Shown: positions 1 through 44,596 of the stretch, piece by piece
Numbering within the stretch: the stretch's first letter is position 1
How the letters are laid out: every line of letters starts with the position of its first letter
The notes under the pieces: model-generated
The model's database searches: none
What the model was told of the DNA's origin: nothing
What the model saw: only the letters and a program-made list of their open reading frames with translations
Program-made: the position numbers and the translations under genes
Origin: a virus
Direction: 5' to 3' (one strand)
IMG/VR virus record: IMGVR_UViG_3300034198_030863
Location: 1 to 44,596 of that record
DNA length: 44,596 nucleotides

Positions 1-208
1 GATTGGGCCATCATTACCCGTTGGACCGATTGGGCCATCATTACCCGTTGGACCGATTGGGCCATCATTACCCGTTGGACCGATTGGACCATCATTACCA
101 GTAGCACCTGTCGGACCGTCATTACCAGTAGCACCTGTCGGACCGATTGGACCATCATTTCCAGTAGCACCTGCTGGACCTGTTGCTCCCATTTCTCCTG
201 CTGGACCG
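1..208 (-). repeat. 27-bp tandem coding repeat (collagen Gly-X-Y)
   Basis: Tandem 27-bp units encode GPTGNDGPI. Those nearest the window edge (1-27, 28-54, 55-81) are virtually identical at DNA level. Units further from the edge degrade into variants such as GPTGATGND and GPAGATGND. The near identity at DNA level points to recent expansion by recombination or slippage. The array continues beyond the window. Confidence 0.85.
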
Positions 209-762
209 ACTGATGACGTTCCATTTATCAATAGATTACTACCATCAGTAGTTAATAGCACAGGAGAAACTTCTGTGCCTAAATTTATACTACTTACAAC
301 GATTGAACCATCTGCACTTGACAGAGTTACACCTCCAACCACCAATGATTGTGAGCCGACATATAAAGTATGCCATTCATAGTCAAGTGAGCCTATATTG
401 TAAGTAGATGTGGTTCCGGGCAATAAATCTCCGAAAATAGTTAGTACTTCATTTGTTGGACTTATGGTGTGTATGTCTTCTACCCAATTTTCTACTGCCT
501 TATCAATAGTAAACGGTGTAATTGTCACTAAATCATCAATTATTCCTTGAAGTGTTAAGACAGATTCTAATGCTTCAGTAGAACTTTGAAAATCCAAAGT
601 TATTAGTTTACCTGATTTTAAATTTATTTTTAATAAATTATTATTCTGAAGAATGTTCAAGATTTGATAGGGATTAATAGAATACTTAGCAGTTCCACTA
701 TTATCTATAATTTGTAAATTTCTTTCACCTATTTTAACAAAATTATCTATATTATAAGCCAT
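1..762 (-). CDS. Collagen-like phage fibre protein (3' end outside window)
   Basis: The reading frame opens at the ATG at 762 and runs without a stop through position 1, so only the first 254 residues are visible. The N-terminal part (about residues 1-183) has no recognisable family and looks like a beta-rich attachment domain. From about residue 185 onward it is a collagen-type Gly-X-Y region dominated by the unit GPTGNDGPI. Gly-X-Y tracts are common in phage tail fibres and head fibres, where they form trimeric stalks. The start lies 5 nt beyond the stop of the upstream gene (768-1901), with the same MAY- start, so the two are probably co-transcribed virion proteins. The fibre role is inferred from the repeat and the neighbourhood. 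Receptor binding cannot be judged because the tip domain is not in view. Confidence 0.7.
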
Positions 763-767
763 ATCTT

Positions 768-1901
768 TTATGCAGTTATAGTAAGTGTTAATTTAACTCC
801 ACTTATTGAGTTTTCAGCCAAGTCTTTGATATTCGTAAATTCTACACTATAAGTTCCAGATGAAGTTATAGAAGTATAAATGGCAGAATCTTTAGTAATA
901 ACAAGATTCGATCCTGTAATGGTAAATAAACCATCTCTGGCATCTGAAACAGAACCAACTAAGACATCCACCAACAAATTATTAGAAATTGTACCAAATG
1001 TACCCAAACTCATAGATGTTGAGAAAGTATTTCCTGAAGATGTATTATAAGGACCTGCAGTTGCACCATTGAATTCGATGTATGAAGATGTACCTACTAC
1101 TTGATTGTAGAAATAAACTATTGGTGCAATATCATCAGTTAGTGGTGATAGCGTATTGGTATTTACATTTGGATTTTCTAAAATATAATTTATTAATGAG
1201 AAACCTTGGTTTACTGAATAAGTATCGCCAAATTTTAGAAAGACTTCACCTCTACTTTGATCATCAATTGTTAGTATTAAACCAGTTCTTTCGACAGAGT
1301 TGATATTAGCTAATTGTAAATATATTAGAGGTCTATTTTGAGAATCCACCACCTTTATTGAATCATTGATAACATGCGTTTTGATAGATGAATAACTTAA
1401 TCCAACAAATGAAGTTCCTGTTTGGTTAATTATATCAACAAATGGATTATATTGGTCACTTTTACTCGCAACTAAAATATCTAACATTACCGGGTAATTA
1501 CCATTAGGATTAGTTAAATAAATTTGAGGAATTAAATTTGTTGAATTTCCTGTTAGTACCATTATTTCACAAAAAGAACGAAGTCTAGTCAAGTCATTAT
1601 GAAAAGCATATTGCACATAGTTATCTGCTTCTATTTTAGATTTTGTGTCATAAGTTGCAACAATTGAAATAAAAGAAATACCATCACCTAATCCACCATA
1701 GTTTAATAGATAATCAGCTTGTCCTGGTCTAAGTGTAACTCTTGCTCTACTTATCTGTGAGTATTTGATAGCTAAGGAAGAAAGTAACTGAGTTTCCACA
1801 GTATTTGCACCTTCTATAGCTACAATACTAGAATTTGAAAATTTTATAATTTTATCGTTGTTGTTACCCCAGAGTGAGGTTTGATTTTGACAATAAGCCA
1901 T
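768..1901 (-). CDS. Putative virion structural protein with C-terminal cadherin-like beta domain
   Basis: A 377-residue protein with no transmembrane segment or signal peptide. It is rich in Ser, Thr, Asn and Ile/Val strands. The last ~75 residues, from about [20 protein letters not shown] to the C-terminus, look like an Ig or cadherin-type beta sandwich, common in phage tail and baseplate adhesins. The family is not recognised. It starts MAY-, like the downstream fibre gene (762 to 1), and the two are 5 nt apart on the same strand, so a shared transcript and a shared structure (fibre or baseplate appendage) are likely. That role is inference. Confidence 0.55.
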
Positions 1902-2028
1902 CCTTTCGATTTATTTTATTTTATATATTAAATTCTGAAATATTAATTATTACAATAACTTTTCTTACATTAATTTATATAATTAATAACCGAATTTTTA
2001 TAAAAAAATGAAAGAAAAACTCTTTTTT

Positions 2029-2036
2029 TATATATA
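2029..2036 (+). promoter_or_regulatory. Candidate late promoter TATATATA box
   Basis: TATATATA followed by C and an A-rich stretch, 21 nt before the ATG at 2058. It is one instance of a box recurring before many genes here. It resembles the T4 late promoter (TATAAATA), which needs only a -10-like element. Confidence 0.5.
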
Positions 2037-2057
2037 CAAAAAAATTACAATTAAAAC

Positions 2058-2996
2058 ATGTCTGAACAAAATAAACAAAACCTGTCCGAAGAAGAATATC
2101 TTAGAAGACACTTAGAAGATTTAGAAAATAAAACAACTTCGACTACACAACCTAAAATTCAAGTTCAGGTTGATAACTCAAGAATATCCGACTTACACTA
2201 TTTTGCTTTTGATGTGAAAGAGTTCCCTGCTGGTATTTTCTATCCACCCGGTACTACTATACAAGTTAGACCAGCACAAGTTAAGGAAATACAAGCTTAT
2301 TCTATGGTAGATGATAATAACTTCTATGATATCATCGAAAAAATGAATGATATGCTCTCTTCTTGTGTTAGAATAAAATATATTGATGGTAGAGTTGGTT
2401 CCTATTTAGAAATAAAAGACCCAGATAGATTTTATTTAATATTCTTGATTCGTGAGTTAACATTCCAACAAGGATCTTCTCTTACATCTGCAGCTAATTG
2501 TAGTTGTGGGGAACAAGTTTCAATAGAATTGAAGAGGGAAAATTTCAAAACATTTGAAGTTTCTGATAAAATCGCGAAATTTTTCGATCCACAAACACTT
2601 TCCTTTAGATTTTCAGTAAAAAATGGAAGAACCTTCAATTTAGCCCCACCTACAATTGGATTACAAAAAAGTTTTACTGAGTATATTGTCAAAGAAAATA
2701 ACGAAAAAAGAAAACCAAATCTTTCTTTCTTGAAAATTATACCTTTCATGTTGTATGATAGAACATCGATTACTCTCGATGGAATCAAAGCAAAATTGAC
2801 AGAGTATGAAAAAATTGATGATATTTCATTCCAATTCCTAAATTCTGCAGTTGAGAAAATGAGTTTCGGCATTCAAAAACTAAAGAAACAATGTGCAACT
2901 TGTGGTTTGGAGGTTACCACAGATATGACATTTCCCGACGGACCGTCAGCTCTTTTCGTTGTTCATGACGCATTTGAACAGTTTATTGAAGAATAA
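2058..2996 (+). CDS. T4 gp26-like baseplate hub protein
   Basis: 312 residues. The middle part (about 120-170) has the pattern DPDRFYLIFLIRELTFQQG followed by CSCG, and the C-terminal part has CATCG (about residue 279). Together these give a split CxC...CxxC pair typical of the T4 baseplate gp26-like family, in which a conserved D-R-x-x-L-x-x-R-E-L-T-F segment precedes the first Cys pair. gp26 takes part in assembly of the central baseplate hub. T4 gp26 is shorter (208 residues). This protein has an extra disordered, charged N-terminal ~35 residues. Its 3' end overlaps the next gene, and a TATATATA box lies upstream. Family assignment is by motif memory and is moderately secure. Confidence 0.55.
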   Translation: MSEQNKQNLSEEEYLRRHLEDLENKTTSTTQPKIQVQVDNSRISDLHYFAFDVKEFPAGIFYPPGTTIQVRPAQVKEIQAYSMVDDNNFYDIIEKMNDMLSSCVRIKYIDGRVGSYLEIKDPDRFYLIFLIRELTFQQGSSLTSAANCSCGEQVSIELKRENFKTFEVSDKIAKFFDPQTLSFRFSVKNGRTFNLAPPTIGLQKSFTEYIVKENNEKRKPNLSFLKIIPFMLYDRTSITLDGIKAKLTEYEKIDDISFQFLNSAVEKMSFGIQKLKKQCATCGLEVTTDMTFPDGPSALFVVHDAFEQFIEE

Positions 2997-3216
2997 ACTC
3001 TTACTTCAAAAGAATTATCACTTACAAGAATGGGCAATCGACGAGTGGCCCTTCTGGATTTTTGAAGAAAATATAAAAATAGTGAATGATTTGACTGAAG
3101 AGGAAGAAAAACAACGTAAAAAACAAGAAGACCAACAACAAAAATCAACACCTAACTTCAATCCAAGTTCCTATATGAACTCAATGAACAGTATGGCAAG
3201 TAAATTTGGTAAATAA
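2965..3216 (+). CDS. Small baseplate/tail assembly protein overlapping the gp26-like gene
   Basis: 83 residues from the ATG at 2965. A TTG at 2959 would add two. It overlaps the end of the preceding gene by 32 nt in the +1 frame, implying translational coupling. The sequence QEWAIDEWPFWIFEENIKI is a Trp-rich amphipathic segment. It is followed by a charged run (EEEEKQRKKQ) and a disordered Ser/Asn/Met-rich tail. Position and size recall the small chaperones or hub-assembly proteins that follow hub genes in contractile-tail phages (for example T4 gp51), but no family is firmly recognised. Confidence 0.5.
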   Translation: MTHLNSLLKNKLLLQKNYHLQEWAIDEWPFWIFEENIKIVNDLTEEEEKQRKKQEDQQQKSTPNFNPSSYMNSMNSMASKFGK

Positions 3217-3220
3217 TAAA

Positions 3221-3251
3221 AAAAAACTCAGATTTTTCTGAGTTTTTTTTT
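3221..3251. terminator. Bidirectional hairpin terminator
   Basis: AAAAAACTCAGA / TTTT / TCTGAGTTTTTT forms a perfect stem with an A-run on one side and a T-run on the other. It lies between convergent genes ending at 3216 (+) and 3255 (-), so it can end both transcripts. Confidence 0.85.
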
Positions 3252-3254
3252 ATT

Positions 3255-4940
3255 TTAAGATTCAAATATCCATTTTTTCAAACCGCAATCCCAAACTCTA
3301 AAGGCACCAACATCCTCTAACATTATTTCACTTTCTGATTTTTCACTACTATATCCACTTTCAACAAGTCTAGATTTTCTAAAATTGGATTTATGTAACC
3401 TCTTCCCAGTTATAACCCACTTATAGTTTACTGGTGATTCCCCTATAAACTTAAAACCAATCTTTTCATATACCTCTCCTGTGAACAAGGACGTATCTGA
3501 GTAAGATATTATTGTTTTTGGGCTATAATTAGTACAAAAATATTTAAATAATTTAGATGATGATCCAATGACAGTTGTATTCATCTTGTTACAAAATCTG
3601 GATAATTCCCATCTATCTCTATTTTTAGTAAAACACATTAATGAAACTATCTTGTTATCTTGTAATAAAGCTATTTTTATGTTAGATTTACAGTTTCCTA
3701 AGATGTGATTTTCGTCTAAAAACTTTTTAGATTCCTTATTATCAACTATCGATATTTTACAATTTCTTGCAAAAATTCTAGAATTGTTTTTACCTATCCT
3801 ATTTAAAATAATTGATTTCACTATATCATTTTTGTATATCCAATCATCTCCCCAGATATGTATTAATTCAATTCCAATCTCTGCACATTTTTTACTTTTA
3901 TTTTTATGATAGTGCTTCCCCTTTTGTTCTTCTGAATGCCACCATAATCCATTAAATTCAAATCCTAATTTCAAATCTGGTAAATAAATATCAATTTCTT
4001 GTGGATATATAATCTTTTTATTGTTTAATATTTCCCCATTGTAGTTTTCCCTTATGAATTTTGATAATTCTTCTTGCTGACCCGATATATTCGAATTGTG
4101 TGGATTACAATTGGTACAAATAGTTGTTTTTTCTCTGTATCTTATATAAAAGTCTTCTCGATTAATGTTAAAATTATTTAGACATAAACCACAGAAGATT
4201 ATAATATTCCTTTTAAATTTATTAAATTCAATATCAATTAATTCATACTGATTGTAGGTTTTTAACCTACTTTCTATTTTATCTTTTAATTTTTTATTTT
4301 TTATTTCAATTAATTTTTTTATTGAAATATCGTGTATTTTTTTTAACATCCAAGGATGTTCTACCCCATATTTACTTAGAGATGTACTTTTAAAATTTTC
4401 TTTGAAACTACTTTTTTTAAAAGAATCAATTCTTTTTTCTAAAATTTCTTTGGACTTAGATGGATTATCTACTCCAAAATTATTTATTAGTGTGGATTTT
4501 GATTTATGTTGTGTTTGTTTAAGGCACATCGCCGAATTAGCTCCATATTTCTTTTGATTTGTTTTTATTATTTTATCTTTTATTGTTTTTGATTCTGCAG
4601 GTGTTTTGGTTCCCCATTTTTTCAAAGACTTCTCTTCCTTTATTTTTTTAATTTCCGGGTCCGAAGAAATACATTTGTTTGAACAATAATCTCTAAATCC
4701 TAATGTAGAGTTTATAAATTTTACAACATTATGACAATTATTATTTTTACAAGATGGAACCGAACATAAATTATTTATACACAAATAAACTTTTTCTTTG
4801 AATGATGTAGTGACATCTATTGAATTTTTATTACAGAATCCGATTATATAATCGTATACTTCTGTATAGTTTTTTTGTAGATAAGATTCTTTGTAGAACT
4901 TTCCTGAGGGATCTGGATTGTCAAATATATCTAAATTCAT
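3255..4940 (-). CDS. Free-standing homing endonuclease, Vsr-like (EDxHD) nuclease with YGV-repeat array
   Basis: 561 residues. N-terminal: a Cys-containing region (residues ~50-90). Middle: about four ~25-35-residue units with the signature (K)(Y/W/F)GV(D/E)(N/H)P followed by a K-rich helix (about 100-220), which probably bind DNA. Then comes a CxxC...CxxC segment (about 248-280). Next is a Vsr/PD-(D/E)XK-like core at ~315-368 with DIYLPDLKLGFEFNGLWWHS, a His pair and HIWGDDW. The C-terminal ~170 residues have a GNAT-like layout (ENHILG...VSLMCF...LYEKIGFKF). The core matches the EDxHD homing endonucleases related to very-short-patch-repair nucleases. It sits alone on the minus strand between tail genes, as a self-propagating gene would. 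Close paralogues are at 27065, 34181 and 40087, with a truncated one at 33293. Confidence 0.75.
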   Translation of the reverse strand: MNLDIFDNPDPSGKFYKESYLQKNYTEVYDYIIGFCNKNSIDVTTSFKEKVYLCINNLCSVPSCKNNNCHNVVKFINSTLGFRDYCSNKCISSDPEIKKIKEEKSLKKWGTKTPAESKTIKDKIIKTNQKKYGANSAMCLKQTQHKSKSTLINNFGVDNPSKSKEILEKRIDSFKKSSFKENFKSTSLSKYGVEHPWMLKKIHDISIKKLIEIKNKKLKDKIESRLKTYNQYELIDIEFNKFKRNIIIFCGLCLNNFNINREDFYIRYREKTTICTNCNPHNSNISGQQEELSKFIRENYNGEILNNKKIIYPQEIDIYLPDLKLGFEFNGLWWHSEEQKGKHYHKNKSKKCAEIGIELIHIWGDDWIYKNDIVKSIILNRIGKNNSRIFARNCKISIVDNKESKKFLDENHILGNCKSNIKIALLQDNKIVSLMCFTKNRDRWELSRFCNKMNTTVIGSSSKLFKYFCTNYSPKTIISYSDTSLFTGEVYEKIGFKFIGESPVNYKWVITGKRLHKSNFRKSRLVESGYSSEKSESEIMLEDVGAFRVWDCGLKKWIFES

Positions 4941-4990
4941 ACAACATTGTTTTTTACATATATATTAAACACACCTATTTTTGTTCTATA

Positions 4991-5020
4991 AAAAAACCCA
5001 CATATCTCTATGTGGGTTTT
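4991..5020 (-). terminator. Hairpin terminator of the tail sheath unit
   Basis: AAAACCCACATA (4993-5004), loop TCTC, TATGTGGGTTTT (5009-5020). On the minus strand the stem is followed by a T-run, 17 nt after the stop of the sheath gene. Confidence 0.85.
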
Positions 5021-5036
5021 GATATTTGAGGCTATT

Positions 5037-8000
5037 TTATGCGTTCTGGAAACCACCAGCTGCAATAGCACCTGTTCTAAGAATTGTTATGTTGTTGACA
5101 ATCACACCCATCGCGCGAATTGGTTCCACATAAGTATCTAAAACACCAATCTGATTATCGATTATCTCAGTTGTATTATTTTCCTCATCACACTTATTGA
5201 AATAGTTAAATAAACCATTTTTATTTACATATTTCTCACAAATAGTGTCAGCTCTCAATTTGATTTCTGCTCTTACATCTGAAGTATTGAATCTCCATTG
5301 GAATTCAAGTAACATTGCAGAAAGTTCTCTTTCAAGTTCAATTAGTACTTCTCTTACGTGGATGAATGATAAAGCAGAACGGTATAATGTTTGAGCTGTA
5401 TTTTCAGTTTCAATGATATAACCTCTATTTCGTTTGAATACTAATGGATTCATCTGAGCTCCATTCAAGTTTTCAATATCTTCTGGACTAAAGTTTATTT
5501 CAATTCCAGCTATATTTGTGACTCTACCATTAGTAACACCTGCTGCAATTGTCCAAGGAAGAATTGCTGTTGTATTTGTGTTAATCTTTCTCAAGTAAGT
5601 AGACGCTACATATGGTGATGGAATTATATCAGCTGGTCTTCCATTGTCATTTACTGTTACATAAGGAAGGAAATAACCTACACTACTTACACCTCTACCA
5701 TCACCGAATGAATAAAGAAACGCTGGTGATGATTCAGGATTACCACCCTGTGCTATGAATGATGTTTGTAATACTCCCTCTGAATCAACAAAACTTGGAG
5801 AAGTAGAGTTTTTAAACATTTTCATTGAAGGCATATTAATGAATCCAAAACAATCAAGTCTTTGACCGCAAAGATCTACAAGTTGTTGCTTAGATCTTTC
5901 GACTAATCCTAAACCAAATGAATCAATCACGTATCTGAAATCAATTGCTTCTTTGTTAGTAAGTGCTTTAAATAATGGAGTGCCTTTGGCAATCAAATTT
6001 AAAATTGCAGATTGTCTAGACTCACTACCATCAGGCATAGATGCTTCTCTTACTCTAAATCCTTTTAGAGGTATAGATTGATAAGTTGTTACATAATCTT
6101 CAATAGTTGTATATCTAAGTGTTTGTAAATCTGTACCAAAAGCATATTTCTCAATTGGTGCATCACAAGTAATTTCAACAAGTGTAGTGTCTGGAGCGTA
6201 AGCTCTTTTACTTACAATCTTAGTGATATTTCTTGTAACTTCACCTGGTTCGAGAGTGATAGATGGATCTACATAGGCTTCTAAATAATCACCAATCTTG
6301 ATTTCTGTATATCTAGAGCCTTTTACAAGTATTTTATTTGGTACTTGAGTATACCCAGTCGGTACCTCAATTTCAACTGTTTGTTTATAATTTGTTTTAT
6401 TACTATTGACAACAAATTTAGTATTTTCGTCAATGTTAATAGGAACAACAGTTGATAAGTCATCATCAACAAAATCTACTGTTAGGTCACCAGACGATGT
6501 AGTAAACATTTTTAAATAAACTTTACCATCTTCATTTCTATTGAATACTAATTCCACATTTGATAAATCCTCATTTACAACATCTTGAACAACTCTGTAT
6601 GCTGTATATTGAGAAGAATATGTAGTACCTGTTGATGGATCTACTAAAGTATTATAGTAATTTGTATTGTCGTCTATTTGTAGTACACCCGTGTTCTCAA
6701 CCGCACCATACACAGATATGTAGTCGTTGTAATTTACACTCCAAGACTGTATATCACTAAATACAACATAGCTAAATGTACCCTCATTTTGGAATACAAC
6801 TCTAATTGGACTTTCTGGATATCTAGTTTCAATAAGATTCTTGTAGAAGAAGTCGCCTGTATTGATACTTCCGTTTTCAAAGTTTTGATAAAGTGTAGAA
6901 TATTTAGCTACAACTCCCGAAGCAGTCGCCGAAGCTTCTGATGTCTTAGTTTGTAAACCATTTTGACCTAAAATCAACTCATTATCAATCTTATAGAAAA
7001 CTAAATTTCCATTTAATACTGACTGTGGAACTGAAGTAGTTCCTAAGGTAAATTCAAATGATCTGTTAGATGTTGCCACATCTATTGGTGTTGTTAAATT
7101 AGCATTTTCCAAAGAGAATTTTTCATGAGTGTTAATATCACTTAACATTGTAGATTTGGTTACATCACTTGAGTCTAAAACCTGTAGCATGTTTCTAAAC
7201 AATCTAACTTTTCTCCATGTTTCATAAGCCGTTGTTGGTGCACTACCACTACTATTTAAAAACTCAAATTTAAATTTTCCTGATCCTAGATTTGTTATAT
7301 CATAGTCACCTGAAGGACCGAAGTCTAGTGCATTATAACCTACACCCACACCACCACTAAATGATTGACTTAGTGAGGTTACTACACTTATATTAGATCC
7401 TAAATCATTAGAGAATGTTAAACTTATTGGGAATCCGTTGTAAGTATCGTATGTACCTGGAAGTGCAGAGAAAATAATACTTTGTGAAGCTGAAAGAGTC
7501 ACACCAAAAGATTGTGTCAATGAAACTATATCGGTAATTATTGCTTGCAAGTAATCAGCTAAACTTGTTGTGGCACAAGTTACAGGTGTACTAACTAAAG
7601 TTCCATCATAGAAGAAACTAACTGTTGTACCTGATGCTGTAGGAGCACCATTGAATGTGAATGTTAAATCTGCTGGTTCTTCCGGTGAAAGTATACCAAT
7701 ATCGTTAACTGTAACTGTATTTGGTATAAATAATCCATTAGCCATACTAAATGTAAAGTAATTTAGAACAACATCATTATTTGGTAGAGTTGGTGGTAAA
7801 TTCGATCCACCATTAGTCAATTTAATTTCACCAGTTGTAGAATCAATGTGAACTACTGATGTATAAGAAGCTGTTGTTGCTGATGGAGTAAACGCAGATG
7901 CCGCAATTGACAATGTTCCAAGACCGAAGGTAGCACCATTTAAAGTGATATCTAATTTTGTACCACTTACAACTGTATAAGGTGTAACTTGGTCAGAGTA

Positions 8001-9263
8001 TACACCCAAGTTGATATTACCATTCAGAGTATATCCAATTGTAATAGATTGTGAACTACCGAAAACTTCTGAACCCAAATCATATTCTACACCCTCAATA
8101 AAGTCTTCTGCGTACCAAGATGTTCTTGTTGTATCACCCCAAGAAGTTAGTTTACCTAATGATCCTGATGTTGCGGCTGAAGGTCCAAATGCAAATACCT
8201 GTTGTGTACCATCAGCTTGGTCTAAAGGTGTTTGAGCATAATCTACTAAATCTAAAATATTTGTTCTATAAGAAAGAAACTCCAAATCGAATTGACCGTT
8301 GTTGAGAATTCCATTAGCTTGTACTAAATTATTACCGATTAAGTCAACCATTCCAGTTGTATAATCCTTTTCGAATTTGTCCATATCAAATGCACAGAAA
8401 AGTCCAGTTCTATCTGTATCGTTATTAATTATAGTTTCGATAAAGATATTTCTTCCATTATTATCTCTAAAGAAAGGTATCAATGATAGACCTTCATAGT
8501 AACCTAATAGGTTAACATTTCTATCATTAGCGAAATCTCTAATTTTTGTTTTATCTAAACCATCTGGTGAGAAGTATTGTGCCCATTTGCTATCAACACT
8601 AAGTTCTGTATAATTTGACCAATCACCACCAACAACTACAACATCTACCATAAAGTCAGATGCGTAATCAGCTGGGTTTAAATATGATGGAACTTTGTCT
8701 GCAGATCCATAATATTCAACTATTTGTCTATCGAAACCGGTTAATTTAGTTTTGAAAACAAAAATTGTAATATATTTATCTGACATATTAGTAAATGAGA
8801 GAAGTCTATCATCTGCCCCGAGATCATCACTAACTAAGTTGATGAAGGCGTCTGTATCTCTTTTCCAGAAACCAGTTGTATCAAAGAATCTTCTATAAGC
8901 ACCTTCTCTGATTATGTCATTGAATTTATCTGATCTTGTAGAGACTGATTTATACTCTAAAGTATCTAAAGTATCTGATGTGATAAGAAGATTCATTGCA
9001 AAAACTGGATTTGATTCCAGAAGTTTACCAACTGTTCTATGGAAGAAAGAACCTTTTCTTTCCAAGTTTCTGTCAATTGTACCGAAAATTCTCTCAAGGT
9101 CTTGGGCAGTCTGTAATAATACTGGTGTATTTACAGGACCCTTTCTTGAAAAACCAGCCACAAATGTTGTTGTACCTGTTACTGTTGGTGTAACAATAAT
9201 CGAGTTGTCGAATTCTTCTATAAAGATACCTGGTCTTTTGTATTTACCAATTTGAATCGCCAT
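5037..9263 (-). CDS. 18: Contractile tail sheath protein (T4 gp18-like), greatly enlarged
   Basis: 1408 residues, against about 659 in T4 gp18. The N-terminus (KYKRPGIFIEEFDNS, then TTTFVAGFSRKGPVNTPVLL) is the standard sheath start. The C-terminal ~350 residues carry the conserved core: LIAKGTPLFKALTNKEAIDF, RGYIIETENTAQ, and a final helical region with SFIHVREVLIELERELS and NNITILRTGAI. Between them (about residues 330-1050) lie several beta-rich Ser/Thr/Asn modules, probably Ig-like domains exposed on the tail surface. One module (about 531-636) resembles the protein at 42149. Sheath subunits polymerise round the tail tube and contract at injection. It is preceded by a TATATATA box 27 nt upstream and followed by a terminator, so it is probably a strong single-gene late unit. 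Confidence 0.93.
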   Translation of the reverse strand: MAIQIGKYKRPGIFIEEFDNSIIVTPTVTGTTTFVAGFSRKGPVNTPVLLQTAQDLERIFGTIDRNLERKGSFFHRTVGKLLESNPVFAMNLLITSDTLDTLEYKSVSTRSDKFNDIIREGAYRRFFDTTGFWKRDTDAFINLVSDDLGADDRLLSFTNMSDKYITIFVFKTKLTGFDRQIVEYYGSADKVPSYLNPADYASDFMVDVVVVGGDWSNYTELSVDSKWAQYFSPDGLDKTKIRDFANDRNVNLLGYYEGLSLIPFFRDNNGRNIFIETIINNDTDRTGLFCAFDMDKFEKDYTTGMVDLIGNNLVQANGILNNGQFDLEFLSYRTNILDLVDYAQTPLDQADGTQQVFAFGPSAATSGSLGKLTSWGDTTRTSWYAEDFIEGVEYDLGSEVFGSSQSITIGYTLNGNINLGVYSDQVTPYTVVSGTKLDITLNGATFGLGTLSIAASAFTPSATTASYTSVVHIDSTTGEIKLTNGGSNLPPTLPNNDVVLNYFTFSMANGLFIPNTVTVNDIGILSPEEPADLTFTFNGAPTASGTTVSFFYDGTLVSTPVTCATTSLADYLQAIITDIVSLTQSFGVTLSASQSIIFSALPGTYDTYNGFPISLTFSNDLGSNISVVTSLSQSFSGGVGVGYNALDFGPSGDYDITNLGSGKFKFEFLNSSGSAPTTAYETWRKVRLFRNMLQVLDSSDVTKSTMLSDINTHEKFSLENANLTTPIDVATSNRSFEFTLGTTSVPQSVLNGNLVFYKIDNELILGQNGLQTKTSEASATASGVVAKYSTLYQNFENGSINTGDFFYKNLIETRYPESPIRVVFQNEGTFSYVVFSDIQSWSVNYNDYISVYGAVENTGVLQIDDNTNYYNTLVDPSTGTTYSSQYTAYRVVQDVVNEDLSNVELVFNRNEDGKVYLKMFTTSSGDLTVDFVDDDLSTVVPINIDENTKFVVNSNKTNYKQTVEIEVPTGYTQVPNKILVKGSRYTEIKIGDYLEAYVDPSITLEPGEVTRNITKIVSKRAYAPDTTLVEITCDAPIEKYAFGTDLQTLRYTTIEDYVTTYQSIPLKGFRVREASMPDGSESRQSAILNLIAKGTPLFKALTNKEAIDFRYVIDSFGLGLVERSKQQLVDLCGQRLDCFGFINMPSMKMFKNSTSPSFVDSEGVLQTSFIAQGGNPESSPAFLYSFGDGRGVSSVGYFLPYVTVNDNGRPADIIPSPYVASTYLRKINTNTTAILPWTIAAGVTNGRVTNIAGIEINFSPEDIENLNGAQMNPLVFKRNRGYIIETENTAQTLYRSALSFIHVREVLIELERELSAMLLEFQWRFNTSDVRAEIKLRADTICEKYVNKNGLFNYFNKCDEENNTTEIIDNQIGVLDTYVEPIRAMGVIVNNITILRTGAIAAGGFQNA

Positions 9264-9290
9264 AATATATCATTAATTTTTTATTTTAAG

Positions 9291-9298
9291 TATATATA
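9291..9298 (-). promoter_or_regulatory. Candidate late promoter TATATATA box of the sheath gene
   Basis: TATATATA 27 nt upstream of the sheath ATG, the same spacing as before the capsid gene (38187). Confidence 0.5.
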
Positions 9299-9339
9299 AA
9301 AAGTAAAAAACATATTTTTTCTACTTTTTGAATAACTTA

Positions 9340-9975
9340 TTACTTTTTTTGTGCTTCTTCCTCAGTTTTTGTTGATTCATCCTCACTAACTGGATTAGAC
9401 CTTTTTATCATTTCTTCTTTTCGAAGCCTCATTTCATTTTCTTTATGTTTTCTTTTCATCAATTCAAACTCTTTTTTGAGTTCTCTATCTAAATCAAAAA
9501 TTTCTTTTTCTATTTCTTTAAATTTTTGAGAATTTTTTTCTATTCTATCATTGGTATTTCCCATTTTGTCACCGGTGTAATCGAGAATACTCTGATTACC
9601 CTTGTTATCAGATATTGTTTTTTTATAATTCTCAATATCATCTTGATTTCCCTTGATAATCTCTTCCAAATCTTCTAATTGTCTTTTTAAGCTACAAATT
9701 TTTGCCCATTTTCCTAAATATTTATTTTTGAAATTTTTCTTTTTTGGATCAGCTGATTTATTCACAATGAAACCTTTATTGAATAGTTTATTTTGTAAAT
9801 CCTTTTCATTGAAATATGATTTATAGATGTTTTCTATATCAACTTTATAGCTATTAAACTTAGCGATGAGTTGCTCTTCATCATTTGCAAAGTTTTTATC
9901 CGATGCTGCTACTATAGAATCATCAGGTTGTGGAATAAACTTTTCACTTATAAACTGTTCGAAAGTTAGTATCAT
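9340..9975 (-). CDS. Coiled-coil protein with T4-type capsid-targeting N-terminus
   Basis: 211 residues, mostly charged helix. Residues ~85-185 are a long Lys/Glu coiled coil. The N-terminus MILTFEQFISEKF closely resembles the capsid-targeting sequence of T4 internal head proteins (MKTYQEFIAEA), which the gp21 protease cuts after the Glu of a hydrophobic-x-Glu site. Here that would be after F-I-S-E, at residue 11. This suggests a protein packed in the head and trimmed during maturation, but that is inference. Its ATG overlaps the stop of the upstream 964-residue gene by one base (TAATG), so the two are translationally coupled. Confidence 0.55.
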   Translation of the reverse strand: MILTFEQFISEKFIPQPDDSIVAASDKNFANDEEQLIAKFNSYKVDIENIYKSYFNEKDLQNKLFNKGFIVNKSADPKKKNFKNKYLGKWAKICSLKRQLEDLEEIIKGNQDDIENYKKTISDNKGNQSILDYTGDKMGNTNDRIEKNSQKFKEIEKEIFDLDRELKKEFELMKRKHKENEMRLRKEEMIKRSNPVSEDESTKTEEEAQKK

Positions 9976-12869
9976 TATAAGAAGTCTTTTAATTTTCCTG
10001 ATAATCTTTTAGCACTGTCAATATCTTCTTTAAAAGGTACAGTTTGAGTGATTTTCATAGCTTCCCATTTGATTCCATCCGTATTTTTTGCCAATGCAGA
10101 TATTTCGGTAATCGTCAAATTCAATTCACTTATTTGACCCCATTGATTTTTACCTATCAATTCTGCGTATTTGAATTTTAAATTTTTCCCAGTTGAAATG
10201 TTTTTCTCATCCAAATTCAATACACCTACTTGAATTTCTTGTTTAATATTTTCTATCGAAGATTCAACTTTGATTTCGTTAGCTACAATTTTATCCTTTA
10301 AATAATTATACACAAGGGGTGTCTTTTTACCAGTTTTGGTAAAGTGAAATCTAAAAACTAATCCTTTCTTACCGGAATCTGAAAGTATTCCCAAGAAATA
10401 CATAATCATATGATTTACCTCACCAGCATTTTCCTTAAACTTAATTCTAATAAGTTCGTTATCGAAAATTCCACCATTAGCAAAATCTTTTAATTCTATT
10501 CTTGATCCCCTCTTTAGACTTCCACTCCAAAGTTCGAATGAAACCGTATCCTTTTCCCCTTTTTCGCTGTTATTCGTATTAAGAAATGATGATCTGTCTG
10601 CTTCACTTGCTGTCTCCTTATCTATATCTACAGCATCTGCTCCTCCAAAATATTCTTTAATAATCTTCTTTCGTTGTTTTCTGAAATCGCCCTCACCGGC
10701 TAATAAGTCATTCATAAAATCTAATAGTGATCTACCAGCTCTTATCTTCTTGATTATTTCATCGCCTCCTTCAGCACCGTAACCTCTATCAGAATCTCTA
10801 CCTTTAGTTTCACCAGAACCAAATTGACCTACACCTGGTGGCAAGAATCTTGCATTTGCTAATATTTTTCTATATTTTGGTTTCTCTAACAGTCCCATTA
10901 TTCCGTCTTGCCATTTATCAAATACAGCTATTGCTGCCCAAGGTCCTGGACCAGGAGTTTTATCAGCACCCCAATCCGGTACATTACTAGCACCCCCTAT
11001 ATAAGTATATTCTCTAAATGTCTTCAATGAAATCCTTCCTTCTGGTCTTCCAGAAGGTATGTAGTCTGTTGCATACATCCTATATGCTTTACCAAAAAGA
11101 TTTACTATACGAATTATTCTATCTCTTGCCCCGGTACTACCTATTGGAAAAACATCTTCTACTTTTTCATCCACACTATCTTTTAATTCATTAATTTCTT
11201 TTACATCAACTTTCCATTCTTTTTCCTCACCCTCTTCAAAGTATTCATACCATAACTCTAATATTTCATTTTCTACATCATCAGTATCCGCTTCTTCAAA
11301 TAACCTGAATCTACGATAATCAAGAACTTTAGAATAATTTTCTTTCTTTTGACCTTCTTTATCTTTTTCTACAACTTTTTCTTTTTTAGGTAAATTAGGA
11401 TAGATTTCTTTTAATTGACTATAGGACTCAATGATTTTTTTGATGGATTTCCCAGCTTCACCGAATGTATTTACCAAACCTAAATCTTCTTTTAGACCTA
11501 CCATTACTCTCAAAAGTAATGAAATATTTTTTGGTACTTCGCTATATCTACTTGAGATAGCTCCGTATTTTTCTTTTATTAGTGCTTCAAATGGTAGGGG
11601 CTTACCAACATTTTCACTATTTTGAACAATTTGTTTACCTATTGCGATTTGAACATTTTTATTTAGTTTTTCTCCTTCTTTTGACATATCAATCAATTCT
11701 TGAAGTAACTTTACTAAATTCGGCAAATTCACAGTTTTTGCTGCATTCAATATTTTCCTCCAAGATGCTTTTGAATGAATCTCTGTCAATCTTATCACTT
11801 CCACATTCTCATAAATCGGGAGTGATTCGTTTTCAAAATAGAAACTCTCCTTTTTGGATAAATTTTTTGTATATACTGATTTTTGGGGAGAAGCAGATGT
11901 GTAATTATCATTCCGATCTTTAAAGGCAACAAATGTACTATCTTTACCTATTTGATTCCCTTTGATATCATCTTTAGTTAACCATTTTTTATCCAGACCA
12001 GCAGATATAACATTGGTTGTTGAGATTGCTAAGGTAGGGAGTTTTTTACCATTTTTACTGGTATGAATGTATTCTTTACCAGGTTGGATATTATCTTTTT
12101 TTGTTTGGGTATCACCCTCTATCAAGACTCTTTTATTCTGAATTATAGCATTAATAGATATAAGTGATTTAAAAATTTGAGTTACTTGCCAGAAAAAATT
12201 AAGTTCAGGATTCTTCTTTAAATCACCACCACTCATCTTTGATGGGTCTATATTTGAACTTTCACCATCACCTCCCTCACTATCTCCTCCTTCACTATCT
12301 CCCTCTTCATCTTCCCCTCCTTCTTCCTCTTCACCCTCCTTTGGTTCAAATTCAACTTCCTTTAGAGCATCTCTAAATGCAATCAATTTTTTTAGGAGCT
12401 CGTCCTTTTCTGGTAAATATTCTTCTTTGATTTGTTCGACAGATTTGATACAATCGTTCAATAACCCATCTTCATCATCTTTACCATCTCCTATTAAAGT
12501 TGTACACTTTTCATTAGTGCTAGCGTCACTTGATACAACGTTGAAAACTTCTGTTAGAAGACTGATTACTTTTAATTTTTCAATTTTTCTCTTATTGTTT
12601 TCCCCCTCGATTACCAAATCACCAATTAATTGATTAAGTTCATTTTCCACTTGAGATACTACACTATTAATTCGTAAACTTTTTGCATAAATCTTAGACT
12701 TTCTAATAAAAGAGTTTATAAGCCTACCCAACAAAGATCCACCCCAAGTGATTTGATTTTCTAACGTTTCTCTTACTAATTGAGAACCACTATAATATTC
12801 TTGTATATTAGAGCTTTCTAACTTTATTTCTTTGTTTAGAAAATCATTTCTATTTTTTAAATATCTCAT
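9975..12869 (-). CDS. Large acidic protein of unknown function, possible internal virion protein
   Basis: 964 residues, no recognised family. It starts MRYLKNRNDFLNKEIKLESS, similar in style to other short F/Y-rich starts in this phage. The first ~170 residues are helical. A low-complexity acidic linker of Glu, Gly, Asp and Ser repeats follows (about 175-210). After that come mixed alpha/beta segments and a C-terminal part rich in beta strands (about 760-964). No signal peptide, membrane segment or catalytic motif stands out. It is translationally coupled to the coiled-coil gene downstream (TAATG). The size, the acidic linker and the position beside sheath and head genes suggest a virion protein, perhaps one packaged with DNA. 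Function unknown. Confidence 0.5.
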   Translation of the reverse strand: MRYLKNRNDFLNKEIKLESSNIQEYYSGSQLVRETLENQITWGGSLLGRLINSFIRKSKIYAKSLRINSVVSQVENELNQLIGDLVIEGENNKRKIEKLKVISLLTEVFNVVSSDASTNEKCTTLIGDGKDDEDGLLNDCIKSVEQIKEEYLPEKDELLKKLIAFRDALKEVEFEPKEGEEEEGGEDEEGDSEGGDSEGGDGESSNIDPSKMSGGDLKKNPELNFFWQVTQIFKSLISINAIIQNKRVLIEGDTQTKKDNIQPGKEYIHTSKNGKKLPTLAISTTNVISAGLDKKWLTKDDIKGNQIGKDSTFVAFKDRNDNYTSASPQKSVYTKNLSKKESFYFENESLPIYENVEVIRLTEIHSKASWRKILNAAKTVNLPNLVKLLQELIDMSKEGEKLNKNVQIAIGKQIVQNSENVGKPLPFEALIKEKYGAISSRYSEVPKNISLLLRVMVGLKEDLGLVNTFGEAGKSIKKIIESYSQLKEIYPNLPKKEKVVEKDKEGQKKENYSKVLDYRRFRLFEEADTDDVENEILELWYEYFEEGEEKEWKVDVKEINELKDSVDEKVEDVFPIGSTGARDRIIRIVNLFGKAYRMYATDYIPSGRPEGRISLKTFREYTYIGGASNVPDWGADKTPGPGPWAAIAVFDKWQDGIMGLLEKPKYRKILANARFLPPGVGQFGSGETKGRDSDRGYGAEGGDEIIKKIRAGRSLLDFMNDLLAGEGDFRKQRKKIIKEYFGGADAVDIDKETASEADRSSFLNTNNSEKGEKDTVSFELWSGSLKRGSRIELKDFANGGIFDNELIRIKFKENAGEVNHMIMYFLGILSDSGKKGLVFRFHFTKTGKKTPLVYNYLKDKIVANEIKVESSIENIKQEIQVGVLNLDEKNISTGKNLKFKYAELIGKNQWGQISELNLTITEISALAKNTDGIKWEAMKITQTVPFKEDIDSAKRLSGKLKDFL

Positions 12870-12892
12870 TAATTTTTTGATTAAATTTTTAG

Positions 12893-12898
12893 TATATA
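12893..12898 (-). promoter_or_regulatory. Candidate late promoter TATATA box
   Basis: AATATATACT on the minus strand, about 24 nt before the ATG at 12869. The rest of the 205-nt divergent gap to 13074 is featureless AT-rich sequence, apart from GATATATAAG at 13040-13049 facing the plus-strand gene. Confidence 0.4.
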
Positions 12899-13074
12899 TT
12901 ATTTTTGATTTCTTTAAAAAATAAAAATTTTGATTTAATTGAATAATTTCAGTTCAAACACATATTTTTTATTTTTAATTTTGAATTCCGGTAAATTTTG
13001 AAAATTTTCTAATATTAGTTTTTTAATCCCAAATTATCTTGATATATAAGATTATAATATTAAACTTTAGTGAT

Positions 13075-13359
13075 ATGAGATTCTCAGAGCTTATTTACAA
13101 TGACGAAAAAATTTATAGTGACTATAAAATCAATAGAATCCTCGAGAAGGAAAAGATGCAATGGTTAATCGATTCAGAAATCGAGTGTGCAAAAATCGAA
13201 ATCAAAAACAAAACTCTGGTATGGCATGATGGTTACTTTTTCGGTGACTGGTATTATGGTATTTTCAAGAGTGGAGAATTTCACGGCAATTTTGAAAATG
13301 GAATCTTAGAAGGCGGTAATTTTTATGGAAATTTTGTTAGTGGAATAAAATTGATTTAG
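13075..13359 (+). CDS. Small MORN-repeat-like protein
   Basis: 94 residues from the ATG at 13075; an upstream TTG at 13039 lies inside the promoter-like GATATATAAG and was rejected. The C-terminal half contains repeats of Gly, aromatic and acidic residues (GDWYYGIFKSGEFHG, then GNFENGILEGGNFYGNFVSG) that resemble MORN or pentapeptide-like beta hairpins. It is the first of two or three plus-strand genes. Function unknown. Confidence 0.5.
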   Translation: MRFSELIYNDEKIYSDYKINRILEKEKMQWLIDSEIECAKIEIKNKTLVWHDGYFFGDWYYGIFKSGEFHGNFENGILEGGNFYGNFVSGIKLI

Positions 13360-13382
13360 ATATAAAAAACAATTTTCATCCT

Positions 13383-13838
13383 ATGAAAAGGAAAAACCAG
13401 TTCAGAGAGAGTAGTATAAAGCTACAAAACAATCCAAAAGATTTTAAAATTACCAAAATGAACTCTCAAGAAACTTTATTCGAATTTGGTGAAGTAATCA
13501 CAAGTGATTTAGCCGAAGCAATTTCAATAATGCTAAGAGAACCTGATATGGCAAATGATAAAATTTGGAAAAATATTATTACAGAAAATATTGAACAGGT
13601 AGAACCCAGAAGAGCTCTATATTGGTTGACTGGAGGTGACTTAGAATGGACAACACTCAAAAACTTCAATAAAAATTGGATAGAATGTGAGTGGGACTTT
13701 CAAGAAGAATTTGGATTCACTATCATAGAAATATTAAAAAAATCTAAAACTTATGATGATGTAAGAAGAGGATTTACAAAAAAATTAAATTTACCAATTC
13801 TATACGAATTTGCACTAAGAAAAAACTTTGTAAGATAA
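13383..13838 (+). CDS. Hypothetical protein
   Basis: 151 residues, soluble, mixed charge, Trp-rich in the middle (ALYWLTGGDLEWTTLKNF). No family recognised. It lies 23 nt after the MORN-like gene and ends just before a strong terminator, so the two probably form one unit. The first ATG at 13383 is used here. An in-frame ATG at residue 26 (MNSQETLFEF) is an alternative start. Confidence 0.5.
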   Translation: MKRKNQFRESSIKLQNNPKDFKITKMNSQETLFEFGEVITSDLAEAISIMLREPDMANDKIWKNIITENIEQVEPRRALYWLTGGDLEWTTLKNFNKNWIECEWDFQEEFGFTIIEILKKSKTYDDVRRGFTKKLNLPILYEFALRKNFVR

Positions 13839-13842
13839 AATT

Positions 13843-13871
13843 AAAACCCACCAAAAAATATGGTGGGTTTT
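13843..13871 (+). terminator. Hairpin terminator
   Basis: AAAACCCACCA (13843-13853), loop AAAAATA, TGGTGGGTTTT (13861-13871) and further Ts. It ends the 13075-13838 unit. The next start codon is only 16 nt further on. Confidence 0.85.
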
Positions 13872-13887
13872 TTAATATATAGAAAAT

Positions 13888-14757
13888 ATGGAAGCACATT
13901 TTTTTGACATCGATACCCTAGTTAAAGTAGAAGGCAATGCATGGATTGTAGATAAACGTAATCCGAAAGTACCAATTATGAAGATTTCCAAGTCTGATTT
14001 ACATCTTTTGGAAAATGGTATTTATAAAAAACAAGGAAATAAAATAGAATTTAACGGTAGAACCTTTTGGTTACCAACCGATTTATATAATCAAATCAAA
14101 ATTAAAGCTAAATTATTCAAAACAGATTTAGCTAATTTAGCAATCTCTTTACAGGAATTTTATAATAAATCAGTTGTAGAAGAACTGAAATTTGAATTCA
14201 ATTTAGAAACTTTATTGACTCTTAAAAATACACAACCTGAAATTTTCATAATCTGCTCAAAGCAAACTAAAAAAAACTACCAGGTAATTGTAGAAAAATT
14301 AAAGGAGGAACTATTAAAGAGCGGTATGAAAGTAAAATCTTTCTACTATATCAGTGATACATTCTATAACATTGACGATGACACTATTAGATTCAAAAAA
14401 TTGAGACTTTTTCTACAACATTTAGTGGGTTTCAAAACTTCTGGACAATCCTTCTCAACAGAAGAAATTACACAATATAATAAACTATATTATTATGACG
14501 AACAGATTGACACACTTCAATTAGAAATGGAAGTAAATCCAATGCTTAATTTACTTTATTCAAATACCAGAAATGGTATAAAGGATTTAATAAAGGAAAA
14601 TATTAAAGAGCTAGAACCAGTAATAATAATTAATAAAATTAACGATAACATTTATAATAGATTAGAAACCACAAAAGTTATTTTAGAACTATCAAGTTTT
14701 ATTGAGAAATTTGAAGGTTACTCAATTACAAATAAAATTAAAAATAAATTGTTTTAG
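13888..14757 (+). CDS. HAD-like hydrolase/phosphatase (putative)
   Basis: 289 residues. Weak but ordered HAD motifs are visible: motif I FFDIDTL (D7, D9), motif II strand ending IFIICS (S124), motif III Lys in RFKKLRL (K170/K171), and motif IV YYYDEQID (D204). Between I and II is a cap-like region with GRTFWLPTDLYNQIK. HAD enzymes use the first Asp as nucleophile, mainly on phosphoesters. Motif I lacks the usual Gly of DxDGT, so activity is uncertain and the substrate is unknown. It starts right after a terminator, behind a TTAATATATAG promoter-like box, and its 3' end overlaps the convergent small terminase gene by 3-4 nt. Confidence 0.5.
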   Translation: MEAHFFDIDTLVKVEGNAWIVDKRNPKVPIMKISKSDLHLLENGIYKKQGNKIEFNGRTFWLPTDLYNQIKIKAKLFKTDLANLAISLQEFYNKSVVEELKFEFNLETLLTLKNTQPEIFIICSKQTKKNYQVIVEKLKEELLKSGMKVKSFYYISDTFYNIDDDTIRFKKLRLFLQHLVGFKTSGQSFSTEEITQYNKLYYYDEQIDTLQLEMEVNPMLNLLYSNTRNGIKDLIKENIKELEPVIIINKINDNIYNRLETTKVILELSSFIEKFEGYSITNKIKNKLF

Positions 14758-15371
14758 TCCTTATTCTTCAAATAGGTATCGATCATATTATTAAGACTAC
14801 GACTATCAAAAATTTGACCATCCTTTTTATCTTCAGTTTCCTCAGTTTGAGTATTTTTGACTTCGTTTGATTCCGCTATCTCATTCATACCAAAATCTCT
14901 TCTCATATCTTTATAGAATTTTTCTAAATCAGTTCTTTGATTTTGTGAGAATTTAATATTTTCACGAATTTGTGATATCGATTGATTTACTACTTCGTGC
15001 ATTCTCGCAGAACTATCACCATTATCTACCTGTCTTAACTGAGTTAAAAAGTTTTTACGAGTCATTTTTTGTAAGAATATTGTGTCAGCATAAACTTGCG
15101 CATCCTCTTTCATCTTATTCTGTATGTAAGGATGTTTTATTACACCCGGGTTATCACCCAGATATAAATCCACTAGAGACTCCAAAACTTCACCCGCTTG
15201 TGTTTTAGAATCCTCAATATCAGCATCATAATCATAGATTTGAATCTCACCTAAATCAGGTAAATCCTCTCTTTTAGCTAAATATTTAGATACATCCAAG
15301 TCTTTATTTTCTTCCTGAATTCTGTTAAACTCAGATTGTAAGTCGTTTATTTTCTCTTCCTTTTTATTCAT
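14754..15371 (-). CDS. 16: Terminase small subunit (T4 gp16-like)
   Basis: 205 residues from the ATG at 15371; a longer frame to 15407 would run into the promoter box. Features shared with T4 gp16: an N-terminal REDLPDLGEIQIYDYD (T4 has a DLPG...EEIKVYEP stretch), then a helical central region with AQVYADTIFLQKMTRKNF, SARMHEVVNQSISQIREN and LEKFYKDMRRDFG, and an acidic disordered tail. gp16 forms rings that regulate gp17 ATPase and select DNA for packaging. It is divergent from the large terminase gene with a shared promoter region, instead of preceding it on the same strand as in T4. Assigned by pattern and context. Confidence 0.7.
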   Translation of the reverse strand: MNKKEEKINDLQSEFNRIQEENKDLDVSKYLAKREDLPDLGEIQIYDYDADIEDSKTQAGEVLESLVDLYLGDNPGVIKHPYIQNKMKEDAQVYADTIFLQKMTRKNFLTQLRQVDNGDSSARMHEVVNQSISQIRENIKFSQNQRTDLEKFYKDMRRDFGMNEIAESNEVKNTQTEETEDKKDGQIFDSRSLNNMIDTYLKNKD

Positions 15372-15395
15372 ATCTGTAAGAAAATTGAAATTTCT

Positions 15396-15404
15396 TATAT
15401 ATAT
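15396..15404. promoter_or_regulatory. Candidate bidirectional promoter between the terminase genes
   Basis: TATATATAT lies 24 nt from the small terminase start (15371, minus) and 19 nt from the large terminase start (15424, plus). Being self-complementary, the box could serve both directions. Confidence 0.4.
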
Positions 15405-15423
15405 CAAAAAAATAAGGTTTTAT

Positions 15424-15948
15424 ATGGCAAAAGTTGCTCAAAAACAAGAAGAAGAAAGAAAAATAATTTTTGATACTCAATTAGTCGAAGAAGTGACTAA
15501 TAAGATTAACGATGGTGTGATTGTTAAAAGATTTCAAAATCCATGGTTTCAAAATGAAATCGGGGTTAGAAGATCAGGTATAACATTTAGATTAAGCGAA
15601 GATGAAATTCAAGAGTATATAAAATGTAAATTAGATATTAAATATTTTGCTGAAAAATATTGTAGAGTCAAAACCGAAGATGGATCTGTTAGTAATATAA
15701 AACTAAGAGACTACCAAAAAGGAATATTAGATTTATATACAAAAAACAGATTTTCAATACTATGCGCAAGCCGGCAAGTGGGTAAATGCTTTAATTTCAA
15801 CACTTTGTGTAAAATGGAAGATGGTAAATTAGAAAGAATTGGTAAAATATATTATGATTTATTGAGAAAAGAAAGAAAATTAACGATTCTCGAAAAAATT
15901 AAAATATTTTTGTACAATTCCCTTTTCTCATTAGGCAGGAAGCCATAA
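15424..15948 (+). CDS. 17: Large terminase N-terminal half fused to a split-intein N-fragment
   Basis: 174 residues from the ATG at 15424 (19 nt after the TATATATAT box). Residues 1-121 are the start of a T4 gp17-type packaging ATPase, ending with LCASRQVGK. That is the Walker A motif cut immediately before its Thr. Residue 122 is Cys and opens an intein N-fragment (CFNFNTLCKMEDGKLERIGK) that ends at a stop after 53 residues. The missing Thr and the rest of the ATPase appear in the gene at 17072, behind an intein C-fragment. Protein trans-splicing would join K121 to that Thr and give a full TerL of about 718 residues (T4 gp17 is 610). Without splicing the ATPase has no complete P-loop, so splicing should be essential. 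A free-standing endonuclease gene separates the halves. Confidence 0.9.
   Translation: MAKVAQKQEEERKIIFDTQLVEEVTNKINDGVIVKRFQNPWFQNEIGVRRSGITFRLSEDEIQEYIKCKLDIKYFAEKYCRVKTEDGSVSNIKLRDYQKGILDLYTKNRFSILCASRQVGKCFNFNTLCKMEDGKLERIGKIYYDLLRKERKLTILEKIKIFLYNSLFSLGRKP
15787..15945 (+). other. Split-intein N-fragment (IntN, 53 residues)
   Basis: It starts with the catalytic Cys1 at 15787 and contains intein block A (CFNFNTLCKMEDGKLERI). There is no block B: that motif is in the C-fragment, so the split is unusually early. The last ~25 residues (RKERKLTILEKIKIFLYNSL onward) form a basic, hydrophobic amphipathic helix that may help the fragment find its partner. Confidence 0.85.
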
Positions 15949-15976
15949 AATTTTAATATATAAAAATAAAATTTTT

Positions 15977-16993
15977 ATGGAAAAAATTCTAATTGAAGAT
16001 AATGATGATTTGGTGACTTGTAGAATTTGTGGTGGTCGACATAAAAGATTGTACGGTAAACATTTTACTGTTAATCACAAAATCACTTCTAAACAGTATA
16101 AAGAAATGTTTCCTGGTGCTCCAATTATGTGTAAAAATGATATGAAAAAAACTACTTTGAATTCAGGTAAGCACATGAAAGAGGATAGATACAAACAAAT
16201 GTTCCGTGAGAAGGTATTGGGTGAGAAAAATCCAAATCATAGAAGCAGAACAACAGAACAGGAAAGAAAGTCGAGAAGTCCATTTTCAAAACAGTTTATT
16301 GGATATTTTGATATTGAGAATAAAGAGGATCACATTAGTAAATTTGTTAAAGAAAGTTTAAAAGATAGAATAACTTCAACACAAAAAGAATATTACATCA
16401 AGAAGGGTTTTAGTGAGGAAGATGCAACTAAGCTATTATCCGATAGACAAAAAACATTCAGTCTCGAAAAGTGTATTGAAAAGTATGGTGAGGAACAAGG
16501 TCATAAAAGATGGTCAGAAAGACAAAGTAAATGGCAAAAAAATCTATTGGAAAATGGAAATTTAAAATGTGGATACTCGAGTATAAGTCAAGAATTATTT
16601 TATGAAATAATTACCTATTATAAAAATAAATCTGATTTAATGGAAGTTTACTTTGCTACCAAGAATAAAGAATATTTTATCAATACATCTGATTCTTTTT
16701 TTTCTTATGATTTCGTTGACATAAATAGGAAGAAGATTATAGAATATAATGGTGATAATTATCATGCAAATCCGAATAGATTTTCTGAGAATGATTATCC
16801 ACACCCGTTTAATAAAAAACTTGGTTTTTCCTCCAAAGAAATTTGGAACAGAGATAATCAAAAAAAATTGGTTGCTGAATCGAAGGGTTTTGAAATTTTG
16901 GTGATTTGGGATAGTGAATTTAAAAAAAATAAAAGTGAAATAATACACAAATGCTTACATTTCTTGGAAATAGAGACTATTGAAAATATTTGA
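15977..16993 (+). CDS. Free-standing homing endonuclease between the terminase halves (Vsr-like)
   Basis: 338 residues. N-terminal C2H2-type finger of the MucR/Ros kind (C15, C18, H29, H34; CRICGGRHKRLYGKHFTVNH). A GEKNPNHRS segment recalling NUMOD3-type DNA-binding modules. A helical segment (about 150-200) with EKYGEEQGHKRWSERQSKW. C-terminal nuclease-like core with KKIIEYNGDNYHANP (about 252) and GFEILVIWDSEF (about 306-317), which fits the Vsr/EDxHD fold. It lacks the YGV repeats and GNAT-like tail of the other endonucleases here, so it is a separate lineage. It starts 28 nt after the N-half stop with its own TTAATATATAAA box, and ends 78 nt before the C-half. This is the arrangement called fractured genes: a split intein with an endonuclease gene in the gap, so the gene can home into uninterrupted terminase alleles. 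Confidence 0.85.
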   Translation: MEKILIEDNDDLVTCRICGGRHKRLYGKHFTVNHKITSKQYKEMFPGAPIMCKNDMKKTTLNSGKHMKEDRYKQMFREKVLGEKNPNHRSRTTEQERKSRSPFSKQFIGYFDIENKEDHISKFVKESLKDRITSTQKEYYIKKGFSEEDATKLLSDRQKTFSLEKCIEKYGEEQGHKRWSERQSKWQKNLLENGNLKCGYSSISQELFYEIITYYKNKSDLMEVYFATKNKEYFINTSDSFFSYDFVDINRKKIIEYNGDNYHANPNRFSENDYPHPFNKKLGFSSKEIWNRDNQKKLVAESKGFEILVIWDSEFKKNKSEIIHKCLHFLEIETIENI

Positions 16994-17071
16994 AATTAAG
17001 CAATATTTAATGAAAATGAATACTTCCTTTATAAAAGAGATAAGTAATTTAAAAAAAATAATCTACTCACA

Positions 17072-17521
17072 GTGAAAGAATTTATAAGACGTATATTAAT
17101 AAAATTTATTTACTTTCTGATTGAAATCATAGAAAAAATTGAGTTTAGAGAGAGAGATTTGGACGAAGAAGATGTTTCGAAAAAAATTCTAAATACAATA
17201 TCCAATTTGAATTTTAAGGTCCTGTCTGATAGTGGATTTGTGGATTGTACTGATATTCATATTACGCAACCTTATAGAGTTTATTTTGTTAGTCTTGAGA
17301 ATGGTTATTTTTTAGAGGCAGCGGATAATCATATTTTATTTGACAAAGATTTTGAAGAAATTTTTGTCAAAGATTTGAAAATAGGCGATTTTGTTCATAC
17401 CGATTGTGGGTTGATAGCTGTTAAGACTGTGAAGAGGATGAATAGAAAACAATCCATGTTTGACCTGAGTATCGATCATCCGGAACACAGATTTTTCACA
17501 AATGGTATATTGAGTCACAAT
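17072..17521 (+). other. Split-intein C-fragment (IntC, 150 residues)
   Basis: It contains a block B-like segment (YFLEAADNHILF; the usual T of TxxH is Ala), then KIGDFVHTDCGLIAVK. It ends with block F/G DLSIDHPEHRFFTNGILSHN, with the terminal His-Asn directly before Thr+1. A leading amphipathic helix (FIRRILIKFIYFLIEIIEK) precedes an acidic stretch (FRERDLDEEDV). It may pair with the basic helix at the end of IntN. Confidence 0.85.
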
Positions 17522-19315
17522 ACAATCAATGCTGCCATTACTATGTTACACTTCATTACATTCAATAATGATAAGAATATTATGATTGTAGCGAATATCA
17601 GGGGTACTACAATTGAAATTATTGATAAAATAAAAAATATTTATGTTCAATTACCATTTTTTCTAAAATCCGGTATTAAAAATTGGAATCAACAATCTAT
17701 CATTTTTGAAAATGGATGTCGAATAAAATCTTCAGCAAGAAGTAAAACTCCAGCAATCGGTTTTACCATTGACTTTCTTTACCTTGATGAATTTGCACAT
17801 ATTCCATCTAATATTATTGAGCCTTATTATACTGCTGCCTTTCCAACCGTATCTGCAATTGAAAATTCAAAGATTATTATCACTTCAACACCAAATGGAA
17901 TGAATTTATTCTATAAGTTATTGACTAATGCTGAGAGACCTGAGGGTGATCCTTTGAAGAATAACTATAAGGCAATGAGGGTTTATTGGTACCAAGTCCC
18001 GGGTAGATTTGTTACATATTTTAGATTAAATAATCATAGACTTTATGAAAACGGATTGACAAAAGAAGAAGTTTTTAATCAAGTTATTGAAGAATTTTCT
18101 GAAATTACCAAGGTTGAAATGAAATTCATACCAGATTTAACAAAGGATGTTATTTACATTTATAATAATGAAAATTGCTCGGATATAGATGTTAAAAAAT
18201 TTATTGTCCGAAAAGAAGATAGAGAAATTTCTATACATTCTATAGCTGAAGTTACGACTTGGAAAGAAGAAGCTATTAAAGATATTGGTGGTGAGGATGC
18301 TTTCAATCAAGAATATGGATTAAGATTTATAAACGCTACAAGATCTTTACTTAATGAGAATATTATAGAACATCTATTAAATAATAAAAAACCTTTTATT
18401 TATAGGGACATTGAGGAGTTAGATAAAAAGTTAAAATTCTCTTATGGTGATTTGAAATGGATTGATGACGAGGATGTCTTTTTACCTGAACAAAGAAAAT
18501 CTGTAAAGGGTACAATCTCTATCGATATTTCTGAAGGGTTAGGTCAAGATTATTCGATAATTAATATTTTCAAAATTAGGGAAAAATCAGATGATGTTAT
18601 TGAATCACAGAAATTTAAGTATACACATTTAGCAGACTTTTTCTGCTTAGAACAAATTGGAATTTATAGATGTAATTACGCTTCTGTTAAACAATTAGCA
18701 GAGATTTTTTATCTTTTAGCTTTTGAATACTTTGATTATGAGAATTTCAAAGTTGTTTTAGAATTAAATAATTATGGTAATGAATTCTTAGCACATTTAC
18801 CTCACGTCTTTGAAGGAAAAAATAATTATGGTTCTAGTATATTTTTTAGGTATAAACATCGAGCAGATTCACCTGAAGAAAAAGTTGGATTAAAAGTTGG
18901 TGAGAATAAAAATATGTTAGTAAAGGATTATCAAGAAGCAATGGAAAAGAAAAATTTCATTGTTACCAATGAAGATAATATTCGAGAAATTACGACTTTT
19001 GTTAAACATATCACTTCTGCTGGTAATATTAGATATGCTGCAGATATAGGGCACGATGATACAGTTATGTCTTTAGTAAATGCTGCTTCAGTATTTTCAA
19101 AGTTTGATTTTAGAGAAATGGTAGACGATTACGCAAACTCTATTGTAAGTAAAGAGAAGTTAACCTACTGGAATCAAATTTTAAAACAAGTTGAATACAC
19201 TGAGATCACTGATTATCAGAGTATATTGGATGTGAATAGAAAAAGAAGAATGGCAGAACAACTTAGAAATATGAATACTAAGATTCTTGGAAACAATAAT
19301 TATGGTAGGTGGTAG
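17072..19315 (+). CDS. 17: Split-intein C-fragment fused to large terminase C-terminal part
   Basis: 747 residues from a GTG at 17072: an in-frame stop lies at 17045, no ATG lies between, and no Met occurs in the first ~120 codons. Residues 1-150 are the intein C-fragment. Thr151 (17522) begins the extein and restores the Walker A as GK-T. The terminase continues with Walker B FLYLDEFAH (about 235-243), the coupling motif IIITSTPNG, and the RNase H-like nuclease with three acidic motifs: SIDISEGLGQDYS (about 483), VVLELNNYGNEF (about 563) and GHDDTVMSLV (about 660). These match D401, E458 and D542 of T4 gp17. The product translocates DNA into the prohead and cuts concatemers. GTG start and A-rich leader suggest modest expression. 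All catalytic residues needed after splicing are present. Confidence 0.9.
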   Translation: MKEFIRRILIKFIYFLIEIIEKIEFRERDLDEEDVSKKILNTISNLNFKVLSDSGFVDCTDIHITQPYRVYFVSLENGYFLEAADNHILFDKDFEEIFVKDLKIGDFVHTDCGLIAVKTVKRMNRKQSMFDLSIDHPEHRFFTNGILSHNTINAAITMLHFITFNNDKNIMIVANIRGTTIEIIDKIKNIYVQLPFFLKSGIKNWNQQSIIFENGCRIKSSARSKTPAIGFTIDFLYLDEFAHIPSNIIEPYYTAAFPTVSAIENSKIIITSTPNGMNLFYKLLTNAERPEGDPLKNNYKAMRVYWYQVPGRFVTYFRLNNHRLYENGLTKEEVFNQVIEEFSEITKVEMKFIPDLTKDVIYIYNNENCSDIDVKKFIVRKEDREISIHSIAEVTTWKEEAIKDIGGEDAFNQEYGLRFINATRSLLNENIIEHLLNNKKPFIYRDIEELDKKLKFSYGDLKWIDDEDVFLPEQRKSVKGTISIDISEGLGQDYSIINIFKIREKSDDVIESQKFKYTHLADFFCLEQIGIYRCNYASVKQLAEIFYLLAFEYFDYENFKVVLELNNYGNEFLAHLPHVFEGKNNYGSSIFFRYKHRADSPEEKVGLKVGENKNMLVKDYQEAMEKKNFIVTNEDNIREITTFVKHITSAGNIRYAADIGHDDTVMSLVNAASVFSKFDFREMVDDYANSIVSKEKLTYWNQILKQVEYTEITDYQSILDVNRKRRMAEQLRNMNTKILGNNNYGRW

Positions 19316-19338
19316 CACTTCAACAACTTTATGGAAGT

Positions 19339-19396
19339 ATAAAGGCATGAATCTACCTTCTTTTTGTTGACACAATGTGCTGATTCATGCCTTTAT
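19339..19396. repeat. 15-bp perfect inverted repeat between convergent genes
   Basis: ATAAAGGCATGAATC (19339-19353) and GATTCATGCCTTTAT (19382-19396) enclose a 28-nt loop that itself can form TTGT-TGAC-ACAA. It lies between the ends of terminase (+) and clpS (-). A bidirectional terminator or processing hairpin is possible, but there is no strong T-run. Confidence 0.6.
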
Positions 19397-19429
19397 TTGA
19401 AAAGTATTCTATTATTACTCAAGATTTTT

Positions 19430-19711
19430 TTAAGCTAATTCCATAGTCACTGTCAATCCAGCACTTTTAAGTAAATTATACATTTTTTTGATTGTTTCTT
19501 GATCACCTCTTTTCACATCACATTTTCCAGTATAATGCACTAGAATAGCACATTGATTTGCTTGTTCTACTTCGTGTTTGCAATATTTAACAAGACATTC
19601 AATGACAAACTCAAAGGTATTAAAGTCATCGTTGTGAAGCATTAAAATGTAGGGTTTAGATAAAATTTCGTCTAATTTTTCTTCTGTTTTTGATCTTGTA
19701 ATTGTACTCAT
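19430..19711 (-). CDS. clpS: ClpS, ATP-dependent Clp protease adaptor
   Basis: 93 residues, close to cellular ClpS length. It has the core YILMLHNDDFNTFEFVIECL with the N-degron-binding N-D-D, then a helix with HEVEQANQCAILVHYTGKC, whose second conserved His lines the pocket. It ends with a beta-alpha-beta unit (LLKSAGLTVTMELA). The FNTFEFVIE and QAEQC...VHYKGKC-like patterns are those of Bacteroidota ClpS, which suggests capture from the host phylum. ClpS hands proteins bearing bulky hydrophobic N-terminal residues to ClpAP and can block other substrates. A phage copy may redirect host proteolysis; that role is inference. Upstream, a TGTATATA box at about 19731 is a candidate promoter. Confidence 0.92.
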   Translation of the reverse strand: MSTITRSKTEEKLDEILSKPYILMLHNDDFNTFEFVIECLVKYCKHEVEQANQCAILVHYTGKCDVKRGDQETIKKMYNLLKSAGLTVTMELA

Positions 19712-19812
19712 AGTTTTATTTTTATTTATTATGTATATATTTTTTTAAAGAAGTTTAAAATTTGAATATATAGAAACAAAATTACACATTAATTTTTAAA
19801 AAACAAATTTTT

Positions 19813-20232
19813 ATGAAAATAGATTTAAAATTAATAATTATTATACTTCTTTCTCTACTTTCAGTTTTCTTTTTTTTCTTATACATCAATTCTAATGATG
19901 ATATTTTAGCAGCAGAAAATAGAAGATTAATGAAAGAAGTAAAATTGATCGAAAAACAGAGAGATTCTTTGGCAAAAGAACGCAATTATCTAAGAGTTGA
20001 ATTTGACAAAATTGAAAACCAAATCAAAGAAAGAGATAATAAAATTTCTGCTTTAGGTCAGAGGCTAATAGATTCGAAAAAAGAATTGGATTCAGTTAAA
20101 AACCAATTGAAAGATTTTTTAGATCAAATGGATAAAATAAATAAGGAAATAGAAAGAATTAAAAAATTTCCACCAAAAAGAGAGGGAGAAGACTTGATTA
20201 ATTCTTTAACAAAAAAAATGGAAGAAAAATGA
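19813..20232 (+). CDS. Membrane-anchored coiled-coil protein (possible inner-membrane spanin)
   Basis: 139 residues. Residues 5-24 (LKLIIIILLSLLSVFFFFLY) form one N-terminal transmembrane helix with few flanking charges. The rest is a long charged coiled coil (about 35-120), then a Pro-containing KKFPPKREGEDL tail. This topology (short cytoplasmic start, single helix, periplasmic coiled coil) is that of i-spanins such as lambda Rz. It overlaps the next gene by 4 nt (ATGA), as Rz/Rz1-type pairs often do. Spanin function is inference. No holin or lysozyme is adjacent. Confidence 0.55.
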   Translation: MKIDLKLIIIILLSLLSVFFFFLYINSNDDILAAENRRLMKEVKLIEKQRDSLAKERNYLRVEFDKIENQIKERDNKISALGQRLIDSKKELDSVKNQLKDFLDQMDKINKEIERIKKFPPKREGEDLINSLTKKMEEK

Positions 20233-20771
20233 AATATTTATTAGCTATACTTTTCTCTATCTCTATTGGAGGGACATTATTTTCACAAAGAAGTTTAGAA
20301 ATTGACACTATACCGGAAAAAATAGAACAATACCCGGCATGGTTCATACACAAAGGTGATACGGTTGGCTTAATTTTCACTGTAGAACAGGTTCAAAAGA
20401 TAGATTCGGATATGGAACTACTTTCTTGGCTTGAAAAAAAAGGATTTACCTGCGACTCCACAATATCTGTTTATATCAAGGTTATTGATGAGTATAAAAA
20501 ACAGGTAACAATTTTTGAGACAACTATTTCTGAGCTAAAAAATCAAATATCAGACAAGAATAGTCAAATCAACAATCTGAAAAAGACGGTTCAAAATTGG
20601 GAGAACGATTTTAAATTAGCCGAGGAAGAGATTTTAAAACTCAAAAGTGTAATCACGAATTCTAATATAAGAATACTGAATCTAAAAACACAAAGAAATT
20701 TATCTATTGGTGGTGGAGTTTTAGTTGCTACTGCAGCTACATTAATTACATATTTTATATTAATTAAGTAA
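20229..20771 (+). CDS. Exported coiled-coil protein with C-terminal membrane helix
   Basis: 180 residues. Signal peptide MKYLLAILFSISIGGTLFSQ ends in FSQ, a cleavage context common in Flavobacteriia. No lipobox Cys is present. A mature domain of about 65 residues follows, then a coiled coil (about 90-155) and a C-terminal hydrophobic helix (GGGVLVATAATLITYFILI). It is anchored at the C-terminus with the coiled coil in the periplasm. It is translationally coupled to the upstream coiled-coil gene, and the two may act together at the envelope. A lysis or superinfection role is possible but unproven. Confidence 0.55.
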   Translation: MKYLLAILFSISIGGTLFSQRSLEIDTIPEKIEQYPAWFIHKGDTVGLIFTVEQVQKIDSDMELLSWLEKKGFTCDSTISVYIKVIDEYKKQVTIFETTISELKNQISDKNSQINNLKKTVQNWENDFKLAEEEILKLKSVITNSNIRILNLKTQRNLSIGGGVLVATAATLITYFILIK

Positions 20772-20823
20772 TTTTGAGTTTTAGAATATAATATATAGTA
20801 TATAAAAATAAAAATTTTAGAAA

Positions 20824-21489
20824 ATGAAACACATTAGAAATTTCGAAGGTTATAAAAACAAAAGAAGAAGAGACGATATTATTAAAGAATCTGTTCTACA
20901 AGTTAATGATATTTACAAAGTTAGAACTATGATTGATATTCCTCAATCACTTATTAACTCTTATGTTAAAAAAGTAAAAGAAACATCTGGAAAAAATTTA
21001 CGTCAATATTTTGGTGATGTGGATATCGCTGAAGAAATTGTAAAATTCATTGCTATGACTCAGCTTGATTCAGAAAAGATACCCGCTAACGCACTATTAG
21101 GCGGACAATCTCAGGCACAATCACAATCTCAAGTACAAGTACAAACATCACAAACTCAGGGTCAAGCACAAACACAGACACAGGAAGAGGATGATTTCGA
21201 AGATGTACAATCTCAAGGACAAGGTCAAGGACAGGGTCAAGGACAAGGTCAAGGACAGGGTCAAGGACAAGGTCAAGGACAAGGTCAAGGACAGGGTCAA
21301 GGACAAGGTCAAGGACAAGGTCAAGGACAGGGTCAAGGACAGGGTCAAGGACAGGGTCAAGGACAGGGTCAAGGACAGGGTCAAGGACAGGGTCAAGGAC
21401 AGGGTCAAGGACAAGGTCAAGGACAGGGTCAAGGACAAGGTCAAGGACAAGCACAATCACAGGAACTTCCAGAGGAAGAAGAAGATTAG
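20824..21489 (+). CDS. Low-complexity Gln-Gly repeat protein
   Basis: 221 residues. The N-terminal ~95 residues are folded-looking (MKHIRNFEGYKNKRRRDD, then DIPQSLINSYVKKVKET). They are followed by a Gln-rich Q-S/Q-A/Q-V segment, an acidic spacer EEDDFEDV, thirty-nine consecutive Gln-Gly dipeptides (21214-21447) and an acidic end (ELPEEEED). The repeat is certainly disordered. The start resembles the short F-rich N-termini seen on other possible head proteins of this phage. Preceded by TATATAGTATATAAAA and followed by a terminator, so a single-gene unit. Function unknown; an internal head or condensate-forming protein is speculative. Confidence 0.7.
   Translation: MKHIRNFEGYKNKRRRDDIIKESVLQVNDIYKVRTMIDIPQSLINSYVKKVKETSGKNLRQYFGDVDIAEEIVKFIAMTQLDSEKIPANALLGGQSQAQSQSQVQVQTSQTQGQAQTQTQEEDDFEDVQSQGQGQGQGQGQGQGQGQGQGQGQGQGQGQGQGQGQGQGQGQGQGQGQGQGQGQGQGQGQGQGQGQGQGQGQGQGQGQGQAQSQELPEEEED
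21214..21447 (+). repeat. Gln-Gly dipeptide repeat, 12-bp minisatellite
   Basis: 234 nt made of CAAGGTCAAGGA/CAGGGTCAAGGA units encode (QG)39. Codons alternate GGT and GGA for Gly, and CAA and CAG vary, so the period is 12 bp and not 6. The array looks maintained by slippage or unequal recombination. Confidence 0.95.
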
Positions 21490-21510
21490 TAAAAAAAATT
21501 ATAACATATA

Positions 21511-21541
21511 AAAAAACACCGAATTTTCTCGGTGTTTTTTT
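21511..21541 (+). terminator. Hairpin terminator
   Basis: AAAAAACACCGA, loop ATTTTC, TCGGTGTTTTTT (21529-21540). It ends the Gln-Gly gene. Confidence 0.85.
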
Positions 21542-21573
21542 ATTTTCAATATATTAAATTAATATATAGACAT

Positions 21574-22191
21574 ATGAAATACCTAAGTCAATATAAAGAT
21601 TTTGATAACGAGTCTATATTACTAATAATAGATGTTCAAAAAAGTTTTAGTGAATTCTTCACAGATAATTACGTAAAGCAATTAAAAGAATATTGTAGGG
21701 ATTTTGACAAAGTTTATCAGGTTTATGATAACCATGTAGAGGGTAAAAATCCAGATAAAGATTATCTTTATAAAAAAAATCCCCCTTCTCCAGTAAATGG
21801 TGATATATATAAGTTCCCAAAACAAGTCGATATTATTGAAAAAAGATATCGATATGATGTCGAGATAGATTTTTTCAAAAAAGAATTAAGTTCCTCTATG
21901 TATAAGGAGATTAAATCTCGTGAAGAAAAAAACGATATAAAAGTTGGTGAATTTTTTGAAACCAAGAATGGTACGATATTGGTTTTTATAAACAATAATC
22001 ATAATTGGTTTGAATGTCCAGTTAAACTTTTTAACTTACTTCAAGAATGGAAAGGAAAACAAGTTGTTATTGTTGGTGGTGCTGATAGAGAATGCCTTAC
22101 AGATGTTGAGGTTACAGCAAAATCTTTAGGAGTAAAAGTTAGAAGAAACGATAACTACATCTATTCTGCTCAACATTGTCCTATTAAGTAA
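21574..22191 (+). CDS. Isochorismatase/nicotinamidase-like cysteine hydrolase
   Basis: 205 residues from the ATG at 21574, which follows AATATATAGAC. It has the fold's landmarks: ILLIIDVQKSF (D20), IEKRYRYDVEIDFFKKEL (K90 a candidate catalytic Lys) and VVIVGGADRECLTDVEVTAK (C174). The classical triad of this superfamily is Asp-Lys-Cys. Members hydrolyse isochorismate, nicotinamide or related amides; the substrate here cannot be told. The region 100-135 is longer and more charged than usual. Its 3' end overlaps the convergent gp25 gene by 8 nt. Confidence 0.6.
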   Translation: MKYLSQYKDFDNESILLIIDVQKSFSEFFTDNYVKQLKEYCRDFDKVYQVYDNHVEGKNPDKDYLYKKNPPSPVNGDIYKFPKQVDIIEKRYRYDVEIDFFKKELSSSMYKEIKSREEKNDIKVGEFFETKNGTILVFINNNHNWFECPVKLFNLLQEWKGKQVVIVGGADRECLTDVEVTAKSLGVKVRRNDNYIYSAQHCPIK

Positions 22192-22570
22192 GTCTACCAA
22201 ACTGAGAATAAACATCTACATCAGCAAATTTTAGATTGACAAACATAATATCTTGAAATCGCTCAGGATCCTGCACAAAAACAACATTTAAATTATAATT
22301 TATTTGAAAAAGTTCTGGGATGTATTGTTGAATTTGTTCGTTTATTTTTTCTTTAACAAATTCAGCAGATACTTTTGTTTGATATAGTAAATCTAAGAGG
22401 TTGGCGCCAAAGTTTGGATCACCAAGAACTTCGCCTTGGTTTGTAAAAAGCATTACCTCGTATTTTTGTATTATTACATTGATTAACTCACTCTCATTTA
22501 TTTCACCAATTGTATACCTTGGATGTCCTCTATATAGTATATAAAAATCTGTAAAATCGAAAGCTGCCAT
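22184..22570 (-). CDS. 25: Baseplate wedge protein gp25
   Basis: 128 residues (T4 gp25 has 132). The core VMLFTNQGEVLGDPNFGANL is the signature of the gp25/GpW-gp25 lysozyme-like family. A helix with VKEKINEQIQQYIPEL and a final beta strand follow. gp25 joins sheath and baseplate and starts sheath polymerisation; all contractile tails have one. A TCTATATATTAA promoter-like box lies just upstream (about 22591). Confidence 0.88.
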   Translation of the reverse strand: MAAFDFTDFYILYRGHPRYTIGEINESELINVIIQKYEVMLFTNQGEVLGDPNFGANLLDLLYQTKVSAEFVKEKINEQIQQYIPELFQINYNLNVVFVQDPERFQDIMFVNLKFADVDVYSQFGRLT

Positions 22571-22616
22571 TTTAGGAAAATAAATAATTTAGTCTATATA
22601 TTAAATTACTATCCTA

Positions 22617-23594
22617 TTAGATAAATAATTCTCTAATTTTTCCGATAAGTGAAATCGATAGCACAGTTGGGTCTAAACAAGTAGATAACATATTACCATA
22701 ATTTGTTACTATATGTGTAACTTCGAATAATCTTTCGATTTTTACTTTTCTATTTTCTATACAATCTTCTACTAGTGGTTTACCCAAAAGAAAAAATATT
22801 TCATCGATTTTTTCAGCACCTAAATTATTTACAAAATGGTAAATATCCTCAAAAGTCTTAGAATTTGTGAAAATCAAATCATATAGATCATTTTTCGTTT
22901 TTAAATTTATCGTATTGCTAGTCTCTAATAATTTACCAGTTAATCTGAAGTTATCTAATTCAACTAGAATCGATCTAAAATCTGGAAATTTCTTATTAAC
23001 TATCTTTACTACTTCTTCTTTATTAATTTCAATTGACTCTTTCGGTGCAATTTCCTTTATAATTTTTTTAGCTATTTCAGTTTTTAAATATTTTTCCTCT
23101 TCTAAGTTTTGACAATCGAAATTGACTTCAACTAATCTTGAGCGAATTCCTTGAGAAACCTTGTTTATATGATTTGTAGTGAAAATAAATCTGACATTTT
23201 TTGACGAATATTCTTCAATGTAGGCTTTGAGAGCATCTTGATATTGAATGGAAGTTCTTTCGAACTCATCTAAGAAGACATATTTTATACTGTCTACATT
23301 AATTTGTTCTGTCAAATCAAACCCCATATAAACCTTGGAACAAAAATCATCAATTTTTGAACGCAAAGTATCTATTGAGGTGTAAAAAGAAGAGTTTATT
23401 TCGATATGTGGACAATTTTTTAAATATTTACCAATCAAAATTCTAGCCAGTGTAGTTTTTCCCGTACCAAAATGTCCATAAAGAATAACGTTTTGATTCA
23501 AACCTGATTTGAACACATCTTTTATTCTGGGTAATAAAATTATGTCATCTAAATTCTTTGGGCGCCATCTCTCTGATAGTAAAAGTTGTTTCAT
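22617..23594 (-). CDS. 44: Sliding-clamp loader ATPase (T4 gp44-like)
   Basis: 325 residues, T4 gp44 has 319. AAA+ domain: start LLSERWRPKNLDDIIL (RFC box II-like), Walker A YGHFGTGKTTLA (about 39-50), Walker B FLDEFERTS (about 108-116), sensor 1 RFIFTTN and arginine-finger region GIRSRLVEV, which takes the place of the SRC motif. The C-terminal ~100 residues form the collar. gp44, with gp62, loads the clamp gp45 on primed DNA for replication and, in T4, for late transcription. It is alone on the minus strand; gp62 and gp45 are not in view. Confidence 0.9.
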   Translation of the reverse strand: MKQLLLSERWRPKNLDDIILLPRIKDVFKSGLNQNVILYGHFGTGKTTLARILIGKYLKNCPHIEINSSFYTSIDTLRSKIDDFCSKVYMGFDLTEQINVDSIKYVFLDEFERTSIQYQDALKAYIEEYSSKNVRFIFTTNHINKVSQGIRSRLVEVNFDCQNLEEEKYLKTEIAKKIIKEIAPKESIEINKEEVVKIVNKKFPDFRSILVELDNFRLTGKLLETSNTINLKTKNDLYDLIFTNSKTFEDIYHFVNNLGAEKIDEIFFLLGKPLVEDCIENRKVKIERLFEVTHIVTNYGNMLSTCLDPTVLSISLIGKIRELFI

Positions 23595-23644
23595 GATAAT
23601 TTTTTAGTTTATAATTAAATTATTGAAGGAAGTTCTTGAATAAT

Positions 23645-23652
23645 TATATATA
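23645..23652 (+). promoter_or_regulatory. Candidate late promoter TATATATA box
   Basis: TATATATAC followed by AAAAAG, 39 nt before the gp15-like start at 23692. Confidence 0.4.
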
Positions 23653-23691
23653 CAAAAAGATTAAAAAATCTAAATTATTTTAAAAAAATTT

Positions 23692-24621
23692 ATGATAGGA
23701 GAAAAATTTAATTACCAAGATACCTTTTTTAGAGATTTAACTCTCTGCGTTTTAGACACTTTAGAGGGCGAAATTAGATGGGTGAATAGATTTTCTTCAG
23801 GTGATAGAGAAGTTAATGTTCCTTTTTATTATTCACTAACCGGTGACGAAAGATTTTTAATGGACTCTTTCAATGACGACATAGTGAATAGCAACAGATT
23901 TGTTGATGTTAACACAGATCAGATACCAAGAGCTCACTTAACTATGACCGGATTCGACATTCGTTCCGATGAATTTTCTAATCCAAATGTTTGGTTAAGA
24001 ATGGTTGTAGAAAATAACGACGAAATTAGAAGAGTTTTAGCCAAGATTAGAGCAGTTCCAGTAACAGTAAAATATGATATGTCAATATTACTCTCTTCTG
24101 AGATTGATATCTTCAAATGTAATCAAGCTATAATGGATACACTTTGGTTATATAGGTTTATGTATTTCGAATATAATTTCATGAATATTGATGCTGTTAT
24201 GTTGATACCTGATGGGTCACAAGTAGAAATACAAAGAGAAAAAAGTCTAACATCTGATAACACTTTGAAGATAACTCTAAGCTTTGAAGTTCAAACTTAC
24301 TATCCTGCTTTTAGAAAACCAAATTTGAGAGATTTACAATCTGGTCAATTTTTTGGTAACTACCCTTGGTCAAATGTAAATTCTTCTTTATCAAATAGAT
24401 ATAATGATAATGGAACACCAGGAACTAATGGTCCCAGTTCAACAGTGACAGGTCCGAATGGACAGCCACTAAGTAGTACATCAAATAATGATGGTAGAAC
24501 AGACCTTATATTTTCACCTAAACGAACAAGATGGTATTTAAATTTACTTGAAGTTACCGGGAGAGGTACTGCAAGAGAAACTAACGAAAATAATGATAAT
24601 GATATAAATTCACAAAATTGA
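23692..24621 (+). CDS. 15: Tail completion/sheath stabiliser (T4 gp15-like)
   Basis: 309 residues, T4 gp15 has 272. Shared layout: FFRDLTLCVLDTLEGEI start, REVNVPFYYS strand, DQIPRAHLTMTGFDI (T4 has an LPRINLHLVDF stretch), VPVTVKYDMSILL and a C-terminal LKITLSFEVQTYYPAF, then a Pro/Gly/Asn-rich disordered tail. gp15 caps the finished tail and binds the head neck. It is a one-gene plus-strand unit after a TATATATA box. Assigned by motif order, not by alignment. Confidence 0.7.
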   Translation: MIGEKFNYQDTFFRDLTLCVLDTLEGEIRWVNRFSSGDREVNVPFYYSLTGDERFLMDSFNDDIVNSNRFVDVNTDQIPRAHLTMTGFDIRSDEFSNPNVWLRMVVENNDEIRRVLAKIRAVPVTVKYDMSILLSSEIDIFKCNQAIMDTLWLYRFMYFEYNFMNIDAVMLIPDGSQVEIQREKSLTSDNTLKITLSFEVQTYYPAFRKPNLRDLQSGQFFGNYPWSNVNSSLSNRYNDNGTPGTNGPSSTVTGPNGQPLSSTSNNDGRTDLIFSPKRTRWYLNLLEVTGRGTARETNENNDNDINSQN

Positions 24622-24708
24622 ATTTAATATATAGTAATAATAAATACAAAAAGTGAAAAAAATGACTTTTTGTATATAATATATACATTAAAAATAATGA
24701 TAGTTAAT

Positions 24709-25992
24709 ATGAAGAATCTCAAATTAGAGTTATTCAACTTTAGAAAAGGTTTATCGGTAGATCAAGAAGATATATCTGTTATTTTAGAAAGTCACTTACA
24801 TGCTTGTAAAGATTACTCTGAAAAAACAATTATCGATTCACTTAATGAAAAGTTGAAAATTTATACTTTTGATAGAAGTATCAAGAAATTTTTAGAAAGT
24901 TTGAATAATGATGTATCAGAATATCAACTTATATATGAGCTAAAACATCTTTATAATGTTTTAAATTCTAAAAATCAAGGTGAGGTTCTCAGACAACCAA
25001 TCAATGTACTTTTACAAACAATAAATCTTGAATCAGATCAAGATAAAATGTCTAAAATCTTGAATGAACTTGCGGTTTATGATTGGGTACCTGAAATCAA
25101 ACTTTTTGTTTATAACTTAACAAAGTCACCACAACAAAAACAGAATCTACTCTCTGGTGGTAAAGCAGAAGCAGTTTACACAATTGTTGAAAGAGTAGAA
25201 AATGGTTATCTTTGTCATATCAAAGATTCTTGGTTCCTTTTAGCTGACAATACAATCGAAAAAACTTTATTAGAAGCACACGTACCAGATGATCAAAAAC
25301 TCAGAACACTAAGAACTTTAGAAACTGCTATGAAGTTTGCTTCTATTAACGAAGATAGAGTTAATTTCAGAATTTCAGAAAATTTAACTATCGGACTTTC
25401 AGTAAATAAAAAAGGAGTTCTCTTCATCAATGATGACGAGATGAACAAAGAAACTACATTAGAAAGCCTTTTCGCTTCCCCAATTATTCCTATCGTTAAC
25501 AAGAATTTTTATCCTGTTCTACTTGAAACATCAAACAATTTAAATAAAATCGTAGAACTAGACGTAGTAAAAAGAGTATCAAATTTAATCAATCCTTTCT
25601 TAGAAGCATTTGCATTTAATTATAAGAATAATTGTTATATGTATAGATGTGATTCAAGATATGGAAACAGCTTCTATAAATATGAGTCGGCGATACAATT
25701 GGTGAATGAAGCTAAAAATGAATTGAATTATGACCTTACTTATTTTTATGAAAATAAATTATCAAAAGAAGTAGTAACTAAAAGAAAATTAGAAGACAAA
25801 GAAAGAGAAATAACTATTAAATTAGAAGATGTAAATTTCAACATCGAAAAAGTAGAATCGTCAATTAAATATATCGGTGAATCAAAAGCTTTATCAGTTG
25901 CTTTAGATAATCTTAAAAAGAGAAAGAAACATTTAGACAGTGAGATTATGGCAATCAAAGAATTACAATATAAAGAAAGAACAAGACATTAA
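24709..25992 (+). CDS. Unknown protein with C-terminal coiled coil
   Basis: 427 residues from the ATG at 24709 (MKNLKLELFNFRKGLS). An ATG at 24697 would add MIVN. It is mostly helical in the N-terminal third, with a mixed alpha/beta middle (residues ~155-290, including VENGYLCHIKDSWFLL) and a charged coiled coil over the last ~85 residues (LEDKEREITIKLEDVNFNIE...). No membrane or catalytic motif. TATATAATATATAC lies just upstream and a strong terminator follows, so it is a single-gene late-type unit. Possibly a virion or head-internal protein. Function unknown. Confidence 0.55.
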   Translation: MKNLKLELFNFRKGLSVDQEDISVILESHLHACKDYSEKTIIDSLNEKLKIYTFDRSIKKFLESLNNDVSEYQLIYELKHLYNVLNSKNQGEVLRQPINVLLQTINLESDQDKMSKILNELAVYDWVPEIKLFVYNLTKSPQQKQNLLSGGKAEAVYTIVERVENGYLCHIKDSWFLLADNTIEKTLLEAHVPDDQKLRTLRTLETAMKFASINEDRVNFRISENLTIGLSVNKKGVLFINDDEMNKETTLESLFASPIIPIVNKNFYPVLLETSNNLNKIVELDVVKRVSNLINPFLEAFAFNYKNNCYMYRCDSRYGNSFYKYESAIQLVNEAKNELNYDLTYFYENKLSKEVVTKRKLEDKEREITIKLEDVNFNIEKVESSIKYIGESKALSVALDNLKKRKKHLDSEIMAIKELQYKERTRH

Positions 25993-25995
25993 AAT

Positions 25996-26025
25996 AAAAG
26001 TCCTCAACTTAAGTTGAGGACTTTT
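25996..26025. terminator. Bidirectional terminator, perfect 30-bp palindrome
   Basis: AAAAGTCCTCAACTT / AAGTTGAGGACTTTT with extra Ts. It separates convergent genes ending at 25992 (+) and 26026 (-) and can serve both. Confidence 0.9.
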
Positions 26026-26665
26026 TTATAAATCCAATTTTTCTAAATTTCTTTCCCTAATTAGAAGTTTAAACTCAGAAATTAAATTATTTTTACTTGA
26101 TGCTGCACCTATAGTTCTGAAATTCTCACCATCAAAAGTAACAAAGTATTTGATAGCTCTGAAGAAACCGAATTTAATAATATTTCTCTCGAATGGAATA
26201 ACACAATCATCTATATTAATTTCTTCAATTGAAATAATTCTATCAGTATCTATATGAACTACTTTGTCTTTATATTGTAATAATAATCTATCATATAGAA
26301 TTGAACAATATTCATAAATCAGAGCTACTACTGAATGATGTGATTTATTTGATGCAAATCTTCCATATAATGAATTTATCTGAGTTCTTCTAATATCATA
26401 CTCAGACTTATTAGTTTCTTTCAATCGCTCTCTATCCTCAAGAAAATATTTAATTATACTATATTCATCTTCTACATCGATTAGACCTTCTTCATGTAAT
26501 AAACAAATAATTCTTGGATATAATAAAGAAAAATCTAATTGATGTAAATTTTCTAATAATTTGTCTTGATGCTCAGAATTTATCCATTTATATCCACCAA
26601 TGTAATAATGACCTTCTTTCAGAAAGTTCTGATAATCTTTCTCTTATTTCATTAGTTATTCTCAT
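26026..26665 (-). CDS. Miniature family-B DNA polymerase palm protein, apparent +1 frameshift near start
   Basis: The frame from about 26643 down to 26026 reads through without a stop and encodes the heart of a family-B polymerase: motif A LDFSLLYPRIICLLHEEG, motif B RRTQINSLYGRFASNK, motif C KVVHIDTDRII and a Lys-Tyr-type motif RAIKYFVTFDGE. Both catalytic Asp positions (motif A D, motif C DxD) are kept. The motif forms are nearest protein-primed (phi29-like) polymerases. There is no exonuclease, and the A-to-B spacing is short (~60 residues), so fingers and TPR inserts are lacking. This frame has no ATG. The only upstream ATG (26665, MRITNEIRERLSEL) is in another frame, overlaps the HAD gene end by 14 nt, and would join after one base is skipped in CTTTC at 26622-26626. 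The joined product is about 212 residues. It could be a split polymerase part, a domesticated palm, or a decaying gene. Confidence 0.65.
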
Positions 26666-27023
26666 TGAAAACCTCAATTTTAGTATTTACTTCAATTAAT
26701 TCCGACCAAGTTCCTTTATAAGTTGTTGCTTTTACTGGTCTATTATCTATCCAATGATAGACTTGTCCGTCTTTACATCTTGGTTTATCCATAACTAAGC
26801 CATGATATTTGAACCCCTTTTCTGATAGCCATTTCTCAGTAACTTCTCTATCTTTTGATTCACGAGCGGTAAAAAAAGTAATAACATTACCCTCATCATA
26901 CCACTTATTCAATATAAGTCTACTTTCTTCAAAGTGATTTGCTGTTGCATATAAATGACTATCTTCATTTCTTATATCGTCACAAATCGTACCATCACAA
27001 TCAATCAAAAATATTTTATTCAT
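26652..27023 (-). CDS. HAD-superfamily phosphatase
   Basis: 123 residues. MNKIFLIDCDGTICDD gives motif I (D8, D10, G, T); VITFFTAR gives motif II (Thr); the Lys-containing DKPRCKDG and the YHWIDNRP end stand in place of motifs III and IV. Size and order suit a small capless HAD phosphatase, like the polynucleotide 3'-phosphatase domain or small sugar-phosphate phosphatases. The substrate is unknown. It overlaps the putative start of the mini-polymerase gene by 14 nt, so the two may be co-translated. Confidence 0.75.
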   Translation of the reverse strand: MNKIFLIDCDGTICDDIRNEDSHLYATANHFEESRLILNKWYDEGNVITFFTARESKDREVTEKWLSEKGFKYHGLVMDKPRCKDGQVYHWIDNRPVKATTYKGTWSELIEVNTKIEVFNENN

Positions 27024-27064
27024 TAATTTATTTTTTCAATTATATAATTTAGATTGAATCAGGT

Positions 27065-28852
27065 TTATCTTTTGAATACCCATTTTTCTTGACCACAAGA
27101 ATAAACTCTGTAATAACCAATCTCTTGTAAAATTTGCGATTCTGATTTATTTTTATCATATCCCATTTTAATCAATCTTTTCTTATTAAAATTGAATCTA
27201 TGTTTTCTTATACCATCAACTATCCAAAAATAATTAGGTTTAGAAAGACTCACTTTTTTGAAACCCAATTTCTGATATAAGTTACCACTGAATAATGATA
27301 TGTCAGAATAAGAAATTATCTCATTCACTTCATAGTTTTTAAGAAAGTGTGAAAATAATTTAGAGGCAGCACCAATTACATTATAATTTATCCTATTGCA
27401 AAATCTAATTAGCTCATATTCCCTTTTAGAGTTTGTAAACCTCCAACCAAATGTCATTAGACTAACTAATTCATTATTAAAGTATAACCCAAGTTTAAGT
27501 TGAGAAGGACTTGAGCCTTGTATATGATTACTATTTAGAAATTGTGAAGAATCATTAGAATCTACTAACTTTATCTCACATTTCCTAGCATAAATTTTAT
27601 TATCTAGGAGATTTAATTTGTTTAAGATTATTGATTTAGTTATATCCCTTTTATATTTCCAATCGTCTTCCCAAATATGCAGAAGATGTATATCTTTTTC
27701 TTTACATTTAAATGTCTTATCTCTATGATAATATTTATCTAAATAAATTTCTGAGTGCCAATAAACACCATTCATTTCAATAGCCAATTTATAATCAGGT
27801 AAATAAATGTCTAATTCTTTACCTTCTAAAATACTCCTATCTTTTTTATTGTAGCTTAAATTCAATGAATTTAAAAAATCTTGTATCTCTAATTCCATAT
27901 TTGAGTGTCCAAGGTTAATGTCTAAACATTTTGTACATATACAAATTTTCAAATTGTGTCTTGAATATAGTAAATCTCTATTAATTTTGAAATTACGGCT
28001 ACACTCTTTATGGAATATTTCAAAATTTGAGTTCCGATAATCAATAATCTCAAAACCTTCACCTATCAAGTTTTCATATCTTAACTTGGTAAGATTCTCT
28101 CTATTATTTCTTAGTTTATTCTTAAATTCTTCTGTTTTTGAATAGTGTTCTACACCCCAATTTTCGATAGAAGTTTCCTTGACTTTCTCTCTATATTCTA
28201 ATGACTGAGAGTAATTATCTACACCCCATCTACTTTGAGATATTTCTTTGATTTTAGATTTGAATTCTGTTGTTTGTGAATATCTTTTCACACCATAGTT
28301 ATCCAAAAAAGACTTAGTAGTCTTTTCTTTTATGTCTATATTTTGTTGTGGATACTCTACACCAAACTTTTCTAAATTTGATTTTTTAATTTTTTCTTTG
28401 TGTGTTGTAGATTTGAAAGTATTATCTACACCGAAGTTTTTTAGACATGTATTCTTATATTTCTCTTTGAATTCTTCAGTTTTTGAAAAATGATCGACAC
28501 CATAGGTATCCAACAGACTATTTTTAAGTTTATCTTTTATTTCTTCTGATTGCATTGGGTTTTCAACACCCCATTTTTCTAAACAGGTTTCCTTACGTTT
28601 GATATTATTACATTTGTTACAAAAGTATTTTTCTTTTAAACCCTCTGTATATTCATAGTAGAATCTGAATTCATTGCTCTTTTCCACACCGCAATTATCA
28701 CATATTGATGTGATAATTGTGGTAGATCCGGGCATTAAATCTTCAATTTTTACCTGTATTGGTTTTTTGAATTGTATATCATATCCCTTTCTTTTGAAAT
28801 GTTCAAAATTAGTCCTATGACCCCTAATTTCTATATAGATTTCTTTTATCAT
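27065..28852 (-). CDS. Free-standing homing endonuclease, Vsr-like core with seven YGV repeats and GNAT-like tail
   Basis: 595 residues. N-terminal CxxC pairs (CDNCG, CNKC). About seven consecutive ~24-residue repeats (residues ~85-250) follow, of the type (L)(E)KWGVENPMQSEEIKDK. A degenerate zinc-binding region lies at ~280-315. The Vsr/EDxHD core (about 344-398) has ELDIYLPDYKLAIEMNGVYW, then HRDKTFKCKEKDIHLLHIWE and DDW. The C-terminal ~180 residues have NHIQGSSPSQLKLGLYFNNE and LYQKLGFKKV, a GNAT-like pattern shared by all full copies. It stands alone between a HAD gene and gp55, with TCTATATATTAG at its own 5' end. Longer repeat array than the copy at 3255. Confidence 0.75.
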   Translation of the reverse strand: MIKEIYIEIRGHRTNFEHFKRKGYDIQFKKPIQVKIEDLMPGSTTIITSICDNCGVEKSNEFRFYYEYTEGLKEKYFCNKCNNIKRKETCLEKWGVENPMQSEEIKDKLKNSLLDTYGVDHFSKTEEFKEKYKNTCLKNFGVDNTFKSTTHKEKIKKSNLEKFGVEYPQQNIDIKEKTTKSFLDNYGVKRYSQTTEFKSKIKEISQSRWGVDNYSQSLEYREKVKETSIENWGVEHYSKTEEFKNKLRNNRENLTKLRYENLIGEGFEIIDYRNSNFEIFHKECSRNFKINRDLLYSRHNLKICICTKCLDINLGHSNMELEIQDFLNSLNLSYNKKDRSILEGKELDIYLPDYKLAIEMNGVYWHSEIYLDKYYHRDKTFKCKEKDIHLLHIWEDDWKYKRDITKSIILNKLNLLDNKIYARKCEIKLVDSNDSSQFLNSNHIQGSSPSQLKLGLYFNNELVSLMTFGWRFTNSKREYELIRFCNRINYNVIGAASKLFSHFLKNYEVNEIISYSDISLFSGNLYQKLGFKKVSLSKPNYFWIVDGIRKHRFNFNKKRLIKMGYDKNKSESQILQEIGYYRVYSCGQEKWVFKR

Positions 28853-28891
28853 ATAATCTATATATTAGAATTTCAAACGAAGTTTTGCCAA

Positions 28892-29306
28892 TTAAATAGA
28901 ATGTAAACCCTGTCCATCATTCGAACTCTCAATAGAAATAAGGCGAATAAGATGTTCAGCATCGCCTTTTTTCTTATATAAGTCGTTGTAACCCTTTGCT
29001 AATCCCCTCTTGAATATCTCTGTGAAGTAAGCGAAAGCGTTGTCAGATTTTTCTTCATTAAAGTTGTACCAGCTTGAGAACATATGTAAGAGACCGGTTT
29101 GATAGCAATCCATTCTATCATCGTTATTATAGTATCTCATTTTCTTGATTGTTCTTTTGGCTAAAATTTCAAGCATCAATTTTGATTTATTGGTAAGTTT
29201 ACCTTGAGCTTTACTGATTATTATTTCGACATATAAGTCTTTATTATGTAAGTAGATAAGGTTAAAATTATTTTTTATAGGAAAATTTAAATCCTTTTTC
29301 TTTCAT
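28892..29306 (-). CDS. 55: Late-transcription sigma factor gp55, apparent +1 frameshift at an A6 run
   Basis: The conserved gp55 region is HNKDLYVEIIISKAQGKL, then a sigma region 2-like segment RMDCYQTGLLHMFSSWYNFN and NAFAYFTEIFKRGLAKGYND. T4 gp55 shares GL.NFDE...NPHAYIT. The first ATG of this frame (29176) falls after the conserved NKDLYVEII segment, and no ATG/GTG/TTG precedes it. An upstream ATG at 29306 opens another frame (MKEKGFKFSYKK) that hits TAA right after a run of six A (29276-29271). Skipping one base there gives a continuous protein of about 137 residues (T4 gp55: 185). gp55 directs host RNA polymerase to TATAAATA-type late promoters. As it should be essential, sequencing error, recoding or non-AUG initiation are likelier than loss. 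Confidence 0.75.
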
Positions 29307-29430
29307 GTTATATCGTACATTTTTTATTTGTTTATCTTTGTTTTAAAAATTTATATATTTGTAAAAATATCTTTTTAAGATTACAACCTTTCGTTGATTT
29401 ATAAATATTACTTTTACTAAATTTAAATAT

Positions 29431-29748
29431 ATGAAAAAAGTTTTTGCACAAATTTGGGAAGAATCTGAACTAGGGCAGGGCACAAAAGAAGATGGGATAT
29501 CACTACATTTAACATTCGATAATGCTAAAAATTACATTAAATCTGTTTACAAAGATAGAGATTCTGTAGAAGTACCCAATTCATACGAAAGAGTTGTTGG
29601 TGAAATAATTGAAATCAAGATTTCGAATTCACTATACAAAGAATTAAATAAAACTAAATTGGGAATTAGGATTCCACAGCATTCCTTAACGAATCTTAAA
29701 AATTTGGGAGAGATAAAATTTATTTATGATGACAATCTTTACTACTAG
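29431..29748 (+). CDS. Hypothetical protein
   Basis: 105 residues, soluble, mixed alpha/beta. N-terminal MKKVFAQIWEESELGQG and a later LTNLKNLGEIKFIYDD strand. No family recognised. Its end overlaps the next gene by 23 nt in another frame, suggesting coupling. The preceding 124 nt back to the gp55 start hold AT-rich sequence with TTTATATATTTG (about 29350), a possible promoter. Confidence 0.5.
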   Translation: MKKVFAQIWEESELGQGTKEDGISLHLTFDNAKNYIKSVYKDRDSVEVPNSYERVVGEIIEIKISNSLYKELNKTKLGIRIPQHSLTNLKNLGEIKFIYDDNLYY

Positions 29749-30091
29749 TCTTTTTAATCTATTAATCCTACTTTTTATTTGGGTTGAAATATTTGGATTC
29801 CTTAATAGGGGTAGAGTTTATAGAAAATTTGATTTTCAAGAAATTGAAAATTATAATCCAAAACTCTACCTGTTTTTTTACGCTTCAAAAATTACATATT
29901 TAATTTTTATACTAATAGGGTTCTTCACAAACTATTACATCTATTCTATTATACTTTTCTCTTTAGGATTTTTCAGATATTTTGCCATTAGGACAAAAAA
30001 GAATATCCTTATAAATCTTTATGATTTTTTGAATCCATTTATCAGTAGTATAATACTGATTATTATTTTGTGCCAAGAATTTTTTCGGTAA
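29726..30091 (+). CDS. Small multi-pass membrane protein
   Basis: 121 residues with an adjacent second ATG at 29729. Hydrophobic helices: LFNLLILLFIWVEIFGFL, two in the middle (YLFFYASKITYLIFILIGFF and YIYSIILFSLGFFRYFAI) and a C-terminal PFISSIILIIILC. Three to four membrane passes. It could be a holin or a superinfection factor, but nothing proves it. Its 3' end overlaps the convergent gp4 gene by 29 nt. Confidence 0.5.
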   Translation: MMTIFTTSLFNLLILLFIWVEIFGFLNRGRVYRKFDFQEIENYNPKLYLFFYASKITYLIFILIGFFTNYYIYSIILFSLGFFRYFAIRTKKNILINLYDFLNPFISSIILIIILCQEFFR

Positions 30092-30572
30092 TTATTATAA
30101 ACTCAAATCCCTTTCTTTGGCAATAGTCAATCATATAACTCCATTTACTTAAATTTTTGTTATACATTTTCAGTGCATATTCAAAGTTCTTCAACTGTTT
30201 AGCACTTGGATTCGGTTTTAATACTGGCTCAACTGTTTCTGAGTATGGCTTTACCTCAGCTACAACTTTTGAGATAGATCCATCCTCTCTTTTTAATTCA
30301 TAATAAAAATCTGGATAGTATGTGTGATCAGTTGTTTTATATTCTTGTGATTCTGAAACCCATTCAGTTTTAGAGTAGGGTATTTTAAGATGTTCCGCTG
30401 CCCAATTTATAATCTTAGAATTGTTATCTAAGTAAATCATCATTTTCTGTTCCAAACCAGAACGATAATATAGACCACCTTGAGAATTTAGTTTTATTAC
30501 TTTATCTTTATTTACTGGTGTAAATAAACCCTGGTGGTACCTGTTTGATTGTTTCGGAGCGCTATTCAACAT
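30063..30572 (-). CDS. 4: Head completion protein gp4 (gp50)
   Basis: 169 residues, T4 gp4 has 150. Conserved order: YRSGLEQKMMIYLDNNSKII, NWAAEHLKIPY, HTYYPDFYYELKREDGS and VVAEVKPYSETVEP, ending FEFIIITEKIL. PDFY and E-V-K are the metal-binding residues of a PD-(D/E)XK-like fold. gp4 closes the filled head before tail joining. Divergent from the 30619 gene, with AAATATATATC between them. Confidence 0.85.
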   Translation of the reverse strand: MLNSAPKQSNRYHQGLFTPVNKDKVIKLNSQGGLYYRSGLEQKMMIYLDNNSKIINWAAEHLKIPYSKTEWVSESQEYKTTDHTYYPDFYYELKREDGSISKVVAEVKPYSETVEPVLKPNPSAKQLKNFEYALKMYNKNLSKWSYMIDYCQRKGFEFIIITEKILGTK

Positions 30573-30618
30573 ATTTCAGTATCTATTTTTAAATATATAT
30601 CTAAAAAATAGGTTTCGA

Positions 30619-31308
30619 ATGGGAGAATTATTAGAAAGATCAAAACTTGGTGAATTGGTATATGGTGCTGGACTATTGGAAAACTACAAAAATAATTCAC
30701 TATATTTTTTTAGCAAGTTCAAGGAGTCCGATAAATTTGTGACTAGTATCAATCCGAAGAATATTCAACCAGGCGGGTTTTATTTCTTTCATTACAAGGA
30801 TGACTCGAATTGGATGAAGTACTCACCATTATTTGTAATTGATTTTAAGAAATTTAGCAATATACTTCTGGTATATGCCATAAATCTAAACTTCTTACCA
30901 ATTGAGCTAAGATTTACTATATTTGATAAATTCATAACCGAAGACGATTTAGATAAAGATAGACTTCTTGATGTTGATTTTGACGGTGTTTATAAGGAAC
31001 TAAGAAGTTTGGGATTTGAATACGCAATAGTGGAGTACAATTTTGCACAAATCAAACTCTGTCATAAAATAAATATGGAACTTAGTCCAAGATTCCTATA
31101 CTCCGGACATCCAATCAATAAATATGATCCAAAAAAACTATATTCAATTTGGCAAGCTAAACTCGAACACAGGACTGAGAGAGATAGCGAGATGTCCACA
31201 TTGCTTGTCAATGATTTTCTAAAAATGAAAGACGAAGCCTATCAGGAGTTATCAGCACTCAAAGGACACGTAGAAAGATTGAGAAGATCAATTAGTAAAT
31301 ATGGATAA
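30619..31308 (+). CDS. Conserved phage protein of unknown function (GGFYFFHY/NLNFLP type)
   Basis: 229 residues. Central conserved-looking block PGGFYFFHYKDDSNWMKYSP followed by LLVYAINLNFLPIELR. I associate this pattern with an uncharacterised or gp2-like (DNA end protector) protein of T4-type phages, but the match is not firm. The C-terminal ~50 residues are helical with a coiled-coil end (ALKGHVERLRRSISKY). In T4, genes 2, 4 and 53 are neighbours, so a position beside gp4 is compatible with a head-closing or baseplate function. Unresolved. Confidence 0.45.
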   Translation: MGELLERSKLGELVYGAGLLENYKNNSLYFFSKFKESDKFVTSINPKNIQPGGFYFFHYKDDSNWMKYSPLFVIDFKKFSNILLVYAINLNFLPIELRFTIFDKFITEDDLDKDRLLDVDFDGVYKELRSLGFEYAIVEYNFAQIKLCHKINMELSPRFLYSGHPINKYDPKKLYSIWQAKLEHRTERDSEMSTLLVNDFLKMKDEAYQELSALKGHVERLRRSISKYG

Positions 31309-31345
31309 AAATAGTGAAAAATATAGAAATGGGACAGGTATATTT

Positions 31346-31353
31346 TATATATA
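31346..31353 (+). promoter_or_regulatory. Candidate late promoter TATATATA box
   Basis: TATATATA only 7 nt before the ATG of the HTH peptide, so that transcript would be nearly leaderless. It may mainly serve the portal gene that follows (174 nt from the box). Confidence 0.4.
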
Positions 31354-31360
31354 GTCAAGT

Positions 31361-31516
31361 ATGAAAGCTAAAGAAGTTTTAGAAAAATATAAAATTACCA
31401 GAAGAACCCTTACAAATTGGGTTAAAAGAGGTGTAATTAAAGTCGAGAAAACACCATCTGGTAGATATATCTACTTTGATGGAGTAGATAATATTGGAAA
31501 AATTGAATCAGAATAA
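31361..31516 (+). CDS. 51-residue winged-HTH (excisionase/MerR-like) protein
   Basis: A short gene: MKAKEVLEKYKITRRTLTNW then VKRGVIKVEKTPSGRYIYFD, ending GVDNIGKIESE. The pattern (V-x-x-x-x-x-I-T-x-x-T-L-x-x-W-x-x-x-G-x-I, then a wing with G-R-x-x-Y) is the MerR/excisionase-type HTH used to bind DNA. It ends 3 nt before the portal start, so it is co-transcribed with the head genes. Its target is unknown: it could autoregulate the head operon or act in DNA packaging. Confidence 0.7.
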   Translation: MKAKEVLEKYKITRRTLTNWVKRGVIKVEKTPSGRYIYFDGVDNIGKIESE

Positions 31517-31519
31517 AAT

Positions 31520-33271
31520 ATGGCAGGAAGTTATAACCCACTAAATAATAGAAGTGAGATTGGATATGTATCCTCAGCAGTAGAAAACAAGGGATTGTTT
31601 AATAGGCTTCTTAGAAGTCTATCGAATTTTGGGATGAAATATGATGATATGTTGATGCGTAATACAGTCGGGGTCGGGATAAATGAGGATCCTTATTCGC
31701 AAAAGGGCAATTCAATGCTGGATTTTTTCTCACAACGCGCAGTTGCTTCAGTTTTGAATAGAAAATCAATACCTTACTTAGATAGATCCTATGCAGACAA
31801 GAGAAGAATTCTTAGAGAATACTCTATAAAAGATGAGTTAAGAGATTTTGTTTCGAGAATATCGGATGAATCTATTATTTATAGCGAAGGTGATTTTTGC
31901 TCAGTCAAGCCACTATCAAATGATTACTCACAAGATATTCGTGATAAATATTCAGAATATTTTGAGATAATTTATAATCGTTATGGATTTGGAGATAATA
32001 TTACTGCTTGGAATATGATGAAAGATTTTCTCATTGATGGATATGTGGCGATTGAAATAGTTTGGGATGATAAAAAGAAAAATATAATTGGTTTTAATAG
32101 ATTAAGACCAGAAACTTTAGTGCCTGGGGGTGAACCAGCTATCGGTACAATTTGGATACAATATCCAGAAGATCCACAATTGAGAAGAATTTTCTTAGAC
32201 TCTCAAATAGTATTCATTTCATATTCTACTCAAAATGATTATTCCGAGACATCATATCTTGAGGGATTGATAAAGCCTTATAATCAATTAAAGATTATGG
32301 AGCAAACAAGAATAATGTTTAATATTGTAAATGCATCAGTTTATCAGAAGTTCACTGTGCCCATTAAAGGTTTACCAAGACAGAGAGCTGAAGAACAGGT
32401 TGCTCAATTGATTGCTGATTATTCTGAAGAAATCGAATGGGATGACACACTTGGAACAGTTACTGTCAATGGTAGAAAACATCTACCCTATAATAAACAA
32501 ATATGGTTTCCAGAAGGTGATGCTGGTACACCAAATATGACACTAGAATCACCTCAGGGTCATAATTTAAATGAAAATGATATGTTGACTTGGTTCTTCA
32601 ACATCTTAAAAAGAGCATCAAAAATACCAATGCAAAGATTTGATAAAGACGGATCTACAGGCGGTGGAACCGTTTTTGACGATGCCGCTTCTATGACAAG
32701 AGATGAGGTCACATTTGCAAATTTTGTAAATCGTTTAAGAGCTAACTACAAAGAATTAATAGTTAAACCCCTTAAACTTCAGATGTTGATGGAATTCCCT
32801 GAGTTAAGAGAGGATGAAATATTTCTTAACCAAGTTGATGTTTTATTTTATTCACATCAGTTATTCGAAGAATGGAAAAAAACAGGTATTATGGAAAAAA
32901 GAGCTGGTATACTAAGTACACTTTTAGGTATTCAAACCGCAGATGGGCAACCATATTTTCACATTGATTACCTTATCGATAAAATTATGAAATTAACACC
33001 AGAAGAGAAAGAAGAAAACCAATCTTATTGGCTTAAATCTAAGGCAGGAGGTGGATCGGCTGAGGGTGCAGAAGGTGGTGATATGGGAGCAGAAGGTGGT
33101 GATATGGGTGGTGGCGATATGGGTGCTGGTGATATGGGTGCTGAATCTGGAGCAGCACAAGGCGGTGCACAAGCCGGTGGAGCTCAGGCAGGGGCTCAGG
33201 CAGGCGGAGCACAGGCAGGTGGTGCTCAAGCAGGTGGTGAATCCGGTGGTGGGGGAGAATTTGAATTTTAA
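31520..33271 (+). CDS. 20: Portal vertex protein (T4 gp20-like)
   Basis: 583 residues, T4 gp20 has 524. Matches by order: YADKRRILREYSIKDELRDF, a stem/clip region with FNRLRPETLVPGG, EQTRIMFNIVNASVYQKFTV, then SKIPMQRFDKDGSTGGGTVF and RDEVTFANFVNRLRANYKEL, all typical of gp20. The portal is a dodecamer at one vertex through which DNA enters and leaves. The last ~70 residues are a low-complexity Gly/Ala/Gln/Met tail with GGDMGAE and GGAQAGA repeats, absent from T4 gp20 and likely disordered. The gene lies 3 nt after the HTH peptide and ends at a strong terminator. Confidence 0.92.
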   Translation: MAGSYNPLNNRSEIGYVSSAVENKGLFNRLLRSLSNFGMKYDDMLMRNTVGVGINEDPYSQKGNSMLDFFSQRAVASVLNRKSIPYLDRSYADKRRILREYSIKDELRDFVSRISDESIIYSEGDFCSVKPLSNDYSQDIRDKYSEYFEIIYNRYGFGDNITAWNMMKDFLIDGYVAIEIVWDDKKKNIIGFNRLRPETLVPGGEPAIGTIWIQYPEDPQLRRIFLDSQIVFISYSTQNDYSETSYLEGLIKPYNQLKIMEQTRIMFNIVNASVYQKFTVPIKGLPRQRAEEQVAQLIADYSEEIEWDDTLGTVTVNGRKHLPYNKQIWFPEGDAGTPNMTLESPQGHNLNENDMLTWFFNILKRASKIPMQRFDKDGSTGGGTVFDDAASMTRDEVTFANFVNRLRANYKELIVKPLKLQMLMEFPELREDEIFLNQVDVLFYSHQLFEEWKKTGIMEKRAGILSTLLGIQTADGQPYFHIDYLIDKIMKLTPEEKEENQSYWLKSKAGGGSAEGAEGGDMGAEGGDMGGGDMGAGDMGAESGAAQGGAQAGGAQAGAQAGGAQAGGAQAGGESGGGGEFEF

Positions 33272-33278
33272 TCAAAAT

Positions 33279-33311
33279 AAAAAAGGGAAAAATTAATTTT
33301 TTTCCCTTTTT
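33279..33311. terminator. Bidirectional terminator after portal
   Basis: AAAAAGGGAAAAATT / AATTTTTTTCCCTTTTT. It overlaps the last codons of the truncated endonuclease gene on the other strand. Confidence 0.8.
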
Positions 33312-33703
33312 CTTTTTTCTATTATTTCCTTTGATTTTGAAGGGTTATCAACACCCCACTTTTCAATCATGGTTTCTTTTATTTTATTTTTTATTTTTTT
33401 ACTTTGTATTGGATATTCAACTCCATGATTTTCTACCAAAGTTTCTTTTCTTTTCTTCTCGGAACATTTTCTACAAAAGTAATCACCCCAACGATTTCCA
33501 TATTTGACATAGTTTTTGAAAATAACTTCTTTAACTACACCACATTTATCACATTTACAATTTATTTTATAATGACTACCCGAAGTTAATAATTCTATTG
33601 GTATAACTAAATTTTCACCAAGAGTTACATCGTAACCAAGTTCTTCATAATATCCGAAATTTGATTCGGTTATTTTTACCAATATTTCTCTCGTTAGTAT
33701 CAT
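33293..33703 (-). CDS. Truncated homing-endonuclease-family protein (DNA-binding part only)
   Basis: 136 residues. N-terminal region with CDKCG and CRKC, then two YGV-type repeats (ENHGVEYPIQSKKIKNK, EKWGVDNPSKSKEIIEK), ending KREKN. It matches the first quarter of the full-length paralogues (for example 27065), but the Vsr core and GNAT-like tail are missing. Its stop lies in the portal terminator stem, as if a deletion fused the remnant to the terminator. Its ATG overlaps the stop of the 33700 gene (ATGA). Either a remnant or a small DNA-binding protein. Confidence 0.7.
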   Translation of the reverse strand: MILTREILVKITESNFGYYEELGYDVTLGENLVIPIELLTSGSHYKINCKCDKCGVVKEVIFKNYVKYGNRWGDYFCRKCSEKKRKETLVENHGVEYPIQSKKIKNKIKETMIEKWGVDNPSKSKEIIEKRKREKN

Positions 33704-34179
33704 TTTTTTAATGAGTAGTGATAGGATTCTGTCCCACTTATAAACTTTACATTTAGATCTATATCAAATGTAATGATTTTTTCTTCTGAGTTATATATGG
33801 GAACAAGCTCTAGCTCTAACTCATCCTTTTTCAAATTTTGTAGTGGTCTCCCAATTGCAGTATTCAATATTTTTATACCTGCCCAAAATTCACCATCCTC
33901 AAAAGATATTTCAGTTATAACGTGAGAAGCATAATATTGACTTATATCATTTCTTGTACCAGAACCTTGATAAGTTGAACCATAACGTGTATTATCTATT
34001 GAAATCGAACCGAGTCTTTGAAATTTATCTTCACCACTTACATTTTCTTCTAAAGAAAAAATTTCATTTATAAACTCATCTCTCCTTAACATTATAGCAA
34101 CTTCATTAGAATAATTTCTAATGAATTCCCACATATCTGATTCGAAATTTTCTCCGGTTTGTCTAATTTTTATTTTCAT
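33700..34179 (-). CDS. Prohead-protease-like (S80 fold) protein without visible catalytic residues
   Basis: 159 residues. It can be laid beside the protease domain at 35963: YASHVITEISFEDGEFWAGI, then KILNTAIGRPLQNL and ITFDIDLNVK correspond to RASHIIRG, EIKLLNTYWGKEAKSL and LFTYDIVADP. Where the protease has GEFDHPD and VSSRAAG, this protein has LGSISIDNT and LELVPIYN, so the catalytic His and Ser are not seen. It sits between two endonuclease-family genes on the minus strand, 1 nt after the stop of one and overlapping the other. A pseudo-protease that binds head proteins, or a passenger of the endonuclease unit, are both possible. Similarity judged by eye. Confidence 0.5.
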   Translation of the reverse strand: MKIKIRQTGENFESDMWEFIRNYSNEVAIMLRRDEFINEIFSLEENVSGEDKFQRLGSISIDNTRYGSTYQGSGTRNDISQYYASHVITEISFEDGEFWAGIKILNTAIGRPLQNLKKDELELELVPIYNSEEKIITFDIDLNVKFISGTESYHYSLKK

Positions 34180-34180
34180 T

Positions 34181-35809
34181 TTATAAATTTAATTCCCACT
34201 TAATTTTACCACAGTCCCAAATTTTTGGTATCTCTAATTTCGATTCTGATATTCCAGTTACAGATTTCTTAAAATTAGATTTGTGTACTCTCCTTTCACC
34301 TACTACATATTTATAATCCGGTTCACTTTCACTCACTTTCTCAAAATTTAACTTCTGATATAAATTTCCTCTACTCCAATCTTTGTCTGCATAACTAATT
34401 ATTCGTTTTGGTTTCAAATTATCTAAAAAAAATTTCAAAAGTTTAGAAGCCCCACCAATTATATTATGTTCCAATTTATTACAAAATCTATTCAGATTCC
34501 ACTCGTACTGAGACATTTTCTTACGACCTTCCCATTTATCAAATGTCATCAAAGAAACTAATTCTTCATTGTAAAATAAACCTAATTTGATATTTGAATT
34601 AACATGACCTTGAATGTGATTATTATTCAAAAATTCTCTAACTAATGTAATATCCTTTATTTCAACAACCTTACACTTTCTAGCGAATATTTTTTTGTTG
34701 ATTCCAATCAAACTTTTTATTTGACTTTTGATAATTTCACCCTTTTGTTTCCAATCATCCTCCCAAATATGAATCAATCTTATTCCATTTTTTTCAAAAA
34801 AATTTGATTTATTAAGATGAAAACTTTTATCTTTATATCTATCTGAATGCCAATAAATACCATTCATTTCGAACCCTAATTTTAATTCTGGTAAATAAAT
34901 GTCTATTTCTGCCCTATCTATTTTAAAATTTTGAATTATTTCACCATTGTAAATTGATTTGATATAATTAAAGAGTTTGATTTCTTGTCCAGATTGATTC
35001 TTACCTATTGGGTTACAAACGGTACATATTTCAGTGTTAGTTTCTCTTCTTTTATAGAAGAGAACTCTATTAATCGAATATTTTGAATTGCAACTATTGC
35101 AAAAAATATTATAAAATTCATTTTCTATTGATATCAATTTATCAATTTTTTCAAAGGATTTTTTTGATAGTGTATTTTTTAATGAGGTTTTTATTTTATC
35201 AATTACAAATTCATTTTTTGACGGTGCTTCACTCCCCCATTTTTCTATATTTTTTTTGATACTTTTTTCTTTGAAATAAACTGATTGAAATAAATAATCA
35301 CATCCATATTTTACTCTATTGGAGTTAATTTGATTTTTTTTGAAATCATCTGACCTGAATATATAATCTACACCATTATTTCTTATTGATGTTTTAACCT
35401 TTTTAATCTCAATTGAATTTAATTGTGACACATTTTCAACACCCCATTTTATTTTATTAGTTTCAATTCTTTTTCTATTTACTTCTTCTTTATCTAATTT
35501 AGAAAAACTCTCTTTTATTTTTTCTTTTACTTTTTCTGACTGTGAAATAAATTCAACGCCAAACTTTTCTAAATTAGTCTTTTTAGTTTTTTCTTTGGTA
35601 GATTCTAACTGAAAAACATTTTCGACTCCATACTTCTCTAAGTTATTCTTTTTTAGTTTACATTTTCTACATAAATATTCACCATCTATATATCCATAAG
35701 AAGTATAGAGTTTGAACTCTAAGCTCTTTTCTATCTCACAAATATCACACTTCACCTCAATTTCTTTTTTACTCCACTTTCCTAAACCACCTATATCACT
35801 TAGAATCAT
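34181..35809 (-). CDS. Free-standing homing endonuclease, Vsr-like core with YGV repeats
   Basis: 542 residues. CxxC pairs near the start (CDICE, CRKC). About six repeats follow (LEKYGVENVFQLESTKEK, LEKFGVEFISQSEKVKEK, and so on, residues ~45-205), then a second Cys region (CNSC, CTVC). The core at ~298-352 has EIDIYLPELKLGFEMNGIYW, a His, and HIWEDDW. The C-terminal GNAT-like part has NHIQGHVNSNIKLGLFYNEE and LYQKLNFEKV. It lies between portal and protease genes on the opposite strand and leads a three-gene minus-strand unit (this, the 33700 gene and the truncated paralogue). Confidence 0.75.
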   Translation of the reverse strand: MILSDIGGLGKWSKKEIEVKCDICEIEKSLEFKLYTSYGYIDGEYLCRKCKLKKNNLEKYGVENVFQLESTKEKTKKTNLEKFGVEFISQSEKVKEKIKESFSKLDKEEVNRKRIETNKIKWGVENVSQLNSIEIKKVKTSIRNNGVDYIFRSDDFKKNQINSNRVKYGCDYLFQSVYFKEKSIKKNIEKWGSEAPSKNEFVIDKIKTSLKNTLSKKSFEKIDKLISIENEFYNIFCNSCNSKYSINRVLFYKRRETNTEICTVCNPIGKNQSGQEIKLFNYIKSIYNGEIIQNFKIDRAEIDIYLPELKLGFEMNGIYWHSDRYKDKSFHLNKSNFFEKNGIRLIHIWEDDWKQKGEIIKSQIKSLIGINKKIFARKCKVVEIKDITLVREFLNNNHIQGHVNSNIKLGLFYNEELVSLMTFDKWEGRKKMSQYEWNLNRFCNKLEHNIIGGASKLLKFFLDNLKPKRIISYADKDWSRGNLYQKLNFEKVSESEPDYKYVVGERRVHKSNFKKSVTGISESKLEIPKIWDCGKIKWELNL

Positions 35810-35929
35810 AAGACTGAATTATTTTTATCAAATTAACCATACACTATATATAAAAATAAATCATTTGTTTCATTGGTATTTTATTTATCCATAAAAAATC
35901 CACCTTTATTTTTTTTCGGTTTTTTACAT

Positions 35930-35937
35930 TATATATA
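35930..35937 (+). promoter_or_regulatory. Candidate late promoter TATATATA box
   Basis: TATATATAC then AAATATAAAAATAA, 25 nt upstream of the protease-scaffold ATG. Confidence 0.5.
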
Positions 35938-35962
35938 CAAATATAAAAATAATTATGCCTTA

Positions 35963-38143
35963 ATGAAACCAATATTAATTGTTGAAAACAACGCAAATCC
36001 CTTAAAGGAAAACGTTAGAATTTCAGGTGGTAAGAAAGATTATGTTTTGGGTGGTATTTTCACTGAATTTGATGTAAAAAATCGAAATGAGAGAATTTAT
36101 ACTGCTTCAAAATTTCTTCCATGCCTAAATGAATTGAATGAACGTATTCAGACTATGGGTGTGGTTTATGGTGAATTCGATCATCCCGACGTCTTCGACA
36201 CATCACTATCACGTGCTTCTCACATTATTAGAGGAGCAAAATACATCAAAGAATCTAACCGTGTTGAAGGTGAGATTAAATTATTGAATACTTACTGGGG
36301 TAAAGAAGCCAAATCACTAGTTGATGATGGTTGTCCAGTATTTGTATCTTCAAGAGCTGCTGGTGTAACGGAATCAGATGGAACAGTAACACTTAAGAAG
36401 TTATTTACCTATGATATTGTTGCTGATCCTGGATTTGGATCTGCTAGAATGAAATCTATTAATGAATCCTTTGGATTTTCTAATAAATCTAACTTTAGGA
36501 TATATGAAATGTCCGACGAGTCTAAAATCAATGATCTTTTCAATATGAATAACAAAGACTATGTTACTAAGCAACAGTTGTCTGACTATTCTAAGTATTT
36601 AGTGAATGAAATCGCTTCTACGAAGAAAGCTGCACAATCAGCTCTAAAGACTGGTAACTTAAATCCAAGAAAATTAGAGCAATTACTTGAGTACTATGAA
36701 GAACTCAATAAAACTAATTCTCAAATGGTCAAATATCTTGACTACCTAGCAGAAAAAGTACAAGTAGTTGTAAATGAAAACAAATCACTTAAGACTACAA
36801 CTAAAAAACTAATTTCTCACAACGACTATTTAGCTGAGAACCTCGAAAAGGCTATTAATTATTCTGAATATGTTGCTGAAAATGTAGATAAGAATATTTC
36901 TTACACTAAATATTTGGCTGAAAACCTTGATAAGAATATTTCTTACTCTGAATATGTAGCTGAGAATGTTGATAAAAACATTGAATATTCTAACTACTTG
37001 GCAGAAAATCTTGACAAGAACATTGCTTACTCTGAATACGTAGCTGAAAACTTAGATAAGAACATTGCTTACTCTGAATATATTGCAGAAAATCTCGACA
37101 AAAACATTGCTTACTCTGAGTATATCGCAGAAAACTTGGATAAGAACATTGCTTACTCTGAGTACATCGCAGAAAATCTTGACAAGAACATTGCTTACTC
37201 TGAATATATTGCAGAAAACTTAGATTCATCAATTGCTTACTCTGAATACTTGGCTGAGCATGTTGAAGGTAACATTGCTTACTCTGAATACATCGCTGAG
37301 CACCTTGATGATAACATCGCTTATTCTGAATACCTAGCTGAGAACTTGGATAAAACAGTTTCTTATGCTGGAATGATTACTGAAAAAATGAATAGAGGTG
37401 GTAGACTATTTGAGAGTAACGCTTATGGTAGCGATATGATGCCAACTTTATCTGAAGTAGGTTTCGAGGAAATCGAAGATGAAAAATACGAAGAGGAAGA
37501 AGAGGGTGATGATGATACATATATGATGATGCAACATCCTAAGAAATCTATGTATATGGGAATGGAAAATTCTATGGACATGGAAGCTGAAGAAAGCGAA
37601 GAAGACAAAGAAGCCTATGTAGGCGAATCTGATACTGAACTATCAAAACAAATAGATAAACTTATTGAAGAAGCTAGAAAACGTAAAGTTTCTGAAACAA
37701 ATGATTTAAATTTTTTGAAGTTTTTGAATAAGTCTCAAGTGAATAGTTATTATAACTTAACAAATGAGGAACAAGAACAAGTAAAGCTTTACATAAACGA
37801 AAGAAGTTATTTTACTGGTAAAGAAGTTCTAAATTTAATTCAAGAGTCTCTTTCAGTAAAGAACGAATCACTAGAAGAAAAAATGATTAGATTGATGCCT
37901 GATAACGTTAAGACAGTTTGGTCAGAATTGAGTGATTCAAGTAAAAAATCAATCCTTTCACAAGCAAGACTCTACCCAGATTTAACAAATGAGAGCAAAA
38001 TTGAGAATTTCTGGATGACAAGAAGTTTGCTTAAAAAACAAACACCTACTAAGAAATTAGTAAGCCATACTTCCCTAATTCAAGAAGATAAATTATCTGA
38101 TAATGAAATGAAAGGAATTTTGGAAAGATTTAAAAATCTCTAA
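35963..38143 (+). CDS. Prohead protease fused to scaffold (gp21-gp22-like fusion)
   Basis: 726 residues from the ATG at 35963, after a TATATATA box. Residues ~20-180 are a T4 gp21/S80-type prohead protease: GGIFTEFDVKNRNERIYTAS, YGEFDHPD with catalytic His74, RASHIIRG, KLLNTYWGKEAKSL, VFVSSRAAG with Ser129/Ser130, and TYDIVADPGFG. From ~230 to 480 it is a long coiled coil whose core is thirteen 14-residue repeats (290-471). Next is an acidic, Met-rich segment (about 490-560). The C-terminal ~170 residues are helical with acidic patches, as in scaffold (gp22) proteins. In T4, protease and scaffold are separate genes. Here one chain would build the core of the prohead and then digest it. Neighbours (portal before, capsid after) fit the T4 order 20-21-22-23. 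Confidence 0.85.
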   Translation: MKPILIVENNANPLKENVRISGGKKDYVLGGIFTEFDVKNRNERIYTASKFLPCLNELNERIQTMGVVYGEFDHPDVFDTSLSRASHIIRGAKYIKESNRVEGEIKLLNTYWGKEAKSLVDDGCPVFVSSRAAGVTESDGTVTLKKLFTYDIVADPGFGSARMKSINESFGFSNKSNFRIYEMSDESKINDLFNMNNKDYVTKQQLSDYSKYLVNEIASTKKAAQSALKTGNLNPRKLEQLLEYYEELNKTNSQMVKYLDYLAEKVQVVVNENKSLKTTTKKLISHNDYLAENLEKAINYSEYVAENVDKNISYTKYLAENLDKNISYSEYVAENVDKNIEYSNYLAENLDKNIAYSEYVAENLDKNIAYSEYIAENLDKNIAYSEYIAENLDKNIAYSEYIAENLDKNIAYSEYIAENLDSSIAYSEYLAEHVEGNIAYSEYIAEHLDDNIAYSEYLAENLDKTVSYAGMITEKMNRGGRLFESNAYGSDMMPTLSEVGFEEIEDEKYEEEEEGDDDTYMMMQHPKKSMYMGMENSMDMEAEESEEDKEAYVGESDTELSKQIDKLIEEARKRKVSETNDLNFLKFLNKSQVNSYYNLTNEEQEQVKLYINERSYFTGKEVLNLIQESLSVKNESLEEKMIRLMPDNVKTVWSELSDSSKKSILSQARLYPDLTNESKIENFWMTRSLLKKQTPTKKLVSHTSLIQEDKLSDNEMKGILERFKNL
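36830..37375 (+). repeat. Thirteen 42-bp coding repeats (14-residue coiled-coil unit)
   Basis: Consensus (L/I/V)AENLDKNIAYSEY repeated thirteen times without gaps. Fourteen residues equal two heptads, with hydrophobic L/I/V, L, I and Tyr positions, so an extended regular coiled coil is expected. The central units (about 5-9) are the most alike, while outer units vary, suggesting expansion from the middle. Confidence 0.95.
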
Positions 38144-38186
38144 TCTATAAAAAATCCACGTTTAAAATTTATTAAATTTTTGGGGT

Positions 38187-38194
38187 TATATATA
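38187..38194 (+). promoter_or_regulatory. Candidate late promoter TATATATA box of the capsid gene
   Basis: TATATATAG then ATAAAATAAAA, 27 nt before the capsid ATG at 38222. Confidence 0.5.
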
Positions 38195-38221
38195 GATAAA
38201 ATAAAAAAAAACAAATTAATT

Positions 38222-39988
38222 ATGTCACACATTAGAATAGACAAACAAAAAGCACTTAAAAAATGGGCTCCTGTATTGGAGAACATGGGTGTTGTAAGCG
38301 AAGACAGACTTGACTGGATGTCTGAGTATGCTGAATTCCACACAATCAACGAAAACGCATACGTAAATGCAGCTAATGCTGGTATGGGTGCTGTAAGTTC
38401 ACCACAACCATCTCTTTATGCTGGTTCAAACAACTACGCTGGTGGTAGTATCGCTGCTGGTAATGCATTAAATAACTTTGGTAATATTGGATCTGGTGAT
38501 TTGGGTCAAAACCTACTTCCAGTAGCAATGAAGATCGCAGCTCAAACAATTGGTTTGGATCTAGTATCTGTAAAACCATCTCCGGGTCCGAAATTAGACC
38601 TTCTTTATATTGACTTCCAATATGATGATGTTGATACAAATCAAGGCCGTCCATTAGTTTTTAAAGTTAACTCTGGTGTTAATAACACTGCAGTAAATGC
38701 CGCTATTAGAGCGTTGAGTGGATATAGCACTAACATTTTAGAATCAGTTGGTGGTATTCAATCAGCATTGAGTTCAGGTTCTCCTTACCATGTTTATGTT
38801 TCTTTAAATGCAACTGGAAATAGTGGACTCGGTGCTATCGGTGTAGTTCAACTTTCAACTACTACAGGTTTGTCTGATAAAGAGGGTATTGCTGAATTTC
38901 TTGGTTTCTCTCGTATTGACGGTTATCCAATCTTCAGAGCGTTCAGACAAGCAAATGCTGTTGGAAATATGACACTAACTTCGCCATACGCTGCACCTTA
39001 TCAATACGAACCAAGTCTTAACACTTTCAATCCAACTGGATCAATTGCTGGTCAAATTAACTTGATTGCTGGTGTAACAGTTTCAGCTGTTGTTGAATTA
39101 GTATCAGCTTTAGAAGATCAACTTCCAGCTTTCTCTACTAACTTCACAGACAACTCTCAGAATGGTAGATATCCAATGAGCCGTTCTGAAGATGATTTAA
39201 CTTACGCTGGTGTAATCGGACCAAAGATTTCTTCGAAATCAATTGCTGTTGGTACTATCGAAGTTTCTTCAGTATTGAGAAGAACTGAAATCGAAGACAT
39301 TAAAGCTAACACAGGTATGGACATCGTTCAAAAAATGGAATCTATCCTTGTAAACGAATTGTCTCAGACAATCTCTAAACAAATCGTAGGTAAAGTATTT
39401 GAAATGGGTGATTTGAACAGAAATACTGCTCCACTTGGTGGAACTGGTTCTGGTGTTATTGCAAATCAAACAGTTTTCGACTTAGATACTATTTACGCAG
39501 TAACTGGACCTGGTGGTGAAACTACTCACGCAGTACAACGTAAACTTATCACTAAGATGGTTCACGCTTCTAACTATATCGCAACTGAAGGTCGTGTAGG
39601 TCCTGCTCAGTACGCTGTAACAAACGGAGCTTTGGCTGCATCACTTATGGACATCGCTGGTTACACTGTTAACCCAGTTAAATCTAAAATCAACGGTTCA
39701 GGTCAACTTTACCCTGTTGGACAGATTGGTGATATCCAAGTATATGTAGACCCATATATGAAGTATAACGATAACAGAATCGTTTTAGGTAGAAAGAACA
39801 ATCCTGATCAACCAGGTATTATCTTCGTACCTTACTTGATGGCTCAGTCAATCAGCCTTATTTCTGAAGCTACATTCGCACCAAGAATGTTGTTAAGAAG
39901 CCGTTATGCAGTCGCGGAAGTTGGTTGGTTCCCACAAAAACAGTATATGACTATTAAAGTGCAAGATGCTAATGGTTTCCTTAACTAA
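38222..39988 (+). CDS. 23: Major capsid protein (T4 gp23-like)
   Basis: 588 residues from the ATG at 38222, T4 gp23 has 521. The start KALKKWAPVLENMG parallels the T4 start (AELLNKWKPLLEGEG). The N-terminal ~60 residues would be a propeptide. FHTINENAY contains I-N-E, a fitting protease site (hydrophobic-x-Glu). HK97-type features: RRTEIEDIKANTGMDIVQKM (T4: ELAQDLRAVHGMDAD), ELSQTISKQIVGKVF and the C-terminal IGDIQVYVDPYMKYNDNRIV, FVPYLMAQS, PRMLLRSRYAV. It is flanked by its own TATATATA box and a strong UUCG-loop terminator, and codon use looks more uniform than in neighbours, as expected for the most abundant phage protein. Confidence 0.93.
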   Translation: MSHIRIDKQKALKKWAPVLENMGVVSEDRLDWMSEYAEFHTINENAYVNAANAGMGAVSSPQPSLYAGSNNYAGGSIAAGNALNNFGNIGSGDLGQNLLPVAMKIAAQTIGLDLVSVKPSPGPKLDLLYIDFQYDDVDTNQGRPLVFKVNSGVNNTAVNAAIRALSGYSTNILESVGGIQSALSSGSPYHVYVSLNATGNSGLGAIGVVQLSTTTGLSDKEGIAEFLGFSRIDGYPIFRAFRQANAVGNMTLTSPYAAPYQYEPSLNTFNPTGSIAGQINLIAGVTVSAVVELVSALEDQLPAFSTNFTDNSQNGRYPMSRSEDDLTYAGVIGPKISSKSIAVGTIEVSSVLRRTEIEDIKANTGMDIVQKMESILVNELSQTISKQIVGKVFEMGDLNRNTAPLGGTGSGVIANQTVFDLDTIYAVTGPGGETTHAVQRKLITKMVHASNYIATEGRVGPAQYAVTNGALAASLMDIAGYTVNPVKSKINGSGQLYPVGQIGDIQVYVDPYMKYNDNRIVLGRKNNPDQPGIIFVPYLMAQSISLISEATFAPRMLLRSRYAVAEVGWFPQKQYMTIKVQDANGFLN

Positions 39989-40010
39989 TCAGTTATATCC
40001 TATTCATATA

Positions 40011-40040
40011 AAAGAGAGAACTTCGGTTCTCTCTTTTTTT
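40011..40040 (+). terminator. Strong UUCG-tetraloop terminator after capsid gene
   Basis: AAAGAGAGAAC / TTCG / GTTCTCTCTTT followed by a T-run. UUCG loops make very stable hairpins. Confidence 0.95.
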
Positions 40041-40070
40041 TTATTCAAAGGAGCAAACATTACTTTGACA

Positions 40071-40078
40071 TATAAATA
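40071..40078 (+). promoter_or_regulatory. Candidate late promoter with exact T4 box TATAAATA
   Basis: TATAAATA, identical to the T4 late promoter core, 9 nt before the start of the endonuclease gene at 40087. The other boxes in the window are mostly TATATATA. Confidence 0.45.
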
Positions 40079-40086
40079 TAATATAA

Positions 40087-42063
40087 ATGAATAAGTTAGA
40101 AATAATTGACAAAATCTTACAAGATGAAGGAAACCGATTAAGAGAATCATATTTCATCAAAAATAGTCCCCATATTCTGGATGAAATATTGCAATATTGC
40201 ACTAATATTACTCACATACCTTTCAAACAGAAAATTTGGCACTGGGTGAATGATAATCCAAATGAATACCTTTGTAAATGTGGTAACACAACAACTTTCA
40301 ATAGAAACTGGAAAGATGGTTATAGAAAATATTGTTCGGCTAAATGCTCAGCAACTGACACTTCTACAAAAGAAAAACGTAAAAACACAAATGTTCAAAA
40401 ATATGGGGTTGATAATGTTGCTAAAGCAGATAGCATTAAAAATAAACAAATGGAAACTAATTTAGATAGATATGGTACTAAATCATCTGCTCAAAACGAA
40501 GAAGTTAAAAAGAAATATAAAAATACTATTAAGAAGAAATATGGAACTGAATATTATTTTCAATCAGATGATTTTAAATTGAAATCAATGGATTCCAATT
40601 TAGAAAAGTATGGAACTCATTTTACCAAAACAGAAGAATATAAAGAAAAAACTAAGAAAACTAATTTAGAAAAATTTAATAATGAGTGGTACACACAAAC
40701 AGAAGAGTATAAAGAGAGATATAAAAAAACTTCTTTAGAAAAATGGGGTGTTGAAAGCTTTCTACAATCAGAAGAACTTAGAAACATTTTAAAAAATAAT
40801 AAGCCCGAAATAATAGAGAAAATTAAAAAAACATCACTACATAAATGGGGTGTTGAATGGTATAACAAAACCGATGATTTTAGGAATAAAATAAAGGAAA
40901 AGTGGGAAAGTGGTGTCTATTCGAATATAAAATCAAAATCGATAATTACAAATAATCTTTTATATGGATTTGATTGGTTTACTCAAACAGAAGAATGGAG
41001 GAATTATTTAAAGTCTGATGAATTTAGGAATAAAATAAAATACTCACTTATTGAAAAATCTAGCGAACATTATAAAAATATAGGATATGTTCTATTGGAT
41101 ATTGAAAATGACTTTGTTACATTAAAGGGTAACTGTGGACACACATTCAAAATAAAAATCTACAATGCGAGTAGAAGGAACATCAATGGATTAATTGTAT
41201 GTACAGAATGTAATCCAATTAATATAAGCCAATCTGGTTCTGAAATAAACCTCGTGAGTTGGCTAAATCAACATATAGAATTAGAAACAAAAAACAGAAG
41301 TCAAATTTCACCACTTGAGCTAGATATATACATTTCTTCTAAAAGTGTTGCAATTGAATATAATGGACTATATTGGCATTCAGAACTTTACAAAAACAAG
41401 AAATATCATTTAGAAAAACTTCTAAGATGTAATGAAGTCGGTATAGACTTAATTCAAGTTTGGGAAGATGATTGGTTAGAAAGACAAGAAATAGTTAAGT
41501 CTATAATCCTCTCTAGACTTGGATTGATTCAAAATAAAATTGGTGCGAGAAAGTGCCATATCGAATTTATCCAGGATAGAAATTTAGTGAATAATTTTTT
41601 TGATAACAATCATATACAAGGAAAGACTAATTATAAGTTTGCTGTTGGGTTGTTTTATAATGAAGAATTAGTTTCTTGTATGTTATTCAATAAACCAAAA
41701 AAGGATTTTGAATTAGTAAGATTCGCTAATAAAATAAATTTAACTGTGAGTGGGGCAGCATCAAGACTATTTAAATATTTCAACGATAATCAAGATGTTT
41801 CTGAGATAGTTTCATTTGCCGATAGGGCAACTTTTAATGGTAATTTATATAGGGAATTAGGTTTTGAATTTGTCCATAGGACGGAACCAAATTTTTGGTG
41901 GATAGTAGACGGCAGAAGAAAACATAGATTTACTTATAATAAACAGAAATTAATAAAGGCTGGTGGTGATCCGAATAAAACTGAAGTCCAAATAATGAAT
42001 GAAATGGGATATCAAAGAATATTTGGATGTGGACAAGATAAATATGTTTATAAAAAACACTAA
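40087..42063 (+). CDS. Free-standing homing endonuclease, longest copy, with about eight YGV repeats
   Basis: 658 residues. N-terminal ~95 residues: CKCG...CSAKC zinc-binding region preceded by a helical DEILQYCTNITHIPFKQKIW stretch, like the copy at 3255. About eight repeats follow (VQKYGVDNVAKADSIKNK, LEKWGVESFLQSEELRNI, and so on, residues ~100-320). A CGH...C-x-x-C region comes next. The core at ~410-463 has ELDIYISSKSVAIEYNGLYW, a His and QVWEDDW. The GNAT-like tail has NHIQGKTNYKFAVGLFYNEE and LYRELGFEFV. It is inserted between the capsid gene and the beta protein on the coding strand, with its own TATAAATA box. Confidence 0.75.
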   Translation: MNKLEIIDKILQDEGNRLRESYFIKNSPHILDEILQYCTNITHIPFKQKIWHWVNDNPNEYLCKCGNTTTFNRNWKDGYRKYCSAKCSATDTSTKEKRKNTNVQKYGVDNVAKADSIKNKQMETNLDRYGTKSSAQNEEVKKKYKNTIKKKYGTEYYFQSDDFKLKSMDSNLEKYGTHFTKTEEYKEKTKKTNLEKFNNEWYTQTEEYKERYKKTSLEKWGVESFLQSEELRNILKNNKPEIIEKIKKTSLHKWGVEWYNKTDDFRNKIKEKWESGVYSNIKSKSIITNNLLYGFDWFTQTEEWRNYLKSDEFRNKIKYSLIEKSSEHYKNIGYVLLDIENDFVTLKGNCGHTFKIKIYNASRRNINGLIVCTECNPINISQSGSEINLVSWLNQHIELETKNRSQISPLELDIYISSKSVAIEYNGLYWHSELYKNKKYHLEKLLRCNEVGIDLIQVWEDDWLERQEIVKSIILSRLGLIQNKIGARKCHIEFIQDRNLVNNFFDNNHIQGKTNYKFAVGLFYNEELVSCMLFNKPKKDFELVRFANKINLTVSGAASRLFKYFNDNQDVSEIVSFADRATFNGNLYRELGFEFVHRTEPNFWWIVDGRRKHRFTYNKQKLIKAGGDPNKTEVQIMNEMGYQRIFGCGQDKYVYKKH

Positions 42064-42148
42064 AAGTCTTCTTTTTATTAATAATTTACTTTATTGAATT
42101 TTTTTCTTTTTTTTCTTTAATATATACTATTAAAAATAATTTAAAACT

Positions 42149-42826
42149 ATGTCAAAACCCTATTTCAAAATCAATTCTGCTACTTATTCGAGTTCTCTTC
42201 TAACTATTAATTATACTTTTTGGAGAAACAGAGGTAGTGTTCTAGGTGGATCCGACTTAACAGTAACAGGTATTTCATCTACTTCTTCATTATCTTTCTA
42301 TGAACCAGATATTTACAACTTGGGAGGTAAAACAAAATCTATTCAAGTAGTAAACCTACAAGGTGGTTCAGGTACTACATATGTCGATCCAGCTGCAATT
42401 GTATGGACATTCAGTGGTACGCCATCTACAACTACCAATGCTAAGCTTACAATAGATAATACAATCTTAGGTTCTACCCAATTGTCTTCAGTAACAGCAT
42501 CTAATAGTAATTTAGCGACGTTCTTAAGCTCAATTGCTAGTTCTATCGTTGGTAATAGCTCTGGGGTTTCTGCTGTTTCAACTTCAACAACCTTAACAGT
42601 TAGTGTACCAAATACCGGTAATAAATACAATAATAAAGCCTTAACGATTAATTTGACTCAAGGTAGTGGTGGTTCAACAATTGTTGGTACATCAAATCAA
42701 GGCTTGACTAATTCTGGCACGTTCTCAGGTGGTGTTACTAATTTCAGTATTGGATTATCTACCTTTAGAGGTGGATACGATCAAGAATATACTGTTTCTT
42801 CTTCAACATTCTCACTTATCCCATAA
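42149..42826 (+). CDS. Beta-rich putative virion protein (decoration or tail component)
   Basis: 225 residues, Ser/Thr/Gly/Asn-rich, no Cys, no signal or membrane segment. A module at about 95-200 (residues around LATFLSSIASSIVG, PNTGNKYNNKALTINL and GTFSGGV) follows the same plan as a module inside the tail sheath at 5037-9263 (LADYLQAIITDIVS, PGTYDTYNGFPISL, QSFSGGV). So it is probably an Ig-like surface domain shared by two virion proteins. It lies downstream of the capsid gene, with AATATATAC about 25 nt upstream and a terminator after it. A capsid decoration protein is a reasonable guess, not proven. Confidence 0.55.
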   Translation: MSKPYFKINSATYSSSLLTINYTFWRNRGSVLGGSDLTVTGISSTSSLSFYEPDIYNLGGKTKSIQVVNLQGGSGTTYVDPAAIVWTFSGTPSTTTNAKLTIDNTILGSTQLSSVTASNSNLATFLSSIASSIVGNSSGVSAVSTSTTLTVSVPNTGNKYNNKALTINLTQGSGGSTIVGTSNQGLTNSGTFSGGVTNFSIGLSTFRGGYDQEYTVSSSTFSLIP

Positions 42827-42832
42827 GAAACT

Positions 42833-42867
42833 AAAAACCTCTTCTTAATTTGGGAAGAGGTTTTTTT
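42833..42867 (+). terminator. Hairpin terminator
   Basis: AAAAACCTCTTC, loop of 9, GAAGAGGTTTTTTT. It ends the head gene region. Confidence 0.85.
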
Positions 42868-42907
42868 AATTTAGTTAGAGAGTTCCAGTTTTATTGAAGG
42901 TGCTGAT

Positions 42908-43972
42908 TTAATTTGATAACTCACCTTTTATAGCTGGTCCAGATTTATACCCAAGTAATTTTATATCATCATATTCAATATCAAAAATAGATTTTTTACT
43001 AATTTGTATAGTTGGTAGTTTAAATGTAGGTAAATTAATTTGAAGCTTTGCTTGTTCTATGTGATTTAAATATATATGCGCATCACCAATAGTAACTATC
43101 AATTCATCGGGTATCATATTAACTTCGTCAGATAATAAGTGAAGTAATAGACCATATGAGGAAATATTAAAAGGACACCCTAAAAAAACATCGTTTGATC
43201 TGATATTGATTTTCAAACTTAATTTTCTTTTTGGAAAATTCAATTCATCTAATTTTTCCCACGTCATATCATCTCCAAATGAAATATGTTTACCTAAACT
43301 ATGGCACCATTCTTCAACTCTTTCCACTTCTGTCATTTCATAAGTATAACATTGAAAGAAGTTATGACACGGCCTCAACGCCATGCTTTTCAGATCAGCC
43401 ACATTCCAGGCAGATACAATTAAGCCTCTATCATCTGGATTTGTCCTTAGGTCGTTGATTAGGTTTGCGATTTGGTCTATTTTTTTAAACTCCATGTAAG
43501 TATCGGACTCCATTGATGTATCTTTTCTATTAGATTTCCAACTTCTCCATTGCTGCCCATACACCGGGCCGAGTTCACCCCACTTATGAGCAAATGCACC
43601 ATTTGATTGTATTAAAGCAATAAACTCTTCTTTGGTGAAAGGTATTCCATTATCTAATCCCGCTGTCTCATTTGGATTTTTACTATGTTCTTTCAAGTAC
43701 CTTTGATAAGCATCGCCATCCCAGATATGCACACTCCTATCAACTAAATATTTAATATTTGTTTCTCCTCTTAAAAACCAAATAAGTTCATGAATTACAC
43801 CTTTGAAAAAGACTTTTTTTGAAGTTAAAATTGGGAATCCTTCCTGCATATTGAATCTCATTGTATAGTCGAATACTGAAATGGTGCCTGTACCAGTTCT
43901 ATCTTTTTTAACTCCACCCTTTGTAAGAATATGTTGAATCAATTCTTTATATTGTTTATCTACTGAATTCAT
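42908..43972 (-). CDS. thyA: Thymidylate synthase
   Basis: 354 residues (E. coli ThyA has 264). It has RTGTGTISVFDYTMRFN, FPILTSKKVFFKGVIHELIW, YGQQWRSW, the active-site segment ALRPCHNFFQCY with the nucleophilic Cys, the folate/dUMP residues RSNDVFLGCPFNISSYGLLL and GDAHIYLNH. It converts dUMP and methylene-THF to dTMP. Extra length comes from insertions at ~90-135 and ~205-235, where an acidic WCHSLGKHISFGDDM segment interrupts the usual spacing. Phage copies support thymine supply for replication. It lies 12 nt after the glycosylase gene's stop, suggesting a shared transcript. Confidence 0.95.
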   Translation of the reverse strand: MNSVDKQYKELIQHILTKGGVKKDRTGTGTISVFDYTMRFNMQEGFPILTSKKVFFKGVIHELIWFLRGETNIKYLVDRSVHIWDGDAYQRYLKEHSKNPNETAGLDNGIPFTKEEFIALIQSNGAFAHKWGELGPVYGQQWRSWKSNRKDTSMESDTYMEFKKIDQIANLINDLRTNPDDRGLIVSAWNVADLKSMALRPCHNFFQCYTYEMTEVERVEEWCHSLGKHISFGDDMTWEKLDELNFPKRKLSLKINIRSNDVFLGCPFNISSYGLLLHLLSDEVNMIPDELIVTIGDAHIYLNHIEQAKLQINLPTFKLPTIQISKKSIFDIEYDDIKLLGYKSGPAIKGELSN

Positions 43973-43984
43973 ATAAAAACTTTT

Positions 43985-44596
43985 TTATATTTTATTCGCT
44001 TTCTTGGGTTTGTTTATTGAGTAAGGACATTCTTTTTCCCATTTTAGATTGAACCAGAATGTCCTACCTAGTTTATCCTTACAGGATAAACCTTTTTGAT
44101 AATAAACCCAACTATCAAATTTTTCTGAATTCGTGTCAATTGGATTGTGCCACGTCATTAGTTGACCCCCGTTGAATGAATATGCTGTCTCTGGGACACT
44201 TTTACATAAATCTAATATCTGAGGGTGGTTTTGAATTGCTACTCTCCCAGATAGAAAAGGATTGATATCAGCGTAGTATAGTATGGTACTTCTGATATAG
44301 TTACCCACGCCATTAAAGTATTCTTGATTTAAGAGAACTTCACAGATTGGTTTATCAAATAACTTTTTATCTAAATTATCTATGATATTTTGTTTAAATT
44401 TGTCAAAGTCTAAGGTTGGGTCTGCTCCTCTTTTTGTTCCTTTGAAAGGTCCACCTACAGAATATTTCGGACCCATCCATCCACCGTATAAAATTAAGGA
44501 GTGTCCAGTTTCATCATCGAATCTAAGTCGAATATATTTTGTTAAATCCCAATCTTTTGTAGTGACATATTTCCAATTACCCATCATTCCCATAAA
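43985..44596 (-). CDS. Fpg/Nei-family DNA glycosylase (5' end outside window)
   Basis: About 203 residues are visible. The frame runs through the window edge and the first segment (MMGNWKYV) aligns with the H-L-G-M-x-G-x-L stretch around residue 75 of Fpg, so the catalytic Pro2-Glu3 N-terminus lies beyond the window. Family features: KRGADPTLDFDKF, EVLLNQEYFNGVGNYIRSTI (helix-two-turns-helix), YYADINPFLSGR. The end (SWVYYQKGLSCKDKLGRTFW then CPY) replaces the zinc finger by a poorly conserved version. It removes oxidised bases from DNA in base excision repair. Without the N-terminus Fpg and Nei cannot be told apart. Confidence 0.8.
   Translation of the reverse strand, partial: FMGMMGNWKYVTTKDWDLTKYIRLRFDDETGHSLILYGGWMGPKYSVGGPFKGTKRGADPTLDFDKFKQNIIDNLDKKLFDKPICEVLLNQEYFNGVGNYIRSTILYYADINPFLSGRVAIQNHPQILDLCKSVPETAYSFNGGQLMTWHNPIDTNSEKFDSWVYYQKGLSCKDKLGRTFWFNLKWEKECPYSINKPKKANKI

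What the first reader, a model, noticed from the sequence alone, without database searches (positions are those of the whole stretch)
15424..19315. Fractured large terminase: split intein cuts the Walker A motif, endonuclease gene sits in the gap
Seen: the terminase frame ends ...SRQVGK, then a Cys-starting intein block A and a stop. 1.1 kb further on a second frame carries intein blocks ending SHN and continues with T-INAAITML. The insertion is exactly between the K and T of the P-loop, the site least able to tolerate change. Between the halves is a separate Vsr-like nuclease gene. Known: this layout matches the fractured genes (split intein plus free-standing endonuclease) described from metagenomic phage sequences, and a split intein in TerL (AceL-TerL) is known from an Ace Lake metagenome. 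Inference: the three parts form a trans-splicing and homing unit controlling DNA packaging.
Basis: partly seen in the sequence, partly recalled or inferred. Interest (0 to 1): 0.92.

Follow-up and report, generated by a model that had tools for sequence, protein, structure and literature searches.

The report
Packaging motor gene broken by split intein
In this phage the gene for the DNA-packaging motor is cut in two inside its ATP-binding site by a two-part self-splicing protein element with a DNA-cutting gene in the gap; the same element recurs at exactly this spot in dozens of other phages and moves between them, so it is a well-supported new case of a known kind of genetic parasite rather than a new principle.

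Summary
TerL is encoded in two halves, broken between Lys and Thr of the Walker A motif (SRQVGK|T). The N-half ends in a 53-aa intein N-part and the C-half begins with a 150-aa intein C-part. A 338-aa Vsr/EDxHD-like endonuclease gene lies between.
A viral-contig scan with the C-part found 79 loci, every one at this TerL site. Thirty of 40 close TerL relatives have a clean empty site.
Mobility is supported. Near-identical phages carry different alleles (exteins 96-100% identical in DNA, inteins about 61% different in protein). Some diverged TerLs share young cassettes. IntN and IntC covary beyond host relatedness. Most nucleases are under purifying selection.
RNA splicing and cis explanations fail for the family: in a 735-kb phage the halves lie 12.4 kb apart, and in Salicola phage SCTP-2 173 kb apart on opposite strands.
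Relatives show HEG loss, a different antisense HEG, or a contiguous intein nested among split ones; the contiguous model folds as HINT and puts the break between two helices.
This is a new member of the known 'fractured gene' kind, at a TerL site distinct from AceL-TerL. 'Controlling DNA packaging' is unsupported. Splicing and cleavage are untested.

The parts
15424..15786 (+). TerL N-extein (121 aa) ending SRQVGK, the first part of Walker A
   Evidence: phrog_5989 TerL E=1.1e-18; uninterrupted in 30 close relatives
15787..15948 (+). Intein N-part (IntN), 53 aa starting with Cys1, plus stop; block A followed by a helical tail
   Evidence: 7 sequences aligned, C1 invariant; 46 IntN listed; model helix 30-41 in the contiguous relative
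15396..15403 (+). Promoter-like TATATANA element about 28 nt before the TerL N-half start
   Evidence: 18 of 36 window genes have it within 50 nt, 2.8 expected
15952..15968 (+). Promoter-like element TTTAATATATAAAAATA just before the endonuclease, carried inside the cassette
   Evidence: 9 sites in window vs 1.67 expected; 18 of 34 distinct HEGs have TATATANA within 60 nt, 2.9 expected
15977..16993 (+). Free-standing endonuclease, 338 aa: N-terminal zinc-finger-like part plus C-terminal Vsr/EDxHD-like nuclease (D245, E256, G259, H263)
   Evidence: weak ROS/MucR; profile hits 3r3p I-Bth0305I and Vsr; D245, E256, G259 invariant and H263 nearly invariant in 33 HEGs
17072..17521 (+). Intein C-part (IntC), 150 aa, GTG start, helical head, block B ADNH, block F, terminal SHN
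   Evidence: PF14890 E=2e-7; alignment; profile to VidaL 1e-11, gp41-1, CatC
17522..19315 (+). TerL C-extein (597 aa) starting with the Walker A Thr; ATPase remainder and nuclease domain
   Evidence: Terminase_6N 4.8e-14
17777..17791 (+). Walker B motif LYLDE, intact (not interrupted here)
   Evidence: sequence

Best explanation
A site-specific homing cassette in the terminase large subunit. The two TerL halves are translated separately. IntN and IntC associate, helped (inferred) by the two helices that flank the break, form a HINT fold, and splice: Cys1 attack, Thr+1 transesterification, Asn cyclisation. Lys121 is joined to Thr, giving a 718-aa TerL with a restored Walker A motif. The endonuclease in the gap, transcribed from its own phage-type promoter-like element (inferred), cuts uninterrupted terL genes of co-infecting phages at the GK|T codons (inferred). 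Recombination then copies the whole cassette. Over time the HEG is lost, replaced by another HEG, or the intein becomes contiguous, and the cycle repeats. Shown: sequences, insertion site, empty sites, allele swaps, differential divergence, purifying selection, separated halves in relatives. Not shown: splicing, DNA cleavage.
For: Catalytic residues Cys1, block B His, block F Asp, penultimate His and terminal Asn are present here; in the 41-sequence C-part alignment the block B His (H129), block F Asp (D173) and terminal Asn are invariant and the penultimate His nearly so (variants in L141 and L156). Model of a contiguous relative: HINT fold (pLDDT 86; PDB matches are inteins, incl. VidaL, 1.0 A over 102 columns), break between helices 30-41 and 46-64. 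All 79 scanned IntC loci are followed by the Walker A Thr of TerL. 30 empty vs 10 occupied sites in 40 close relatives. Allele swap L022/L028 vs L026/L038: exteins 96-100% DNA identity, IntN 51-75%, IntC plus HEG 3' half mostly 40-69%. Young cassettes in old TerLs: L112/L114 extein dS 1.7-2.8 vs intein 0.27-0.38; L095/L103, L093/L094, L109/L118 similar in part. IntN-IntC partial Mantel r=0.49, best null 0.19, p<=2e-4. HEG dN/dS 0.05-0.20 in all but one scored pair. Halves 12.4 kb apart in LR756501 and 173 kb apart in SCTP-2. No other TerL in the 44.6- or 75.6-kb contigs. No Rfam intron.
Against: No experiment. HEG assignment is weak by sequence and fold (3r3p E=0.025 by profile; Foldseek E=0.14, prob 0.96, below several mitoribosomal hits). 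The HEG target is inferred, not shown. L109/L118 share IntN and HEG but not IntC, and L134/L136 have IntN dN/dS 1.5 and HEG 0.47, so parts can move or relax separately. The helix-pairing idea rests on one model; amphipathicity is only modestly above shuffles (mean z 0.8 and 1.4).
Confidence: 0.9

Rival explanations
1. The gap is removed at RNA level by a self-splicing intron carrying the HEG, as in the large terminase of phage ICP1.
For: ICP1 terL is spliced at RNA level (PMC10448857); Campylobacter phage IBB_35 terL was described with an intein and an intron (PMC3322345).
Against: No Rfam match at E<=1 in 15000-19600. Both intein parts are conserved proteins under purifying selection. In LR756501 and SCTP-2 the halves are far apart, in SCTP-2 on opposite strands.
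Confidence: 0.03
2. The locus is a decayed, non-functional TerL (pseudogene), or the halves work together without splicing like the genes-in-pieces NrdA.
For: Halves are separate ORFs; NrdA split by a homing endonuclease insertion keeps its function (reference cited in PMC3322345).
Against: Intein catalytic residues and TerL motifs are intact; dN/dS is well below 1 in exteins and nearly all intein comparisons; no other TerL on a 75.6-kb contig. Cutting Walker A between K and T should destroy ATP binding unless rejoined (established P-loop chemistry).
Confidence: 0.04
3. Trans-splicing is kept because it benefits the phage, for example as an assembly or timing checkpoint on packaging.
For: Split inteins persist without HEG in about nine lineages and with dispersed halves, with low dN/dS; the two halves may have different promoters.
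Against: Purifying selection is expected for any element in an essential gene. No regulatory correlation was found; many sister phages do without it.
Confidence: 0.08
4. Assembly or frameshift artefact.
For: Metagenomic contigs; the window record is linear and incomplete.
Against: Identical insert on another contig and the same layout in dozens of samples and in other records.
Confidence: 0.01

Closest known systems
Fractured genes (Dassa et al. 2009; from recall and citing papers such as PMC6892783)
   Same: Conserved phage gene broken by a split intein with a free-standing endonuclease gene in the gap; Vsr-related endonuclease; control element brought in with the HEG (recalled as reported there).
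   Different: Target is a packaging motor, not (as recalled) a DNA synthesis or repair enzyme; very early split with helical extensions on both sides. The 2009 paper itself was not available.
AceL-TerL / GOS-TerL / Cat inteins
   Same: Naturally split TerL inteins (Cat is their engineered consensus) with a short N-part (25-37 aa) and long C-part (104-115 aa); CatC is a sequence relative of this IntC.
   Different: Those have +1 Cys (PMC11766414); here +1 is the Walker A Thr. The best-ranked phage relative of CatC (Vibrio phage VP-1) ends SHN|CSFLGSVGTL, a different TerL position, and VP-1 carries a GK|T intein as well. N-part here is 53 aa.
TerL inteins of Ackermannviridae, e.g. Klebsiella phage Magnus (159 aa, annotated)
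   Same: Same GK|T insertion site, related intein (37% identity in C-part).
   Different: Contiguous, no HEG, no fracture.
Agrobacterium phage Atu_ph07 and Delftia phage PhiW-14 TerL
   Same: Split intein at the same GK|T site, two TerL reading frames.
   Different: No HEG; Ser1 in Atu_ph07; the Atu_ph07 paper does not mention inteins. PhiW-14 could be a frameshift.
Escherichia T4-like phage HY03 TerL
   Same: TerL broken in two with an annotated endonuclease ORF between.
   Different: Break is in Walker B, DE|C...SHN|CAFI, not Walker A.
I-Bth0305I (EDxHD homing endonuclease)
   Same: Best solved-structure profile hit of the HEG (3r3p); Vsr-like core.
   Different: Group I intron HEG; similarity weak.
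VidaL split intein
   Same: Best profile and a top fold match (6vgv).
   Different: No link to TerL was tested here.

Membership tests
Split intein, class 1 | Block A Cys1, block B His, block F, terminal His-Asn and nucleophilic +1 residue, on two polypeptides | tested here: met
   C1, ADNH, MFDLSIDH, SHN, T+1; conserved across the family
Split intein, class 1 | HINT fold | tested here: met
   Contiguous relative L155 modelled at pLDDT 86; top PDB fold matches are inteins; the window's own two parts were not modelled together
Split intein, class 1 | Trans-splicing activity | not testable with these tools
   needs co-expression; separated halves in relatives imply it
Fractured gene | Essential gene interrupted at a conserved motif by the split intein; uninterrupted homologues exist | tested here: met
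Fractured gene | Free-standing endonuclease gene in the gap | tested here: met
   15977-16993; 34 distinct + strand HEGs at the same place
Fractured gene | Element is mobile | tested here: met
   empty sites, allele swap, differential dS; inferred from sequences, not observed
EDxHD / Vsr-like homing endonuclease | Vsr-like catalytic core with conserved D, E/H residues | tested here: inconclusive
   D245, E256, G259 invariant, H263 nearly so; 3r3p E=0.025, Vsr 0.7-0.9; Foldseek prob 0.96, E=0.14
EDxHD / Vsr-like homing endonuclease | Cuts the uninterrupted target site | not testable with these tools
   needs in vitro cleavage
AceL-TerL intein allele | Same insertion site in TerL with +1 Cys | tested here: not met
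   +1 is Thr of Walker A
Group I/II intron | Intron RNA core | tested here: not met
   no Rfam match up to E=1

The most novel reading that the evidence does not exclude
The helices on either side of the break are a built-in docking module that lets the TerL halves find each other even when encoded far apart, and split TerL has become a stable, HEG-independent state (possibly an assembly checkpoint for packaging) in some large phages.
Probability: 0.15. Interest if true: 0.75.

Novelty: new member of a known kind. Interest (0 to 1): 0.52.

Why it matters
It gives a densely sampled natural series for one intein site: empty, contiguous, split with HEG, split after HEG loss, split with a different HEG, and halves dispersed along the genome. 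That makes the homing cycle and the origin of split inteins directly testable, in a gene whose failure (no packaging) is easy to score. It also shows that an annotated 'incomplete' terminase can be a complete one in pieces, which matters because TerL is the usual phylogenetic marker for tailed phages. The short, helix-tagged split intein may be useful for protein ligation.

Tried and rejected
Rfam scan for intron cores: none. Joint MAFFT alignment of N- and C-halves misaligned the N-parts, so the model used the contiguous inteins plus C-parts only. Dassa et al. 2009 is not in the paper library; statements about it rest on recall and citing papers. The genome-contig scan gave one distant intein in an unrelated gene of a Clostridia MAG. 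T4 late-promoter consensus TATAAATA upstream of HEGs was only weakly enriched (23 vs 15 expected); TATATANA was clear. Amphipathicity of the helical tails: modest. A few calls failed on reading frames, on a script error or on report format.

Full report
Observation. The terminase frame runs from 15424 to ...SRQVGK (15786), continues into a 53-aa Cys-starting intein part, and stops at 15948. A 338-aa ORF follows at 15977-16993. At 17072 a GTG starts a 150-aa intein part ending SHN, followed directly by T-INAAITML and the rest of TerL to 19315. The insert is 1735 nt and changes frame, so no single frame joins the halves. Family searches agree: TerL on both sides, Intein_splicing on the C-part.

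The site. In 40 close viral-contig relatives, 30 have TerL uninterrupted at this exact codon boundary and 10 have an insert. Flanks join with no base lost or gained. A scan with an alignment of intein C-parts returned 79 loci, all continuing into the Walker A Thr of TerL. The family is therefore specific to one site. The scan used the helical head as seed, so C-parts lacking it would be missed.

Architectures. The commonest is IntN, a + strand HEG of 315-394 aa, IntC, as in the window (34 distinct HEGs). Four distinct cassettes (L093, L094, L100, L130) carry instead a ~575-aa HEG on the minus strand. That HEG has the GVDNP-type repeats (matched by Pfam DUF7487 in three of the window's other free-standing HEG-like genes). 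About nine are split with no HEG; L102 has nearly the same inteins as L100 but no HEG, and L143 keeps a HEG-like tail fused to IntN. Two are contiguous (L147, L155). In a 735-kb phage (LR756501) the N-half (623865-624410) and the C-half (609226-611493) are 12.4 kb apart with many genes between, some on the other strand. In Salicola phage SCTP-2 they are 173 kb apart on opposite strands. L159 has a phage gene between the halves.

Mobility. L022/L028 and L026/L038 are nearly identical phages in terL (96-100%) but carry different inteins; only the 5' half of the HEG is shared. Conversely, L112 and L114 have extein dS of 1.7-2.8 but intein dS of 0.27-0.38, and several other pairs show the same in part. 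Only five of 1081 pairs meet a strict cut-off for a young intein in an old extein, so such cases are clear but not common. Across 47 loci IntN and IntC distances correlate after removing extein distance (partial r=0.49; 5000 permutations never exceeded 0.19), as expected if the halves must match. L109/L118 is an exception: IntN and HEG are shared, IntC is not. HEGs have dN/dS of 0.05-0.20 in all scored pairs except L134/L136 (0.47), so most are maintained as proteins.

Structure. AlphaFold2 of the contiguous intein of L155 gave pLDDT 86 (lower, near 60, over the first 30 residues). Two helices, 30-41 and 46-64, lie where the gene is broken in its relatives, and fold matches are inteins. L155 and split, HEG-bearing L137 are 95-98% identical on either side, but 59 nt in L155 replace 1194 nt in L137. 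On the IntC tree both contiguous members are nested among split ones (quick tree, unrooted). Re-fusion after splitting is the simplest reading, not proven. That the helices dock the halves together is inference.

Endonuclease. D245, E256, G259 and H263 are (nearly) invariant in 33 HEGs. Profile search against the PDB finds I-Bth0305I first (E=0.025), then Vsr and, for the N-terminus, Ros. Foldseek ranks I-Bth0305I and Vsr at probability 0.96 but with weak E-values, behind some mitoribosomal proteins. 'Vsr/EDxHD-like' is fair; membership is not proven.

Expression. TATATANA occurs within 50 nt upstream of 18 of 36 window genes (2.8 expected), including the TerL N-half and the HEG but not the C-half; 18 of 34 distinct HEGs have it (2.9 expected). 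The cassette thus seems to bring its own promoter-like element, which may also serve the C-half. This is a sequence pattern only.

What is known. Split inteins with a HEG in the gap were described as fractured genes (Dassa et al. 2009, recalled), and a fractured PolB in phage MIJ3 (PMC6892783). Split TerL inteins AceL-TerL and GOS-TerL have +1 Cys (PMC11766414), so another site. The best-ranked phage relative of the Cat intein, in Vibrio phage VP-1, ends SHN|CSFLGS, and VP-1 also has a GK|T intein. HY03, a T4-like coliphage, has TerL fractured in Walker B. The GK|T site carries contiguous inteins in Ackermannviridae (Magnus, annotated) and a split one in Atu_ph07, whose paper does not mention it. 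I found no open-access paper describing the GK|T fractured terminase family, but the library lacks most subscription journals.

Verdict. A confirmed, well-supported fractured terminase; new member of a known kind, with an unusually complete set of natural intermediates. No support for control of packaging. All functional steps remain to be tested.

Noticed in passing
LR756501.1 609226-611493 and 623865-624410; MF360958.1 256428 (+) and 429398-429718 (-): TerL halves encoded 12.4 kb (735-kb phage) and 173 kb (Salicola SCTP-2, opposite strands) apart, each half ending or starting in its intein part.
   Followed up: partly
LR756501.1 about 699905-701038 (L172, L179): A second TerL-like ORF (394 aa) with a degenerate Walker A (SRQMGIT), no intein: probably an inactive paralogue.
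   Followed up: no
L107, L120, L121, L159 C-extein ORFs: C-halves of about 960-990 aa; in L120 a second intein is visible in the nuclease domain (GNDD|CVPGDTL...), so some TerLs carry at least two inteins.
   Followed up: no
L168 (Campylobacter phage CP21): TerL interrupted three times, including a P-loop intein (QPRQ|C..SHN|SS), a GIY-YIG-like ORF and a Walker B intein (DE|C..VSN|CAYL).
   Followed up: no
window, e.g. 13871-13887, 15952-15968, 22589-22605: Phage-wide promoter-like motif TTTAATATATAAAnAAA / TATATANA upstream of about half the genes.
   Followed up: partly
window 3255-4940, 27065-28852, 34181-35809, 40087-42063, 33293-33703: Several more free-standing HEG-like genes with GVDNP repeats (DUF7487 in the three tested) and Vsr-like parts; the same class as the minus-strand HEG that replaces the usual one in L093, L094, L100 and L130.
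   Followed up: partly
window 19430-19711 (-): ClpS-like protease adaptor (PF02617, E=8e-18) in a phage, right after terL.
   Followed up: no
window 26026-26424 (-): 132-aa ORF with family-B DNA-polymerase-like motifs (NSLYGRF, HIDTD) but no Pfam or PHROG match; possibly a piece of a broken polymerase.
   Followed up: no
window 20824-21489 (+): Protein with a long (GQ)n repeat.
   Followed up: no
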